Shown in pieces: positions 1 through 64,000 of a stretch of 64,000 nt of DNA. How positions within the stretch are numbered: position 1 is the first letter of the stretch; each line of letters begins with the position of its first letter. Position numbers and translations under genes: made by a program. Below the pieces are notes generated by a model. The model was not told the DNA's origin. It made no database searches and saw nothing but the letters and a program-made list of their open reading frames with translations. Origin of the DNA: Streptomyces phaeoluteigriseus (lineage in GTDB: Bacteria; Actinomycetota; Actinomycetes; Streptomycetales; Streptomycetaceae); NCBI RefSeq assembly GCF_001896135.2, contig NZ_MPOH02000005.1:380887-444886 (forward strand), written 5' to 3'.

Positions 1-144
1 CTGACGCTTCCCCACGACCCGACCAACGACCACCCCAGCCGAAAGTCACTTGATCAACAACTTCTGTTAGGACCTCTTAAAGGCGCCCTTCACGCCCCTG
101 AGGCGCGCTTGTCATCGGTCCGGTGCGGGCACTACTGTCACCAC

Positions 145-305
145 GCCTTGGTGAACGGGAAATCCGGTGTGATGCCGGTGCGGCCCTCGCCACTGTGATC
201 GGGAAGTCCGGCTCCAGCCCTCAACAGGCAGCCACTGGGTCCTAGTGACCTGGGAAGGCGGAGCACGGGCGGTGGTACCCGTCAGCCAGGAGACCGACCA
301 AGGCG
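145..305 (+). promoter_or_regulatory. Cobalamin (B12) riboswitch upstream of cbiM
   Basis: The hallmark conserved blocks of the B12 riboswitch appear in the right order: GGGAAatCCGGTG near 158, the CCACTGTG block near 191, GCCACTGG...CTGGGAAGGC near 228-258, and the terminal AGCCAGGAGACC near 284-299. It ends about 40 nt before the cbiM start codon. This class of element lowers expression of cobalt/B12 uptake genes when adenosylcobalamin is abundant. A longer reading frame starting at 245 lies inside the aptamer, so the start at 347 is preferred for cbiM. Confidence 0.93.
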
Positions 306-346
306 CGTCAACCATCCACGAGGTGCTGGGAAGGGTCTGCCACGCC

Positions 347-1048
347 ATGCACATAGCCGAGGGTTTTCTGCCCCCCGCGCACGCCGTCGCCTGGAGCGTC
401 GCGGCCGCGCCGTTCGTCGTCCACGGAGTCCGCTCCCTCACGCGTGAGGTCAAAGAGCATCCCGAGAGCACTCTGCTGCTCGGCGCCTCCGGGGCCTTCA
501 CGTTCGTCCTGTCCGCCCTGAAGCTGCCCTCCGTGACCGGGAGCTGCTCACACCCCACCGGCACCGGATTGGGCGCCATCCTCTTCCGGCCGCCGATCAT
601 GGCCGTGCTGGGCACCATCACCCTGCTCTTCCAGGCCCTGTTGCTCGCTCACGGCGGCCTGACGACACTGGGCGCAAACGTCTTCTCGATGGCGATCGTC
701 GGTCCCTGGGCCGGATATGTGCTTTACAGACTGCTACGGCGATGTGAAGTGCCGCTGATGGTGGCCGTCTTCTTCGGCGCGTTCGTCGCCGACCTGTCGA
801 CGTACTGCGTGACCAGCATGCAGCTGGCGCTCGCCTTCCCGGACCCCAGCAGCGGATACCTCGGCGCACTGGGCAAGTTCGGCTCCATCTTCGCCGTCAC
901 CCAGGTCCCGCTGGCGGTGAGCGAGGGTCTGCTCACGGTGCTCGTGATGCGGCTGCTGGTGCAGTCCAGCAAGGGCGAGCTGACCCGACTGGGTGTACTG
1001 GTGGCCGGCAAGCGGACCGAGACCACGACGACTGAGGCGGTGGCCTGA
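347..1048 (+). CDS. cbiM: Cobalt ECF transporter S component CbiM
   Basis: Integral membrane substrate-binding component of the CbiMNQO cobalt importer. The protein begins [10 protein letters not shown], the classic CbiM N-terminus: in the family the N-terminal Met and the following His bind Co(II), which is the main reason for choosing this ATG. Several hydrophobic helices follow, with the family-typical segment around [10 protein letters not shown]. The length (233 aa) is normal. The gene is the first of the operon behind the B12 riboswitch, and its TGA overlaps the ATG of cbiN. The role is cobalt uptake for cobalamin synthesis. Confidence 0.95.
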
Positions 1049-1419
1049 TGAGCAAGAACGCGAAGATCAACGCCCTGTTGCTGCTCGTCGTGGCCGCGCT
1101 CGCCGTACTTCCACTCGCCCTTGGCCTCGGTGACCACAAGGAGGAGCCGTTCGCCGGCGCTGACGCTGAGGCGGAGACCACGATCACCGAGATAGACCCG
1201 GACTACGAGCCTTGGTTCTCCCCGCTGTACGAGCCGCCGTCCGGGGAGGTCGAGTCGGCGCTGTTCGCCCTTCAGGCCGCCCTCGGTGCGGGGGTCCTGG
1301 CCTACTACTTCGGTGTGCGCCGGGGGCGGCGTCAGGGTGAGCTGCGGGCGCGGGAACAGCGCGCCGCCGCCGGCGCGCCCGGTGAGGCCGCCGGAGAGCC
1401 CGCCCTCGACGGGTCCTGA
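1048..1419 (+). CDS. cbiN: Cobalt transport accessory protein CbiN
   Basis: Small membrane subunit that assists cobalt loading of CbiM. There is one N-terminal membrane helix (about residues 8-27), an extracytoplasmic loop with the family sequence ETTITEIDPDYEPWF, and a second helix (about 72-90) followed by a basic tail. The ATG overlaps the cbiM stop (TGATG), implying translational coupling. At 123 aa it is slightly longer than most CbiN because of the charged C-terminal extension. Confidence 0.93.
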   Translation: MSKNAKINALLLLVVAALAVLPLALGLGDHKEEPFAGADAEAETTITEIDPDYEPWFSPLYEPPSGEVESALFALQAALGAGVLAYYFGVRRGRRQGELRAREQRAAAGAPGEAAGEPALDGS

Positions 1420-1425
1420 CCGCTC

Positions 1426-2174
1426 GTGCTGCCGATCGATGCAGCGGCGCACAGCAGTCGCTGGCGCCGCCGCCATCCCGTGGACAAGGCCGTGCTCGGG
1501 GTTGGACTCACCGTGCTCGCGATCTCGCTGCCGCCCTGGCCTGGCGCCGCACTCGTCCTCGTCGTCGCCCTTGCCGTACTGCTGGGCCCGGCGGGTGTGC
1601 CCGGTCGCAGACTGTGGCGTGCCTACCGGGTACCGCTGGGCTTCTGCGTGACCGGCGCGGCGCCCCTGCTCGTCCAGGTCGGTGGGCCGCAGGGCTTCGT
1701 GTCCTTCGTCGGCGACGGTCCGCTGCGGGCCGGGGAACTGCTGCTGCGCACCTCGGCCGCTCCCTCGGCGTGCTGTTGTTCGCCTTCACCACCCCGATGT
1801 CGGATCTGCTGCCCCGCCTGGTGCGGGCCGGGGTGCCCGCGCCGGTCGTGGATGTCGCCCTGGTGACGTACCGCATGAGCTTTCTGCTCCTGGACTCCGT
1901 GCGCCGTATCCGGGATGCTCAGGCCGCCCGGCTCGGGCACACCTCCCGGGCCGCCACCTGGCGCTCCCTGGCCGGGCTCGGGGCCACCGCGTTCGTCCGC
2001 GCCTTCGACCATGCCACCCGGCTTCAGGCCGGGCTCGCGGGACGCGGCTACGACGGCACGCTGCGCGTCCTGGTGCCCGAGGCCCGTATCTCCGTCCGCT
2101 TCACGGCCGCGAGCTGCGCGCTCCTCGCAGCGGTGGCTGCACTCACCCTCGTACTGGAAAGGGCGTTGCCATGA
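1426..2174 (+). pseudogene. cbiQ: Cobalt ECF transporter T component CbiQ, frameshifted
   Basis: Transmembrane coupling subunit of the cobalt importer. The first half reads from a GTG at 1426 (...GPLRAGELLLRTSAA) and the second half continues one frame back (SLGVLLFAFTTPMSDLLPRL...) to the TGA at 2172. The switch is at about 1759-1761, and one extra base there (for example GCCGCCTCC in place of GCCGCTCC) restores a full CbiQ of about 249 aa. The conserved T-component coupling segments, including LAGRGYDG, lie in the downstream half. Its stop overlaps the cbiO start (ATGA). It may be a sequencing undercall rather than a dead gene, since cbiM, N and O are intact. Confidence 0.85.
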
Positions 2175-3070
2175 GCGAGCCCACCGCCCTGGTTGCCCTG
2201 CGGGGCGCGTCCTACGCCTACGAGGACGGCCCCGCCGTGCTCAGCGGCCTCGATTTCGACGTGCACGAGGGGCGCGCGCTCGCCCTGCTCGGCCGCAACG
2301 GCAGCGGAAAGACCACGCTGATGCGGCTGCTCAGCGGCGGACTCCGGCCCGGCGAGGGCCGGTTGACCCTTGAGGGGCAGGCGGTGACGTACAACCGCAA
2401 GGGGCTGACCCGGCTTCGGACGACCGTCCAGCTGGTCGTCCAGAACCCCGACGACCAGCTTTTCGCCGCGTCCGTCGCCCAGGACGTCTCCTTCGGACCC
2501 CTGAACCTCGGCCTGCCCGACACCCAGGTACGGGCGCGGGTCGACGAGGCGCTCGCCGCCCTGGACATCACCGCCCTAGCCGACCGGCCCACCCACCTGC
2601 TGTCGTACGGGCAACGCAAGCGGACCGCGATCGCGGGTGCGGTCGCGATGCGACCTCGCGTGCTGATCCTCGACGAGCCGACCGCGGGACTCGACCCGGA
2701 CGGCCAGGAACGGCTGCTGGCCACCCTGGACGGGCTCAGCGCGCGCGGCACCACCGTACTGATGGCCACCCACGACGTCGACCTCGCCCTGCGCTGGGCC
2801 GACGACGTCGCGCTCCTGACCCCGTCCGGAGTGCGCACAGGGCCCGCGCCCGCGATGCTGGCCCGCACAGATCTCCTGCGACAGGCGGGGCTGCGGCTGC
2901 CCTGGGGCATCGCGGTGGCCGGACTGCTACGTGCGCACGGACTGTTGAGCGACGCCACCGACGGCCCACGCACACCTGAAGAGATGGCAGCCGTCGCCTC
3001 GGCACAGCCCACCGATCCGATCCGGTACGCCGATGGCTTCCGGGAAGGCCCAGACGGTAGTCGACGTTGA
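2171..3070 (+). CDS. cbiO: Cobalt ECF transporter ATPase CbiO
   Basis: ATP-hydrolysing subunit of the cobalt importer. Walker A is GRNGSGKTT, the Q-loop segment is VVQNPDDQLF (typical of ECF ATPases), the signature is LSYGQRKR, Walker B is VLILDEPTAGLD, and the H-loop is MATHDVDLA. The length is 299 aa, with about 60 poorly conserved C-terminal residues as in other CbiO. The ATG at 2171 overlaps the cbiQ stop. It is the last gene of the riboswitch-controlled operon. Confidence 0.95.
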   Translation: MSEPTALVALRGASYAYEDGPAVLSGLDFDVHEGRALALLGRNGSGKTTLMRLLSGGLRPGEGRLTLEGQAVTYNRKGLTRLRTTVQLVVQNPDDQLFAASVAQDVSFGPLNLGLPDTQVRARVDEALAALDITALADRPTHLLSYGQRKRTAIAGAVAMRPRVLILDEPTAGLDPDGQERLLATLDGLSARGTTVLMATHDVDLALRWADDVALLTPSGVRTGPAPAMLARTDLLRQAGLRLPWGIAVAGLLRAHGLLSDATDGPRTPEEMAAVASAQPTDPIRYADGFREGPDGSRR

Positions 3071-3523
3071 TCAGTACGACTCCGTCGCGGGCCGAAGTTG
3101 CGCCGCCACCGAGCGGTGCACGGCCAAAGGCGCCGTCGAACCCTCCCGCCGTACACGAACATCGTGACCGGCTGCGGCGGTCACCCATCCGTCACCCCCT
3201 TTGATGACGTTGCCTTCCATACTCATCCACCCAATGCGCCGGACAGAGCTGCGTGAGACAAGGAAGCGCGCCGAGTCCAGGTACACGCCAGTAGCCGACC
3301 TTCTGCTCGGGCAAGAGCGAGGGTCACCTCCGTGCCCTGGCTTGCCCGCGTCGGCGGCTCGATGCTTGCCGGGTTAGGTGCGCAGGCGCGAGAACCGACC
3401 ACCGCCTTCTGCTCAGGCACGGCCGGGTCCTGCTCCTGGCACTCGGGCATCGCCTGCACATGGCAGGCACCGGCCTGACACTCGACGAACCAGCGTCACC
3501 CTGACGAGCCGACGTCAGTAACG
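3071..3523. other. Intergenic, no supported gene
   Basis: Region between convergent cbiO and the ABC ATPase. Short frames exist on both strands (for example a 71-codon frame, 3071-3286, minus strand), but none has a recognisable domain or a convincing ribosome-binding site. Confidence 0.5.
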
Positions 3524-5107
3524 TCACGTGATCTCCGCCGGTGTCCGCAGGAGAGCTCGGGTCGCCGCATGGCCTGGGGCGGTGAAGACGGCTGCCGTGG
3601 GACCGGACTCGGCGGTGCGACCCGCGTCGAGGACGGTGACCGTATCGGTGCGATCCGCGATGAGCAGGAGGTCGTGGCTGATGAGGACGAGGGCCGTGCC
3701 GCGCTCCTCTCGCAGCCGGACCAGCAGGTCCATGATCGCCTCGGCGGTGGCGGAGTCCAGCGCTGAGGTGATCTCGTCGCAGATCAGGACGTCTGGATCG
3801 GCGGCGAGTGCCCGGGCTATGGCCACGCGCTGACGTTGCCCGCCGGACAGTTCGTGCGGATAGCGGTCGGCGAACTCGGGCGGCAGACCCACCTGTTCGA
3901 GCAGCTCCACTACGCGTGCGGCCACGTCGCCCGCTCTGCAGCGTCGGTGCAGTCGCATCGGCCTGCCGACCGTGTCGCCGACTGTGCGGCTGGGATTGAG
4001 CGCACCGAGCGGGTTCTGTGTGACCAGCTGGATTCGGCGCCGCTGTTCGCGGCTCCGGCCGCGCAGACCAGTGCTCAGCGGCACCCCGTCGAGGCTGATC
4101 GTGCCGGCGATGACGGGCTGCAGGCCGACCACGGCCCGGACCAGCGTGGTTTTGCCGGAACCCGAGGCACCGACGATCCCGGTCGACGAGCCGGGCGCGA
4201 CGGCGAGGGCGACGCCGTCCAGGGCCGGGGCGTCCGAGCGGCGGTCGAAGGTGACACGGAGGTCGCGGACGTCGAGCACGGCTCCGATCACGGCCGCGGG
4301 CGCTGGACGCTCGGGCGGTTCCTCGGCCGTACGGGCTGCGGCGGTCCCCCCGTAGGTGCCGGTATACGTGCTGGCGGACGTGCCGAGTTCCACCACCTCG
4401 TCCGTGATCCGTTCGAGGAGTTCGGGGTCGTGGCAGGAGAGCGCGACGGCGAGGCGGTGCTCAGCGGCCAGGTGCCGTAGCAGCTCACCGATTTCGTCGC
4501 GGAGTTCGGGGTGCAGTCCGGCGGTCGGCTCGTCCAGGAGCAGGACGTTGGGGCGGCGGGCCAGGGCGCGGGCGAGGGCCACTCGGCGCTGCTGTCCGCC
4601 GGACAGGGCGGCGGGGCGGCGGGCGGCGAGGACGCCGTCGTCCGGGAGCCGTACCTCGGCCAGGAGCGCCCGTATCGCCTTCGGGGACCGGTCGTCGGCG
4701 AGTTCGCGGAGCAGGGAGCGGACGCGCATACGGGGGTTCAGTCCGGAGCCGGGGTCCTGGCCGACATAGGCGAGCCGCTCGCGGCGCAGGGCGCGCAACT
4801 CCCGTTCGGGCAAGGTGAACACGTCATGGCCGAGGACTTCGACCCGGCCGGCGGTGCGTCGCGTGCCGGCTGGCAGCAGCCCGGTGAGGGCTCGCAGCAG
4901 CGTGGTCTTGCCGGAGCCGGAGGGGCCGGTCAGGGCGACGACCCGGCCCGGGTGGAGGGCGAGTGCGGCGTCCTGGAGGATGACCCGGCCGTCGGGGGCG
5001 GCGACGGTGAGGCCAGAGACTCTGGCTGCCGCTTCGGCGAGGGTGGCGGTGCCGTCGGAGGTCGACTTGTCGTCGTCCTTCCGGTACCGGTCGGGGGCGT
5101 GGCTCAC
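3524..5107 (-). CDS. Double-ABC ATPase of a peptide/nickel-type importer
   Basis: Fusion of two ABC nucleotide-binding domains, as in the DppD-DppF type. Domain 1 (about residues 28-245) has Walker A GPSGSGKTT, signature LSGGQQRR and Walker B VLLLDEPTAGL. Domain 2 (about 275-520) has GASGSGKTT, LSGGQRQR and VLICDEITSAL, with the H-loop ISHD. All catalytic motifs are intact. In this family the protein powers permeases for dipeptides, nickel or nickelophores. Here no permease or substrate-binding gene lies upstream (5108-5394) or downstream, so it may be an orphan left by a deletion. It sits beside the cobalt operon, but metal transport is only inferred. Confidence 0.85.
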   Translation of the reverse strand: MSHAPDRYRKDDDKSTSDGTATLAEAAARVSGLTVAAPDGRVILQDAALALHPGRVVALTGPSGSGKTTLLRALTGLLPAGTRRTAGRVEVLGHDVFTLPERELRALRRERLAYVGQDPGSGLNPRMRVRSLLRELADDRSPKAIRALLAEVRLPDDGVLAARRPAALSGGQQRRVALARALARRPNVLLLDEPTAGLHPELRDEIGELLRHLAAEHRLAVALSCHDPELLERITDEVVELGTSASTYTGTYGGTAAARTAEEPPERPAPAAVIGAVLDVRDLRVTFDRRSDAPALDGVALAVAPGSSTGIVGASGSGKTTLVRAVVGLQPVIAGTISLDGVPLSTGLRGRSREQRRRIQLVTQNPLGALNPSRTVGDTVGRPMRLHRRCRAGDVAARVVELLEQVGLPPEFADRYPHELSGGQRQRVAIARALAADPDVLICDEITSALDSATAEAIMDLLVRLREERGTALVLISHDLLLIADRTDTVTVLDAGRTAESGPTAAVFTAPGHAATRALLRTPAEIT

Positions 5108-5286
5108 AGAACGGTCACCGCCTTCCGGCCGGTCTGCGGGGCGAGGGCCGCCGCGGCGAGGTGTCGTCTACTCGGGTGTCGGGGGCACGGCGGCAGGGGC
5201 GGGGCCGGGCTGACAGCGGCGTGTACTCATGGCCGTCCGGATCTTTGTCGGGCGTGACCGCCGGACTGCGTGTCACGCACAACGAA

Positions 5287-5315
5287 ATGGGCCGCCGACT
5301 CCGTCGACGGCCCAT
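5287..5315 (-). terminator. Strong hairpin downstream of the pyruvyl-transferase-like gene
   Basis: Inverted repeat with 13-base arms (ATGGGCCGCCGAC / GTCGACGGCCCAT, one mismatch) and a 3-base loop, 80 nt past the stop of the minus-strand gene at 5395. There is no clear T-tract, as is usual in high-GC actinomycetes. Confidence 0.6.
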
Positions 5316-5394
5316 CACGGAATTGCAAGGAGGTTCCGTGCCCGCTCGGGAGGGACGCGTCAGCCCTCCTTACGCCGGCCCGTGTAAGGCGAAC

Positions 5395-6678
5395 TCAGGA
5401 CGAGGACCGACGTGTCCTGTCGAGTTGCTGCTTCAGGCCGACCATGCTCTGCCGGTGCAGATTCGCCGCGTACTTGCGTGCTCTGCGTGCCCTCGCCTTG
5501 GCACTCGCGGGGTTCTTGGCGATCCACAGAGCGGCAGGAGCGATGCGGTGGAGGTCGTCGCTGTCGTCCATGTCGAACAGCCAGTCACCCAGACCGATGT
5601 CCGCCCACATGAATCCCTTGCTCGTCTGCTCCTTCCATCGACACACGATCGCCGGAACGTCATGCCCGACCGCCAGGATCGGTGAGTGCATCTCATTGCT
5701 GACGAGGCCGGCAGAGCGTGCGTACGTACTCACCGCCTCACTTGGCAGCCAGAAGGTACGACGCAGGACGACACGCTCCTTCACATCGGCGGGCAGTGGA
5801 GCGTAGAGGTTCTCCCGGTTGACCTCCACCTGTGACTCGTCCTCCGGACAGAGGAGCACCTTCATGTCCGTTTTGCGCACCGCCTCTGTGATCGCCTTAC
5901 GCAACGGAGCATGGTCATGCTCCTTCATCCTCTCGTTGTAGGCATGGTCGATCTTGTCCTGCTCGGTCATTTCCCGGCCGTAGATCTCCCAGTAGGGCGT
6001 CTTGCGCAGCCTGCCGAGGACGCACAAGAACTTCCCTTCGGCAAGCCCATGGTCGCGCAGATACGCATCGGCCGCCGCGTCGTCCCGCAGGTCCGTCGCG
6101 AAGGCCGCGTCAGGGCCAAACTCCACGATCGGCGCGCTCACCCCGGCCGCGCGTACCGCCGCCAGTGACACCGAGTCGCGCAGGTACACGAAGCTCGCCC
6201 CATTGAGAAGCGGCAGGGTGCGCCTGTCCGGAGTCCCTTGTGTGATGCCGTAGACCCCATAGGGCTTGCCGGTCTCCCGCCGCCAACGGTCGACTTCCTC
6301 TATACCCAGGAGCATGGGCCCGGAGCCGTGCAGGAGGAAGTCGTTGTGCTCCAGAGCCGCCCGCACGCCCGCCGGAGACCTGTCGATCACCCGGAGCCTG
6401 GGGAAACGCGCGGTGAGCATCTCCTTCACGCCGTTCCCGACCGACGACGGCCACAGCTGCACTTCCGCCTGCGGAAGATGCTTCTCCAGCAGGGCCAATA
6501 TCCCGGGAGTGTGCGCCACGTCGCCGATGTTCACGGTCTGCCAGGACGACCGCAGCAGAATGCGCGGAGCCCGGCCCGCCGCGTGTGCTGAAGTCGGCAA
6601 GGCCGCCTGCAGTGCCGCGGCCAGCCCCGCGCCGGCCGCGGCTCCCAAGAACGTCCGTCGTTCCATGATGTCGCTCAT
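5395..6678 (-). CDS. Tat-exported polysaccharide pyruvyl transferase family protein
   Basis: The N-terminus carries a twin-arginine motif (ERRTFLGAAAG) followed by a hydrophobic stretch and an Ala-rich cleavage region ending near SAHA. The body matches polysaccharide pyruvyl transferases (PF04230): NIGDVAHTPGILALL near the mature N-terminus, LLHGSGPMLLG, FGPDAAF, and a C-terminal SNEMHSPILAVGHDVPAIVCRW segment, which corresponds to the family SxRLHxxI region. Such enzymes add pyruvate ketals to surface glycans. A Tat-exported version is unusual and may act on secreted or cell-wall polymers. The ATG at 6678 is chosen; 12 nt further in, the ATG at 6666 (MERRTFLG) has a better-spaced GGGAG. Confidence 0.8.
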   Translation of the reverse strand: MSDIMERRTFLGAAAGAGLAAALQAALPTSAHAAGRAPRILLRSSWQTVNIGDVAHTPGILALLEKHLPQAEVQLWPSSVGNGVKEMLTARFPRLRVIDRSPAGVRAALEHNDFLLHGSGPMLLGIEEVDRWRRETGKPYGVYGITQGTPDRRTLPLLNGASFVYLRDSVSLAAVRAAGVSAPIVEFGPDAAFATDLRDDAAADAYLRDHGLAEGKFLCVLGRLRKTPYWEIYGREMTEQDKIDHAYNERMKEHDHAPLRKAITEAVRKTDMKVLLCPEDESQVEVNRENLYAPLPADVKERVVLRRTFWLPSEAVSTYARSAGLVSNEMHSPILAVGHDVPAIVCRWKEQTSKGFMWADIGLGDWLFDMDDSDDLHRIAPAALWIAKNPASAKARARRARKYAANLHRQSMVGLKQQLDRTRRSSS

Positions 6679-7023
6679 CTCCCTGGTGCTCCGAGTGATC
6701 CGGTGCCGACCCTCCAGCGCTCGCGGGCGCACCCCGTGTGTCAAGGGGAGAGACACGAGGACCTGAGGGCCGGCTGATGGGGAGTACGCTCCTGAGGGCG
6801 GTGCAGCCGCACGTGAGGCACCTCCGAGCCGTGCCGGCAACGTGCGGCGCTACGCCCACCCGCTGCAGCCCGGCGTCCCGATCCGGTCCTGCAACTTCAG
6901 CGCCTCACACAAGAGTTGTTCACGTCCCCGACTCGGATGACAGGAACTTCCCACCGATCGGCATTCCTCGTCTCGCCGTGCGTCTGCGGAATCTGTCGAC
7001 GTCACGCGAGCACCGGACACTGG
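6679..7023. other. Intergenic, no supported gene
   Basis: Upstream region of the pyruvyl-transferase-like gene. The minus-strand frame continues upstream to 6840, but that extension precedes the Tat motif and looks non-coding. Nothing else is recognised. Confidence 0.4.
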
Positions 7024-7580
7024 CTAGACATCGATGAAGCCGCGCGGCTCGTCCCGGCGCTGCCCCGGAAGCCGATCACCCACGGACCTCTCACATCCCG
7101 CAACCTGCCGTTCCTGAGCCTTGCCGCGGAAGACCATCACAAGTGTGGACGGGAACCGCGCCTTGACCCGGTCCGTCTGCCGCATCATGCGCGGAGCCAT
7201 CAGCAGGCCGACGCCCATGACGGCGGAACCTGCGACCGCGTCCACGAAGCAGTGGTTCGCCGTGCCTATCACCACGACCGTCGTCAGCAGGGGATGGACG
7301 ACAGCGGCCGTCCGTGTCAGGCGCGTTGCCCGAACCGCCAGAGCATCACGCCGCACCACAGCGCCCAGCCGACGTACAGACTCGGCAGGGCCGCGTACTG
7401 ATTGGTCATGTCTCCCATGCCCCGCGGTGCGCTCGTCGCACCGCCCCACCAGTTCGCCAGGCTGGCGGCGTCGCGGTGGTGACGTTCAATGCGGACGTCC
7501 CTGGCGGTTGTCACTGGAAGCAGGTGTCGTGCTCCCTGTGTCCAGCGGTCGGCGGCGGCCGGGCGGTAGCCCTTGCGCAA
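7024..7580 (-). pseudogene. PAP2-family membrane phosphatase relic
   Basis: Two overlapping minus-strand frames together give the C-terminal part of a PAP2/inositolphosphotransferase-like membrane protein. The first has MTNQYAALPSLYVGWALWCG and ends at 7317. The second resumes near 7330 with AAVVHPLLTTVVVIGTANH and continues CFVDAVAGSAVMGVGLL. In active enzymes the first block reads PSLHVGW and the second GTANHYxxD. Here the first His is Tyr and the frame is broken between the blocks. The N-terminal transmembrane half is missing. Confidence 0.75.
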
Positions 7581-8124
7581 CTTCCTCTACTGCGGGGGTG
7601 AGCCGCTCGGCTGCGGCCCGTTCGCAACCGTATGGCCGCGGAGTCGCCGACCGGGTCAGGCAACGACCCGCCGGAGACCGAACCGGCTCGTGCTGTTGCG
7701 CGGGGGTCGCTGACGCGTGCCTCTGCGACGCACCAACTCCGGTCGATGACGTTGACGTAATGGTCGGTTTCGGTCACTTGTGAGACAGGTGAGTAGTGTG
7801 CGAGCCCCGCGCCGCGCTCGCCGCCGCCCGCGTGAACCGGCTCGCCGAGGGTTCGGATCTCCCTTTCAGTCTGCTTTGCGGAAGAACTCGCGGATGTCGG
7901 TGAGGTCGCCGCACCCCTGGTCGTCCTGGTCGTGTACACGGCCGCCGGATTGCTGTGGGTCGTCCTCGTCTCGATCGCCCTCTGGGCGCTTGCCGTGTCC
8001 GCGGGCGCGGCCGCGCTCGTCCAGGACGGCCGGGGGCGCCGTCCGAAGCGAGGGCCGGAGATGTGCACCCCGGCCCTCGCCCCCCGAGGTGGCGTCTCAC
8101 CGTTTGATGTGTCGGCCCGCTGTG
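7581..8124. other. Degenerate region with a membrane-protein-like remnant
   Basis: The plus-strand frames around 7800-8060 encode short gene-like stretches in different frames, including a hydrophobic segment (AAGLLWVVLVSIALWALAV at about 7935-7991). No start, domain or continuous frame can be assigned. It is probably decayed coding DNA, and it lies just 3' of the lectin-dehydrogenase gene. Confidence 0.35.
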
Positions 8125-10524
8125 CTACGGCAGTGCCCACTTCTGGTTGGGACCGGTGTGGCAGGCCCATAGATGGACCGGTGTGCCGTCGTTCCAGGCT
8201 CCCCCGGACGCGTCGAGGCACTTGCCGGACTGCGGGTTGCGTACAGTGCCGTCGGCCTGGGGCTGCCAGGTCTGGGCCGCACTGGCGTTGCAGCCGTAGA
8301 GCTGCACCTTCGTGCCGTCGGCAGTGCCGGCGTTGTCGATGTCCAGGCACTTGCCCAGGGCGCGCACGGTTCCGTCACCGGAAACCGTCCACTTCTGGGC
8401 CGCGGTGCCGTTGCAGTTCCACAGTTGGATCTTTGTGCCGTCGGCGGTGCCGCTGTTGTCCACGTCCAGGCACTTGCCGTTGACCCCCTTCACCTCGCCG
8501 GTCCGGGAAGTCGCTCCGGGCAGCTGGTTCATCGTGTACCAGGCTTCGGTGCTCCAGAGCTGTTTGCCGTCTGTCGCACTGAAAGGACGGGCCGAGCGCA
8601 CATGGACGACTCGGTCGGCCTTGAGTCCGGGGATCGTCAGCGTGACCGTCTTGCGGTCGGCGGACAGGGTGGCCGACTGGGCGGTGAGGCTCTCCTCGTC
8701 GACCTTGGGGCCGCCGTACGCCGCGGTCGGCACGTAGCGCCACTGCTTGATCTTGTAGCGTCCGGCCAGGTTGGCCGCGGTCTCCGTCGACACCGGCTGG
8801 GTGTACTCCAGCTCGAAACCGCCCGGGACGGCGCGCATGGCGCGGATGTCGAAGGCGTCGGTGCCGTTCGGCGTCAGCTTCTGCAGACCGTGGCTGAGCT
8901 TGCCCTCCTGGCCCCAGTTGCCGCCCGCACCCAGCCCGCCTGCGTAGAGGGCACCGTCCGGGCCGACGCTGATCCGGGTGACACCGGCTTCCAGCCCTTG
9001 CGTGAGGCGGAAGACCGCCCCCTGGTACTCACCGCCGACCTTCTCCAGGAACGCACGCTGGATGCCACCGTAGGTCACGTCGCCGAACAGCATCTGGCCG
9101 GCGAAGGGACCGTCTTTCAACTGCAGAGGCGTGCTGGGCGAGTTGGCTATCTCGTTCTGCGGGAGCCACAGCACCGGTTTGGTCACCGGCTGGGAGTCGA
9201 AGGGCCCGTCCGGGTTCATGTAGTGGTTGAAGAAGCGGTCTTGCTTGATGTGCACCAACTTCGACGAGGGCAACCAGCCGCCCTGGTTGTCGGTGACGAA
9301 CATGTCGCCGTCCGGGCCCCACCCGATGCCGTTGGGGGTGCGCAGACCACCGGCGACGTAACTGACGGCTCCGCTCGCCTTGTTCACCTTGATCGTGGTG
9401 CCGCGGTTCGGTGCCGGCTGCGGGTCCGTGGTGGCGCCGCCGTAGTTGATCGACACCGACAGGTTCAGATAGAAGAACCCGTCCTTGTACAGCAGGCCGA
9501 AAGCGAACTCGTGGAAGTTGTTGCCGAACGGCCAGGTGGCGATCCGCTTGTACTGGTCGGTGACGTCGTCGCCGTTGGTGTCGTTCAGTTCGGTCAGTTC
9601 GTGCTTCTGGGAGACATAGAGCTTGCCGTCCACGTACTTGACGCCCATCGGCTCCTTCAGGCCGCTCGCGATCTTCTTGTACGTCACCTTGTCGGGTCCG
9701 GTGGCCCCGGTGACGTTGCTCAGCAGGTACACCTCGCCCGTGCTGTTGTCCGTGCCGCCCCAGGTGGTCACCGCGAGGCGGCCGTCGGGCAGCCAGTCCA
9801 TGGCGGAGACCTGCGGTTCGAAGCCGCTTGGCCGCAGGTTCGTCAGGGTGTAGTTCGGGTGGACCTCGGTCAGGGGCAGTCCGTCACCGGGCGTGTCGAG
9901 GGCGCCTTCGCACTCTTTCCGGCCCGGCGATGTGACGCGTACGACGCCGGCGTCGGTGCTCAGCACCGAGTTCGGTACAAGGCTGAAGCCGGTGGCGCCC
10001 GGGGGCTTCCAGGAGAGCGTGATCTGCTGGGCGCCGCCCGCCTCGAAGTGCTCGATGCGCAGGGAGTGGTAACCGGCCGTCAGCGAAACCGTGCCGTCCT
10101 TGGGCAGGTCGGAGCCGTGCAGTCCGTCGTGGTCGATGACCAGCTTGTCGTCGACGTAGAGGCGGGAGCCGTCATCGCTGGCCAGGCGGAAGGTGTGGCT
10201 GCCGGCCGCGGCGACGTCGAGGTTCCCGGTGACCTGGGTGACGAAGTTGGACGCAAGCCCGAAGTCTGCGTCGGAGGTCCAGTTGATCACCGACATCTTC
10301 TTGTCGATGTTCGGGGTCTGTCCGGGCTTGAGGGTGCAGATCTCTTTCAGCGACGTCTGCACGTCGAAGACGCGGAGCGTGACACCGGGTTCCTGCGGGG
10401 GAAGAGGTACGGCCTCGGGGGCGGCCGCGATCGCGGGGACCGACAGGCCGAGGGCCACTAACGGGACGGTGAGCGTTACGGCCAGACGTCTGCCGAGTCG
10501 GTGGGAGAACAGCCGTGGATACAC
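8125..10524 (-). CDS. Secreted PA14 / PQQ-type sugar dehydrogenase with ricin-type lectin domain
   Basis: Large exported protein (799 aa). Order: signal peptide (about 1-37, ending AIAAAP); PA14-like domain (about 55-190, GSHTFRLASDDGSRLYVDD); a beta-propeller resembling soluble glucose/sorbosone dehydrogenases (about 210-560, with GLRTPNGIGWGPDG and ISVGPDGALYAGG); a linker domain; and a C-terminal beta-trefoil with three repeats ending QKW/QTW/QKW (ricin-B/CBM13 type). It probably oxidises or binds extracellular sugars while anchored to glycan. The GTG at 10524 is chosen because a perfect AGGAGG lies 4 nt upstream. The gene is divergent from the next two genes, which share its lectin domain. 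Confidence 0.85.
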   Translation of the reverse strand: MYPRLFSHRLGRRLAVTLTVPLVALGLSVPAIAAAPEAVPLPPQEPGVTLRVFDVQTSLKEICTLKPGQTPNIDKKMSVINWTSDADFGLASNFVTQVTGNLDVAAAGSHTFRLASDDGSRLYVDDKLVIDHDGLHGSDLPKDGTVSLTAGYHSLRIEHFEAGGAQQITLSWKPPGATGFSLVPNSVLSTDAGVVRVTSPGRKECEGALDTPGDGLPLTEVHPNYTLTNLRPSGFEPQVSAMDWLPDGRLAVTTWGGTDNSTGEVYLLSNVTGATGPDKVTYKKIASGLKEPMGVKYVDGKLYVSQKHELTELNDTNGDDVTDQYKRIATWPFGNNFHEFAFGLLYKDGFFYLNLSVSINYGGATTDPQPAPNRGTTIKVNKASGAVSYVAGGLRTPNGIGWGPDGDMFVTDNQGGWLPSSKLVHIKQDRFFNHYMNPDGPFDSQPVTKPVLWLPQNEIANSPSTPLQLKDGPFAGQMLFGDVTYGGIQRAFLEKVGGEYQGAVFRLTQGLEAGVTRISVGPDGALYAGGLGAGGNWGQEGKLSHGLQKLTPNGTDAFDIRAMRAVPGGFELEYTQPVSTETAANLAGRYKIKQWRYVPTAAYGGPKVDEESLTAQSATLSADRKTVTLTIPGLKADRVVHVRSARPFSATDGKQLWSTEAWYTMNQLPGATSRTGEVKGVNGKCLDVDNSGTADGTKIQLWNCNGTAAQKWTVSGDGTVRALGKCLDIDNAGTADGTKVQLYGCNASAAQTWQPQADGTVRNPQSGKCLDASGGAWNDGTPVHLWACHTGPNQKWALP

Positions 10525-11025
10525 ATGACCTCCTGTAGGTCCCCCGAGGGCGGGGGACGTCAATGGGGCAAAGTGCAGAATCCACCGCTGCCGGAGCGCG
10601 CCGTCGTTCCGGATACGGAGAGTTGCGGAGATGTGGACGGTGACGCTTGGGTCACGTCCGTCGCCTCACCGCCGCGTTGCACACAGTAGGGACTTCCCCC
10701 GGGCGCGTCCATGCTTTGTCACGAGCGTGCACAAAGTCCTCGGCAGATTCCATGAAGTCCTCCTCTACGGAGCCGACTTGGGATCGAAGAGGCAGATGGA
10801 GATCATCACCCCGGGGTCCCATCCAGCTGCTTTGTCCCCTTGCTGGAAAAAGTTACGGCCGTGTACGTCAAAGGGGTTTCTGGTGCGTGAAAAAGCGAAT
10901 AGCTTCCTGCCCTGTACCGAACGACAAAGGCGGAACGCCCTCCCTCCGGGGCACCCAAGTCCCTCGGCGCGACGGCGTGCGCCTGTGCTCCAGACCCCCA
11001 CCCCGTCAGCACACGGAGGATGCGC
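10525..11025. promoter_or_regulatory. Divergent promoter region with a possible leader ORF
   Basis: Some 500 nt separate the two divergent dehydrogenase genes and should hold both promoters; no operator is recognisable. On the minus strand a 33-codon ORF (10753 to 10652, starting MESAEDFVHARDK) has a strong AGAGGAGG five bases before its ATG. It lies 128 nt upstream of the lectin-dehydrogenase start, so it could be a leader peptide or the end of a lost gene. Confidence 0.4.
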
Positions 11026-13863
11026 GTGCACAGGAGACTCACTCGACCTCTCGCGGCGCTGGCCTGCGCCTTGCTCGCCGCCGCGGGCGCTCTCACCGCC
11101 CAGCAGAGACCCCCCGACGCGACACCGGCACTCTTGGCGGCCGCCGCAGCCGACGAGTTCCAACAAGTCACCCTCGCCAAGGGAGTGGCGGAGACCGGTG
11201 AGCCCATGACGCTCGCCGTCCTGCCCAACAGGTCCGTGCTGCACACCTCACGGGACGGCACTCTCCGCCTCACCGACGCCGCAGGCGCCACCAAGGTCGC
11301 CGGAAAGCTGGACGTCTACTCGCACGACGAAGAGGGCCTGCAAGGCATCGGCGTGGATCCGGGCTTCACCACGAACCGCTTCATCTACCTCTACTACGCG
11401 CCGAAGCTGACGACCCCTTCCGGCGACGCGCCCGCGAACGGGTCCGCAGCGGACTTCGCTCCCTTCGACGGCGTCAATCGGCTGTCGCGTTTCGTCCTCG
11501 GAGCCGACGGCTCACTCGACATCGCCAGCGAGAAGAAGGTCCTCGACGTCCCCGCGAGCCGCGGACTGTGCTGCCATGTCGGCGGTGACATCGCCTTCGA
11601 CGCCCAGGGCAACCTGTACCTCTCCACCGGTGACGACAGCAACCCCTTCGCATCCGATGGCTACACCCCCATCGACGAGCGCACCAGCCGCAACCCCGCG
11701 TACGACGCCCAGCGCTCCTCCGGCAACACCAACGACCTGCGCGGCAAGGTGCTACGGATCAAGGTCGCCGCCGACGGGAGCTACACCATCCCGCCCGGCA
11801 ACCTCTTCGCGCCCGGAACCGCGAAGACCAGGCCGGAGATCTACGCCATGGGCTTCCGCAACCCCTTCCGAATGAGCGTCGACAAACCCACCGGCACCGT
11901 CTACCTCGGCGACTACGGCCCCGACGCGGGCACGGCGAACGCGGGACGCGGACCCGCCGGGCAGGTCGAATTCAACCGGATCACCAAGGCCGGCAACTAC
12001 GGCTGGCCCTACTGCACCGGCGACAACAGCGCCTACGTGGACTACAACTTCGCCACCTCGACGTCCGGCGCCACCTTCTCCTGCACCGCCCCCAAGAACA
12101 CATCGCCGAACAACACCGGCCTGACCGACCTCCCCCCGGCCCAGCCCGCCTGGATACCGTACGACGGAGGCTCCATCCCCGAATTCGGCGGCGGCTCGGA
12201 GTCACCGATGGGCGGGCCCGTCTACCGCTACGACGCGGCCTCGACCTCCACGGTCAAGTTCCCGGAGAGCTTCGACGGCGACTACTTCGCCGGCGAGTTC
12301 GGCCGCCAGTGGATCAAACGTATCGAGCAGTCCGGCGACGGCACCGTACAGGCGATCAACGCCTTCCCCTGGCAGGGCACCCAGGTCATGGACATGGCCT
12401 TCGGCCCGGACGGCGCGCTGTACGTCCTCGACTACGGCACCGGCTACTACAACGGAGACGCCAACAGCGCGGTCTACCGTATCGAGTACGTCACCGACGG
12501 ACGCGCCCCGCTCGCCAAGGCCACCGCGAACCGCACCTCCGGCCAGGCCCCGCTCGCGGTGGCGTTCTCCTCGGCCGGGACCTCCGACCCCGACGGCGAC
12601 CCCCTCACCTACGCCTGGAAGTTCGGCGACGGGGGCACATCCACAGCCGCGAACCCCTCGCACACCTACACCGCCAACGGCCGCCACACCGCCGAACTGA
12701 CCGTCTCCGACGGCACCGGCAACACCGCCACCGCCTCCGTCATCATCACCGTCGGCAACACCGCGCCCACCGTCACCCTCAACCTGCCCGCCGACGGCTC
12801 CATCATCGACCCGGGCGCCGCCGTACCCTTCACGGTCACCGTCACCGACCCCGAGGACGGCACGATCGACTGCTCCAAGGTGAAGGTCACCTTCATCATC
12901 GGTCACGACAGCCACGGCCACCCGCAGACCTCCGCCACCGGCTGCTCCGGCACCGTACAGACCATCGCCGACGGAGAGCACGACCCCAACGCGAACATCT
13001 TCGGCGTCTGGGACGCCGAGTACACCGACAAGGGAGCAGGCGGCCAGCCCGCCCTGACCACGCACGACCAGAACATCAGCCAGGGCAGCAAGCGGCAGGC
13101 CGAGCACTTCAGCGGTTCCGTCGGCGTCACGATCGTCGACAAGGCCACGGCGAACGGTGGCAAGACCGTCGGCTACATCGACAACAACGACTGGATCTCC
13201 TTCACCCCGTACATCCTCGGCAACGCCACCAAAGTGACCGCTCGGGTCTCCTCCGGCGGTGCGGGAGGCACACTGGAGGTACGGGCCGGCTCGCCCACCG
13301 GCACCCTGCTCGGCTCGGCTGCGGTCCCCGTCACCGGAGGCTGGGACACCTTCCGGGACGTGAGCGCGGACCTGACCAACCGTCCGGCCTCCACCACCAC
13401 CCTGTACCTCGTCTTCAAGGGCGGCAGCGGCTCCCTCTTCGACCTCGACGACTTCACCTTCACCACCAGCGGGGCCACCGCGCCCGGCGGTGAGCTCAAG
13501 GGGATCGGCGGCAAGTGCGCGGAGGCTGCCGGCGGAGCGAGCACCGACGGGACACAGATCCAGTTGTGGACGTGTAACCGGACGGCCGCCCAGAAATGGA
13601 CGCCCAGCACGGACGACACGCTGCGGGCGCTCGGCAAGTGCCTGGACATCAGCGGCGCGGGCACGGCCGACGGCACCAAGATCCAGCTGTACGGGTGCAA
13701 CGGCACGGGCGCCCAGAAGTGGGTGGCTCAGGCCGACGGAACGTTGAAGAACCCGGCGTCCGGCAAGTGCCTGGACGCCTCCGGAGCCTCCTCGGCGGAC
13801 GGCACCAAGCTCCAGCTGTGGACCTGCCACACCGGCGCCAACCAGAAGTGGACCCTGTCATGA
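11026..13863 (+). CDS. Secreted PQQ-type sugar dehydrogenase with PKD, CBM-like and ricin-type lectin domains
   Basis: Signal peptide (about 1-25), then a glucose/sorbosone dehydrogenase propeller (about 45-480) with EEGLQGIGVDPGF, CCHVGGDIAFDAQGNLYLSTGDD, YAMGFRNPFRM and AFGPDGALYVLDYGTGYY. A PKD domain follows (about 490-580, DPDGDPLTYAWKFGDG), then an Ig-like segment, a CBM6-like carbohydrate-binding region (about 690-820, DWISFTPY...FDLDDFTF) and a C-terminal triple-QKW beta-trefoil lectin (about 825-945). The family oxidises sugars with PQQ. GTG 11026 is preferred because GGAGG lies 6 nt upstream; the ATG at 11020 directly abuts it. The stop overlaps the next gene (ATGA), so they form an operon. 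Confidence 0.85.
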   Translation: MHRRLTRPLAALACALLAAAGALTAQQRPPDATPALLAAAAADEFQQVTLAKGVAETGEPMTLAVLPNRSVLHTSRDGTLRLTDAAGATKVAGKLDVYSHDEEGLQGIGVDPGFTTNRFIYLYYAPKLTTPSGDAPANGSAADFAPFDGVNRLSRFVLGADGSLDIASEKKVLDVPASRGLCCHVGGDIAFDAQGNLYLSTGDDSNPFASDGYTPIDERTSRNPAYDAQRSSGNTNDLRGKVLRIKVAADGSYTIPPGNLFAPGTAKTRPEIYAMGFRNPFRMSVDKPTGTVYLGDYGPDAGTANAGRGPAGQVEFNRITKAGNYGWPYCTGDNSAYVDYNFATSTSGATFSCTAPKNTSPNNTGLTDLPPAQPAWIPYDGGSIPEFGGGSESPMGGPVYRYDAASTSTVKFPESFDGDYFAGEFGRQWIKRIEQSGDGTVQAINAFPWQGTQVMDMAFGPDGALYVLDYGTGYYNGDANSAVYRIEYVTDGRAPLAKATANRTSGQAPLAVAFSSAGTSDPDGDPLTYAWKFGDGGTSTAANPSHTYTANGRHTAELTVSDGTGNTATASVIITVGNTAPTVTLNLPADGSIIDPGAAVPFTVTVTDPEDGTIDCSKVKVTFIIGHDSHGHPQTSATGCSGTVQTIADGEHDPNANIFGVWDAEYTDKGAGGQPALTTHDQNISQGSKRQAEHFSGSVGVTIVDKATANGGKTVGYIDNNDWISFTPYILGNATKVTARVSSGGAGGTLEVRAGSPTGTLLGSAAVPVTGGWDTFRDVSADLTNRPASTTTLYLVFKGGSGSLFDLDDFTFTTSGATAPGGELKGIGGKCAEAAGGASTDGTQIQLWTCNRTAAQKWTPSTDDTLRALGKCLDISGAGTADGTKIQLYGCNGTGAQKWVAQADGTLKNPASGKCLDASGASSADGTKLQLWTCHTGANQKWTLS

Positions 13864-15638
13864 GCCGACGACTCACCCGTCTCGCCTGCTGGGCCGTCTG
13901 CGGACTGCTCGGCGCCGCAGCCCTGCCCACGGCGGTCTCCACGGCCTCCGAACCGGGCCCGACAGCCCCCGCCCGCGCGTCGGCGGCCACCCCCGCCCGC
14001 GCGGCGGCCGCCGCCGACCCGGCGTACGACGTGCTGGTCTTCTCCAAGACCGCCGGATTCCGCCACTCCTCCATCGACGAAGGCATCACCGCCCTGCGCC
14101 AGCTGGGCACCGCCAACAACTTCACCGTCACCGCGACCGAGGACGCCGCCGCCTTCACCCCCGGCAACCTCAGCGGTTACGACGCCGTGGTCTTCCTCTC
14201 CACCACCGGCGACATCCTCAACACCGCCCAGCAGACCGCCTTCGAGGGATACATCGGGGCCGGCGGCGGCTACGTCGGCGTCCACGCGGCGGCCGACACC
14301 GAGTACGACTGGACCTGGTACAACGGCCTGGCCGGCGCCCTCTTCAAGTCCCACCCGCACATCCAGCCGGCCACCGTCAAGGTGGAGGACCGCGCACACG
14401 ACGCCACCGCCCACCTCGGTCCGATCTGGCAGCGGACCGACGAGTGGTACGACTACCGCACCAACCCCCGCAGTTCGGCCCACGTCCTGGCCTCGCTCGA
14501 CGAGTCCACCTACAGCGGCGGCACCATGAGCGGCGACCACCCCATCGCCTGGTGCAAGGACTACGAAGGAGGGCGCGCCTTCTACACCGGCGGCGGCCAC
14601 ACCGAGGACTCCTACGCCGACCCCGTCTTCCGCCGCCATCTGCTCGGCGGCATCCGCTGGGCCGCGGAGATGACGGAGGCCGACTGCCGCCCGGAGACCG
14701 GCTACACCACCCTGTTCGGCACCTCCGGGACCACTGGCTGGAAGCAGGCCGGTCCGGGCTCCTTCGCCAACGCCGACAACACCCTGACCTCCCGGGGAGG
14801 CCTCGGCCTGTTCTGGTACCAGGCGAAGGAGTACAAGTCCTACTCGCTGAAGCTCGACTGGCGCCAGGCCGGTGACGACAACTCCGGTGTCTTCGTGGGC
14901 TTCCCGGCCTCCGACGACCCGTGGTCGGCCGTCAACAACGGGTACGAGATCCAGATCGACGCCACGGACGCTCCGGACCGCACCACCGGCGCCGTCTACG
15001 GCTACAAGTCCGCCGACCTCGCCGCCCGCGACGCGGCGCTGAACCCGCCGGGAGAGTGGAACACCTACGAGATCCGGGTCGAGGGCGAGCGCCTCCAGCT
15101 CTTCCTCAACGGCCGCAAGATCAACGACTTCACCAACACCGACCCCGCCCGCAGCCTCCAGCAGGGCCACATCGGCCTGCAGAACCACGGCGACGGCGAC
15201 GACGTCTCCTTCCGCAACATCCGGATCAAGGAACTAGCAGGCGCGCCCGGGCACCGGGAAGGCGCTGTGAGCGGCATAGGAGGCAAGTGTGTCGACGTCG
15301 CCGACGGGGTGAGCGCCGACGGCACGCAGATCCAGTTGTGGACGTGCAACCAGACAGCCGCCCAGAAGTGGACGGTCGGCACGGACGACACACTGCGCGC
15401 CCTGGGCAAGTGCATGGACATCAGCGGCAGCGGCACGACCGACGGCACCAAGGTGCAGCTCTACGGCTGCAACAGCACCGGCGCCCAGAAGTGGGTGCCA
15501 CAGACCGACGGCACGCTGAGGAACCCGCAGTCGGGCAAGTGCCTGGACGCGGCCGGTGTCTCCTCTGCCGACGGCACCAAGCTCCACCTGTGGACCTGCC
15601 ACACCGGCGCCAACCAGAAGTGGGTTCTCCCCAGCTGA
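13860..15638 (+). CDS. Secreted ThuA / DUF1080 protein with ricin-type lectin domain
   Basis: 592 aa. Signal peptide (about 1-30), then a ThuA-like domain (about 58-275) with VLVFSKTAGFRHSSI, GGGYVGVHAAADTEYDW and a metal-site-like GGGHTEDSY. A DUF1080 (3-keto-disaccharide hydrolase type) jelly roll follows (about 285-460, WKQAGPGSFANADNTL, YEIQIDATDAPDR, QQGHIGLQNHG), then a triple-QKW lectin (about 468-592). Such domains are linked to 3-keto-sugar metabolism, so the protein may process sugars oxidised by the co-transcribed dehydrogenase. That link is inference from domains and from the ATGA overlap with the upstream gene. Confidence 0.85.
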   Translation: MSRRLTRLACWAVCGLLGAAALPTAVSTASEPGPTAPARASAATPARAAAAADPAYDVLVFSKTAGFRHSSIDEGITALRQLGTANNFTVTATEDAAAFTPGNLSGYDAVVFLSTTGDILNTAQQTAFEGYIGAGGGYVGVHAAADTEYDWTWYNGLAGALFKSHPHIQPATVKVEDRAHDATAHLGPIWQRTDEWYDYRTNPRSSAHVLASLDESTYSGGTMSGDHPIAWCKDYEGGRAFYTGGGHTEDSYADPVFRRHLLGGIRWAAEMTEADCRPETGYTTLFGTSGTTGWKQAGPGSFANADNTLTSRGGLGLFWYQAKEYKSYSLKLDWRQAGDDNSGVFVGFPASDDPWSAVNNGYEIQIDATDAPDRTTGAVYGYKSADLAARDAALNPPGEWNTYEIRVEGERLQLFLNGRKINDFTNTDPARSLQQGHIGLQNHGDGDDVSFRNIRIKELAGAPGHREGAVSGIGGKCVDVADGVSADGTQIQLWTCNQTAAQKWTVGTDDTLRALGKCMDISGSGTTDGTKVQLYGCNSTGAQKWVPQTDGTLRNPQSGKCLDAAGVSSADGTKLHLWTCHTGANQKWVLPS

Positions 15639-15652
15639 GTGACCCTCATGAC

Positions 15653-15685
15653 TTCGTCGGCACCGCGGAAGGCGGCGCCGACGAA
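15653..15685 (+). terminator. Hairpin terminator after the ThuA-lectin gene
   Basis: Perfect-looking inverted repeat with 14-base arms (TTCGTCGGCACCGC / GCGGCGCCGACGAA, one A-C mismatch) and a GGAAG loop, 15 nt after the stop codon. It has no U-tract. Confidence 0.75.
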
Positions 15686-16051
15686 ACCGGCCGCGAGATC
15701 GGGCCGGTGACGGCGGCCGGGTGCCACGCCGAAGCGCCCGGCCGCCGCTCGCTCACGCTCGTCGAGGCGAAGTTCCCTGCCGCCGTCTCGCGACGGCAAC
15801 CTTCTCCTGCCGAACAGGGCAAGGACCGACAAAGTGCGGTGCGGGCCGGTCTCCTCTCTCGCGGCCTCCCACTCAAATTCTCTCGGGCGCGGTCTTGCAG
15901 ACGTAGAGGGCCACTGAGATCGGCAGGAAGGGAGGCGGAGGATGAACAGGGCCCTCCGACCGAAGTGCTGGACCGCCGGGGGCGCAGACCTGGGCAGCGG
16001 AGAGATTACCGACGGCGAAGCCGGTGATCAGGAAGGTGCTGGCCTTGCTTG
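15686..16051. other. Intergenic, no supported gene
   Basis: Short uninformative frames on both strands; no domain, repeat or regulatory site recognised. Confidence 0.4.
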
Positions 16052-16330
16052 TCAGGTCCTTCGGGCAGGTGGTCGTCGAACCGTGCGGGTGAAGGTCAGC
16101 GGACCGGCCGGCACACCATCCCAGACCGTCGGGCGGCGCGCGTCCTCGAGCCGAACGGACAATGATCCCTCCGGCAAGAAGTCGTCGTCATCGGCCGTGG
16201 TGCACCAGAGAGTGGTGACCTCGTTCAACGCGAAGTTCCGTGCGGCGCCCGCGCCCACGGCTCGGGGCAGCGGCACCGCCACGACGCGTGGGTCCTCTCT
16301 CAGGACCGCGGGCAGTTCCGTCCAAGAACT
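16052..16330 (-). pseudogene. Family 2 glycosyltransferase fragment
   Basis: The minus-strand frame reads PAVLREDPRVVAVPLPRAVG, then ARNFALNEVTTLWCTTADDDDFLPEGSL. This matches the GT2 nucleotide-sugar-binding segment, where an ARNxAL...TxW block is followed by the DDD metal site and LPPGSL. The N-terminal Rossmann part and the acceptor-binding C-terminus are missing. The 5' side runs directly into the aminoglycoside-kinase fragment. Confidence 0.6.
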
Positions 16331-16568
16331 GGGCCCACCGCTGGACGCGTCGGCGGTCGAGCTCCGCGGCCTCTGCGAAGACGTCCAAGACGCGGTGGAC
16401 AGCCTTGCGCAGGAGGAACGCCAGCGCGCGGGACTTCAGCAGTGTGCCGCCGTCGTAGGCGGGATCTCCCACGTATCCCTTGGGGTCGACAGCAAGCCAC
16501 GGCTCTCGGCCGGCACGCGGGGTGCCGTGGCCCTCATCACCGCCGTCGGCGCGCAGGTTCCAGCCCAA
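16331..16568 (-). pseudogene. APH(6)-type aminoglycoside/hydroxyurea kinase fragment
   Basis: The minus-strand frame contains PWLAVDPKGYVGDPAYDGGT followed by LLKSRALAFLL and AAELDRRRVQRWAQF. This is the C-terminal DPK metal-binding motif region of APH(6)-family kinases (PF04655). The N-terminal ATP-binding half and the HGDLxxxN catalytic loop are absent, so it cannot be functional. Confidence 0.65.
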
Positions 16569-16948
16569 CGTAGGCCGTCTGGCCGCGCGCAGGTCTCTGC
16601 CGCCTGACTGGACGTCACCGTCTCTCGCAGGCCATCGGCGTGCTGGCAGCCGTCGCTCATGGCGCTGCCGAGCGGTTGGTGAGGTCGATCAGCCTGGCGA
16701 GGCACCGCCGCCTTCGGTCTGTTCGCGCACCACCGGACTCCGCCGAGCTGTCGGTCCGCACGTGACCGCAGTCGGCATCTCCGCATTTCGAGCAATCGCT
16801 CAATATTCCGAATTGCCGCACATACGATTTTCCACTCGAACGGGTGGCATGAGAAATGGTTTTCAGCCTGCAGAGGGCGGTTAACCTCTCCGAGAATCGA
16901 TCACGTTCCGTCCGGAGGGCGGATCTTAGGGCGAAGGACGGAGGGTAA
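16569..16948. other. Intergenic, AT-richer promoter region for the metalloprotease
   Basis: Around 16795-16890 the base composition drops sharply (for example CAATATTCCGAATTG), which marks either a promoter region or the edge of a transferred segment. No gene is recognised. Confidence 0.4.
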
Positions 16949-17944
16949 GTGGCGGGTCGTCACGGGCCTGGAGTGCTGGGCAGGGTCCTCGTCGCGGCGG
17001 CGGTGCTGGGGATCTCGTGGGCGACGGTGGGTGGCGAGGTACTCACACACGCGGGCGAAACGTGTGTGCTAGCGCGCGGTGCGCTGACCGTGGACGACCT
17101 GCCTGCCGGATCGTCCGTGCTCGACTGCGCGGCCGTGGGACGCCTCCTCACCCACCAGGGCGCCGGCGTCACGGTCCCCGAGCCGGGCAGGAAGGTCACC
17201 GTCGACTCGCTGGCGGTGGACGGCTCCCGGCACGGCTTCAGCCTTGAGGTCGGTGCCGACGGTACGGTCTCCTACGATCTGCCGGACGATGCCGGATCGG
17301 AGGAGCATGCCCACGCCGCCGGCCCTGCCACTACCTCCCGTGCCGCGTGCGCCGACGGCGCCTACGCCCTCTCCGGCCACAAGGAGTACGGCACCTACGA
17401 CTGGTGGCTCGGCGACGACGCCCTGCCCGGCAATCTCTCCGTCGCCGAGGCCCGCCGCACCTTCGACGGCGCCATCGGGACCATCACCGGCACCCGCAAC
17501 AAGTGCGGGTTCGGTGACGTGGTCGGGGCGCGCTCCAAGTACCACGGACGGACCCACCACGAGGCCGACATCGACCAGCAGGCCCGCTGCACGGCCCGGG
17601 ACCACGTGAGCGTCTGGGACGCCGGGGCCCTCAATTCCGGTGTCGTCGCGACGACCTGCTCGTGGAGCCGCTCGGTGAAGGGCGGCGGCCCGGACTGGCT
17701 GAAGGAGGCCGACGTCCGCTTCAACACCCGCCACTACACCTTCACGAACAATCCCACCGGTGGCTGCAAGAACACGTACGACATCAGCAGCGTCGCCACC
17801 CACGAGGCGGGCCATGTATTCGGTCTTGCCCACGTCGGCTCCGGCCACGAGGGGCAGACCATGTTCACGAACTCGTTTGCGTGCAGCACGAGCGCCCGCA
17901 GCCTGGGGCGCGGAGACGTGCTCGGGTTGCGTGCCCTGTACTGA
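16949..17944 (+). CDS. Secreted matrixin-like zinc metalloprotease
   Basis: 331 aa. A hydrophobic signal or anchor (about 8-30) is followed by a propeptide-like region, then a catalytic domain containing the full metzincin zinc motif HEAGHVFGLAH and a downstream SARSLGRGDVLGLRALY helix, as in M10-like actinobacterial peptidases. The conserved Met-turn residue may be the Met of EGQTMFTNSF. Paired cysteines (for example CKNTYD...FACST) suggest an extracellular enzyme. The GTG at 16949 is preceded by GGAGGG. The adenylation gene lies 275 nt downstream on the same strand. Confidence 0.8.
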   Translation: MAGRHGPGVLGRVLVAAAVLGISWATVGGEVLTHAGETCVLARGALTVDDLPAGSSVLDCAAVGRLLTHQGAGVTVPEPGRKVTVDSLAVDGSRHGFSLEVGADGTVSYDLPDDAGSEEHAHAAGPATTSRAACADGAYALSGHKEYGTYDWWLGDDALPGNLSVAEARRTFDGAIGTITGTRNKCGFGDVVGARSKYHGRTHHEADIDQQARCTARDHVSVWDAGALNSGVVATTCSWSRSVKGGGPDWLKEADVRFNTRHYTFTNNPTGGCKNTYDISSVATHEAGHVFGLAHVGSGHEGQTMFTNSFACSTSARSLGRGDVLGLRALY

Positions 17945-18218
17945 ACTGCGCTCAGACCGACACAGCCCGGGTGTCGGGAAATCCACTCGGGACCGACCAT
18001 GACACGGGCGAATTCGCAGTGGAGTCCATCCGCCGCTGATGGCCGCTGCGTCTCCTACTTCGGCGGTCGCGATCCGCTCGACGTGGGGGACCCTGTTGAT
18101 CTACTGGCAGGACTGATGACACGGCCTCGCTGTCGAGCCACCGCGTAGGCCGATCACCCTCGGCTCGGCCCGATCGTCGGCATACTGCTCCCAACAAGAC
18201 TGCGGGCAAGGGGAACCG

Positions 18219-20167
18219 ATGTCGGTGGAACAGGTGCCGGCCGCCGGACAGCAGGTGGACGAGCTGGTGGCGGGGTGGGCGGAGACGACGCCGTCGGCCG
18301 AGGCGATCGTTTGCGGTGTCGAGCGGATCACCTACGGGGAGCTGGGCCGTCTCGTGGAGACCGAGGCGGGCCGGCTGGGCTCGATGGGCCTGCCGCCGGG
18401 CGGGCTGGTCGGCGTCGCCCTGGACCGGCCCGTCGCCGCGCTGGCCGTCATGCTGGGCGTGCTCAGGGCCGGAGGCGCGTACCTGCCGCTCGATCCGGCC
18501 ATGCCCAGGGCGGAGTTGCACCGCGTCCTCGGGGACGCCGATCCGTACGTCGTGCTGACCCGGGAGCTGTACCGGGTGGCCGCCGAGGACCGGCCGGACC
18601 GGCGGGTGGTGTGCGTGGACGCCGAAGCGGACCCCGCGGAGGAGACGGGCCGGGGCGCGCCGGCCGGCCGTGGCGCCGCCGCGTGTCTGCTCCTGACCGC
18701 CGGGACGACCGGCCCGGCCGGTCTCGTCCCGGTGAGCCACCAGGACCTGACCGCGGCCCGGAACGCGTGGCAGCAGGTCTACGGCTTCGACGCCCGGGAC
18801 CGGCACGTGCACACCGCCCCGCCCGAGTCGGCGGAGTTCACGGCCGGGTGGGTGCGGGCGCTGGGCTCCGGCGGGGCCCTGATCCTCCCCGACGGCGACG
18901 AGCCCCACGACCCCGGCGCCCGTGCCACGGCTCTGGGCCGGCTCGTCGCGACGAAGAGGCGACGGTGCTGGCCTGCGGTGTGCCGACCGCGCGGCTGCTG
19001 ACGGCACAGGGGCTGCCCGGCGAGCGGTTGGGCGGCTCGGGCCCGCCCGGCGGGACCCGGCTGCGCCTGGTGACCGTCACCGGGGACACCTGGTACCTCG
19101 ACGAACAGCGGGCCCTCAAGGACGCGCTGGGCGACGCGGTGCGCGTGGTCAACGCCTACACCGTCACCGAGGCGTTCGGTGCCGGCACGTACTTCGAGCT
19201 GCCGGACGGTCGGCATCCGTCGGAGGACGGGCGGGAACCGGTCTCGCTGATCGGCGTCCCGCTGCCCGGGACCTACCTCACCGTCCGGGGCGACCGTCCC
19301 CGCTTTCGGGGGCCCATCGTCCTGAACGGCGTCCACACCGGCGACGACGGACGGCTGCGGGACGACGGCCTGCTGGAGTTCCTGGGCCGTCACGGCACCT
19401 ACGCCGCCGCCGAGCGCGCGCTCCACGGCCATGCCGACGTGCGCGAGGGTCTGGTGACCGAGGTGGAGACCGAGCACTCGAAGGGCGTCAAGGTCGTGGC
19501 TTACGCGGTCGCCGCCGAGGGCCGCACCCTGGACGTGGTGGACGTCCACCGGCACGTGTGCCACGCCCTGCTCTCGGACGCGCAGCCGCACACGGTGGTG
19601 CCCGTGCCCTCGCTGCCGCGCACCCGGGCCGACAAGGTGGACCGTACGAACCTGCCCCTGCCTGTGGCGGTGGGCACGGCGCTCGGCCGTAAGGGCGGTG
19701 CCGGCGGCCACGCCGCGCCGGCCAGCGCGACGGGGTGCCTGGTGGCCGGCGCCCTGCTCCTCGTCGCGTTCTTCGCCCTGCTGGCCTGGTTGTTCACCGA
19801 CCTCCTGTGGCCCTCCTCGACGGACGTTTCGGCGGTGCCCAGCCCCTACGCGGGCTACTTCCGGCTCCTTTACCTCTTCGAGAACGTGTCCTTCGGCGTC
19901 GGCATGGCCTTCCTGCTGATGGGACGTCCGGGCATGTCCCGGGCCGGACACCCAAGCTGGTTCACGACGCTGGCTCACCTGTCCGTGGTCTGGCTGCTGG
20001 TCGCCTGGTGGCCGCAGGACAACCTCTACCGGCTCGCCGCCAAGACGGACTGGGCGGAACAAACCTTCCTCGTCTACACCTTCAACGTGTCGCTCATGGT
20101 CGCCGCGGCCGTGGTCGCCGCGTTCGCCGCGGTGACGCCCAAGTGGCGGCGGAAGCTGGGCCGGTGA
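18219..20167 (+). pseudogene. Stand-alone adenylation protein with C-terminal membrane domain, frameshifted
   Basis: An AMP-forming adenylation domain like those of NRPSs, without a carrier domain. Visible motifs: LLTAGTTGPAGL (core A3), AYTVTEAFGAGTYF, HTGDDGRL (A7 region), FLGRHG and the catalytic-lysine motif PRTRADKVDRTNLP (A10). Four transmembrane helices follow (starting near 19735, 19850, 19970 and 20070). The frame switches at about 18945-18950 (GRLVA...DEEATVLACGVPT); adding one G (GTCGCGGACGAA) restores a single protein of about 649 aa. The start at 18219 has GGGG six bases upstream. It probably activates an amino or aryl acid at the membrane. The convergent ATP-grasp ligase is a plausible partner. 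Confidence 0.75.
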
Positions 20168-21887
20168 ACATGCCGCCCAGTGCGCCGTTCCCGAACCGCA
20201 CCAGGGCCTCGGCCTCGTCGAGCGCCTGACGCGACCGCGCGGCGAGGGCGACACCGACGTACGGCACGGGGTCGAGGCCCGCCGTGGGGATGGTGGGCAG
20301 CAGGGTCGCCCCCAGGGCTCGGCACCGGCGGGACAGCCCGTCGAGGTGCTGCAGCAGGGCGGGCGCGGGGAGACGCGCGCCCAGCGGGAGGCAGTCCAGG
20401 GTGCGGACCCAGTGGTGGCCGCCCCGCACGCGGTCGAGGCGGGCCTGGAGGACGAAGGCGACGGCGGGGCCGGTGAGGCGCAGGTTGATCTCGGTGGGGG
20501 CGGGCCGTCCGGCGGGGTCGGTGACGAAGTCGACGTCGTACCAGCCCCGGTAGCCCTCCGCCGCCAGGGCCTCACCTACCGCCGTGCCGAACGCCGTGGC
20601 GGTCGCCGCCAGGTCCGCGGGCAGGACGCCCGGGCCGACGGTGACCCCTTGGTAGGCGGTGCCGGTGACCTCCATCAGGCCGGTGCCGACGACGTGGACG
20701 GTCCCGTCCTCCGCGACCACGCCGTCGAACGTGGGGTTCCGGTACAGGTCGGCGCCCGGCACGTACTCCTCCACCAGCAGTCGCTCGCCGGAGAGCCGCC
20801 GGGCGGCGGCCCGGGCGCCGCCCGTCAGCACGGCCTCGGGAGTGAGCACGAAGGTGGCCGAACCGCCCACTCCGTACTCGCCCTTGACCACGCTCGTCCG
20901 CCCTGCCGAGGCGCGGGCCTTGAGCGTACGGGCCAGCCGGCGCCGGGAACGGACGGCTTCCTGGGCGGGCACCCGGACGTCCGGGTGAGCGGGGGCGAGC
21001 CGGCGGAAGAGTTCGTGCGAGGCGGCTTTGGACTCGTGGGCGAGGCGGATCGGCGGGCCCGAGGTCAGTCGCCGGGACACCTCCGTGCGGCCCCAGGCCA
21101 GCACCGGCAGACCGGCGCTCCGGATCCGCCGGGCCAGCGCCGGCCGGTCCAGGACCGCCTGAGAGAGGGCGCCGCCCGGGGCGTCCACGCAGTGCACCTC
21201 CACCTCGCTCCAGGCCAACTGCCGGACGAGACCGCGCATCCAGGCCGGTTCGACCGTGAGCGGGAGGACCACCAGCGCGGGGTGCGGGCCAGCGAAGGCC
21301 GCGAGGCAGGCGTAGTGCGGGGGGTTGTGCGAAGGCGCGGCGCCGGGGAACTGGGCGTGAAACTCCCCCACGTTGCCGAGGTGCACGGCCCGCCCGTCCC
21401 CGGTCCAGGCCCGCACCCAGGAGGGCTCGGCCCCGGCGGGCCATGCCTCCATCAGGACGAGCCCTCCCCTGGACGGGAGGGGATCGGCGCGCCGCGCGCC
21501 CACCGCGAGGTAGAACGGCTCGGCGTGCGGGTCGGCAGCGATGGTGACGGCGTCGCACCCTATCCGCCCGGCCTCCGCGAGCACATGCCGGTACAGGAGC
21601 CGGCCGACCCCGCGGCCGATGGACGGCGGATCGACGAAGAGCATGCCGAGCTCCGCACGGGGTGGTCCGCCGTCCAGGGTGGCCATCCCGAGTATCCGGC
21701 CGCCCGCCTCGGCGACCCGTACCCGGCGGTCCGCCATGTCCGCGGGCCTCAGCAGGAGTTCGTCCGCGCAGGCCGCGAGGTACGCGTCGTCGTAGCCCCA
21801 GTGCGCCTTGGAGCGCAGCGCCAGCGCGCTGAGCACGTCGGCTTCCTCCGGCCGTCCCGCCCGGATGCGTACCCCGTTGGTGGTCAT
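20094..21887 (-). CDS. GNAT acetyltransferase fused to an ATP-grasp ligase
   Basis: 597 aa in two parts. The N-terminal GNAT domain (about 5-150) has GMLFVDPPSIGRGVGRLLYR, the acetyl-CoA-binding A motif. The C-terminal ATP-grasp domain (about 300-530) has TSVVKGEYGVGGSATFVL (nucleotide Lys and Gly-rich loop), LLVEEYVPGADLYRN and the metal-binding GWYDVDF...TEINLRLTGP. It resembles peptide-ligase-type ATP-grasp enzymes that join carboxylates to amines. Its 3' end overlaps the end of the convergent adenylation gene by 74 nt. ATG 21887 matches GNAT domain starts; a GTG 33 nt upstream is also possible. Confidence 0.75.
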   Translation of the reverse strand: MTTNGVRIRAGRPEEADVLSALALRSKAHWGYDDAYLAACADELLLRPADMADRRVRVAEAGGRILGMATLDGGPPRAELGMLFVDPPSIGRGVGRLLYRHVLAEAGRIGCDAVTIAADPHAEPFYLAVGARRADPLPSRGGLVLMEAWPAGAEPSWVRAWTGDGRAVHLGNVGEFHAQFPGAAPSHNPPHYACLAAFAGPHPALVVLPLTVEPAWMRGLVRQLAWSEVEVHCVDAPGGALSQAVLDRPALARRIRSAGLPVLAWGRTEVSRRLTSGPPIRLAHESKAASHELFRRLAPAHPDVRVPAQEAVRSRRRLARTLKARASAGRTSVVKGEYGVGGSATFVLTPEAVLTGGARAAARRLSGERLLVEEYVPGADLYRNPTFDGVVAEDGTVHVVGTGLMEVTGTAYQGVTVGPGVLPADLAATATAFGTAVGEALAAEGYRGWYDVDFVTDPAGRPAPTEINLRLTGPAVAFVLQARLDRVRGGHHWVRTLDCLPLGARLPAPALLQHLDGLSRRCRALGATLLPTIPTAGLDPVPYVGVALAARSRQALDEAEALVRFGNGALGGMFTGPASAATWASPRRTRRPRPRRP

Positions 21888-22069
21888 GGGGGGATTGTTC
21901 CAGCGGACCTCGCGGGACACCGCGGTGGCACTTGCCGACGCGTCGGACGGCCTGGACGACCATGCCGCGCCGGGAGGCGGCGACCGGGGCCGTCGTCCTG
22001 GCGCACGGCGGGACGTCCATGGCGCGGATCACCACGGTGGGCCGCCGGTCCCGCAGCGGGGCAGGCAGG

Positions 22070-22803
22070 TCAGCCAAGCTCGTGCCGGACCCAGATGTTG
22101 GGCTCGACGTTCACCGCGTAGCCGCGCTCCGGTTCGCACTGCACCGGTACGAGCGCGCCCGGCACCGCGACCGGACCGGCCGTGTCGAACGGCAGGCCGG
22201 TCCAGGCGCGCCACTCCTCGGTGTCGGCGGCGACGGTCATCGACGCGGGCGCGACCTTCTCGATCACCCCGCCCGCGCGGACGTGCACCCGCAGCCACGG
22301 GGCAGCCGTCCCCCCACTTTGCGCATGTACGTGTCGATCGGTGTGTCCGGCTCCAGGTGCTTGCCGTTCGGCCGCAGCGGAGCGACCAGTTCGCCGAAGC
22401 CGCGGCGGCGCGGGTTGTCCTGCATCGCGGCGAGCATCCGGCCGGAGAGCCCCTGTCCGAGGCGGCTCGGGGTGATGGTGATCTCGATGGCGCTCACGGT
22501 GTCGGGCTCCCGGCCGTGCCGCAGGTCGGAGAACGCCCACAGCAGGAGCGAGTCCCACCCACGGGCCAGCAGCTCACGCCGGCTGTCGACGCCGAGGGCG
22601 AACGGGACGCCAAACCCGTTCCCCACGACCTCGCCCGTGTCGTCGTCGGTCGCGACCAGCACGTACTCCGGCAGTTCGGCGGTGATCCGGCCCACGCTGG
22701 ACCACCCCACTGGGTCGTGCACATGAACCCGGTCATGTGGATTTCCCGGGGTCGGCTGGGGGACGAGCGGTCGGAGCGGGCCGGGGCGGCCGTCGTCGGC
22801 CAC
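22070..22803 (-). pseudogene. GNAT-like acetyltransferase, frameshifted
   Basis: The upstream frame carries VGRITAELPEYVLVATDDD and IEITITPSRLGQGLSGRML (acetyl-CoA-loop region). The downstream frame carries WRAWTGLPFDTAGPV and ends NIWVRHELG at 22070. The switch lies in a run of six C at 22311-22316; a seventh would give one open frame (RKVGGTAAPWLR). The true start is unclear because the first 25 residues of the long frame look non-native. Confidence 0.65.
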
Positions 22804-22844
22804 CGCGGTCGGCGCGGGGTCGAGGCGGCCGAACGGCTCCCGAC

Positions 22845-22989
22845 GTCTGTTGTCGTCTCCGTGCGCCCCCTTGCCAACCCGATCTCACGCAGTAGCTGAT
22901 CGGCCTCGTTGACCACCTCCAAGTTCTCGTCGAACAGTCCAGTACCGGGTGTCCGATGGCAGCACCACACGGAATGCCCGCACTTGCAT
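22845..22989 (-). pseudogene. Tyrosine recombinase/integrase N-terminal fragment
   Basis: The minus strand from 22989 reads MQVRAFRVVLPSDTRYWTV, and after a frame slip continues DENLEVVNEADQLLREI and RTETTTD. This is the characteristic N-terminus of actinomycete site-specific integrases (RVLLPSGxxYWTVxDxxxxVVxxADxFLR...TTxxYA). The SAM-like and catalytic domains are gone. It marks a former integrative element. Confidence 0.6.
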
Positions 22990-23199
22990 GTATGCCTCCA
23001 TGGCTCGATCGCAAAGATCTGCCGCAGAGCCACGCCCCCTGAGACCCGTTGCCGTAGCCCCAACGAGAGGAGCCATGCGACGTCAACCAGCGACCTGCGA
23101 ACCTCCAGAGAACCTGGTCGTACCTGGCTGTGGTGAGGTAACGCAGCCAGGTCACCGAGACGGCCCGGGACGCCACCACGGCATACCGGGCCGCGGCTG

Positions 23200-24318
23200 T
23201 CAGGATGGGCGCGGCATCCGCTCGATCGCCACCATGGCGGCGTCATCGCCCAGCTGGCCGCCGACGTGCCGCATCAGGTCCTTGCGCAGGTGGGCCAGCA
23301 GAGCGTCGGGGCCTTTGATGGCCTTGTCTGCCTCGTCAGCCACCCGTTCCGCAAGCGGGTAGAACGTGCCGTCCTTGTTGCGGGCCTCGATGACACCGTC
23401 CGTGTACAGAAGGGCGATGTCGCCGTACTCAAAGGCGAACGCCTCCGCGGACAGGTCGATCTCGACGAACTCGGTGAGCCCCAGAGGCGGGGCCGGGTGG
23501 CGCACTTCGAGGAGGCTGACGTGGCCGCGACGCAGCAGCAGGGGCGGGGGGTGCCCGCAGTTGATCAGATGAAGCATCGGTTCGTCGTCCGGGATGTCCA
23601 TCACGGCCGCGGTGATGAATGCCTCGCCGCGATCCTCGGTCGCGTCTTTGGGCGCCGCGGGGTCGTCCAGGTCCGAGGAGACGGTTCCCTCCAGGAAGTT
23701 GACCAGCGCGGACAGATCGGCCTGCCTGTGTGCCGCGCCCCGGAACGCGCCGAGAAGGAGGGCGGCGTCCCCGACAGCCTCCAGACCCTTGCCCCTGACA
23801 TCGCCGATGACGATCCGGGTTCCCTGCTCCGTGCGGGCGGCGGCATACAGGTCGCCGCCGATCTCCGCCTCGGTTTCGGCGGCCAGGTACACCGAGGCGA
23901 TACGCAACGGACCGATCCGCTGGGGTAGCGGCTTCAGCACCACCTCCTGTGCGGCCGTCGCCACCGAGCGCAACTGGGTCAGCTCCCTTTCATGGCGCTC
24001 TCGCCGGGCGGCAAACGAGGTCACGAACGCCGACATCAAGATCAAAGTGATCAGCTGGAAGCTGTGATTCAGGTCAACGATGCTGGTGCGCACCTCTGCG
24101 ACCACGGCCTGGGCCAGGACGGCGAGCGCGCCGACGCAGGCGGTCGTCCGAGGGCCGGCGAACGAGGCTGTGACAGCGGGTGCGGCGACCAGGAACGGCC
24201 CGAGGTGGACGCTGGGCGGGGCCAGGATGTCGACCACCGTGACAATCACGATCAGCGCGATGGGTACCGCCAGCAGCACATGACGTGGCTGCCCTGATGA
24301 AGGATGACCAGGAACCAT
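23200..24318 (-). CDS. Membrane-anchored SpoIIE-type PP2C phosphatase
   Basis: 372 aa. Three to four N-terminal membrane helices (about residues 10-110, including VLLAVPIALIVIVTVVDIL and LVAAPAVTASF) are followed by a short linker helix and a SpoIIE/RsbU phosphatase domain (about 150-370). Metal-site motifs are present: EIGGDLYAA, VIGDVRGKGLEA, LINCGHPPPLLL, ALLYTDGVIEAR and DDAAMVAIE. Such proteins dephosphorylate anti-sigma-factor antagonists in stress signalling. The long frame continues upstream to 24630 without protein-like sequence, so ATG 24318 is chosen. Confidence 0.85.
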   Translation of the reverse strand: MVPGHPSSGQPRHVLLAVPIALIVIVTVVDILAPPSVHLGPFLVAAPAVTASFAGPRTTACVGALAVLAQAVVAEVRTSIVDLNHSFQLITLILMSAFVTSFAARRERHERELTQLRSVATAAQEVVLKPLPQRIGPLRIASVYLAAETEAEIGGDLYAAARTEQGTRIVIGDVRGKGLEAVGDAALLLGAFRGAAHRQADLSALVNFLEGTVSSDLDDPAAPKDATEDRGEAFITAAVMDIPDDEPMLHLINCGHPPPLLLRRGHVSLLEVRHPAPPLGLTEFVEIDLSAEAFAFEYGDIALLYTDGVIEARNKDGTFYPLAERVADEADKAIKGPDALLAHLRKDLMRHVGGQLGDDAAMVAIERMPRPS

Positions 24319-24547
24319 ATGTTCTGGATACACCGCATCGTGCCTCCGGCGCCTGCGCCATGGCCGTTCACACGTGATCGCCAGGCCGTCCCCAGGACTT
24401 GCCCGGTCGATCAATGTGACTGCATCCGGTTCGAATCCGCCCCTGAGCAGCAAAGGGGCAACCGAGCCTTGGCCGGCTCGCGATCTCGGTACCCCTCGTG
24501 GGCGCAGGCGGCAATGCGGGCGGTCAGGGGGCAGCCTGGAGCCCTTT

Positions 24548-24820
24548 TCAGTCCACCGGATGCCCCGGGTCGATGAAGAGGGCGTCGGGGAGCCGTAGCC
24601 GTGGCCGGTCGGCGGAGTCCTTGTGCTCACCGCACTGCACGGGGTCCAGGACGAAGCCGACGTGGTCGCCCGCGTCGGTCCGCTGATCGATCCTTCCGAC
24701 GAACCATGTCGCTGTAGGCGGTGCCGAGGATCTCGTCCCGGCCGCTGCTGTGCACGGGACTCTCCGGCCGCCCGAGTGGGTGGGCCGGTGCACGACCATC
24801 GGCGCGCTGGTCACGCCCAC
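24548..24820 (-). pseudogene. Flavin reductase-like domain fragment
   Basis: The C-terminal 50 residues of this minus-strand frame (GRIDQRTDAGDHVGFVLDPV... LRLPDALFIDPGHPVD) match the end of flavin-reductase-like FMN-binding proteins. The upstream part is scrambled between frames and lacks the FMN-binding core. Confidence 0.5.
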
Positions 24821-25067
24821 CCTGGAACCCTACCGAACGCCCTCAGCGTCACCGCTCAGGAGGCGCCGCCGAGCGGCCGGTCCACAAGCTTGCGGAAGAA
24901 GCCCGTGACCCACGGACGTGCGCGCTCGCGGTCGGCCCACGTGACAGTGCCCACGCACTCCCCCCACGATGTCGTCCACTCCCGGCCGTGGACTCCACTC
25001 AGTGAAGTGGATGCCGGCCCCGTCGGTTGCGCACCACAGCATCGGGTGCGCGGCATTGGAGCTGCAC

Positions 25068-25305
25068 GGCATGAAAGTTTCAACCTCTTCTACCGCTTCG
25101 CCACCTCGGCCCGGGGCCTGGGCTTCGCCAGCGAGGCCGCAGCGACGGTCACTGCCTGGGCATCCCGCCGCGTTCCCGACCTCCCGCTGATCGCCCGCGT
25201 CCGGCCGGCCAACATCGCCTCGCAACGCGTGGGCAGTGCGCGCTGGCCTGAGCCGAGCAGAGCACCTCGACGAAAGCGGATACGACGGCCTCGAGTTTCG
25301 CAGAC
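25068..25305 (+). pseudogene. GNAT acetyltransferase C-terminal fragment (copy 1)
   Basis: Reads SFNLFYRFATSARGLGFASE and LPLIARVRPANIASQRVG, then, after a frame slip at about 25235, AGLSRAEHLDESGYDGLEF. This is the C-terminal half of a RimJ/RimL-type acetyltransferase. A closely similar, also broken copy lies at 42195-42746 on the other strand. Confidence 0.65.
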
Positions 25306-25315
25306 ACGTCAGCGC

Positions 25316-25561
25316 TCACCCGGAAAGGTCACGCATCACAGCAGCCGCCATCGCGACGATCACCGTGATCACCGCCACACCGACCATCACGGCCCGCCCC
25401 TCCCACCACACCAGCGGCCATCTCCCGCGCCCACACACGACCACATCGCTCCCATCCCCGGACGCGGGCGGCAACTGGTCCTCTTCCAGCAGGGCCGAAG
25501 AGCGCTCCGCGACGCCATCACGAACATCCACGCAGCGCTCAACGAATGATTGAGCCCTCAT
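25316..25561 (-). CDS. Possible small membrane protein
   Basis: 81-codon frame with a hydrophobic C-terminal segment (AVMVGVAVITVIVAMAAAV). It has no recognised domain and no good ribosome-binding site. It could equally be a chance frame in a decayed region. Confidence 0.3.
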   Translation of the reverse strand: MRAQSFVERCVDVRDGVAERSSALLEEDQLPPASGDGSDVVVCGRGRWPLVWWEGRAVMVGVAVITVIVAMAAAVMRDLSG

Positions 25562-25748
25562 CCGCAAGATGGCACCCGAACGGCCCAACGGTTTCGCGCT
25601 GGGCATACGGTGTTCCCCCGTTCGGCCCACTCTGGACCAGAAGCCTCTGCCGCTGCGTTCCCGTGACGAGCCGGCTGACCGGCCCAGGCGTGTCACCTGA
25701 CATTGCGCAAGGTCACGCAAGAAGCCTGACCCGCACCTCGCCGCTCGC

Positions 25749-25776
25749 CCTGTCGACCTGTCGACCTGTCGACCTG
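25749..25776. repeat. Short tandem repeat of CCTGTCGA
   Basis: Three and a half copies of the 8-base unit CCTGTCGA in a row, in non-coding DNA. Confidence 0.9.
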
Positions 25777-25988
25777 CGCGGAATGACCGGCTTGCGTCAA
25801 GATCGCCAGCAGCGCCGACCGCAGAGCAGCACGAATGCCCTCGAGCAGTCCCTTCTGCCTAACCCGAGAACCTCACCGACAGGGCCACGCGACCGAACCA
25901 GTACTCTCTGTCACTCTCTCTGTCACATTGCGCGATGTGGTCCGCACGACCCCGCTCCTCCGGCGCGGGGTCACCACGCACGAGCGAC

Positions 25989-26018
25989 ATGGCCACTGGC
26001 GCCGTGAAGTGGTTCAAC
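25989..26018 (+). pseudogene. Cold-shock protein N-terminal stub
   Basis: An ATG opens MATGAVKWFN, the canonical first ten residues of CspA-family RNA chaperones. The following residues lose all similarity (no KGFGFI or DVFVH motif). It looks like a cspA-like gene deleted after codon 10. Confidence 0.5.
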
Positions 26019-26206
26019 ATCGCAGGACCAGGGCCGCACACCACGGCCCACACCGACCCGGGCACCGGCGCGGGGCACCGTACATCCGCCCCAGACACGA
26101 CGAAAGTGGCCGGATCGGCGGCCTTTCGGGGCCAGGTCATGGCCGGGTACGCCTGGGCATCGAACTCCGCCCGAATGTCCGCCGATCGCCCTGGAGGCGC
26201 GCCCTG

Positions 26207-26986
26207 ATGAATTCAGTCGGCATGACCAGCTTCGAGGGCGTCTACGCCCTCCCCGACCCCCGTGGGTACTTTGCCGCCCTCGCGGCGTACGCCTACCAGA
26301 CCCCCGGCCACGCCCAGCCGGCCTTCCGCGCGCTCGCCGCCGACCTCGGGCCGGGTCGGCGCACGGTCCTCGACGTGTGCTGCTCCTACGGAATCAACGC
26401 CGCCCTCCTCAACCACGACGTCACCCTCGACGAGCTCTTCGCGCATTACACCTCGGCCGGGGTGGCCGAACTGACCACCGCTGAACTCGTCGGCCTCGAC
26501 CGTGACTTCTACTCAGCCCGCCGCCGTCCCAACGCCGTACGTACCATCGGCATCGATGTGTCAGGGCCGGCCCTGGAATACGCGGTGGCCGTCGGGCTCC
26601 TCGACGAGGGGCACTGCATGGATCTGGAATGCAATGAACCGACGGAAAGGCTGCGCCGCTCGCTCACCGGGACGGGCCTGATCACGATCACCGGCGGCAC
26701 GAGCTTCTTGACCGAGCGCACCTTTGCCCGACTGTTCAGCGCCATCGGCCACCCCGTGCCGGTGGCAGCCTTCGTCCTGCGTACTCACGACTACGGGGCG
26801 ATCTCCGCCTGCCTGCACTCGTACGGCCTCACCGTGCATCGGGACGCCGGCACCCACCGGCAGCGGCGCTTCACCGACCCCCAGGAGCAGCAGCGGGCAG
26901 TGGCCACCGTCGCCGCCCTGGGAGAGGACCCGGCGGGGAAGGAGTCGGCGGGCTACTTCCACACCCGACTGCACCTGGCCCGCTGA
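26207..26986 (+). CDS. Class I SAM-dependent methyltransferase-like protein
   Basis: 259 aa. The methyltransferase fold is suggested by RRTVLDVCCSYGINAALL (motif I, a DxCCxYG variant of the GxGxG loop), FYSARRRPNAVRTIGIDVSG (motif II acidic end) and LITITGGTSFL (post-motif region). The CCSYG variant is characteristic of a family of small bacterial methyltransferases of unknown substrate. ATG 26207 has GGAGG nine bases upstream. The gene is followed by a strong hairpin about 190 nt downstream. Confidence 0.7.
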   Translation: MNSVGMTSFEGVYALPDPRGYFAALAAYAYQTPGHAQPAFRALAADLGPGRRTVLDVCCSYGINAALLNHDVTLDELFAHYTSAGVAELTTAELVGLDRDFYSARRRPNAVRTIGIDVSGPALEYAVAVGLLDEGHCMDLECNEPTERLRRSLTGTGLITITGGTSFLTERTFARLFSAIGHPVPVAAFVLRTHDYGAISACLHSYGLTVHRDAGTHRQRRFTDPQEQQRAVATVAALGEDPAGKESAGYFHTRLHLAR

Positions 26987-27179
26987 AACCAGAGGTGCTG
27001 CGGCAGAGGGCATGGACACGATGCAGGGCCCGGGACGTACAGGACGCCGCGGCGACGGCGGCCAGGCTGCATGGGCCGCCGGGAGCCGGTACTGCCCCGA
27101 TGCGGCCGGTCAGAGGGGTGACGAATGGACAGCCGTGGGAGCGCTGATCACCCCGGCCCCGACAGCCGTGGCAAGCCGA

Positions 27180-27211
27180 AACCCGCACTGCCGAGGAGGG
27201 CGGTGCGGGTT
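27180..27211. terminator. Hairpin between convergent genes
   Basis: Inverted repeat AACCCGCACTGCC / GGCGGTGCGGGTT (13-base arms, one wobble pair, 6-base loop), about 190 nt after the methyltransferase stop. It could serve either strand. Confidence 0.6.
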
Positions 27212-27681
27212 GGATGCGGATGAGTGAAACTACGCCAAGTTGTCCATCTGAAAAAGCTGCTTGGGCCCGTTGTCGTGGCGGGTAGAGCTCCCGCTGCCGG
27301 CCCCGATGGTCGCCGTGTGCCGGACCCTACTCGGTCGGGTGGAGGTGCCGGGAGGGAAGAACCTCGCACTGCGCTGACCAGCCGAGGTCGGGCCGCGTGC
27401 GGTGCGGGCGGGAGGCGGGTCGGCCTCATGGTCAGGTCCGTGGGGTCGCCCCGGCTCGGTCGGCGCACACGGTCGCTTCGGCGGCGAGGCCGGCCGCTGC
27501 TCAGGACGGGGAAGGCGACGCGGACGCGGTCGGCCACGTCCTCCTGGAGCAGCGAGTAGGCGCAAAGCGTGGCGACGTCGAACCTCTCCGGAGCGCGCCC
27601 CTATCCCTCCCAGTCCAATCCGGCGCTGACGTCGCTTGGGGAAAAGCGGTTGATGCAGCGGCGGACTTGGCCGCCGAGGCG
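27212..27681. other. Decayed coding region, origin unclear
   Basis: On the minus strand a gene-like stretch reads FDVATLCAYSLLQEDVADRV at about 27515-27575. It is bounded by stops and frame changes, and I cannot assign a family. Confidence 0.3.
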
Positions 27682-29838
27682 TCAGGTGTTCGTGTCAGGG
27701 TGGGGCGATGCTCGCTGTCCCCACGGGACGCCCCTTGAGCGTGTACTTGTCCGCGGGGCAGCGCTGGCGCGGATGGCGGAGATGACTGTGCGCGCCCAGT
27801 CGGTGGGGTTGGGGTTGTCCAGCAGGGCCGCCAGACGGGTGACGTGTGCGGCACGTTCGATCTCTGGCATGGTCAGCGCGGCACGCAGGGTATCCACCAG
27901 GTCGTGCGGATGCAGGGGGTCGGTCAGCAGGGCCGCGGTGCCCAAGCACTGGGCGATTCCCGCGTGGCGGGAGAGAACCAGGACACCGGGGCGGCGGGTA
28001 GCGTGGCGGGTGGTGATGTATTCCTGGGCTGTGAGGTTCATGCCGTCGGCGAGCGAGGCCACCCAGAACACGTCAGCTGCGAGGTAGTGGTCGACGACTT
28101 CGGGGAAGTCGAGGCTGCGGGGGATGTATTCGACAGGCTTCCAGTCTTTCGTACTCCATCGGCGGTTGATGCGGGCAATGGCGTTCTCAAGTGCGGTGCG
28201 GGTTGTGTCGTAGGCGTGGATGCCGGGTTCAGGCGGGGGGCAGATCAAGCGGTAGCGGATCTGTTGCCGGAGTGCGGGCTCAGTGGTGAGGAGGGTGTCC
28301 AGCGCGCGGATCTTGTGGACGGGGGCCTTGGCGTAGTCGAGGCGTTCCACGGAGAGCACCAGTTGGGGTCCGTCGTCCTGGCGGTGTGGCAGGGCCGCAG
28401 CCCGGGCGCGGGCGAGGTGGGTGACGGCGCGGCGGTCGATGCCCAGGGGGTGCACGCCGATGTGCGGGCCAGGCACCGCTGTGCCGGCGAGGAGCCGGCG
28501 GAAATTGTCGGCGCAGTCGGGAGTGTGGAAGCCGGCCCAGTCCAGGCGGGCGAGGGAGTCGCGCAGCTGGTCAGCCGCCGGGATGCGCTGGAAGACGTCG
28601 GGGTGGGGGAAGGGGGTGTGGTGGAAGAGCCCGATGGTCAGGTCGGGGCGGTCGGCCTTGAGGAGGGCGGGTACGAGCCAGAGGTTGTAGTCGTGGAGCC
28701 AGACCGTGGCGCCCTGTCTCGCGAGGGAGGCGATGTGGCGGGCGAAATCGGCGTTGACGGCCTCGTAGTCGGCCCAGTGCGCGGGCTGGTGCCGGATGAG
28801 GCCGAGTTGGGACATCAGGGCCGGCCAGAGAGTCTCTTTGCACGTGTGGTGAAAGTAGCCGGCCCACCGGTCGGGTGGCAGCGGTAGGAGGGAGAGGGCC
28901 GGGCCGGCGGCTGGCCGGGGCGGCGGCGGTACTTCGCCGATGTGGGCGGCGGCCCACACGGCGCCCAGGTGCTTGTCGGTCAGGGCTGCTTGCAGGGTCG
29001 GCAGGATGCCGTTGGGACTGGAGGGTGCCTGCCAGGCGCCGTCGGCCCAGCGTACGGGTGGACGGTGATAGCCGATCACCACCGAGCGTCTCGTATGCCA
29101 GCCGAGGCGCTCCAGTCCTTCGAGCACGGCGGCTGCGCCGGCCAGGGCCGAGTGGTGGACGCGGGCATCAGCTGGGGCCTGCTTGATCAGGGCAGGTTCC
29201 GCGTTGGCTACCACGACCGCGTGCGTGCCCAGGCGGAACAGCGAGAGGTCGTTGAGGGAGTCTCCGGCCGCGAGCATCGCCTGGTGGGGCCAGCGGAGCG
29301 TACGGGCGAGCAGGCGCAGCGCAGTTCCCTTGTCCGCCCCGGGCGGCAGGACGTCGAAGTACTGATCGGAGGCGTAGGACCAGGAGCATCCCAGCGCTCC
29401 CACTGCCCTGATCAACTCATCAGACAGGTCTTCGGGGGCCAGGTAGAACGAGCAGCGGCCTTCCTGGGCTACGTGCTCCTGGTAGCGCAGGTAGGGGAAT
29501 CGATCCAGTGCGGCCCGGACCCGCGCGGCACCGGGCCATCCGGCGCGCAGCCGCGCCTCCAGGGCGTGGTCGTGCGCCATGCGCTCGGCATCGACGACGC
29601 TGGAGCCGACGTCAGCGATGATCCAGCGCGGACGCGGCAGCAGTGAGTCCTCGCGAAGAAGGGATTGCACGGAAGTAAGGCTGCGGCCGGTTGCGAAGAC
29701 GATGGTGATGTCCGGTTCCCGGTTCAAGACATCAAGGAGCTGCTGCCGGTCGTGCGGGCTTCCGCCCAGCAGGGTGTCGTCCAGATCGGCGACCAGCACC
29801 TTGGAGACAGTCGCCCCCTTCCCGCAGGCACTCACCAC
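27682..29838 (-). CDS. HAD phosphatase-GT20 fusion, glucosylglycerol-phosphate synthase/phosphatase-like
   Basis: 718 aa, bifunctional. The N-terminal HAD domain of sucrose-phosphatase type (about 12-250) has ADLDDTLLGG, FATGRSLTS and AAGDSLNDLSLF. The C-terminal GT20 domain (about 270-690) has WLHDYNLWLVP, GLFHHTPFPHPD, SVERLDYAKA and ADGMNLTAQEY. The order phosphatase-then-synthase with a sucrose-phosphatase-like HAD fits bacterial GgpPS proteins, which make the compatible solute glucosylglycerol; a trehalose-type product cannot be excluded. The GTG at 29838 overlaps the end of an upstream fragment, and GTGs at 29835 or 29799 are alternatives. Confidence 0.75.
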   Translation of the reverse strand: MVSACGKGATVSKVLVADLDDTLLGGSPHDRQQLLDVLNREPDITIVFATGRSLTSVQSLLREDSLLPRPRWIIADVGSSVVDAERMAHDHALEARLRAGWPGAARVRAALDRFPYLRYQEHVAQEGRCSFYLAPEDLSDELIRAVGALGCSWSYASDQYFDVLPPGADKGTALRLLARTLRWPHQAMLAAGDSLNDLSLFRLGTHAVVVANAEPALIKQAPADARVHHSALAGAAAVLEGLERLGWHTRRSVVIGYHRPPVRWADGAWQAPSSPNGILPTLQAALTDKHLGAVWAAAHIGEVPPPPRPAAGPALSLLPLPPDRWAGYFHHTCKETLWPALMSQLGLIRHQPAHWADYEAVNADFARHIASLARQGATVWLHDYNLWLVPALLKADRPDLTIGLFHHTPFPHPDVFQRIPAADQLRDSLARLDWAGFHTPDCADNFRRLLAGTAVPGPHIGVHPLGIDRRAVTHLARARAAALPHRQDDGPQLVLSVERLDYAKAPVHKIRALDTLLTTEPALRQQIRYRLICPPPEPGIHAYDTTRTALENAIARINRRWSTKDWKPVEYIPRSLDFPEVVDHYLAADVFWVASLADGMNLTAQEYITTRHATRRPGVLVLSRHAGIAQCLGTAALLTDPLHPHDLVDTLRAALTMPEIERAAHVTRLAALLDNPNPTDWARTVISAIRASAAPRTSTRSRGVPWGQRASPHPDTNT

Positions 29839-30110
29839 GCGGGGTCATGGGTCACCGGATCCCCCACGCCCGCCCCGTCGTAGGCACCAGTCTCCGGGGG
29901 TTTGAGCGGGGGGCTCTGTAAGGACCGGATCGCCTTACCAAGCCGAACCGTAGGGGCGTCGTCGCTCTCCAGCAACCGGGTCACCAACTCCCCGGACACC
30001 TGGTGCGCGGAAGCCAGCAACTCGTCGATGACAGGACTGGTCTGGGACACGGCATCTCCCCAAGTCGCGGCGGCGGGATCAAGCCCGGCTTTCAGGATCA
30101 GCCCGAACGG
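29832..30110 (-). pseudogene. C-terminal fragment of an unidentified protein, overlapping the GgpPS-like start
   Basis: About 90 residues of convincing coding sequence (LILKAGLDPAAATWGDAV, VIDELLASAHQVSGELVTRL) end at 29832, overlapping the GTG of the HAD-GT20 gene, so the two were probably coupled. Upstream of 30110 the frame turns into low-complexity sequence. No family is recognised. Confidence 0.4.
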
Positions 30111-30858
30111 CGGAGCACGCACGTCGAGCACCGGAGCAGCCGAAACGGCGGGTGGGCGGGCACACGGCAGACGCCCGGTGCCTCGCACCGGCCATCTGTC
30201 TGACGAACCGTCCGGCATCGATGACGCAGACCCATGCTGTTGTCCGGAGTCCACGCGCCCTCTGCCCAGCAGGTGCGAGGACGACGAACGCCTCCCGCAT
30301 CGCGCGGTGCAGGGCCAGGCGGTCGCCGGGTGGGCGCGCTCCGGGTGGTGCAGCAGGACAGGTCCAGCCGCCCGCGCCCGAGCTGCTCGCGGTTGCAGCG
30401 TGGTCACGTACGGAGATCCCCGCGTGCCGCGTACGCGGAGCTGCTGTCCTGGTCACGGGTGCAGACGCAGGGTGGGAGCCAGACCCCTTCCGATGTGTGC
30501 CGGCTGGACGATCTGATGCTGGGGTACGGGATCGGCAGTGCCCGTTCGTCGGCTCATGCGCACAAGCGCCCGTCCCCTATACCTGTGATGCAGCGAGCAA
30601 CTGCAGCGCGCGCTGCGCGTCGTCGTAGGCGACGATGAGAACGCGTCGCTGGTTTCCCCGCTGGCGCCTGTGCTCGCTCCCACCCTGATTCAAGCGCACA
30701 CCCCCCAGCCTCAATTCTCTCATCCGCTCCCGCAGGGGGCGTGCCCCGGCCGGGCAGAGGGCCTCAAGGCAGATCCGCTCCGGCGGCTTCTGAACCACCA
30801 CACGCCACCGCCGAGCACGAGGACGACCGCACCGATGCCCAGAGGCACGGCGACAGGC
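30111..30858. other. Decayed region without a supported gene
   Basis: Scrambled frames on both strands. One minus-strand stretch carries a hydrophobic segment (VPLGIGAVVLVLGGGVWWF near 30790-30850). Nothing can be named. Confidence 0.35.
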
Positions 30859-31513
30859 ATGCACGTCAACGCCATCGATGACCAACCCTGGTTCGAGGCA
30901 CGCACGTTCAGCCCGGCCGCGTGGGCCACCCAAGGCAGTGCCAGCGTCCTGCACACCTACCCGCACTGGACCGGCGCGATCAAGCGCTAAGGGCCCGACG
31001 GCACCGGCGTCCTGCACCTGGGCGCGTACATGGCCGAGCTCGCCGAGGCCTTCTCCCCCGTCCGCGGGCGGCCGAAGTGGCTTCAGGAGTTCGGCGCCTC
31101 CCCAGTGGAACGGCCGGCCGAGTCGATCCCACAACGCTTCCTTCGTCCGCAACACCCCCTCCTCGGGCGGCATGTGGGGCTGCACATGGTGGGGATCCAC
31201 GACATCGACCGCCGTTTCACCGGCTTCGTCGAGTACCAGTTCGACCTGGGCCTGCTCACCGTCGACAACGAGATCAAGGCGACGGGAGCCCGGCTCCAGG
31301 AGCTGATCAAGGAACTGCGCAACGCACCGGTCCGGCCCGCCACCCGCTCCGTGGCACTGGTCCTGCCGGACTCCCCGGAGCTGGGGCTCCACGTCGCCGA
31401 CCGCTTCTTCGCCCTCGTGGACGACGGGGTCCGGCCCGCGCTGGTCACGAGTGAGAGGGCCGACGACGCGGCGCAGCTGTGCCCACGGCATCACTGAACT
31501 CGCGCACTTCTGA
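30859..31513 (+). pseudogene. Cellulase-like glycosyl hydrolase relic with nonsense codon
   Basis: The C-terminal half of a GH5-like glycosidase: DDQPWFEARTFSPAAWATQG and LHTYPHWTGAIKR, then an in-frame TAA at 30988, then GPDGTGVLHLGAYMAELAEA, RGRPKWLQEFGASPVERPAE (containing the likely catalytic Glu), DIDRRFTGFVEYQFDLGLLT and ADRFFALVDDGVRPALVT. A second break near 31480 is followed by AHGITELAHF to the stop at 31513. The N-terminal half of the barrel is missing. Confidence 0.7.
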
Positions 31514-31803
31514 CGAGCCTCGGCGAACGTCACCTCAAGGCCCCGGCATCCGGGCGGAGCAGCCCACGGCCGCCGTACTTCCGTGAGATGGACCGGACCT
31601 CCGTGTTTCCCGTTATCTGAGGATCCAGGAAGTTCCGACGTGCCCACAGGATGACCGGGCAACCGAAGAGCGGTTCCATCTGGGTGTTCGGCGAACAGCC
31701 ATCAGGTTCGCCGTGTACCTCCGGTTTCACCTCCCCCAAGATCTCGAAAAACCTGTGCGCGTCCCTGGTTCCCCCTTGCCCGAAACAAGCGGATGGAGTA
31801 CCC

Positions 31804-32862
31804 GTGCGCCTCAACCGGACCCTGATCGCGACCTCTTCGACGCTGCTCGCCTTGGTGGGCGCCATCTCTCCAGCGCATACCGCACCGGACAGGGAAGACA
31901 CGGGCACGGACTACTTCGTCAGCGGTACGGGATCCGATGGCAACGACGGCACGTCACCGCAGAGCCCCTTCCGCACCATTCAGGCAGCGGCAGACCGTAC
32001 GACACAAGTGCCCAGGAGCCGGCATTGCCGCGATGTTCGGCGACCACTTCACCATCGAGAACTTCCTCGTGCACTCCAATTCCTGGTATGCATCCTGGGC
32101 AACAGTGGGATTTTCATTCTGTCGCCGGTGGACGTGGACAACGAGACCGGCTACAAGAACTGCATTCGAAACAACGTCACCTACGACGACGAGAACAAGA
32201 TCGAGTGGTGGGAGTGCGACTGCATCTCGGACGGCAACGGCATCATCGTCGACAGCACTCTGCACGCGCAGGAGGAAAACGGCGAGCCCTACCGGGGCCG
32301 GACCCTCGTCGCCAACAACATCTCGTACAACAACGGCGGGACGGGAATCCACGCCTACAGCAGCAGCCATGTCGACATCGTGAACAACACCGCGTACCTC
32401 AACTCACGCAGCCCGGGAGATCAACAACCCCAATTTCGGGGCATGGCCAGCGAGGACGTGCGGGTGCTCAACAACATCTCCGTGGCCCGTCCCGGAAAAG
32501 CCACCAACAGCATGTACGGGAACACCGACGTACGGTACGACTACAACACCTACTACGGTGGGACGGAGCCCGAGGTGCTCGGGCGCCACGACGTCCTCGG
32601 CGACCCCGGACTTCGTCGGCCCGGCATCGACCCGGCGTCGGCAGATTTTCAGCTGCTGGCCGACTTCACGGCGATCGACAGCGGAAAGAAGTTCCCCGCG
32701 GTGCGCCGGGACCACTCCGGTGTGTTTCTCCTCTGGCCGACGCTGCGCGGAATCTATCTGAGTTTCACCATTCGTCTCCAACGTCGTCGCCGGCATCGTC
32801 TGGCTGTGGGTCAGCATCTGCGATGCCGCCAAGCCAACTACGGTTCTGTCGTCGGCTCGTGA
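31804..32862 (+). pseudogene. Secreted pectate-lyase-like right-handed beta-helix protein, disrupted
   Basis: GTG 31804 starts a signal peptide (LIATSSTLLALVGAISPAHT) followed by DYFVSGTGSDGNDGTSPQSP and FRTIQAAADRT, the typical N-terminus of PL9/DUF1565 beta-helix proteins. A deletion and two frame changes between 31990 and 32110 interrupt it. The helix then resumes (NCIRNNVTYDD, LVANNISYNNGGTGIHAYSS, DVRVLNNISVA). The expected C-terminus is replaced by unrelated residues after 32740. It probably once degraded pectin. Confidence 0.65.
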
Positions 32863-33162
32863 TGCGTTCGCCCGAGGAGCACCGCGTCCAGGCGCTCCAC
32901 CCGCACCCGGAGCTCGGCAGCGGCCCTTGGCGGAGGCATGTACAGAACCTCTTGCAGCTTGTCCCTGGCCCAGCCGTCGCCTCAACAAGGGCAGGTGAAC
33001 TCAGCCTCCCACAACCCGAGACCGACCGGACTGGCCCCAGGAGCGCAGGAAGCCCTGTCGGGGCAGGGTGACCGAATACGCCCCCTGCCCGGCGGAACTC
33101 CGTCGGCCGGGCGGCGGGTTACCGGCGCGGCGCGGCCGGTGCCGTGTGCGGCACTCTCCGGC
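32863..33162. other. Intergenic with hairpin 33087-33112
   Basis: No gene seen. Inverted repeat GCCCGGC / GCCGGGC with a 12-base loop (33087-33112) lies about 50 nt past the stop of the minus-strand LPMO and is its likely terminator. Confidence 0.5.
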
Positions 33163-33837
33163 TCAGCCGAAGTTCACGTCGCTGCACCACATGTAGGCCT
33201 GGTCGAGGTGCGAGGCCTGCCAGATCACGAACACGATGTGGTGTCCGGTGTAGCCGGAGGTCTGAACGGGGAACGTGATGTTTTGCGCCGGGGCGAAGCG
33301 GCCGGTCTGCGTGATGAAGTCGAGGTTGCCCCAGCCCAGGGTCTGGGTCTTGGGGTCGAAGCCCTGTTTGCTCACGTAGACCTTGAAGTAGTCGGCACCG
33401 TGGGACGCCTGGTCGTACAGGTGGACCGAGAAGTTGTTGCCGACGGTGGTGGTCTTCCACTGCCCGGGCTTGTCCAGGCTGGCGTTCCTCGAGAGGTTGT
33501 TGCTGCAGAGCGTCCCGTCGGGGGTCCGCGCCTGGAACTGGCCACCGAGGCCGTCGCGGAGCGCGCTCATCCAGTTCCACATAGTGTCGGGGTTGGCCTG
33601 GAAGGCCTGCCAACACATGGGGTCTTGGGTTTGCATGGCCGGGTTCGTGTGGTTGCTGCCCCACGTCTTCCAGCACTGGTAGGCGCGGGTGGCGGGGCCG
33701 ATGACGGTGCCGTGAGCCTGGGCGGGGGTCGACCAGGTCAGTGCGCCGGCAACCACGGCGAACAGCATGACGAGCGCTTGGAGAGGCCGGCGGGGGGTCG
33801 ACCGAGAATGCCCGGTTAAGGGACTCTGATTGCGCAT
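33163..33837 (-). CDS. AA10 lytic polysaccharide monooxygenase (secreted, single domain)
   Basis: 224 aa: a 41-residue signal peptide ending AQA, then a mature protein starting with His42 (HGTVIGPATRAYQCW), the first histidine of the copper brace. The second is probably the His of YDQASHGADYFKVYV, and the axial aromatic region is HHIVFVIWQASH...YMWCSDVNFG at the C-terminus. No carbohydrate-binding module is attached. Such enzymes oxidatively cleave cellulose or chitin. A CebR box 35 nt upstream of the start argues for cellulose. ATG 33837 has AAGGAG 10 nt upstream. Confidence 0.92.
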   Translation of the reverse strand: MRNQSPLTGHSRSTPRRPLQALVMLFAVVAGALTWSTPAQAHGTVIGPATRAYQCWKTWGSNHTNPAMQTQDPMCWQAFQANPDTMWNWMSALRDGLGGQFQARTPDGTLCSNNLSRNASLDKPGQWKTTTVGNNFSVHLYDQASHGADYFKVYVSKQGFDPKTQTLGWGNLDFITQTGRFAPAQNITFPVQTSGYTGHHIVFVIWQASHLDQAYMWCSDVNFG

Positions 33838-33871
33838 GTGGGGGGAACTCCTTCCAGTTGCGAAGCAGTCA

Positions 33872-33885
33872 TGGGAGCGCTCCCA
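33872..33885. promoter_or_regulatory. CebR operator (perfect 14-bp palindrome)
   Basis: TGGGAGCGCTCCCA is the exact consensus of the CebR box, the LacI-family site through which Streptomyces represses cellulose/cellobiose genes until cellobiose or cellotriose is present. It lies 35 nt upstream of the LPMO start codon, in the promoter region. Confidence 0.9.
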
Positions 33886-33998
33886 ACGGTAGGGCTTCTG
33901 CATTAAATGTCAATGAAATAGACGGAGTTGATCACAGGGTGATGTGCGAGAACACTACGGTGGACCGTCAGCCTGGCCATGGAGAAGAGGCCTGCCGA

Positions 33999-34493
33999 TC
34001 AAGCCCGTGTTCCACGTTCGCTGACACCGCTGTTCCGGCCAGGGCTCCCCAGCGGTGAGCGGGCGGCTGGGCTGCGGCTCGGCCAGCGCCACACCGCCGC
34101 CCGCCACCTCGCCACCTCGCCACCCTCACACGCATCCCACTCCCCCACATGACGCGTCATCCTCGCCCGCGCACTCGCCCCCCCGACCGGCCACACCGCG
34201 ACACCGGCAAGGCCCTCAACCTCATCGCCCACCGACTCGGACTGCCCCGCCCTCCCCTCAACGCGAAACGATCCCCTCCAGGCCTTCCTCACCCACACAG
34301 CCCACTGACCAGCACCACTCGACCCGAGCACGGCCAGGCCGCGCCCCATCCATCGCCCGACCGGGACACCGGCTTGCTTCTGGACTTCGAGCAGCGGCGT
34401 ACGGGCCAGGCGCCGACCGTCACCGACAACCGTCTCGCGCAGGTAGTACCGGTACATCTGACCGGCCCGGATCACCCTGATATCCACTGTCAT
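33999..34493 (-). pseudogene. MobF/TrwC relaxase N-terminal fragment
   Basis: From ATG 34493 the frame reads MTVDIRVIRAGQMYRYYLRE and TVVGDGRRLARTPLLE, then GVPVGRWMGRGLAVLG. This is the N-terminal relaxase segment of actinomycete conjugative elements, containing the catalytic Tyr pair region (MYRYYLRE). Similarity is lost after about 75 residues, and no helicase domain is present. It is a relic of an integrative conjugative element or plasmid. Confidence 0.65.
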
Positions 34494-34535
34494 GCAGACC
34501 ACGCCACACGGCTCTGACCTGCAACAAAATCCCGA

Positions 34536-35213
34536 TCAGCGGCACGTCCCGCCAGGCGGGAGCAACGGCCGAACGCGAGTGGTTGCCCGGGCGACTTCGA
34601 ACGCTTGCTGCCCGGCCTGAGCGGCGATGGATGGCAGGAACGGTAGGACCGCTGCCGTCACTGTCACTCCGGAGAAGGCAGCCAGAGCGGTCATGATCTC
34701 GACGTTCCCAATGTGTACGTGAATCCGGTCGCCTGCATTGAAGACGGCATGCCCACCGAGTGCACGCCACTCTGGGCGGATTGCGGCGGCGTCGCTGCCG
34801 GCGTCCGGTTCGCTGGCGCACGGGGCGGCGACGGCCAGGTCGCCGGGGGTGCCGAAGAAGGCGGGCAGCCAGGTGTCGATCTGCTTCTTGGTGGCGGCGC
34901 CGAACAGGGCCGCAGCGGGAAGCAAGGTGCCCAGCAGGGCCTGGCCCATGCCGCCGTCACCCCAGAAGATCTCCTCGGCGACCCCAGGCTGCAACAGCCC
35001 GGTGGGGTCGGCGATCATCTGCAGCGCGAACTCCGGGGTGTACAGGCCGACGTTGGCGGCTTCCTCGATCACCGCCCAGGGCATCTCCTCCCGCTCGTCG
35101 TACTCGGCGGCCACCGGGCGTACGTACTTCTCGGCAAAGCCGTGGGCCCACTCACGGGCCTCGGCAATCTCGGGCGGCAGGTCGAAGAGGGAAGGCGTCT
35201 TCGTAGTGGCCAT
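34536..35213 (-). pseudogene. Acyl-CoA dehydrogenase, C-terminally truncated and fused to foreign sequence
   Basis: From ATG 35213 (AGGAG 8 nt upstream) about 145 residues match acyl-CoA dehydrogenases: WAHGFAEKYVRPVAAEYDER, EIFWGDGGMGQALLGTLLPA, and the flavin/substrate-loop CASEPDAGSDAA. The normal continuation (TxA...NGxK) is replaced after 34780 by about 75 unrelated residues (HVHIGNVEIMTALAAFSGVT). The family is about 390 aa, so roughly two thirds is missing. It lies 35 nt downstream of the enoyl-CoA hydratase gene on the same strand. Confidence 0.7.
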
Positions 35214-35248
35214 AGGAAAGCTCCTGACGGGGTGGCGGGGCGCTCTGG

Positions 35249-36052
35249 TCAGCGGCCGGTGAAGACGGCGTCGCGGCGCTCGATGAACGACTGGATTCCC
35301 TCGGCGCCGTCGGCGGTCGAGAGCAGCCGTGCGATGTCCGGGCGCAGTCGCTCGATCGCGGCGCTCTCGCCGTACTCGTGGGCCAGCTGGGCGGAGGCGA
35401 ATACGGTGCGCACCCCCAGGGGGGCGGACTTTTCGGCGATGAGGGTGGCGATCTCGGTGGCGCGGTCGATGGCGGACGGCCAGTCGGCGGCGAGTTCCTG
35501 CACCAGGCCGATGCGGTGGGCTTCGGCCGCGTCGAACTCCTCGCCGGTCAGGATCCAGCGCATGGCGTTGCCCCATCCGGCCTGCTGGGGGAAGCGGAAG
35601 GTGGCCCCGCCGAAGGGGTAGATGCCGCGGCGGATCTCGTACTGGGCAAACTGTGTGTCCTGGGCGGCCACGCGGATGTCAGCGGCCAGGAGCAGTTCGA
35701 TGCCGAGCGTCATCACCCAGCCGTGTGCGGCCGCTACGACGGGCTTCGACCACGGTCCGTCCAGACGCCAGGGATCGCGCCCGCCCTTGGGGGCGTCGAA
35801 CTTCCCCGACGTGAGCTCGGCGCCGACGTCAAGCATGTCCAGGCCGCCGGTGAAGTGGTCGCCATGGGCGAACAGGACCCCGCACCGAAGGTCGTCGTCG
35901 GCTTCCAGTAGTCCATAGGCGGCCGACAGCTCGCTGAGCATCTGCTTGGTGAAGGCGTTGCGCTTGGCGGGCCGGTTCAGGCCCATCAGCAGCACGTGGC
36001 CGTCCCGTTCCACGGTGACCGTGGATGTGCTCGCAGGCATGGAGCTCATCAC
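35249..36052 (-). CDS. Enoyl-CoA hydratase/isomerase (crotonase) family protein
   Basis: 267 aa. Crotonase fold motifs: LLMGLNRPAKRNAFTKQML, FAHGDHFTGGLDM (first oxyanion-hole region), KPVVAAAHGWVMTLGIELLL (second oxyanion-hole region) and FAQYEIRRGIYPFGGAT. The active-site position usually occupied by Glu lies near the last block. It probably acts in fatty-acid or aromatic-acid CoA catabolism with the downstream acyl-CoA dehydrogenase, which is broken here. It is divergent from an HxlR regulator that probably controls it. Tandem Met codons make the exact start uncertain by one or two residues. Confidence 0.85.
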   Translation of the reverse strand: MMSSMPASTSTVTVERDGHVLLMGLNRPAKRNAFTKQMLSELSAAYGLLEADDDLRCGVLFAHGDHFTGGLDMLDVGAELTSGKFDAPKGGRDPWRLDGPWSKPVVAAAHGWVMTLGIELLLAADIRVAAQDTQFAQYEIRRGIYPFGGATFRFPQQAGWGNAMRWILTGEEFDAAEAHRIGLVQELAADWPSAIDRATEIATLIAEKSAPLGVRTVFASAQLAHEYGESAAIERLRPDIARLLSTADGAEGIQSFIERRDAVFTGR

Positions 36053-36155
36053 TCACTCCTCCTCGTAAGTTGCATACTGAGACTCACTGGACGCTAGCGG
36101 GACCGAGTCGCCGAGGGCAAGTGAATCTCATCATGAAACTGATAAGCTCGTTGGC

Positions 36156-36683
36156 ATGAGACGGACCTCCTTCGACAGCTGGCCATGCTCGATCGCCCGC
36201 ACCGTGGACATCCTGGGCGACGGCTGGACCTTGCTGGTCCTGCGCGAGATCTTCTACGGCGAGTCACGTTTCGACGGCTTCATCGACTCGCTCGGCATCG
36301 CGCGCAACACCCTCACCGACCGGCTCCGGCGCCTGGAGAACGCGGGCCTGTTGCGGCGACGCCCGTATCAGAGCGAGCCGGTCCGCCACGAGTACCTGCT
36401 GACAGACAAGGGCCGCGACTTCTTCGGCGTCCTCGCCGCCATCAACACCTGGGGCGACCGGTGGCTGGCCGATGACGACGGTGTTCCCGTGGTCATGCAC
36501 CACACCGCTTGCGGCCACGACACCCAGGCCGAGGTCGTCTGCTCCTCCTGCGGCGAGCCACTTGACCGCCAAGACGTCGCGGTGCGGACGGGACCCGGCT
36601 ACCCGGCCAGGCTCCTCGACAGCCCCGACGTGCAAGCGCGCTTCGCCACGGACAGGCACCCCGAACAAGTCGCCAACAGCTGA
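36156..36683 (+). CDS. HxlR-family transcriptional regulator
   Basis: 175 aa. A winged-helix HxlR domain (about 8-105) opens with the signature CSIARTVDILGDGWTLLVLR and has RFDGFIDSLGIARNTLTDRL as recognition region and YLLTDKGRDF as wing. A C-terminal extension carries a zinc-ribbon-like set CGHDTQ...CSSCGEPL. It is divergent from the crotonase gene with a 103-nt gap, whose AT-rich stretch holds TGAGACTCA and related half-sites, so local regulation is likely. Confidence 0.85.
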   Translation: MRRTSFDSWPCSIARTVDILGDGWTLLVLREIFYGESRFDGFIDSLGIARNTLTDRLRRLENAGLLRRRPYQSEPVRHEYLLTDKGRDFFGVLAAINTWGDRWLADDDGVPVVMHHTACGHDTQAEVVCSSCGEPLDRQDVAVRTGPGYPARLLDSPDVQARFATDRHPEQVANS

Positions 36684-36998
36684 ACCGCGCTCGGCCGAAG
36701 CAGGAGTAGTCCCGTCCGGCCTCGAACCGGCCGCTGCTCGTGAACCGATCTGCCCCTGAAGGCGATCTTCCTGCACGGGCAAGCCGAGGCCAGACGTGCA
36801 CACTCCGCCGCAGGCGACGAGAGGTTGTGGCCGCGAGGAGAGGTAAGGCCGGGGGGACGTCTTTCTGGGGAGCGGTTTGTTCCGTCAGTAACTGCCCGAC
36901 GAGTGGATCGCGACGCGCCGACATCGAGGACGAACACCTGCCACTGCTCGCCCATCGATGGGGCGACACCAACGAAGCCTCTCTGCCGTGCCCCGCAG
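36684..36998. other. Intergenic, no supported gene
   Basis: No gene, repeat or terminator is recognised between the HxlR gene and the LuxR relic. Confidence 0.35.
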
Positions 36999-37150
36999 TC
37001 AGGCCAGACGCCGTTCCTGCTCCAAGTAGTGCAGGACGGCAGCGACCCGTCGGTCCACCTTGGTCGGTAGGGGGACAGGTCGAGCTTGGCGAAGATGCTG
37101 CGGATGTGTTTGTGGATGGCACCCTCGCCGACTCCCCATGCTGGATCACG
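36999..37150 (-). pseudogene. LuxR/NarL-type regulator C-terminal fragment
   Basis: The minus strand reads EGAIHKHIRSIFAKLDLSP, the recognition helix of LuxR-type HTH domains, then, one frame away, VDRRVAAVLHYLEQERRLA to the stop at 36999. Only the last 50 residues of a response regulator remain, with a frameshift between them. Confidence 0.6.
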
Positions 37151-37502
37151 TTCGTCTTCCGACTCCCGGCGCTTCCCGTCATCGCCTCGGGCATCAGCAC
37201 GCTCATCACCGCCCGCACCCCGCGCCATGTGGGACCGACACGACCGCTACCGAGTCGACCGGGACCACATCGCCCGCGTCCGACAGACCGTCGCCGCGTA
37301 ACCCTCCGCACCGGCACCGGATCCCGCAGCACAGGGCCAACCACCGGCCGAACCCTTGGAGCTGGCGCAGAGCACGCCGACACAGGCCGAATGAGCCGGC
37401 CTCCGCCCTCGGCAGTGCGCCGAGTCCGGAGGCGGAGGCGAAGGCCCGTGCGCTGCTGGAGCGGCTGGGCGGGGCGCAGCACGGCTCGCAGACGGCCGCG
37501 TA
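37151..37502. other. Degenerate region ending in a possible antitoxin C-terminus
   Basis: The plus frame ending at the TAG of 37501-37503 finishes SPEAEAKARALLERLGGAQH and overlaps the GTG of the PIN-like gene. This looks like the end of a small coupled partner gene, but its 5' part is not recognisable as protein. Confidence 0.35.
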
Positions 37503-37901
37503 GTGGCGGCGATCTCGGTCGTTTTTGACCACACCACCGCTACCGCTCTGTACGACCCGAAGGACCCGTTCAACGAAGCGGTCGCCGCGTTCTATGTCCA
37601 GGCCTCCGGCGGACTGGGCAGCCTGTACGCGCCGGTGCTGTCCCTGACCGCCGGTGACGCCGAGCGGCCCGGCCTGCTCAGTTACATCAAGAGGCTGCGG
37701 TTCATCCGGATCGAGGCGTTCGACACCGACGCCGCGGTCAGCGCCACCGAACTGCTGCGCTTCGGGCACTCCTGGGCCGCCGTCCATGCCATCCGAGCTT
37801 CCAGGCCCTCGGCCGCCCATCCGGCCGGGCGGTTTCTGCTCACGCTGACGCCCAAGGCGTACGCGGGCACCGGCGTCCAGGTTGTTCACCCCGGCCAGTA
37901 G
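37503..37901 (+). CDS. PIN-domain-like protein
   Basis: 132 aa. Begins AAISVVFDHTTATALYDP, which resembles PIN nuclease starts where an Asp follows the first strand. FDTDAAVSATELLRFGHSWA resembles the helix before the second acidic cluster. The overall layout fits Streptomyces VapC-like or PIN-like proteins, but not all four acidic residues can be assigned. Its GTG overlaps the stop of an upstream frame, as in toxin-antitoxin pairs. RNase function is inferred only. Confidence 0.5.
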   Translation: MAAISVVFDHTTATALYDPKDPFNEAVAAFYVQASGGLGSLYAPVLSLTAGDAERPGLLSYIKRLRFIRIEAFDTDAAVSATELLRFGHSWAAVHAIRASRPSAAHPAGRFLLTLTPKAYAGTGVQVVHPGQ

Positions 37902-37918
37902 CCACCGCGCTTGGAGGC

Positions 37919-38968
37919 CTAACGGAATTCGACGTCGGAGACGCTGACGAAGAACTCGCCCTTGAAGTCGTGTCCGGCGTCGCCGCCGCCCCAGATGTTG
38001 ACGATGGCGTGTCGTCCCTGCCGGGATGCCAGTAGCTCGGTGGTGTACTGGAGTTGCTGGTCGGCGTGTGTGCCGCTGCCGTGGTACTCGACCATGAAGG
38101 GCGTCGGCTCCAGCACGTCCCAGGAGATTCCCTGGGCCGGGTCCCAGCCCTCTGTGGTGATGAACCACTGGTGTGTCCACTTCGGGCCCATGTGGTTCTG
38201 CCGGTAGTTGTAGGTGAAGGTGTGCCGGCCGTCGACGGCCTCCAGCGTGCTGGTCGGCCAGTCGCCCAGGCCGTCTCCGCCGGCCAGGTCCAGGCCTTTG
38301 AAGGCGGGATTCGCTGCTGATGCCACGTTGGCGCCCTGGAAGAACTTGCGGTATTCCAGGTACCCGCGGGCCTCGTTCCACGGTGGGTTGCCGGCTGTGC
38401 CGGCAGGCACCACTTCCTGCCAGGTGGTCGAGGTGTTCAACTCGCGCGCCTTCCGGCAGATCGGCGCGTCGTCCTCGTCACGGATCGCCCGGATTGCCCG
38501 GCTGGCCGGGAACTCCAGACTCCCGTGCCTCTCCCGGCCGCCCCCTCCGCGCTCCTCGGTGCGCGCGGGGATGTGCGCGTTGTAGGGCGTGGACGTGGAC
38601 ATGTCGACCGTGACCTCATCCGTGAACGGCCCCCAGACGCCGTCGGCGTGCCGGGCGCGGATCTTGACCCGGTACTCGCGGGCGGGGCTCTCTCCGAGGG
38701 ACACCCAGTGCCGGTTGGCCGACTGCCAGTGCGGGTACCAGTTCGCCCAGTACAGGTCCACCGTCTGCGCGGGACGCCCGTCCAACCACACCTCATAGTG
38801 GTGGGGATAGTCCGGGCGCCCGTTGTTCCAGTCGGACGGCTCTGTGGTGCCCTGGTCGGGGGCGTTTGCGCCGATCCGCCAGGTGAGTGAGATGCCTTCA
38901 AGCTTGACATCACCGTCATCGCGGTAGGTCGCCACCGCGCGCAGGTCCGCCGGGTGAGGCTGCTGCAT
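37919..38968 (-). CDS. FnIII-AA10-like LPMO protein without signal peptide
   Basis: 349 aa. The N-terminal fibronectin-III-like domain (about 1-130) has YPHHYEVWLDGRPAQTVDLY and EYRVKIRARHADGVWGPFTD. A Gly/Arg linker GGGGRER leads to an LPMO_10-like domain beginning at His148 (HGSLEFPASRAI), with YNYRQNHMGPKWTHQWFITT holding a candidate second brace His and a C-terminal FFVSVSDVEF strand. LPMOs need an N-terminal His, yet here it is internal and no signal peptide is seen, so the protein would need cleavage after Arg147 or is not an active LPMO. ATG 38968 has GGAGGAG 8 nt upstream. Confidence 0.8.
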   Translation of the reverse strand: MQQPHPADLRAVATYRDDGDVKLEGISLTWRIGANAPDQGTTEPSDWNNGRPDYPHHYEVWLDGRPAQTVDLYWANWYPHWQSANRHWVSLGESPAREYRVKIRARHADGVWGPFTDEVTVDMSTSTPYNAHIPARTEERGGGGRERHGSLEFPASRAIRAIRDEDDAPICRKARELNTSTTWQEVVPAGTAGNPPWNEARGYLEYRKFFQGANVASAANPAFKGLDLAGGDGLGDWPTSTLEAVDGRHTFTYNYRQNHMGPKWTHQWFITTEGWDPAQGISWDVLEPTPFMVEYHGSGTHADQQLQYTTELLASRQGRHAIVNIWGGGDAGHDFKGEFFVSVSDVEFR

Positions 38969-39059
38969 CTTGGGAACTCCTCCAGTCGCACAGAAACGGG
39001 TGGTCCAGCGAAGCCACACGCCGAACCACCCCTATTGCCACTAATCAGAATATTTACGA

Positions 39060-39071
39060 CGGCATATGCCG
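39060..39071. promoter_or_regulatory. Perfect 12-bp palindrome upstream of the FnIII-LPMO gene
   Basis: CGGCATATGCCG lies about 92 nt upstream of the start codon in an AT-richer stretch. It is a plausible operator; no regulator is known to me for it. Confidence 0.35.
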
Positions 39072-39307
39072 CAAGTGCGGTGAGCCGCAGGGGGCATGCA
39101 GGGGCTCCCTGAAGCGTCAGGCCGGGGTTCCGGGCTGGTCCTGGCCGTGCCCGGCGCCGCAGTCACCTCCCTCCGGCCGTGCACGGCTCCTTGAAGATCG
39201 TCCGCCGAAATCCGGTAGGCGCGGGCGCACGCCTGGCGTGCGTCAACTTCCGTTTCGTATGCTCACCCGGACGGTCGCGTCCGCCTGCGACGGACCGGGA
39301 AGGACCC

Positions 39308-40126
39308 CTAGCGCAGGCCGAACTCGCACTTCGCGTGGCACTTCATGGCCAGGTCTCGTCTCCTTCGAGGACCCGCGGCCGGTCCCACGGGCTTCTTCAC
39401 CGCACATGCCACAGGAGCCAGACGAACCGGGAGCGGTACCTTCCCCTCCGACCCGAGAGGTGAGCCATGAGTACACGCACGTCCGCCACCCCCTCCCACT
39501 CCGCACAGTCGCTCTAGGTTCACCTGGTAGTAGCCGCCGTATCCGCCGGCGCCTTCCGGGCAGTTGCGGCGCAGGAGGGGTACGAGGGCTTCGGTCATGG
39601 CGGCGCAGCGCGGGTCCTTCGCGTACGAGGCCATCGTCAGCTCTCGTTCGGGCCGGGTGAGGTGCGGCCACAGCAGCTTGAGGTCGTGGGTGACCCGCTC
39701 GGCCAGGACATCGGGGTCGTTGGCCGTCCACTGGTGAGCTGTCCCGATGGCGTCGGGGGCCTTCGTCCTGGAACTGCTCCTGCCGGGGAGCGGGCCGGAT
39801 GGCACGCGGGCGGTGAAGGTCACCGGACCGGGTGGGCGGGGCAGAAACAGCAAGGGGTGGTGCGGGGTGAAGTCGAAGTGGCCCAGGCGGGCAACGGGCT
39901 CTTCGTCGAAGAGCTGCGGCTCGGTCCACAGGCCGACGGTGACGACGAGCCAGGTGTGTGGGCGGTCCGGATCGTTGCACAGCCACAGATCAAACGTGCC
40001 GACCAGGAGGTTCTCATCCCACTTCCAGACCTTCGCCCGCGGATCGAGTGCGTCGGCCCCGTCCCGGCGCAGCGGCATCAGGGCGCGCTCGAACGGAGCG
40101 ATCAGATCGTCGTAGGCCGTCCGCAT
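39308..40126 (-). CDS. Hypothetical protein, probably altered at both ends
   Basis: The middle about 200 residues look genuinely coding (WKWDENLLVGTFDLWLCNDP, FDFTPHHPLLFLPRPPG, YAKDPRCAAMTEALVPLLRR, GYGGYYQVNLE). I do not recognise the family. Upstream of ATG 40126 related coding sequence continues in another frame, and the last about 50 residues look non-native, so both ends may be frameshifted. Confidence 0.45.
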   Translation of the reverse strand: MRTAYDDLIAPFERALMPLRRDGADALDPRAKVWKWDENLLVGTFDLWLCNDPDRPHTWLVVTVGLWTEPQLFDEEPVARLGHFDFTPHHPLLFLPRPPGPVTFTARVPSGPLPGRSSSRTKAPDAIGTAHQWTANDPDVLAERVTHDLKLLWPHLTRPERELTMASYAKDPRCAAMTEALVPLLRRNCPEGAGGYGGYYQVNLERLCGVGGGGGRACTHGSPLGSEGKVPLPVRLAPVACAVKKPVGPAAGPRRRRDLAMKCHAKCEFGLR

Positions 40127-40578
40127 GGCCACGCTGCCGGCGTGGTCGAGCGCCGGTGCGCGACGAGAACGACACGCTCGAATGCAGCGAAGGCGACTTG
40201 CCCCTCCTCCGTCGGCGACGCGGAAGACGCTCCCTTGGACGGCCGTTCGCCAATCGGGAGATCCGCGGCGGTGGGTCTGCTGCTGCATCCGAATCTCCAA
40301 CGAGCGCAGCGCCGACCGCCGGTGACGCCGCTGGCTGCGCGAGAACCGGGGCCGTGCTCGATCATGGCGCACTTCGACCTCGTGGCTCATCTCGTTGTCC
40401 TTGCTCCGGTTGCTACGGGTCTACTTGATCCACATCAGGAACCGGTCCTTCTCGATGATGCGGTTGTACAGGTAGAAGCTGCCCAGAGCGGGGCCGCCCT
40501 CGTTCTGCTCTGCTCTGCTCTGCTCTGCTGCGATCATGCGTCGGCTGTAGCTGCCGCCGTGCTCGCCGCCGGCACGTC
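40127..40578. other. Decayed coding DNA with a pentanucleotide repeat
   Basis: Minus-strand fragments include GQVAFAAFERVVLVAHRR (about 40150-40205), apparently the broken N-terminus of the downstream hypothetical gene, and ALGSFYLYNRIIEKDRFLMW (about 40430-40490), the end of another unidentified protein. Confidence 0.4.
40505..40529. repeat. Tandem repeat (CTGCT)5
   Basis: Five perfect copies of CTGCT. A change in copy number would shift any reading frame crossing it. Confidence 0.95.
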
Positions 40579-40925
40579 TTGACGAGAACCACCGAGCTCG
40601 TCATCGCCGGGCTGCTGCCGGAAGACCGCCGGCGATCCCGACACCGGCGTCTCGCACGCCGGTTTGCTGATCACGGCGTTCGCCAGCGGCGTGATCATCG
40701 GCGGGCCGGCCATCGCCACCCTGCGACTCTGCCACAGCGCCGGACGTTGGTGCTGGGTCCGGTCGTATTCTCGCTCGGGCACATCGTCGCCGCGCTGAGC
40801 GCCTCGTTCACGGTCGTCCTCGTCGCCCGGGCGGTGACCGCCCTGGCCACCGGGGCGTTCTCGGCCGTCGGGTTCGTCGTCGCCACCGCCGCCGCGGGCC
40901 CCGGAAACGCCACCCGGCCAATTCT
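40579..40925 (+). pseudogene. MFS drug-efflux transporter fragment
   Basis: Starts TTELVIAGLLP, changes frame to GVSHAGLLITAFASGVIIGG, and changes again to RRTLVLGPVVFSLGHIVAAL and VVLVARAVTALATGAF before ending at GPGNATR. These are the first four helices of a DHA1-type MFS exporter. Two frameshifts and loss of the remaining eight helices make it dead. Confidence 0.7.
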
Positions 40926-41192
40926 GACGCTCAGGTCGGCGCCAGATACGAAAGCGTCAAGCGCCAGGCGGGCCATTCGCGAGGTAGCGGGCGGTTGGGA
41001 CAGTCGACAGTGGCGCTTACCAGATGCGGTGTTCCTTGTTGTGTAGTCGTTGCAGTTTGTCCCCGGTGCGTGCGGGCCGCGACCACTCAGAATCTGACGC
41101 CGCCCCCGCAGCAGCAGCTCAGCCCCGCGTGCCCAAGTCATGTGGCAGAGAGCAAGCGGAGATGAGCGCTCAGCAATACCGCACAACCTCCG

Positions 41193-41609
41193 CTACTCCG
41201 GCTGCGTCACCGTCAGCGACCACCGGATCTCCTCCGACGAGGCGTCGACCCCGATAGTGAAGGAGCCCGACCGCACCACGCCGGCGCCCATCGTCACCGA
41301 GCCCACTCCGGCGGTCCCCGCCGGACAGTCGACCGACAACGCCGCGACCTCCGACTCCTGCGACTGCATCGTCACCCGCACATCACCGCCGCCCACGCAC
41401 GCCACCGTGAGGACGGTCGGCAGCCCCGCCCACGCGCCTCCCGACGCGACCCCGCCGTCACCGATCTGCTCCTCCACCCACACCAGACCCTCCGGACCGG
41501 GGTGGGGCAGCAGAGGACCTCCGACCGCGGCGGCGGGCCCCGCTCCAGCACCTGCCACGGCACAGGCGGTCAGCACGGTCATGGTCAACACTTTTCTCGT
41601 TCGGTGCAC
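41193..41609 (-). CDS. Small secreted protein of unknown function
   Basis: 138 aa. Signal peptide VLTMTVLTACAVAGAGAGPAAA, then a Gly/Val-rich domain with two Cys (VACVGGG and SVDCPAG) and beta-strand-like sequence ending SSEEIRWSLTVTQPE. GTG 41609 is chosen because AAGGAG lies 5 nt upstream. No family is recognised. Confidence 0.6.
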   Translation of the reverse strand: MHRTRKVLTMTVLTACAVAGAGAGPAAAVGGPLLPHPGPEGLVWVEEQIGDGGVASGGAWAGLPTVLTVACVGGGDVRVTMQSQESEVAALSVDCPAGTAGVGSVTMGAGVVRSGSFTIGVDASSEEIRWSLTVTQPE

Positions 41610-42194
41610 ACTCGCTCCTTGCTGATCCGTCATGGACGCCACAGTCTGTCCGCGTGATCGTCCCCGGACCTGAGTACGCGTACTCAGAGCCGATCAGGTT
41701 GGCCGGAAGCCGCCGGTACGTGACGTCGTCCGGGTAGGAGGCGCGGGCGGCAGGCAAGCGGCGGGAGTTGACCCGCAGGCGTACGCCCTTGGGCCGGTGG
41801 CGGGCGGCAGCGGCTGACTGGCGGCCAAGACGCCACGTCGATGACTCCACTGTGCGGGCGCGGGCGCGTAACGACGCCGCCTCCCTCTCGGGAGGGCACA
41901 CCGCCGATGGCCATGACGAGGGTCATGGCTTGGGCGGGCAGTGCCCTGCGCGTCTTCATGCCGGGCCTGCTGGTGTCCGGCTCAGGAGGGCATGCCGACC
42001 AGGTTCCGTTGGAGCCAGCTCAGCAATCCAGGAGGCGACGGGATGTACGCGTCCCTGCTCAAGGACCGCATCCTCGAGACGGCGTCGTCGTCTTGGCGAA
42101 CCGCGCGACGAGGCGCGCTCCGTCTGTACGTCGTCTGGCTCGGACGCTGGACCGCCTTCGGCGAGGGTTCACATGCTCCATGCTCGGAGTGTGC
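41610..42194. other. Non-coding or decayed region
   Basis: Frames such as MYASLLKDRILETASSSW (plus, about 42041) and YPDDVTYRRLPANLIGSEYA (minus, about 41680-41740) look weakly protein-like but lack context. No gene is assigned. Confidence 0.3.
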
Positions 42195-42746
42195 TCAGTT
42201 CGGCAGCTTCGCTGCGTAGATCCAATCGAAGCCGTCGTATCCGGTGCCGTCGAGGTACTCGGCCCGGGTCAGACCGGCACGTACCGCCACGCGCTGGAAG
42301 GCAACATTGGCCGGCCGCACTCGGGCGATCAGCGGGAGGTCGGGAACGTGTCGGGACGCCCAGTTGGTGACTGCCGATCGCGGCCTCGCCGGCGAAGCCC
42401 AGGCCCCATGCCGTGGTGGCGAAACGGTAGAAGAGGTTGAGAACCTTCAAGCCATTCAGTTCCATGGGCTTGCCCCGCAGAACCCCAGTTGCAGGGCAGA
42501 GTCGTCGCGTCGGACAACCCAGTACCCGATTCCGTAGCGCTGCCATTGGTTGTTCCAGCGTTGATAGAACTCCCCGGCCTCTTCGAACGAGGCGAGGGCG
42601 TCGGAGGGGGTGTGCCGGTAGGTTGCGGGGTCACTGTGAATCGCGAAAATCGCTTCGCTGTCGGCTTGGGTCGGACGCCGCGGTGACAGTCGCGCGGTCA
42701 GCAGATCTTCACTTGCCAGGCTCCGGTCGCCCATACGCAGATCCAT
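42195..42746 (-). pseudogene. GNAT acetyltransferase, twice frameshifted (copy 2)
   Basis: Starts MDLRMGDRSLASEDLLTARL, continues IFAIHSDPATYRHTPSDALA and YGIGYWVVRRDDSALQLGFC, slips near 42485 to LNLFYRFATTAWGLGFAGEA, and slips again near 42390 to finish RAGLTRAEYLDGTGYDGFDW and a stop at 42195. It is a RimJ/RimL-type N-acetyltransferase, nearly complete once the frames are joined, and closely similar to the fragment at 25068-25305. Confidence 0.75.
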
Positions 42747-43508
42747 ATCAGGCGGCCCTGCACAGCGCCCCGACTTGTGCCTCGCCCACCAGATCGGGGA
42801 ACTCGCCGAGGCACGCTGACCCGGCGAGCCGCGCATCACCGTCGCGGTAGACCCAGGTGCGCCTACGCACCGGTGAGTTGCAATAGGCTGCGCTGTCGGG
42901 CCGCAGACCCTCCTGGCCCACGGACTGGGGCTCCATGACCGGTGACTCGCAGGCAACCGCCCGAGCCTCGGTGCGAGACCCAGGCGACACAGCCTCATGC
43001 TGCGTTGACTACGGCCCTCGCCTGACCGGTCATCGCTCGGCGAACAGTCAGGTTCCGCGCATGAGTTGGACACCGGATTCCATTCCGGACCAGTCGCGCG
43101 ATTGGTTGGCGCCACCGGTGCCTCGGCGTTGTTGACCAGGAGATCACCCACGTCATGTCTCCAACCCTTAGCAAAACCACGGCCGACGTCGCCGTGGTGC
43201 CGTTCTCCCGGGCCACCGAGGGCTTGGAGCCCCAAGTTGGGATCGATCACCTCGGCACATGCGCTCCCGCCGCCCTCCCCCCGATCCAACATGGCCAACT
43301 TCGATACTGAGCACCTTTACCGAGCGGCGTTCGCCCACGCGCTCGCCAAGTGGGGCAATTTCCGCGCCCTGCAGCGAAGCGCCGACGTCGCAGGGCTGAG
43401 GCTGCGCAGCATGGCTGTCGGCCCCGGACTCACACGCTCCAACGGGCTCGCCGGAGGCCCCAACAGCACCCGCGGTTGCGTAGAGACGCCGAGGCCTCCC
43501 TGTACGCC
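42747..43508. other. Decayed region
   Basis: A minus-strand stretch DVGDLLVNNAEAPVAPTNRA (about 43090-43150) recalls the NNAG motif of short-chain dehydrogenases, and a plus-strand stretch NFDTEHLYRAAFAHALAKWG lies near 43295-43350. Neither continues far enough to annotate. Confidence 0.3.
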
Positions 43509-44192
43509 TCACAACCGTCCCCAACCTGCCAGGGAGTCGCTACGTCGCGCCCGATGGGCCGTTTCAGGGCCATGGCGAGCTCGTCCTCCGCAGTCGGGGC
43601 AGCGCCATCCAGGACCCGGACTCCACAAGGGCCCAAAGCGGGTCTTGCCCCGGCCGCCAGGGCCGTACAACAGGGTGACCGCAACAGCGGGTTCGCCTTC
43701 GTCCCGCCACCGTTCCAGGCGAGTCAGATCCTGCCCCCGCCCGGTGAACGGCACAACCTGGTGCCGGGCCAGGAGCAATTGACTGGGCTGGTCGCGCCAC
43801 GCCTCGAGCCTTGTTGAGCCCTCGGTGAGCGGAAAGGGTTCCACTCGGAACGACGCGGGCGTCGCCGCCGGCCGATCCTCACCGAGCAGTTCGAGCACCT
43901 CGGTCAACTGCGAATGACGCATCTTCCACAACTCGCGGTCGAACAGCTTGCCGAAGATGGTCGTCTTCTTCTCCTTGGCGTACGCCTCACATGCGCTCAG
44001 GAACGCATAGACGAAATCCAGATCGCCAGGCGCGGTGAACTGGGCATTGAGCATCTTGCCGATGCCGGTGGTGTTGCGCCGATTCCCGCTGTGCTTCACC
44101 AGTGCGCTGTAAGAAGGGCTCCCGGCATTCCGGCGCACCTCCCGCAGCCCGTCGGCGAATCGTTCCCGGGCCTTCTGCGCCGCCGACGTCAT
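43509..44192 (-). pseudogene. STAND-type NTPase regulator, truncated after the P-loop
   Basis: The N-terminal about 110 residues form a helical XRE-like domain (RERFADGLREVRRNAGSPSY, ALVKHSGNRRNTTGIGKMLN). It is followed by VVPFTGRGQDLTRLERW and a Walker A loop LLYGPGGRGKTR, the start of an NB-ARC/STAND NTPase. After the P-loop the frame leaves the family and stops at 43509. Full proteins carry Walker B and repeat sensors over a further 500 or more residues. Confidence 0.6.
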
Positions 44193-44386
44193 CGGACGCC
44201 CCCCTCCGTGTCGCTTGTCTCCTCGATCGTCCCCGACCTCCCCTCACCCCGAGGCCGGGAACAGCACTGATGCCGAAAGCGTCCCGGATCGTCCCTGATC
44301 CACACGGCTGGTCGTCCGCCGAACCCATCCTCGGTTCCGCCGGTCGGCACCACAGCCCCGGCGCACGTTCCCGGAAGGAGACGACA

Positions 44387-44509
44387 ATGCCCGCACCTCG
44401 CCGGCCTCGACGCATCTGGTGCGCTCTGGCCGCCACTGGGCTCCACGCCGCCATCAGTGGCGCCGCCCGCGCCGTGATGACCTGGCTCCTGGACAAGATG
44501 ACGCTCTGA
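44387..44509 (+). CDS. Small (40-aa) basic hydrophobic protein
   Basis: MPAPRRPRRIWCALAATGLH opens a 40-residue peptide with an Arg-rich start and one hydrophobic segment. A strong GGAAGGAG lies 7 nt before the ATG, which supports translation. It is divergent from the STAND gene 195 nt away. Function unknown. Confidence 0.5.
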   Translation: MPAPRRPRRIWCALAATGLHAAISGAARAVMTWLLDKMTL

Positions 44510-45109
44510 AGTTCACCCGCCACTGTCCGACATGCGTCACACCGTATGGAACCAAGGCAGCCCCGGTCAGGGAAACACGGACAGTGCCTCCCTGACCGGG
44601 CAGGGGGCGTCGGCACAAGTGGTGAGGACGCACGCCGACCCCGTGCAACGGGCACTCGCCCACCCCTGTTCGGCTCGCCGCTGATCGACGCCGCCTCGAC
44701 ACGACCTGACACGGGTCGAGGGCACGGGCAGGGCGCAGAAGAGGCAGCACTCCAGCCATGGCACGTGATCTTCATGTCCGGGAGACGGCTCGTCGCCGGC
44801 CAGGGATGATTTGCGACCACACCTGCCTGGTGATGGCGTCCCCGGGTCGGACCGGCAGATCCGGCGGAGACGCCTTTCGCCAGACACCTCGGAGAGACGG
44901 TCCTGGCAGTCGTCGAAGAAGGGGATCCGGACAGTGGGCGACTCGCGCTGGAGATCACCTTCGACTCTGGCGGTGTCCGGTGCGAGACGTGGTCCGTTCT
45001 CCGGCTGTCGAGCAAGTGATCAGGGGCGCATGGGGGCACCGAGCGGCAAGGCCGCATCCTGCGGCAGGCGCCGCAGGTGCTGCTTATGCGTTGCAGCCGG
45101 GCGACGCCC
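44510..45109. other. Decayed region between a small ORF and an IS5 relic
   Basis: A plus-strand stretch LAVVEEGDPDSGRLALEITF continuing to a stop at about 45018 looks like the C-terminus of a lost gene. Nothing is identifiable by family. Confidence 0.3.
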
Positions 45110-45233
45110 CATTGCGTTGATGACCTGCCGATCCTCCACGCGCGGACGGCCGGTCGCGGCCCGCGGTATGACGCGGTATGAGAGGAGCGAGTAACTCCCA
45201 TTCCTGATCGGTGAGTTCATGGCGACGTATCAC
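45110..45233 (-). mobile_element. IS5-family transposase N-terminal relic
   Basis: From GTG 45233 the minus strand reads VIRRHELTDQEWELLAPLIP, then in a second frame AATGRPRVEDRQVINAM, the invariant start of IS5-group (IS1373-like) transposases. The frame break coincides with a 10-bp tandem duplication of CGCGGTATGA at 45162-45181. The DDE domain is gone. Confidence 0.75.
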
Positions 45234-45372
45234 GCCACCATGATCCACCACCGATGATCTTTGCAGACGGACCCTAGTAGATTGCGTAGCGCCGACGCCG
45301 TGATCGAGTGCTGGCGACATAGCATCGGCACTCGATCATGGTCGCGTGGCGCGCTCACCACGTGGGCTGCGT

Positions 45373-46476
45373 TCAGTGGGTGCCACGTGATCCGAAGGGA
45401 ACCTCCTGGCGTGGGAGTTCCTTGACCAAGTGGGCCAGGTACTCCCCTGCCGCCAGGCCCTCGTCGGCCAGCGCCGCGGCCTGTCCGGCCCACAGATTCG
45501 TGTACTCCGACCTTCCCTGGGCGGCGGCGGCCCGGCGGATGGGCTGCATCAGGGCGTTCTGGACGGGGTAGGGGGGCACGGCGTCCTCGTACGCCGCCAT
45601 CTCGTGCACGAACCTGTTGGGTATGCCGCGGGCGGTGCGGCCGGAGAAGAGTCGGGTGAGGACGGTCGTACGTGCCGCCGGGGTTCCGAGCCGGCGCTTG
45701 TGGGTGTCGCTCGCGCCGGATTCCCGTGTGGCGAGGAACGCGGTGCCGATCTGCACGGCGTCGGCGCCGAGGGTGAGGGCGGCCCGGATGCCGCGGCCGT
45801 CGGCGATGCCGCCCGCGGCGATGACGGGCGCGGTGACGGCGTCGGCGATCTGCGGCACCAGCGAGAAGGTGCCGACCAGCGATTCCCGTACGGGCGCCAG
45901 GAACGCCCCTCGGTGCCCGCCCGCGTCGCTGCCCGAGGCCACGATCGCGTCGAGGCCCGCGTCCTCGAGGGCGACGGCCTCGTCCACTGTTGTCGCCGTA
46001 CCGATCAGGGCGATGCCCCGGCCGCGTGCCTCGTCGACGACGCGGCGGGGCGGGATGCCCATGACGAAGCTGATGACAGGCGGCGCGGCGGCGAGGAGCG
46101 CGTCGATCTGGTCGTCGAAGGCAGGCAGGGCTTCGACGTCCTCGTAGGCGGGGGCGGCGACGCCGAGTTCGTCGTAGTAGGAGCGGAGCCGCTCGGTGTG
46201 GGCGGTGAACGCGGCGTTGTCCGGCAGTGCGGAGCGCTCGCCCTCCAGCGGCACCCAGAGGTTCACGGCGAACGGCCGGGTCGTGGCGGCCTTCAGTTCG
46301 GTGACGAGCCCGGTGATCGCGTCGGGGGTGAGGATGTGCGCGCCGTAGGAGCCGAGGCCACCGCCGTCACTGACCGCGGCGGCGAGGGCCACGGAGGAGA
46401 GTCCGCCGCCGAAGGGGCCCTGGACGATGGGGTGGTCGATGCCCAGCAGGTCGCCGAGCCGGCCGGGGCCGCTCAC
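45373..46476 (-). CDS. Nitronate monooxygenase (2-nitropropane dioxygenase family)
   Basis: 367 aa FMN-dependent TIM barrel oxidising alkyl nitronates such as propionate 3-nitronate. Motifs: HPIVQGPFGGGLSS at the N-terminus, ASGSDAGGHRGAF (the GxEAGGH-type loop carrying the catalytic His), VIAAGGIADGRGIRAAL (phosphate binding) and ADAVQIGTAFLAT. GTG 46476 overlaps the stop of the flavodoxin gene (GTGA), so the two are translationally coupled. It probably detoxifies nitro compounds under the divergent TetR regulator. Confidence 0.88.
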   Translation of the reverse strand: MSGPGRLGDLLGIDHPIVQGPFGGGLSSVALAAAVSDGGGLGSYGAHILTPDAITGLVTELKAATTRPFAVNLWVPLEGERSALPDNAAFTAHTERLRSYYDELGVAAPAYEDVEALPAFDDQIDALLAAAPPVISFVMGIPPRRVVDEARGRGIALIGTATTVDEAVALEDAGLDAIVASGSDAGGHRGAFLAPVRESLVGTFSLVPQIADAVTAPVIAAGGIADGRGIRAALTLGADAVQIGTAFLATRESGASDTHKRRLGTPAARTTVLTRLFSGRTARGIPNRFVHEMAAYEDAVPPYPVQNALMQPIRRAAAAQGRSEYTNLWAGQAAALADEGLAAGEYLAHLVKELPRQEVPFGSRGTH

Positions 46477-47087
46477 GCGGTCACCGCCGGGGCGGCGGCC
46501 TCGCGGCCGTGGGCGAACTGGAGCGCGCTGCGGGCGACGCGGGCGCCGAGGTGGTGGGCGGTGCGCAGGTCCGAGTCGGTGGGGGCGTGCTCGGGGCCGA
46601 GGTCGGAGGAGGACTGGGCCATGGCACCGACGAAACCGCCAAGACGGTTGAGATCGTCCGGGCTGCCGGTGGAGGTGTAGGCCCAGCCGGGCAGCAGGCC
46701 GAGCGGGACCCAGGTCATACCGTGCTGCGCGGCGAGGACGACAAGGGAGAGCAGGGCGTTGTCCTTGTTGCCGTTGATGCCGGCGGAGTTGGTGAAACCG
46801 GCCGCGAGCTTGCCCTGCCAGCCCTGCTCGGCCCACACCTTGCCGCTGGCCTCGGCAAACTGCTGGAAGACGGCGGAGGTGGACCCCATGTAGGTGGGTG
46901 AGCCGAAGATGATCGCGTCAGCGCCCTCGAGAGCCTCCCAGAGGGTGTCGTCCAGAGCGGCGACGTCCCGCAGGTCGGCGCGCACACCGGGGACCGAATC
47001 GACGCCGGCCGCGACGGCGGCGGCCTGGCGTCTGGTGTGGCCGTAGCCGCTGTAGTGAGCAATGACGACGGAAAGTGGCATGGACAT
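46473..47087 (-). CDS. Flavodoxin-like NAD(P)H-quinone/FMN reductase (WrbA-like)
   Basis: 204 aa flavodoxin fold. The FMN-phosphate loop is HYSGYGHTRRQA, the isoalloxazine loops are FGSPTYMGSTSAVFQQFAE and FTNSAGINGNKDNALLSL. It reduces quinones or flavins and could supply or balance electrons for the coupled nitronate monooxygenase. AAGGGGA lies 6 nt before ATG 47087. It is the first gene of the operon opposite the TetR gene. Confidence 0.85.
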   Translation of the reverse strand: MSMPLSVVIAHYSGYGHTRRQAAAVAAGVDSVPGVRADLRDVAALDDTLWEALEGADAIIFGSPTYMGSTSAVFQQFAEASGKVWAEQGWQGKLAAGFTNSAGINGNKDNALLSLVVLAAQHGMTWVPLGLLPGWAYTSTGSPDDLNRLGGFVGAMAQSSSDLGPEHAPTDSDLRTAHHLGARVARSALQFAHGREAAAPAVTA

Positions 47088-47152
47088 GAGTGTCCCCTTG
47101 GTTGTCTGTGTTGCGTTGGTGCGCGGATCGACGAATCCGACACTAGACGGTT

Positions 47153-47192
47153 GGTCAACTACTCACCACCCCACTCGGAATCATAGTTGACC
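47153..47192. promoter_or_regulatory. Candidate TetR operator, inverted repeat GGTCAACTA/TAGTTGACC
   Basis: Perfect 9-base inverted half-sites at 47153-47161 and 47184-47192 lie in the 122-nt gap between the flavodoxin and TetR genes. Related TTGACC cores sit close to both expected promoters, typical of autoregulated TetR systems. Confidence 0.6.
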
Positions 47193-47209
47193 GGACGTAT
47201 ACTCCTCGC

Positions 47210-47809
47210 ATGGGACGTACCAGCACGGCACGCGACCGCCTTCTCGACGCCACCGGTGAACTCATGCAGAGCCGCGGCTACAGCAGCCTCGGCGTCGCCG
47301 AGATCTGCGCCAAGGCGGAGGTGAAGAAGGGCAGCTTCTACCACTTCTTCGAATCCAAGCAGGCACTGACGGTCGAGGCCGTCAACGCCTACTGGAACGC
47401 CGAGCGCAGCTGCTGGACCACCGAGCTGTCCTCCACCGCCCCTGCCCTCGACCGCCTGCAGCGACTTCTGGACACCACGGCGCAGGTGCAACACCGGAAA
47501 AAGGAGACTTCGGGAACGGTGGACGGTTGCCTTCTGGGCAACCTCACACTGGAGCTGGCCACGCAGGAGCCCGCCGTGCGGGCCCGGCTGGAAGAGATCT
47601 TCGACGAGCAGATCGCACTCGTCACCGCCACCCTCAATGACGCCGCCGACGAAGGAACCGTCCCCCGCGAACGGGCCACAACGGCCACCGCGCGAGCCGT
47701 GGTCGCCCACCTCGAAGGTCTGGTCATGTTCGCCAAGCTCAAGAACGACCCCACTGTCCTGGACAGCCTGTGGCCGCACACACTGCTGCTGCTCGGAGCC
47801 GCGGACTAG
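47210..47809 (+). CDS. TetR-family transcriptional regulator
   Basis: 199 aa. The N-terminal HTH (about 5-52) has RDRLLDATGELMQSRGYSSL, GVAEICAKAEVKKGSFYHFF and ESKQAL. The C-terminal ligand-binding region has a TetR_C-like GCLLGNLTLELATQEPAVRA, typical of AcrR/NemR-like regulators of quinone or electrophile stress genes. It is divergent from the flavodoxin/nitronate monooxygenase operon, with an inverted-repeat operator between them. Confidence 0.9.
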   Translation: MGRTSTARDRLLDATGELMQSRGYSSLGVAEICAKAEVKKGSFYHFFESKQALTVEAVNAYWNAERSCWTTELSSTAPALDRLQRLLDTTAQVQHRKKETSGTVDGCLLGNLTLELATQEPAVRARLEEIFDEQIALVTATLNDAADEGTVPRERATTATARAVVAHLEGLVMFAKLKNDPTVLDSLWPHTLLLLGAAD

Positions 47810-48164
47810 GCGATCAGAATTCCTTCGGTGGTGGGCCGGCATTGGATGACGGTGTCCATACCGACCAACTGCAGGCCACGCAGCACGGAATGCTGAGCCC
47901 AGGCGATGCGCACTCACATCGTCACGGTCCTCCTCTGGCCGGCGTTCCTGGTCGGTGAAATCCGTGAGCGAAGGAAAGGAAAAAGGATTCCGACGCCTCC
48001 TGAGAAGCCGATGAAAGAACCCCCAAGCGGCACTCTTGTGCCGTGCCGATCATCCCGCTTCACGGAAAACACGTGGCCAGGACGCGCAACACATACGGCG
48101 AACCCGTCACCACGGTGATCACTGCCAACATTGAGCACGACGGCGGCCCCAACATAGGAGCCGT
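47810..48164. other. Intergenic, no supported gene
   Basis: No recognisable coding sequence on the plus strand. On the minus strand the frame of the neighbouring OGG-like relic runs through it without similarity. Confidence 0.35.
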
Positions 48165-48360
48165 CCGGGTCGTGCCCGCTGGCCCGGACCACTGCAGTGG
48201 CCATCTGCCGCAGGCGTCTGACCGGGACATGGTCGAGGACGAACGGCTGGAGGCCGGTTGCCGGCAAGACTGTCTTGCCGACGAAGTACAGGAACTTGGT
48301 GAAGAAGGAAGGCCCCCAGCCCGGGAACGCGCCGGTGGAGTACCGCGTAGGCCTGTCGTG
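48165..48360 (-). pseudogene. OGG-fold DNA glycosylase-like fragment
   Basis: The minus strand reads FPGWGPSFFTKFLYFVGKTV, then LQPFVLDHVPVRRLRQMATA. This resembles the central part of the '8-oxoguanine DNA glycosylase OGG fold' proteins of Streptomyces (GxGPAFFTKFLYF...ALILDxxVAxxL). The upstream residues AYAVLH lie in another frame. Both ends are missing. Confidence 0.5.
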
Positions 48361-49385
48361 AACCGTGCTCGTGCAGCGCACTGACGGCGCTCGCACCCTG
48401 GGCCGGCCAGACGCGCTGAGGGCCACCGCCGGACACGGCAAGCCCCACCAGGGCGGTGAACAGCGGATCGACCGCCACTACACCGCCCCATGGAACATCA
48501 ACGCCGTCATCGACGTCACCGTCCTCGACACGAGCGATGTCACCGACCACGACGCCGTCAAGGTCGTGTACTCCCGCGCGAGGCTCGCCGAAGGGCTGCG
48601 CCGCACCATCACCCCCCTGCCACCGCACGACCTCAGCTCCGTGTCCTAGCCCGGCCGCACACAGACCGCCTTCAAGCCTGCCGCTCGGTCGTTGAATACG
48701 ACGCCCCCGGCACCGATCGGCCACGAGCCGAAGTGCTCGGCAGGTCCATCCAGACCGCGATCGCGTCGATCACCTGTCGGTGATCGATGCCACCGCCCGC
48801 CCCGCTTCCACGACCTGTCAGGTAGCAACGATCAGATGATCCGAAGGAAACGGCCTAACGATTAGGGGGGCCCTGTACCTCATCGAGCCTCGCGTCCGAG
48901 TTCGCTCCTGGTCATGTGCCAGTCCTCGCCGAACAGCCACAGCGCCGGCGACAGCTGGCCGTCCGGCGCATCGCCCGACCTGCTCGAATAAGCCCTGTTC
49001 ATCACCGTCTGGGAGACATCAGGCTGAGCAGCACACGTACGCCCGAGCGCGAGCAAGGGATCCAGCCTGCGACGGCTGCGACGGTGTGCCGGGCGTACGG
49101 GGTCGCCCGAACCAGGAGGCTGCAGGACGGCGTCGAGGTCCTGGCGCTGCAGAAGCGGCGAGGGTGCCCACCAGGAAGGTCGTGGGCAAGTGCGTCGGTT
49201 AGGGCGTGCAGGGCCAGGCGCTCCCACCGCTTCGTGCTGTCGCCGTGCAGGGTCTTCAGGTGCTTTGCGCGGGTGAGGTAGGCGCTGATGCGGCGGCAGT
49301 GGTGGGTCACCAGCGCCGCTGGCGCCTCGTCGCCCTCCGGGCGCGGGGCGGGTTCGACCGTGCTTGCGGCGCCTGGCCCGGTGGT
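48361..49385. other. Decayed region, one possible ORF at 49002-49310 (minus)
   Basis: The minus-strand GTG at 49310 opens THHCRRISAYLTRAKHLKTL and RWERLALHALTDALAHDLPG before losing sense at about 49150. On the plus strand NINAVIDVTVLDTSDVTDHD (about 48495-48560) also looks coding. Neither is recognised. Confidence 0.3.
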
Positions 49386-50117
49386 TCAGAGTTTGGTGTC
49401 CTGCCACTCTCCGGGCTCGTCGTGGATCTCCTGCAGCAGTTCGGCGAAAGCGTCGCTCTCCTGGAGCAGGGCGTTGTACTCCGACGGGATCCGCTTGCTG
49501 TTGATCACCGCGGTGGGCGTACCGGGGCCTTCGGGCTCCTGCGTTCCCCCGGCCTTCTCGTAGGCCTTCTGAGAGGAAGTCACGAAGGAGCGGTATTTCA
49601 TGGATCTCACGGCTGCGTCGAACTCCGAACCGCGCAGGCCTTCCACCTGGCCGGCCAGTTCCAGCAGGTAGGCGTCGGTGTAGCCGTCGACGCTCTCATC
49701 GGGCTGGTTGGCGTAGAGCACCTCGTGGTACTCCACGAATTTGCCTTCCTCCAGCGCGGCGCGCAGCGCGTTGACGGCCTTCTTCGGCCCGGTGCCGCCG
49801 ACCCGGTCGTCCAGGAAGGAGGCCAGGGTGTACTCGACTCTGGCCCAGCGGTCGAGCATCGCTTCTCGCAGTTGCGGGCCGCCGCCGGTGGTCTCGAACT
49901 CCTCGCAGTACGGGCAGCGGGGGTCCTCATACAGGTGCACTGTCACCGGCGCGTCGGGATCACCGACCGTAATGGTGGTGCCGTTCGTACTGAGCTTTTC
50001 CGGCAGTTCCTCGGCGCTGGTGAAGTCAGGGCCGTACTGCGCCTGGCGCTGCCCGCACCCCGCCATCACCAGTACCGCAGCCGCACACACAACAGTCCAC
50101 CGGCCCATACGCCCCAT
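49386..50117 (-). CDS. DsbA-like thioredoxin-fold lipoprotein
   Basis: 243 aa. A lipoprotein signal peptide with lipobox VMAGC at residues 17-21, then a thioredoxin/DsbA domain with active site CPYC in YEDPRCPYCEEFE and a cis-Pro region GPGTPTAVINSKRI. A helical insertion lies between them. It is an extracytoplasmic thiol oxidase or disulfide isomerase attached to the membrane. The chosen ATG is at 50117 (a second Met is at residue 4). Confidence 0.88.
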   Translation of the reverse strand: MGRMGRWTVVCAAAVLVMAGCGQRQAQYGPDFTSAEELPEKLSTNGTTITVGDPDAPVTVHLYEDPRCPYCEEFETTGGGPQLREAMLDRWARVEYTLASFLDDRVGGTGPKKAVNALRAALEEGKFVEYHEVLYANQPDESVDGYTDAYLLELAGQVEGLRGSEFDAAVRSMKYRSFVTSSQKAYEKAGGTQEPEGPGTPTAVINSKRIPSEYNALLQESDAFAELLQEIHDEPGEWQDTKL

Positions 50118-50164
50118 GCGCCATCCCCTCCCCTGAGAGCAGCGCGACCCTAGATCATCCGAAC

Positions 50165-50425
50165 GACAACCGCATCACCAAATCCTTCACAGGCGTGCAC
50201 TGGGCACTCGGCGACGCCGGCGCCGCCCTGGACGCCGGGAAGAACCTTCGGCCCGAGCAGTTCCCGACTGCCGAGCGCAAGGCCCGCCTGGGCACCGACA
50301 TGGCGCGCACCCGGTGGGCCTGGCAACGGCCCGAGCAGACCGCCCGCGCCCTGCTGGACGCCTACTGGGCCAGCCCCGGCGAAGTCCGCGACCGGCCCGC
50401 GATCCGCCACACACGAGTGAGGAAG
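50165..50425 (+). pseudogene. XRE-family regulator C-terminal fragment
   Basis: Reads ALGDAGAALDAGKNLRPEQF, PTAERKARLGTDMARTRWAW and TARALLDAYWASPGEVRDRP, matching the TPR-like C-terminal region of Streptomyces XRE regulators. The HTH part is absent and the end is cut. Confidence 0.55.
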
Positions 50426-50657
50426 TTCCGCGCCCTCCGAGGAAGGCGTCGTGGGCCGCGCCGAAGTCCACCAAGCCCTTCTGCGTAACACGGAATTCGA
50501 AACTCGCCGGCCGGCCGGGGGTCTGCTCGATTCCGTAGATGCCCGGGTCGAGCTACACCGCCGGAGCCGTCGCCCCGTCCACGAGATCCGGACTGTGCCC
50601 TGAGACGGAGAACTTGGTGAAGGTGAGACCACTGCTGTCGATTCTGATCTCGGCCAT
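50426..50657 (-). pseudogene. Small hypothetical protein with internal stop
   Basis: From ATG 50657: AEIRIDSSGLTFTKFSVSGH and LVDGATAPAV, an in-frame TAG at 50553-50555, then LDPGIYGIEQTPGRPASFEF and QKGLVDFGAAHDAFLGG. The sequence is gene-like on both sides of the stop and then runs into the XRE relic on the opposite strand. No family is recognised. Confidence 0.5.
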
Positions 50658-50961
50658 GTCTTTTCCCTGGAGGCTCTGACCGTCCGGAGCGAGTTCCTGG
50701 ACCTCCGTGCGTGCCGGAAGAACCTATGGGGTCCGGGCTCATGGATTCGGGGTTCAGGAGTCGACGTCGTGGCTCTTCACTCGCGGTCGTCGCACCCGCG
50801 TCACAGCTCTGTGCCCGGCCTCAGGAGGCGAGGCGGTGACGGCGCCGACGGCGTGCGTCGATCTGCTCACGTCTCCGAATTCCAGCATGTCACGGGTGCG
50901 GCGGGCCGCAACACGATCGCCGTCGGCGCCTCCGCCTCGGCATCAGTGGTAGGCCTCGGCA

Positions 50962-51444
50962 TCAGTAGTAGAACGTGCACGCGGTGTTGGAGTCGGGAGG
51001 CAGCTCCGCACACGCGTGGGCCCTGAGGTCCTTGTCGTTCACCATCAGCGTGTACACGCTGTTCTCGTCCCCCGGCCTGACCGTGATGATCCGTTTGGCG
51101 ACGGTGTTGCCGTCGTCGTCCTCGGCCCGCACCCACGCCTTGTCGCCCGGCTTCCCGAACCAGAGCTGTGCCCAGGCGGCCCTGCACTCCGCGCTGTACC
51201 GCAGGCGGATGATGCGACCGTCGACCGTAGCGTCGTCGATCGTCACGGCGTCGTCGACGCAATGGGTCGCGATGGGATCGAGGCCGTCACACGTGGTGGC
51301 GAAGCACGTCACCGGCGCTCGCGCCGGAGGCTTCGACGTCGCCTCCGGCGGCGCGGAATGCGCGGGGGTGGAGAGGACCGAGGTGGCCGCCGCTGTGATC
51401 AGTACAGCGGCGAGTGCCCCCGCCGGACGGCGTGTGCTCATCAT
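50962..51444 (-). CDS. DUF2690 secreted protein
   Basis: 160 aa. Signal peptide (ALAAVLITAAATSVLSTPAHS) followed by a domain with CFATTCDGLDPIATHCVDDA, the conserved CxGxDP...C core of DUF2690, then LRYSAECRAAWAQLWF and a C-terminal Cys pair (AHACAE...ACTFYY). The protein is extracellular and of unknown role. The family is common in Streptomyces, alone or behind kinases and regulators. ATG 51444 has AAGGA 8 nt upstream. Confidence 0.85.
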   Translation of the reverse strand: MMSTRRPAGALAAVLITAAATSVLSTPAHSAPPEATSKPPARAPVTCFATTCDGLDPIATHCVDDAVTIDDATVDGRIIRLRYSAECRAAWAQLWFGKPGDKAWVRAEDDDGNTVAKRIITVRPGDENSVYTLMVNDKDLRAHACAELPPDSNTACTFYY

Positions 51445-51648
51445 GAGAAGGTTCCTTTCGGTGCGGGCTTCGGGCACGGGCTGTCAACTCCCGCGATTCC
51501 AGAACACACCTGCCGGCATGGGCCTGCAACCGGTGACATGGCGACCGTAGTTGAACAGGCACACGCTGCTCGGGAGTCGCGCTGCGGCTCGCAGGGCGGT
51601 GTGCATACCATGGAATGGCCCCATTGGGAAGCGAGCGGGAGCGATGCC

Positions 51649-52416
51649 ATGGACCTGCTGCCGATCGAGATCAAGGTCAATGTCGAGGGCGACGTCGCAG
51701 CGGCGCTCTCGGCCCTCCGCGGAACGGGCGGTGCGCTGATGACGCGCCGGATCTGGTTCGCCGAGGACCGGGCCGGTGTCGCCGAGGGCCGGGTGCCCCT
51801 GCTGGACGGGGGTGTGATCGTACGGTTCAGGATCGGCAGCGGCCCGGACGACTTGACCGTGAAGTTGCGGCCGTCCACCCGGGAGCAGTTGATCGGCCGC
51901 TTCGAAAACCCCTTCGACGCCACGCCGTTCACGTTCCGGATCGAGGAGGACTGGTCGGCGGACCGCCGGATGCTGGCCGCCTCGCTGGTCCACGACCATC
52001 CCCAGGGCGCGCTGTTGGGCGCCGTCCAGCCCGGAGGCGATCCCGCAGCGCGGATCGACGCGGTGCAGGACCAGTTCCTGGATGTCTGCGCACCCGACAT
52101 CCGGCTCGACGGGCTGGTCGCGCTCGGTCCGGTCCTCTCCACGAAGGCCGACGACGTCGAGATCGACGACCTGAAGGTCGATCTGGAGGCATGGAGGGTC
52201 GCCGGCCTGGAGTTCCTGGAGGTCTCGCTCCGGGTGAATCCCAAGGAGGGAGAGAGCGCCGAGGAGTTGAAGGCGCGGGCCGAGCGCAAGCAGCGGAGGC
52301 TGGACGAGACGGTGAAGGAGCGCGGGGTCGTCATCGCGGACCTCCCGGAGAGCAAGACCCGCAGGGTCCTCACCGTTCTGGCGGAGGCCGGGCGGGCGGA
52401 GGCCGGGCGGCCCTGA
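51649..52416 (+). CDS. CYTH-like domain protein
   Basis: 255 aa, cytosolic. The N-terminal PIEIKVNVEG, RRIWFAEDRAGVAEGRVPLL, GGVIVRFRIGSGPDDLTVKL and FRIEEDWSADRRMLAASLVH follow the CYTH beta-tunnel pattern of alternating charged strands (class IV cyclase / triphosphatase / VTC fold). The N-terminal ExExK signature is only partly present. The C-terminal Lys/Glu-rich helices may be a coiled coil. GGGAG lies 8 nt before ATG 51649. Phosphate-substrate binding is inferred. Confidence 0.55.
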   Translation: MDLLPIEIKVNVEGDVAAALSALRGTGGALMTRRIWFAEDRAGVAEGRVPLLDGGVIVRFRIGSGPDDLTVKLRPSTREQLIGRFENPFDATPFTFRIEEDWSADRRMLAASLVHDHPQGALLGAVQPGGDPAARIDAVQDQFLDVCAPDIRLDGLVALGPVLSTKADDVEIDDLKVDLEAWRVAGLEFLEVSLRVNPKEGESAEELKARAERKQRRLDETVKERGVVIADLPESKTRRVLTVLAEAGRAEAGRP

Positions 52417-52500
52417 CCCGAGGGCAAGCCCCCAGCCGCCCTCGTATCACCCTCAAGCCTGACCCGAGGGCAAGCCCCCCCAGCCCCCTCGTATCACCCT
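52412..52500. repeat. Tandem 42-bp direct repeat after the CYTH-like gene
   Basis: Two nearly identical copies (52412-52453 and 52458-52500) starting CCTGACCCGAGGGCAAGCCC and ending CTCGTATCACCCT. The first copy begins within the last codons and stop of the CYTH-like gene. Confidence 0.9.
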
Positions 52501-52574
52501 AGGGCCAGCCGGTATCAAGGTCGGCTCATGGCCGCTTCGGCGAGGGCGAGGTCGCCTGAGTGGGGAACGCCGCC

Positions 52575-52850
52575 TCAGTGGGGAACGCTGTTCTTGATGG
52601 ACTCCATCTCGCTCTTCAGCTTGTTGATCTCCTGCCTCAGCGTTTCGGCATCCTGATGCCGGCCGGCCTCGTCGAGGCACTTGCTGAGGAATCCGAGAGC
52701 GACCACTACGCCGACCCAGGAAAGCCACATCTTGGCGGCGATCAACGGTTCCAAGGGGGGTGCGACAGCGCCGAACGCGACCCCCGGCGTCGAGGCGACG
52801 GCGTTTCCGAAAGCGACGGCTACTGCGACCTTCTGCACTTCGCATGCCAT
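52575..52850 (-). CDS. Small membrane protein with C-terminal coiled coil
   Basis: 91 aa. Ala/Val-rich N-terminus, one clear membrane helix (MWLSWVGVVVALGFL), then a charged heptad-like helix ETLRQEINKLKSEMESIKNS. AAGGAG lies 7 nt before ATG 52850. It lies 92 nt downstream of the peptidoglycan-binding gene on the same strand, so the two are likely co-transcribed. Function unknown. Confidence 0.65.
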   Translation of the reverse strand: MACEVQKVAVAVAFGNAVASTPGVAFGAVAPPLEPLIAAKMWLSWVGVVVALGFLSKCLDEAGRHQDAETLRQEINKLKSEMESIKNSVPH

Positions 52851-52942
52851 GGTGGCGCTCCTTCTCGGCTGCGTTCAGCGACGGATGCCGAATGCCTGTC
52901 GGGTTGTCATGTCTATGGGTTGGCCCGAATCCTGGTAAATGT

Positions 52943-53275
52943 TCATGAAAGATCGATCCCGAACTCCGCCACGTAGCCGTCCACGTCCTTGTCGCCAGCG
53001 CAGCGGAACATGTGCGCGAGTGATGGGAAATCGGACAGGTCGAAGCTGACGGCCTCGGTCGGAACAGGTCCTTCGAGCGCTTCCCAGGTGGCCGGTCCCA
53101 CGATTCCGTCGACGACCAGGCCCTGATCGGACTGGAATTGACGAACGGCGGCGTCGGTCTTGGGGCCGAATATTCCGTCTACTTGGCCGACGTCGTACCC
53201 ATGGATCTTGAGGTCTTCTTGCAGGCGAGTGACGAATGGGCCGGTGTCGCCCTGTCTGAGCAGTGGATTGGGCAT
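52943..53275 (-). CDS. Peptidoglycan-binding-like domain protein
   Basis: 110 aa. PG_binding_1 domain (about 3-65): LLRQGDTGPFVTRLQEDLKI, DGIFGPKTDAAVRQFQSDQG and DGIVGPATWEAL, followed by an acidic tail (PSLAHMFRCAGDKDVDGYVA). No signal peptide is visible, although such domains normally bind cell wall, so it may act inside the cell or leave by a non-Sec route. ATG 53275 has AGGAG 7 nt upstream. Confidence 0.8.
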   Translation of the reverse strand: MPNPLLRQGDTGPFVTRLQEDLKIHGYDVGQVDGIFGPKTDAAVRQFQSDQGLVVDGIVGPATWEALEGPVPTEAVSFDLSDFPSLAHMFRCAGDKDVDGYVAEFGIDLS

Positions 53276-53559
53276 TTTCCGTCTCCTGTCCGTGTCGCGC
53301 GAAACCGAAGGAGGGGAGGCATCCGTTGATGACGCTCCCGGAGTCGAGAGCTCGGAGCCACAGCACCATGGTCCCTCAGCCTCGAAACCGGTGCCACCGA
53401 GCGCGGGGCCCGTAGGACCGCGACGCGTCACAGCAAGAACATGCCGAGTGGCGGTGGGAGTTGGGCGCGGACAGACTGGAGGAAGGGTGGGTGAATGACG
53501 CTTTCTCGCGCTCCGACGAGCATCGACCGGCCCAGGGATCCCGCCGAGAGGAGACTTTC

Positions 53560-54021
53560 ATGTTCGGGCATGTGAGAGCGATCGACGACAAGAAGCCGAT
53601 CTTCATGATCAAGGTCAGTGTCTACCGCGGTGATCTGTCTCTGATCGACCGGGCCTACACCGATGAGGAAGGCCGGTACGAGGTGGAGATCACCGAAGGT
53701 GAACTGGTCACCATAGGGTTCGACACGCATTACTCGCTGACCAACGCGGACGACTGGCAGCCGTCCGTCATCGCGAACGTGATCGCCGACGACGAAACGT
53801 CCCTGGACCGCTATCTGATGCGGAGGGGACAGGTCGTCGACGAGGCGTCGGCCATGGATGCCCTCAACGGCTACCTCCTCACCGCGGCGACGACGCACAG
53901 GCGGGCGGACGCGTCCTACGCCGCCACCGCGGCGAACCGGCTGGCGATGCTCAAACAGCACACGCTCGTGCTTCAGTCGCTTCAGCGGACGCTTCTGGAG
54001 CACTTCGAGAACCAGACGTGA
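53560..54021 (+). CDS. Carboxypeptidase-regulatory-like protein of unknown function
   Basis: 153 aa. The N-terminal half has the beta-sandwich pattern of carboxypeptidase-regulatory/transthyretin-like domains (IFMIKVSVYRGDLSLIDRAY, TDEEGRYEVEITEGELVTIG). The C-terminal half is alpha-helical (ATTHRRADASYAATAANRLA, HTLVLQSLQRTLLEHFE). No signal peptide. GAGGAG lies 7 nt before ATG 53560. It is divergent from the peptidoglycan-binding gene. Confidence 0.6.
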   Translation: MFGHVRAIDDKKPIFMIKVSVYRGDLSLIDRAYTDEEGRYEVEITEGELVTIGFDTHYSLTNADDWQPSVIANVIADDETSLDRYLMRRGQVVDEASAMDALNGYLLTAATTHRRADASYAATAANRLAMLKQHTLVLQSLQRTLLEHFENQT

Positions 54022-54298
54022 GGCGGGCGCACACGCCGTTGCGTCGCGCGCGTCCCTTCACGCAGCCCTCCCTGCCGCGTCTGTCCCCTCGCACTCACGC
54101 AGCCCTCGCGCGGGGATGCGGAGTGAGCCACTCCTTGTCCGTCCAGGTCACCTCGTCCGGGATCCGCCTCGCGTACCCGGCGTCGGTCTCCATCCGCAGC
54201 CGTACGCTCTCGTGCACGATCCGGCGTGATCGCGACGACACACAACGCCGATAGATCTACGGAGGCCGACATTGCCGGTCAGGCCAGCGGCGCCGCCA

Positions 54299-54790
54299 TC
54301 ACCCTGGCTCGGGTCGTAGCTCCCCAAAATCGTTGGACTCCCAGGCAGCGGACTCCCAGGTGAGCTGGTCGCCCAGGGCGAAGGCGAAGAGACGGCCTTC
54401 ACCGTTGCGGCCGTGCAGGATGCGCTCCCCACCCTCGGTATGCGTCCTGGTCGTCTTCCAGGTAGTGCCGTACGCCTGGAAGGCGGTGCGCGCCCGCCCG
54501 GGTGTCATGCCATGACCGTTGTCGGTCACCACGACCTCAGTGATCGCCTGCATGCTGGAGCGACGTAGTTCGACGTCGCCCTCGGTGGCGTTGGCGTCCA
54601 CGGCGTTCCACACCAGTTCGGCGACCGCCGTGATCTGGGGCTTCCTCTTGAACTGGAGGATCTTGCGCTCGCCGACCGAGAGCTCGAACTCCGTCAGCGG
54701 CGGTCCGCTCTGTGCCGGCAGTTCGGCGCCGACCACGCCCACGCCAACTCCCGTGCGAGCAGCGCCTTCTGTGCTGTGATCCCCAGACAT
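54299..54790 (-). pseudogene. GHKL ATPase (MORC/Hsp90-like), truncated
   Basis: N-terminal GHKL nucleotide-binding core: AVAELVWNAVDANATEGDVE (N-box with E and N), VVVTDNGHGMTPGRARTAFQ (G1 box, DNGHGM) and GGERILHGRNGEGRLFAFAL (G2-like lid). It stops after 163 residues. Related bacterial ATP-binding proteins, including paraMORC-type ATPases often found near defence genes, continue for hundreds of residues. The 3' part has been lost. Confidence 0.65.
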
Positions 54791-55393
54791 GCGGTGACCG
54801 TACCGGTTTCGCACAGTGCGGGACACATCACCTTGCATGACGGGGGGCGTGTGCCGTGGTCTACCACTCGCAGCGATGGGGCAGCCGGCGCGCGGCCCGG
54901 ATGAGGTCTTCCGTGCAAGGGTGACGGCACTGAGGGAAGGCTGTGCCCTCACCACGCGGGGCGTGCACCTCGGTGATCGAGCGCATCTGGACCGCCCAGC
55001 CGTGCCCAGCGTCAGCGCGGCTGGGCGTCCCATCCCCTGCAGCCGTCCTCGCCGTGGACGTGGCCAGCCATCCAGGCGTCGCCCCCCACGCTGCGGAGAA
55101 CTGGCAGACAGGACGGACACAGGCCCGACCACGGAAGGTCAGCGCCTCGCGGGGGACGGATCGGCTGAACACACCCCCGCCCGGCACGAGCACCGCGATT
55201 GCGCAGTGCGGGCGACAGGCATGTGTCCCTCAGTGCACTGTGCCTGACAGATATCTGCAGGTTGTTCAGGCACGTACGGCATGTGCGCAAGGTGGGAGGC
55301 CGATCCCCGATGCTGCCCGTCACCGTCGAGCGTGAACCGTTCCCGTCCCTAGGGCGTCCATACGGGCACCTGACACCGTGGAGCCGCCGCACC
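54791..55393. other. Region without a supported gene
   Basis: No domain is recognisable in any frame. It may hold the promoter of the pentapeptide-type gene that follows. Confidence 0.35.
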
Positions 55394-55668
55394 ATGAGCA
55401 CATCCGAACCGCCGTTCTGGCCGCACTGCGCACACGGTGCAGACCCTGCTGCCAACCCCGTTGGTTGCCGCGGCATCCACGTCCCCGGCCACACCGCGTG
55501 CCTCGCCCACCTGACCGACGCCGACCGCGACGCCTACCTAGCAGCCCTGACTCCCGGCGCCAGCATCGACCACCGCGGCACCACCTTCACCGAATCCCTC
55601 CTCAACGCCTTACTCAACGTCCTCCGTGAGCCCGCAACCGGTAACCCCCGCTTAGGTACCGGCAGGTT
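55394..55668 (+). pseudogene. Pentapeptide-repeat protein N-terminus, cut by an IS256 relic
   Basis: ATG 55394 opens STSEPPFWPHCAHGADPAAN, GCRGIHVPGHTACLAHLTDA and DYRG-like DHRGTTFTESLLNALL. This is the conserved cysteine/histidine head found before pentapeptide repeats in Streptomyces proteins. After NPRLGTGRFGSS, where the repeats should start, sequence becomes that of the opposite-strand transposase. Confidence 0.65.
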
Positions 55669-56090
55669 CGGGTCGTCGACCGAACCGCTCGAGTGCGGCC
55701 TCCTCGGTCGCAGCGGTGTAGACGGGCTTGAGGAGCTTGGTGATCTTGTCCCAGTCCTGGCGGGCGGCATAGCAAAAGGAGTTCCGCAACAGGTGGACCA
55801 CGCAGGTCTGGACGGTAGTGCGCGGCCAGACGGTCTCCACCGCGTCGGGCAGGCCCTTGAGGCCGTCGCAGACGAGCATGAGGACGTCGTTCACGCCGCG
55901 GTTCTTGATCTCGGTGAGGATGTGCATCCAGTGCTTGGCGCCCTCTCCGCCGTCGCCTGCCCACAGGCCCAGGATGTCCCGCCGGCTCTCGACGGTGACG
56001 GTGAGGGCCACATAGATCGGCCGGTTCGCCACGGCACCGTCGCGGATCTTGGTTCTGTCGACGATCTCGTGATCCGGACGGCTGGGCACG
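55652..56090 (-). mobile_element. IS256-family (Mutator) transposase internal fragment
   Basis: The minus strand reads KIRDGAVANRPIYVALTVTV, ILGLWAGDGGEGAKHWMHIL, GVNDVLMLVCDGLKGLPDAV and QTCVVHLLRNSFCYAARQDW. These are the central RNase-H-like part of Mutator-type transposases, including the Asp of CDGLKGLP. The N-terminal HTH and the C-terminal Glu region are missing. It interrupts the pentapeptide gene. Confidence 0.8.
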
Positions 56091-56133
56091 TTGCTCCGTC
56101 TGTTCGCGATCATGCATCGCGTGCTCTCGTGAT

Positions 56134-56640
56134 GTGCTCCTCGAGCTGTTTCCGTACCTGTCCGCGTTGCTGATCGACGAGGTGGAGAGGCGACCGGACC
56201 AAGTAGTGCTGAGAACGCGGGTGCGGGCGGCGACTGGGTCCTGTCTGTGCGGTCAGAGCTCGGCCCGGGTGCACGGTCGGTACGTACGCAGGCTGCGTGA
56301 TGTCGCTGTGGCGGGCTCGGTGTCGTGATCGAGTTATGCGTGCGTCGCTTCCGCTGCGAGAACCCTGCCTGCTCGGCGGTGACGTTCGCCGAACAGCTTT
56401 CGGGACCGACAACCCCGCACAATCGGCACACCCCGCTGCTGCGCGGGGTGTTGACCGGAATCGGGCTGGCCCTGGCCGGCCGGGCAGGAGCCCGACTGGC
56501 GGCCGCGGTCGGCCTCACCGTAGGTAAGGACACGCTGTTGCGGCCGGTCAGGTCTCTGCCCGAGCCGGAGATCGGCCAGGTGGAGATCCTCGGTGTCGAC
56601 GACTTCGCCTTCCGCAGGGGCCGCCGCTACGACACGAGTA
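56134..56640 (+). mobile_element. ISL3-family transposase 5' portion, frameshifted
   Basis: GTG 56134: LLELFPYLSALLIDEVERRP and the zinc-finger CLCGQSSARVHGRYVRRLRD, then a frame slip at about 56320 to RRFRCENPACSAVTFAEQLS and VEILGVDDFAFRRGRRYDT, where the first catalytic Asp lies. The sequence is cut at about 56637, before the rest of the DDE domain. It lies directly beside the IS256 relic. Confidence 0.75.
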
Positions 56641-56836
56641 TGCCTTCGACCACGACGTGGAATCCGGCGTCCAGGGCGTAGCGGGCGTTCAGGCCGATGT
56701 GCGTGGCACCGGGCCGGTCGCACTCCCGGCGCGGCGGAGGTTGTCCTGGCCGACCAGGGCCAGGCCGTGCCCGAACCGCTCACGCAGGCCGGCCGCGACG
56801 GACGACTTCCCTGAGGCGCTGTTGCCGACCGGCCGG
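56641..56836 (-). pseudogene. P-loop kinase fragment (AAA/zeta-toxin-like)
   Basis: The minus strand reads GNSASGKSSVAAGLRERFGH and LALVGQDNLRR, then after a frame slip ARYALDAGFHVVVEGI. This is a Walker A (GNSASGKSS) kinase of the type annotated as an AAA-family or zeta-like phosphotransferase. It is cut on one side by the ISL3 relic. Confidence 0.6.
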
Positions 56837-56992
56837 GCTTCTTCGGGTGCCCACCATCACGGCCCTCACGTCTACTTCTTCTTTGGCGATCCGGACTCGC
56901 GCAGCACCTACGCCCTGGACAGAACGGCACCCACGCCGGCCGCGGCCGGCGTGACGGTCGGCGGGCCGTGACGGGCGTGGGCCCCGTGAGCG

Positions 56993-57832
56993 TCAGCGGA
57001 CCGTGCCGAAGACCTGCGTCCAGTAGTTGCCGGGCTGCGCCACCCCCACACCGATCTCCTTGAAGCCGCAGTCCAGGATGTTGCGCTTGTGACCGGCGCT
57101 GGCCATCCAGCCCGCCATGACCTGGTCGGGCGTGGAGTACCCGTACGCGACGTTCTCGCCGTAGGTGCTCCAGAGGTAGCCCGCGCGCGTGATCCGCTGT
57201 CCCGGGTCGGACCCGTCGGAGCCGGTGTGTGACATGGTGTTGTGGCTCGCCATGTCCGCGCTGTGGGCCTGGGCGGCCTGCGAGAGCTTCGCGTTCAGGG
57301 TGACCGGGGAGCAACCGACCTTGGCACGCTCGCTGTTGACCAGGGCGACCACGCGGGCGACGGCGGGGGTCGCCGTGCCGACGGCGGGAGCCATGGTGGC
57401 GGCGGGAGCCGTGGTGGCGGCGGGAGCCGTGGTGGCGGGCGGCTTCGGCGCGGCGGTGGTCCTCGTCGGGGCGGGCGGGGTGGTCGTCTTCGCGACGGGC
57501 GCCTTGGGCTTCTCCGGGGCGGGCGCCGCAGTCCCGGGAGAGGTCGTCGGCGAGGCCGAGGGCGAAGCCGTCGCCGTGGGCTTCGCGGTCCGGATGTCCC
57601 GCCCCCGGTGCCCGTCCCAGGACGTCTTCCTCCCGTCCGTCCGGTGTCCGTTCCAGGACGCCTTCCTCCCGTCCGTCCAGGGACCGCTGGACGTGGCGGT
57701 GATGGCTTCGGCTCCTCCGTCGCCCATGCACGCCATGGCGGCCGACGGCACCGCCACCGCGCTCATCGCCAGGACGGCGACGGCTATGGGCCGGCGGCGC
57801 GTCTTCCTGCGGTGCTTCCGGTGGTTCCTCAT
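56993..57832 (-). CDS. Secreted CAP-domain (SCP/PR1-like) protein
   Basis: 279 aa. Signal peptide (about 10-34), a region with a near-repeat (DGRKASWNGHRT / DGRKTSWDGHRG), a long Pro/Ala/Thr linker containing tandem TTAPAA-type repeats, then a C-terminal CAP domain (about 155-279): VARVVALVNSERAKVGCSPV, LSQAAQAHSADMASHNTMSH, GYLWSTYGENVAYGYSTPDQ, VMAGWMASAGHKRNIL and YWTQVFGTVR. The CAP His/Glu/His set is present (MSH, GEN, GHK). It is an extracellular protein, probably cell-wall associated, of unknown enzymatic role. Confidence 0.88.
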   Translation of the reverse strand: MRNHRKHRRKTRRRPIAVAVLAMSAVAVPSAAMACMGDGGAEAITATSSGPWTDGRKASWNGHRTDGRKTSWDGHRGRDIRTAKPTATASPSASPTTSPGTAAPAPEKPKAPVAKTTTPPAPTRTTAAPKPPATTAPAATTAPAATMAPAVGTATPAVARVVALVNSERAKVGCSPVTLNAKLSQAAQAHSADMASHNTMSHTGSDGSDPGQRITRAGYLWSTYGENVAYGYSTPDQVMAGWMASAGHKRNILDCGFKEIGVGVAQPGNYWTQVFGTVR

Positions 57833-58282
57833 GCGGACCTCGTTCGGTCGACTCTCCTTGCGCCTCCGGCGGGGCTCGGTTTCGCACAGACACTGCGCTC
57901 GACCTGCGGGGGGACGCCTTGCGGGCCGTCATTGTTAAAAGCCGCGTGAGGGCACGGCAACGGGGGCTTCCACTACCTCGCTCAGTAGGCGAGGGCACCC
58001 TTGAATCCGGCCCGGGATTGTGCCGGGCATGCCGCGCCGGAGGCCGACGGCGCCTCACACTCCGTCAGAAGGACGGCAGAGACGGTCCGGCGGCTTGAGG
58101 CCGGTGCCCCGGGCCGGTGACCCCGGCCAAGGTGCCGCGTATGCCCGCTTCCATATGCCAGATCCGCCTATGTCGGCCACGCGGCACTACTATCGCGGCA
58201 CGTTGATAGGGACCGGGCACGTGACGGATGTCACTGACTTTCCCCACAACCCTCTCGACGTCCGGCGTGCGGGGCGATGCGG
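57833..58282. other. Upstream region of the CAP gene
   Basis: Long untranslated-looking region. Hairpin CCTCGC-TCAGTAG-GCGAGG near 57975-57995. The sequence GGAGGCGCAAGGAGAG (minus strand, about 57858-57876) lies some 30 nt before the start. I see no complete riboswitch. Confidence 0.35.
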
Positions 58283-58530
58283 TCAGGCATCGGTGACCGT
58301 GCGCAGGAGCGCGCTGAGGCCGTGGAAGAAGGCCACGGCCTCCTCGTCGCCGACGCCGGCCGGGGTGGAGACGCCGGACCATTCGACCCGGGACACCTCC
58401 GGCTCGCCGGCCTCGTGGACGGTGAGGGTGAAGCGGTAGCCGGTGAGTGCCGCGCCCCGGCGCACTGCCGACGTCCAGCACTCCGCCCCGCAGGGGCCCG
58501 GCGCGTGCAGGATGGCGTTGGTGACCAGTT
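58283..58530 (-). pseudogene. HATPase-like N-box fragment joined to unknown C-terminus
   Basis: The minus frame reads SSELVTNAILHAPGPCGAEC, which resembles the N-box of RsbW-type anti-sigma kinases (SELVTNAxxHA). It continues TGYRFTLTVHEAGEPEVSRV and ends FFHGLSALLRTVTDA. No start or upstream HATPase sequence remains. Confidence 0.45.
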
Positions 58531-58584
58531 CACTGGATCGGATCGGGTGCGGGCCGTGGTGCCCGCCCCGCCGCAGACCGGTCC

Positions 58585-58650
58585 GGCCGGGTGGTGTTCG
58601 AGGGCCGGGACGCGGCGGGCAAGGGCGGCACCATCAAGCGGGTCTGGTGA
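58585..58650 (+). pseudogene. PPK2 polyphosphate kinase Walker A fragment
   Basis: Only 22 codons, RSGRVVFEGRDAAGKGGTIK then RVW and a stop. They carry the unmistakable PPK2 P-loop (FEGRDAAGKGGTIKR). Both sides are unrelated sequence. Confidence 0.6.
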
Positions 58651-58792
58651 TGATCCGGCACCGGGTGTATGGATCGCAGCGGTCCGGGTCGATCGGAGCC
58701 ACGTTCAGCTCTCGCCAGTTGCGCAGCTGGCGGTCCAGCGGGATGCCACGCTGCTCGAGGCGAGTCTGGCCGTCACCGGCCTTTCCGGCCAT
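58634..58792 (-). pseudogene. N-terminal fragment of a hypothetical protein
   Basis: From ATG 58792 the minus frame reads AGKAGDGQTRLEQRGIPLDR and NVAPIDPDRCDPYTRCRIIT, then meets a stop at 58634 where it abuts the PPK2 fragment. The segment is clearly coding (QLRNWRELNV...PYTRCRII) but I cannot name the family with certainty. Confidence 0.4.
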
Positions 58793-59100
58793 TGCTGACA
58801 CCCGCAGAGCGGATGATTCCCCCTGGTGGGTCAGCCGAGATGACAGTCGGGGCGGCATATGACACGACCGGATCGAGGTGCTCCACCTCTTACGAAAGTC
58901 TGTGAGCCGCAAACGACTGATCGCAGGACCGCCACGGCCGTCCCTCACGCTCGCATGGGGAACGTTCACCGTGCGAGGTGAACGCTGAATCCTCTGCTGC
59001 ACCACGGGCAGCCTCGCACCAGGCCGCCCCCGCCGGACCACAGGGTCAAACGGGGGCGGCCCAGCCAGACGAGCGGCTCCCGTTAAGGTGGGGCCGGCTG

Positions 59101-59322
59101 TCAGTCCTTGGCGATCGCCATGCCGAGGAAGATCCCGACCAGCAATGCGACACTGCTGGTGGCCATCACGGCCCACGTCCCGGTCTGCGTCGCGGTGAAC
59201 GTCGCGGTCATTCCCGCCTGCGCCGCCGCCTGTGTGACCTGCGCCCCGGCCATGGACGCTTCCTGAACGGCCAGACCTGTCTCCCGCGTATGAATCTTGC
59301 TCTCCAGCTCCGACTGTTCCAT
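59101..59322 (-). CDS. Small membrane protein of unknown function
   Basis: 73 aa. A polar N-terminal half rich in Glu, Gln and Ala (MEQSELESKIHTRETGLAVQ) and a C-terminal membrane helix WAVMATSSVALLVGIFLGMA. GAGAGG lies about 9 nt before ATG 59322. The layout resembles small phage-like or holin-like proteins, but there is no firm match. Confidence 0.5.
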   Translation of the reverse strand: MEQSELESKIHTRETGLAVQEASMAGAQVTQAAAQAGMTATFTATQTGTWAVMATSSVALLVGIFLGMAIAKD

Positions 59323-60294
59323 CGTGCGGTTCCTCTCTCGCGGGGTGCCGACCGATTCCGGCATCACCGACCATCGGTCCCCCGCCGCATTGAAACAGCC
59401 CATGGCCACCTCCGGTGCACCCGTTTGCCAACGACGGGCGCCCTCGCCGAGAGCCCGGCGGGCACGCCGCGGGGTCTCGGCGAGGGCGCCCGTCGGGGTC
59501 GCTGCTCATGCTGAACGGTCGGTCCAGTGGCCGAAAGAGCCGCTGCGCCTGGGCGCAGACCGCAGATCCCGTCAGGGGTACGACGGTCAGGGTGGACGCC
59601 CTCCTCAGGGAGGTGGTGCTCGCTGATGACACCCAAGGCCAGCGCGCCCAGCTGGGCGTCGTCACTGAACACCACCGCCCCGGACATGCCGCGCCACTGT
59701 GAGCCGATACTGCCAGGCGTTCCTTCGGGCGTGGACCAGCTCCGTCCTGGCCCCGGCTGCCCAACGCACCGATGACCTCGAGGTGCATCTTCACCTGGCA
59801 CTTCGCCGACCGTGGCCGCCGCCGCTGACGCGTCCGCTTTGGGAGAACCCGCACACGAGAGGGCCGCCGCCGTGCTCCAGGCCCACACCCCGCTGGACAC
59901 CGTCGACCTGTCCGCGCTCTACCGTCGCGTCCTGGTCCTGCGGCTGGAGCATGACGGCCCGATCACCGCTGGACGCTCGCGCACTCGCCGAACAGCACCG
60001 CCGGGAAGCCACCGGCGGCACCCCCGCATAACCGTCAACGCCCGGCAACGCAGGGCGCGTACGACGCTCCCCGGCCCTGAAGACGAAAGAGGTTCTGCCG
60101 TGCGCCGATCACCCTGTCCCCGCCGTACGCGCTTGGCTCCCGCGGCCGATGACGACCGCCGGTGCGTCGACTGCGGCCTGCCCTGCACCGAGCAGGTATC
60201 CTCCTCCCCCGCACCGAGAGCGGAAGACGTGCTCTGTATGCCTGTTCCGTGCACGCGGCACAGCGACGCCGGGCGGCTGGAACTGCGCCAGACA
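59323..60294. other. Mostly decayed region, one broken ORF at about 59812-60031 (plus)
   Basis: Plus-strand sequence AVLQAHTPLDTVDLSALYRR and VLVLRLEHDGPIT, then in the next frame LDARALAEQHRREATGGTPA and a stop at 60031, looks like a small gene with a frameshift. Around 60155-60240 a Cys-containing stretch CVDCGLPCTEQ is seen. No families are recognised. Confidence 0.35.
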
Positions 60295-61041
60295 TCAGCC
60301 TTCCGCTCCCGGGGCCGGTGCCTGGTCCAGGGGGGCAGGCAGGGCGCGGATCCATGCCACGCCGGTGAAGCTCTTCGCCGCGACGTGGATCTCCGCCCGC
60401 CGGAATCCGGTGGCGGCCAGACCGTTGTATCCGTGGGAGACGAGGTCCTGGTAAAGCCCGTCCGAGAACGCGGCGACCAGGTGGGTCGAAGGGTCGGCGG
60501 CGAGGGCGCGGCGTACAGGGCCGGAGTCGAGGACCCGGAACAGAGCGACCACGGCGGACCCGGCGTAGCCGCTGTCCGCCTCGTGGACGATGCCCTGGTG
60601 CAGACCGGCCCGCATCCGGACGCGCTGCGGATACGAGGCCGCTGCATTGGCGTCGGCCAGCGCGGAGGCGAGGCCGTCCAGAAGGTCCGGGACGACCCGG
60701 GTCTCGTCGATGCCGGGCTCGAACACGAGCAGATAGCCGTCTCCCTGCGCCTGTCGGCCGCAGCTGTCCCAGACGATGCCTGCGCGCGCGCATGCGGCGC
60801 GCAGCGTCCGCAGCAGGACCCGCTGCAGCCGGATCATGTCGGTGTTGTCGCGGGCGCTGTACTTCTCGATGTCGACGGCGAGGCAGAGGCGCCGCAGTCC
60901 CGGTGGCAGTTCCGCGCCGTCCGCCTGTGGGCCGAAGTCCTCGTACGCGGCGAGTGCCCGGGCGCCGGGCGCCGCCGCCCTCCCCGGGGCGAGCGGTACG
61001 GCGGCGGGCCAGAGGTCGGCGGCCGCCAACCGGAAAGCCAC
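60295..61041 (-). CDS. Class III nucleotidyl cyclase-like protein
   Basis: 248 aa. A cyclase-homology domain from about residue 50: LRRLCLAVDIEKYSARDNTD (first metal-Asp region DIEKYS), RQAQGDGYLLVFEPGI (GDG in the place of the second metal loop), YPQRVRMRAGLHQGIVHEAD (R(L)xxGLHxG strand) and AFSDGLYQDLV. This pattern matches divergent adenylate/guanylate cyclase-like proteins of actinomycetes, whose activity is mostly unproven. GTG 61041 has GGGAGG about 10 nt upstream. It is divergent from the membrane/vWA/PP2C/kinase operon, suggesting a shared signalling role. Confidence 0.7.
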   Translation of the reverse strand: MAFRLAAADLWPAAVPLAPGRAAAPGARALAAYEDFGPQADGAELPPGLRRLCLAVDIEKYSARDNTDMIRLQRVLLRTLRAACARAGIVWDSCGRQAQGDGYLLVFEPGIDETRVVPDLLDGLASALADANAAASYPQRVRMRAGLHQGIVHEADSGYAGSAVVALFRVLDSGPVRRALAADPSTHLVAAFSDGLYQDLVSHGYNGLAATGFRRAEIHVAAKSFTGVAWIRALPAPLDQAPAPGAEG

Positions 61042-61156
61042 GATCGGCCCGCCTCCCTCTTGGGCCGTGCGATCCGCCCGTAAGCTGAAGCTCTGTGATG
61101 GCGACGGGGCAGGCCTGTGCCGGCTCCTCGACCAGTTCAAGAAACAGCAGGTCCGG

Positions 61157-61759
61157 ATGAAAGAGGCCGGTCTCCCCGGGGAGGCCGATCCGCGCATGGT
61201 CCTGGACGAGCGGGCAGCGCTCAGGAACACCTCGGCCGTCGACCCTGTCCGGCTCACCTTCCCCTCAGGCGAAAGCACTGGCTTCGGCGTGGACGAGACG
61301 TTGCTGACAGTGCTCGCCGCCGGTACGGCCGTGTTCGGCTGGGCGGTCCTGCGGACCAGGTACCGGCCCGCGTTCGTCGCCGTACCCGGCGGTGGCACCC
61401 GGCCCCGGCCCGCCGCCGAACCCGAATCCGGCTCATGGACCGCCCGTACCGCCCGTACCGCCGGACCGCCGCCGGTGCTGCCGCGGCATCCGCCACACCG
61501 GACGTGGCCCGACGACCACCCGCAGGCACCCACGGCCGGCCCACGCGCCGTGCCGGACGGCCCCGTCCGCCCGGCAACCGTACGCACGAGCCTGCACCCC
61601 CAGGGATACGTCGAACTGGACGGCTGGTTGTACCGCGCGAGCTGGGCCGAGCCGCACCTGGACGCGCCGGACCCCGACGCGACCGTCGACGTCACCGACC
61701 ACCGGCCCGGACCCCTCCTGGCGTACGCGCCCGCGGACTCGCGCGATTCCCACGCCTGA
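61157..61759 (+). CDS. Membrane protein heading the vWA-phosphatase-kinase operon
   Basis: 200 aa from ATG 61157; coding-like sequence extends upstream (LCRLLDQFKKQQVRMKEAGL), so the start may be earlier. There is one transmembrane helix (ETLLTVLAAGTAVFGWAVLR), then a Pro-rich linker and a small C-terminal beta domain (YVELDGWLYRASWAEPHLDA), which recalls NfeD/OB-like tails. It lies 97 nt before the vWA gene. Function unknown; it may anchor or sense for the module. Confidence 0.6.
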   Translation: MKEAGLPGEADPRMVLDERAALRNTSAVDPVRLTFPSGESTGFGVDETLLTVLAAGTAVFGWAVLRTRYRPAFVAVPGGGTRPRPAAEPESGSWTARTARTAGPPPVLPRHPPHRTWPDDHPQAPTAGPRAVPDGPVRPATVRTSLHPQGYVELDGWLYRASWAEPHLDAPDPDATVDVTDHRPGPLLAYAPADSRDSHA

Positions 61760-61856
61760 CTCGGCCGACGGCTGCGGGCCGAGCCGCGCGGAGCCGCCGC
61801 GCGCAGGGACACACACGCACCACATCACGGACACGACAGCAAGGGGATCCCTTCCC

Positions 61857-62639
61857 ATGAACCCGACCATCCCGGGCCCGCCGGCCACACCGCCGCAGGA
61901 TCTGCCCGCCGCGTACGCGGACATCGAGCTCGACAACAACGCTCAGCGGCTGCCGCTGCTGCTGTGCCTGGACATCTCCAGCTCCATGTCGGGCGAGCCG
62001 ATCCGGCTGCTCAACGAGGCGCTGGCCCTCTGGGGGCGCGAGATCCAGGAGGATGTCGGGCTCAGTTCCAGCGTCGAGATCGCCCTGGTGACCTTCGGCG
62101 GCATGGGGATCGGGGTCTGGCAGGGCCCGCATCTCCTCGACCCACGGGCCACCATCAGCCCCTTCGTGTCCGCCCACCAGTTCCGGTCGCCGCAGCTGTC
62201 GGCCTCCGGGGTCACGCTGTTGACGGAGGCCGTGGAGACGGGGATGCGCCTGGTGGCGGAGCGGAAGACGGAACTGCGCCGCTCCGGGCTCCAGTACTAC
62301 CGCCCGCAGATCTGTCTGGTGACCGACGGTCTGCCGACCGACAGCCACGGAATGGCCACGGACGCGTGGCGCCGGCTCGTCCCGACGCTTGCCGCCGAAC
62401 AAGCCGCGAAGCGCTTCCGCTTCTACGCCTTCGGCATCGGCGGAATCAGCGACCGGGGCCAGCAGGTGCTGCGCGAACTGGCGCCCAAGTACCACGCCAC
62501 GCTCAAGGGTTTCCCGTTCCGCGACCTGCTGCAGACCATGTCGGCAAGCGCGAGCGCCGAACAGCAGGGTGCGGAGGAGGAGACCTTCGAGCAGTTGTTC
62601 AACCGGTTCAAGACGCAGCGTTCCGCCTGGGACGCCTGA
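61857..62639 (+). CDS. von Willebrand A domain protein (TerY-like)
   Basis: 260 aa, cytosolic, a single vWA domain. The MIDAS is LLCLDISSSMSGEPIRLLNE (DxSxS), with the Thr of SASGVTLLTEAVETG and the Asp of ICLVTDGLPTDS completing the metal site. FRFYAFGIGGISDRGQQVLR follows. It matches TerY-type proteins that work with a PP2C phosphatase and kinase. Here those two genes follow immediately. A purine-rich AAGGGGAT lies upstream of ATG 61857. Confidence 0.88.
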   Translation: MNPTIPGPPATPPQDLPAAYADIELDNNAQRLPLLLCLDISSSMSGEPIRLLNEALALWGREIQEDVGLSSSVEIALVTFGGMGIGVWQGPHLLDPRATISPFVSAHQFRSPQLSASGVTLLTEAVETGMRLVAERKTELRRSGLQYYRPQICLVTDGLPTDSHGMATDAWRRLVPTLAAEQAAKRFRFYAFGIGGISDRGQQVLRELAPKYHATLKGFPFRDLLQTMSASASAEQQGAEEETFEQLFNRFKTQRSAWDA

Positions 62640-62663
62640 GCGGCGGGCGACGAGCGGCGAGGG

Positions 62664-63575
62664 GTGAGGACGATCGAGGTGCCGGGGGCAACGGAGACCG
62701 GACAGGTCAAAAGCCGGGCGTGGCGCGTGCACGGCGTCAGCGTCCAGGGATATCGGCACGCCCAGCAGGGGATGCCATGCCAGGACGCCTGGGGGCAGTC
62801 GCACGCCAGCCCTCCCGGTAGCCGGATCCCGGTCCTGGCGGTGGCGGACGGAGCGGGCAGCAGACCGCGTTCGCAGGAGGGTGCACAGCTGGCGATCCAG
62901 CTGGCCACGTCGGTGTTCGGGGCACGGCTGGGCGAGCGGGCGAGCGCGCCGGGGGACGTCGAGGACCTCCGCACCCGGCTGCGGGACGCCTTCCTGGAGG
63001 TGCTGGACGCGTTCATCGACGGCACCTGGGCACTGTCCACCGAGGACGGCGCAGCCGCCCGAGGCCGCAGGGGCGGCCCGGCGGATTTCGCCACCACCCT
63101 CACCGTGGTGGTGCTGGGTCCCGGCTGGCTGGGTTACACCTCGCTGGGGGACGGCTTCGTGGTGTTGCGGGCCGGTGTGGAGAACGGTGAACCGCAGTTC
63201 CATCTGCTGCCGCAGCCCGAGGCGGCGGGCGAGTACGGCAATGAGACCACCTTTCTGAGCTCGGCGGACGCCGCGCTGCGCGTGCGGATCGACTGTGTAC
63301 GGGACGACGACGTCGACGGCGTCATACTCTCCACCGACGGTCTGGCGCAGGCCGCACTGTCCGGTGGACGAGGCCCGGTGCCGCGGGCCAACCCCTCGTT
63401 CGCCGCCTCGGTGCTGCGCTCGCTGGACCGTCCGGGCCCTAGCCCTCGGGCCGACGCGCGGGAGCTGGAGGCGCTGCTGCTGTCGGACCGGCTCACGGCG
63501 CTCAACGCCGACGACAAGACGCTGGTGCGGGCAGTCCGTACGACGGGCGGCCCGGTGGGAGGGGAGCTGCCGTGA
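62664..63575 (+). CDS. PP2C-family protein phosphatase
   Basis: 303 aa. PPM/PP2C fold: HGVSVQGYRHAQQGMPCQDA (N-terminal, CQDA), PVLAVADGAGSRPRSQEGAQ (metal DGxG), DFATTLTVVVLGPGWLGYTS, SLGDGFVVL, VDGVILSTDGLAQAAL and NADDKTLVRAV (C-terminal metal DDxT). All key metal-binding Asp positions are visible. It begins 24 nt after the vWA stop and ends overlapping the kinase start (GTGA), so the three are translated together. Predicted Ser/Thr phosphatase of the TerY-P triad. Confidence 0.88.
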   Translation: MRTIEVPGATETGQVKSRAWRVHGVSVQGYRHAQQGMPCQDAWGQSHASPPGSRIPVLAVADGAGSRPRSQEGAQLAIQLATSVFGARLGERASAPGDVEDLRTRLRDAFLEVLDAFIDGTWALSTEDGAAARGRRGGPADFATTLTVVVLGPGWLGYTSLGDGFVVLRAGVENGEPQFHLLPQPEAAGEYGNETTFLSSADAALRVRIDCVRDDDVDGVILSTDGLAQAALSGGRGPVPRANPSFAASVLRSLDRPGPSPRADARELEALLLSDRLTALNADDKTLVRAVRTTGGPVGGELP

Positions 63576-64000
63576 CGGGACGGAAAGTATTTCTGGACGG
63601 GCAGCCGCTGGTGCTCCTGGCCCCGCCGCTGGGCTCGGGCCTGGAGGCGGCGGTCCATCCGGTCGAGGGCGACGGCGGCCTGGTGGTGAAGCTCTACCAC
63701 CAGCCCGACGCCGCGCGGGAGCACCGGGTACGGCGGATGCTGGCGCTGAACCCGCTGGCCGACCGCCCCGTGGACGGTGGGCAACCCCCCGAGCTGGCGT
63801 GGCCGGTGGGGATCGTGCAGGGCACGGACGGCGGTTTCCTCGGCTACGGCATGAAGAGCTTCGCCGGGCCCGGACACATCCAGCTCATGGCGCTGTTCAG
63901 CCGGGAACAGCGGCTCCGCAGATTCCCGGCCGAGGCCGACTGGCGGTTCCTGCTCGGGATCTGCTGGAACCTGGCGTTCATGACCGCCAGGCTGCACCAC
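63572..64000 (+). CDS. Protein kinase-like protein of the TerY-P triad (partial)
   Basis: GTG 63572 overlaps the phosphatase stop. The 143 residues in the window read TGRKVFLDGQPLVLLAPPLG, SGLEAAVHPVEGDGGLVVKL (Gly-rich loop and the ATP-binding Lys) and ELAWPVGIVQGTDGGFLGYG. They correspond to the N-lobe of the TerY-associated Ser/Thr kinase family, in which an HxD loop and further domains follow. The gene is cut by the window end. Confidence 0.8.
   Translation, partial: MTGRKVFLDGQPLVLLAPPLGSGLEAAVHPVEGDGGLVVKLYHQPDAAREHRVRRMLALNPLADRPVDGGQPPELAWPVGIVQGTDGGFLGYGMKSFAGPGHIQLMALFSREQRLRRFPAEADWRFLLGICWNLAFMTARLHH

Follow-up and report, generated by a model that had tools for sequence, protein, structure and literature searches.

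The stretch of DNA analysed here (the window: 64,000 nucleotides, G000:C45:380887-444886, from an 8.64 Mb Streptomyces assembly) carries at its 3' end a run of genes for a membrane protein, a von Willebrand A (vWA) protein, a PP2C phosphatase and a protein kinase, divergent from a gene for a nucleotide-cyclase-like protein; its last nucleotide falls inside the kinase gene. In window coordinates the features are:

60295..61035, minus strand: class III nucleotide-cyclase-fold domain, 3' part of its gene; 87% identity to residues 197-431 of an intact homologue
61036..61082, no strand: deletion junction, about 47 bp without homology (blastn against L054)
61083..61759, plus strand: what is left of the membrane-protein gene at its 3' end (TM helix and C-terminal domain; signal peptide and outer domain gone), first ATG at 61157; aligns to residues 106-350 of the intact version at 78% identity
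61857..62639, plus strand: TerY-like vWA protein, MIDAS intact (DISSSM); Pfam VWA_3 at E=0.0013, under the curated cut-off
62664..63575, plus strand: PP2C-family protein phosphatase; PP2C_2 at E=2.9e-37
63572..64000, plus strand: protein kinase, N-terminal part, the gene running on to window-equivalent position 64855; Pkinase at E=2e-7 for the whole protein

The tight vWA-PP2C-kinase order of the preliminary description, with a GTGA overlap between the phosphatase and kinase genes, is thus borne out by the MIDAS motif and the two family matches. As read from its sequence, the kinase retains the β3 lysine, a catalytic Asp/Asn loop (GDFSAKN), the metal-binding aspartate (LDCD) and the APE motif. 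Its C-terminus is a zinc ribbon (CPWC), likewise read from the sequence, followed by a TM helix. Beyond position 64000, in the adjoining segment L004 (C45:440500-460000; window position = L004 position + 59613), the kinase gene is followed by genes for a GTPase (GTPase1), a C39-like peptidase (E=6.5e-9), a 192-aa protein to which no family could be assigned, a second GTPase (GTPase2), an Hsp70 and a YbjN-fold protein. In intact form the operon hence comprises ten genes in the order memb-vWA-PP2C-kinase-GTPase1-C39-192aa-GTPase2-Hsp70-YbjN. Both GTPases are dynamin-like (Dynamin_N at E=1.3e-11 for an intact homologue of GTPase1 and at E=2.1e-18 for GTPase2), and the Hsp70 assignment is likewise made on an intact homologue (E=3.3e-38). 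Among the PADLOC models, GTPase2 matches LeoA (E=1.6e-18) and LeoBC (E=8.6e-16), GTPase1 matches these dynamin-like models weakly, and nothing was returned for the membrane, vWA, PP2C and cyclase proteins; an NCBIfam search also matched nothing. The operon resembles LeoA/LeoBC in its pair of dynamin-like GTPases, but here the pair stands alongside an Hsp70, the triad and a peptidase, and one of its members matches weakly. The ten-gene order is kept in Streptomyces sp. GQFP (G079), Streptomyces sp. ISL-100 (G085) and S. musisoli, and in a more distant copy in G301 (36-76% identity). The vWA protein has relatives of 100% and 95% identity in GQFP and ISL-100, respectively, and 16 of 150 Streptomyces genomes contain one at 50% identity or more.

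A TerY-P triad is defined, in PMC11090510 (citing Anantharaman 2012), by a vWA protein, a PP2C phosphatase and a kinase with a zinc ribbon. The present genes have these components, adjacent and in tight order, with a Ser/Thr kinase whose zinc ribbon is C-terminal. This likeness is what would favor reading the locus as an ordinary TerY-P switch for tellurite or metal stress. However, the locus has neither ter nor restriction genes, its triad is headed by a membrane protein and its kinase ends in a TM helix, and the triad is embedded among dynamin-like GTPases, an Hsp70 and a YbjN-fold protein. The absence of ter genes that had been proposed for the window holds over a far wider range: a TerD search of the genome found no TerD gene within 430 kb on this contig, the nearest lying at 8 kb and the window ending at 445 kb, and no ordinary ter genes appeared in the downstream reading. 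With no TerD nearby, a Ter system is rejected, and an ordinary tellurite or metal switch is very improbable.

The junction between the cyclase and membrane-protein genes tells a different story from the one suggested by the window itself. In blastn against the intact relative L054, window positions 60291-61035 align to 8705-9449 and 61083-63576 to 17410-19901. Since homology stops at 61035 and picks up again at 61083, about 7.96 kb of the relative having no counterpart here, the direct adjacency of the two genes and the short one-helix form of the membrane protein are, on this alignment, a deletion scar. The deletion removes a CHAT protease, a caspase and a Crp-like regulator; it also takes away half of the cyclase, at the N-terminus, and the part of the membrane protein that includes the signal peptide. 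In the three intact relatives, GQFP, ISL-100 and S. musisoli CH5-8 (L069, L090), which share one arrangement, the membrane gene is faced by divergent genes for the CHAT protease (about 1210 aa in GQFP and ISL-100), the caspase (about 640 aa), the Crp-like regulator (cNMP_binding and HTH_Crp domains) and then the cyclase (451 aa). The His/Cys motifs of both caspase and CHAT are present in the sequences of these intact copies. The intact membrane protein (L025/L054) has about 350 residues, with a signal peptide, an outer domain, a single TM helix and a conserved C-terminal domain; a sub-threshold Pfam hint of an NfeD-like identity for this last domain, from one type-B homologue (E=0.14), is not claimed. 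The divergent gene described earlier as class-III-cyclase-like is a real ORF, but it is 5'-truncated, having lost an N-terminal β-rich domain, and its position next to the membrane gene is a product of the deletion. The cyclase is nonetheless truly part of the locus. A single damaged copy can evidently mislead, in that a striking gene pair turns out to be the scar of a deletion.

One could still suppose that the window's own arrangement, a short membrane protein with a short divergent cyclase, works as a unit, as both short reading frames are open and the triad is intact. Against this stand the homology breakpoints, the loss of the signal peptide and of the N-terminal cyclase domain, and the lack of any caspase homologue in the whole genome of this strain; the junction was also not found in unrelated genomes. 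Single-base losses relative to L025, three in GTPase1 and one in Hsp70, point the same way, and we regard a functional unit of this kind as hardly credible. GTPase1 and Hsp70 themselves are not called pseudogenes: all four losses lie in or beside G/C runs and may be sequencing errors, given that two TerD genes in other parts of this assembly are apparently split as well. The deletion by itself takes out the sensor half of the membrane protein, the Crp regulator and both proteases; hence what the window holds is probably a relic, or a system only in part, and seems to be the broken version of a system for conditional cell death or defence.

The cyclase found no match in Pfam or PADLOC, and a profile search of the PDB gave weak matches to class III cyclases (E about 0.06). 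Its AlphaFold2 model (pLDDT 82) matches in Foldseek the cyclases Ma1120 and OaPAC and the cUMP synthase 7r65, with E about 1e-6 and a TM-score (target) of about 0.7 to Ma1120, and by this model the intact homologue has a class III fold. Across 24 homologues the metal-binding Asp251 and Asp295 and also Arg363 are invariant, the substrate-binding lysine is replaced by a nearly invariant Gln291, and the transition-state asparagine is not conserved. As the canonical lysine and asparagine are lacking, activity is uncertain, and the protein may either be a cyclase with an atypical specificity or serve to sense nucleotides. The combination of a class III-fold cyclase with a cNMP-binding partner is reminiscent of Pycsar, as is the match to 7r65, but here the partner is a Crp-type transcription factor and not a cNMP-effector fusion; PADLOC returned no PycC match for the cyclase, and the Crp protein matches PycTIR through its cNMP-binding domain only. 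A scan of the genome collection with a tight alignment shows the Crp-type regulator and GTPases as steady neighbors of the cyclase, its more distant relatives included. The latter comprise dynamin-like pairs with Hsp70 (L080-L082, L084; L085 has an Hsp70 and dynamin-like GTPases) or double-GTPase-like proteins (L075, L077, L079, L059); a GAP1-N2 system lies near the cyclase in L056, and distant homologues adjoin a PycTM-like 2TM protein.

The genes fall into three modules: memb-vWA-PP2C-kinase (M1), GTPase1-C39-192aa-GTPase2-Hsp70-YbjN (M2) and CHAT-caspase-Crp-cyclase (M3). All three occur together in GQFP, ISL-100 and S. musisoli and, damaged, in the window. M1 and M2 without M3 are present in G301, a further copy of the window's type (type A), where there is an extra GrpE-like gene; M2 and M3 without M1 occur in S. 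caniscabiei (L074/L089). Since in the latter M3 lies beside the GTPase/Hsp70 half in another orientation and with no triad, the modules are linked through rearrangement. M3 further adjoins a GAP1-N2-type triad in two loci (L056/G091 and L057/G125) and stands without any triad in several species. In type B loci, found in many Streptomyces and other genera of the family, M1 is joined by the YbjN gene, and a Ser/Thr kinase replaces M2; type C loci (L037-L039) are similar. Every complete locus of types A and B has the membrane gene at the head of its triad, where the preliminary description had placed it in the window, though the one-helix form seen there is the remnant of a longer protein; the gene was not detected in the type C loci of the first set. 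The cyclase is present in three of the four intact type A operons and absent from types B and C, and its module also occurs in genomes with no triad, so that cyclase and triad, whose co-occurrence the preliminary description had asked about, go together in type A and not in types B and C. The suggested link to cyclic nucleotides is favored because those three operons also hold the cNMP-binding Crp regulator.

Of the 150 Streptomyces genomes, 20 have a member of the vWA family (E<=1e-10), five have GTPase1 and four have the caspase; in all four of the last the caspase lies beside the cyclase with a vWA-PP2C-kinase triad nearby. The chance of this is 2.4e-4 if genomes are independent, but two of the four are close relatives and its true weight is smaller; of the four full or near-full loci, likewise, three are close relatives. 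Moreover, as G301 lacks the cyclase module and several genomes have it without the triad, the ten-gene operon and the cyclase module may be two distinct systems that frequently come to lie in one island.

Pfam returned nothing for the 153-aa protein at the end of the operon. An AlphaFold2 model of it (pLDDT 88.5) matches E. coli YbjN, CesT and DR_1245 best and also SycT, with 6vu7 at E=1.6e-4 and TM 0.67, and is that of a YbjN/type III-chaperone-like fold. In type A the gene directly before it encodes the Hsp70; types B and C have at that place a Ser/Thr kinase that is unrelated to Hsp70. Both of these proteins end in the same tail of about 18 residues, ALLDAGLTDxMVxxAVxR, with the tail-bearing gene stopping a few codons past the start of the YbjN gene. 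A search with this pattern over the C-termini of 7354 ORFs (at least 100 aa, all loci collected) recovered 27 distinct ends; all belong to the Hsp70 or the kinase of a locus with YbjN, and no other ORF matched. The tail codons differ synonymously between loci, so it is the protein that is conserved and not the DNA alone. The tail is absent from the Hsp70s of cyclase loci without YbjN (L091, L059) and from the distant YbjN locus L113; weaker versions occur in a few more distant YbjN loci (L074, L106, L110, L112). Because YbjN and TY-chaperones are regarded as peptide binders (PMC9503650, PMC5398634, PMC3575483), this pattern suggests, in its simplest reading, that the tail is a docking peptide of the YbjN-fold protein. 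Alternatively, tail and YbjN gene might have travelled jointly as one cassette; that the tail has been kept would even then imply its use. TY-chaperones of conflict systems have a YbjN/type III secretion chaperone fold and a proposed peptide-binding role (PMC9503650). The 153-aa protein has, in its model, the same fold, but here it is coupled to the conserved C-terminal tail of an Hsp70 or a Ser/Thr kinase. In a family with few known partners, this pairing of tail and YbjN-fold protein is the most original and most testable element of the locus.

We take the genes in the window to be the left end of a membrane-linked multi-module conflict or stress system of Streptomyces that has been damaged in this strain, at a probability of roughly 0.5. 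One bacterial locus would thereby join a triad switch, dynamin-like GTPases, an Hsp70, a caspase and a cyclase/Crp pair, known separately from predicted conflict systems; a literature search found no published description of this combination. What the sequences and models establish is the gene content, its linkage, the folds, the kept catalytic motifs, the deletion and the coupling of tail to YbjN; from these parts we infer a signal, an order of events, a role for a cyclic nucleotide, a docking step and an outcome. Sensing of an envelope or invasion cue would fall to the membrane protein, through its outer domain, or to the vWA protein, and the kinase and PP2C would form a reversible phospho-switch. 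To this switch the YbjN-fold chaperone would dock the C-terminal helix of the Hsp70, or that of the Ser/Thr kinase in other lineages. Once freed, the Hsp70 would assemble with the dynamin-like GTPase pair at the membrane. The cyclic nucleotide made by the cyclase might be read by the Crp protein, setting the expression of caspase and CHAT, whose proteolysis would kill or arrest the cell. On this scheme the function would be cell death triggered by the envelope or by phage. An anti-phage role is plausible. Kinase-OB modules related to TerY-P are reported to have stand-alone anti-phage activity (PMC11090510, citing Gao 2020). In a more specific and tentative version, the YbjN-fold protein would be an interchangeable adaptor of a modular death or immune system: any client that carries the tail, be it Hsp70 or a receptor-like Ser/Thr kinase, would be connected through it to the vWA-PP2C-kinase switch anchored in the membrane. 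The dynamin-like GTPases would be the executors at the membrane, and caspase and CHAT would be controlled by a cyclase of a new class III kind paired with Crp.

The same parts could serve membrane maintenance and not killing: the dynamin-like pair, the Hsp70 and the membrane protein would reseal the membrane, or remodel it, during stress or phage attack, with kinase and phosphatase as the gate, and the cyclase/caspase module would be a separate neighbor. The operon of G301 without the cyclase module, the type B core of tail, YbjN and triad without any protease, and the dynamin and LeoA-like matches of the GTPases are all consistent with this. That cyclase, GTPases and caspase are found linked time and again in differing orders, and that the operon contains a C39-like peptidase, argues the other way, leaving maintenance a possible but rather unlikely function.

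The conflict system that we prefer has its closest published framework in the GAP1-N2 systems of Kaur et al. 2020 (PMC7159879). Their theme 3 combines a kinase with zinc ribbon/TM, PP2C and vWA with GAP1 and double-GTPases. The present locus shares with it the kinase ending in zinc ribbon and TM helix, the PP2C, a stand-alone vWA protein and GTPases. It differs in lacking the GAP1, double-GTPase and FNIII parts, in having dynamin-family GTPases instead, and in its YbjN-fold chaperone and tail. In tblastn, GAP1 gave no match in the window, L004 or the intact type A loci, with L041-L043 and L056 as positive control; the GTPases match Dynamin_N and not DO-GTPase, and there was no ZnGTP match for a double-GTPase with zinc ribbons. 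Membership proper is rejected, since GAP1 and DO-GTPase are absent. A theme-3 variant, in which dynamin-like GTPases take the place of double-GTPases and GAP1 in the same task of regulated assembly, is a little less likely still than maintenance. Against it, neither GAP1 nor a zinc-ribbon GTPase was matched in the window or the intact type A loci. In its favor, homologous triads (30-37% identity) occur in L040-L043, GAP1-N2, GAP1-M and GAP1-C being confirmed in L041, and the caspase/CHAT/cyclase module adjoins both types of system (L056, L057). Theme 2 of the same framework carries Hsp70 and GrpE.

The cyclase family represented at the damaged locus of the window recurs in other gene-neighborhoods. 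The context is Pycsar-like in two of these (L061, L062): the family member there adjoins dynamin-like GTPases and a Crp regulator, together with a two-helix protein that resembles PycTM (PADLOC, E=2e-4). Another recurring kind of locus, found in S. avidinii, S. virginiae and S. yangpuensis (L059, L060, L081, L082, L084), combines this cyclase family and a Crp regulator with Hsp70, two double-GTPase-like genes and a dynamin-like pair, and lacks both the vWA-PP2C-kinase triad and the caspase. The CHAT-(caspase)-cyclase genes of L075, L077, L079 and L058 have a double-GTPase-1-like gene no more than a few kb away (E=9e-6 for that of L075).

The triad also occurs in the GAP1-N2 systems L040-L043, in which the genes immediately 3' of the kinase code for a radical-SAM activating-enzyme-like protein and a Clp-like AAA+ protein. 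No GrpE was seen in the window's operon type; GrpE-like proteins, presumably exchange factors for the adjoining Hsp70, are encoded within the operons of two compared loci:

L115:12920-13501, GrpE-like protein
L091:12470-13543, GrpE-like protein

Further fragments were recognized by eye only in the window, the transposase-like pieces being positioned upstream of the damaged locus:

54300-54900, minus strand, truncated N-terminal fragment of a GHKL/Hsp90-like ATPase (WNAVDANATE...DNGHGM)
55600-56700, transposase-like pieces, Mutator/IS256-like on the minus strand and ISL3-like on the plus strand

Elsewhere in the same assembly (G000), two TerD genes are each split across two frames, hinting at decay or frameshift errors in other parts of it:

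G000:C45:2015-2433, split TerD gene on the window's contig
G000:C9:198290-198789, split TerD gene on a second contig
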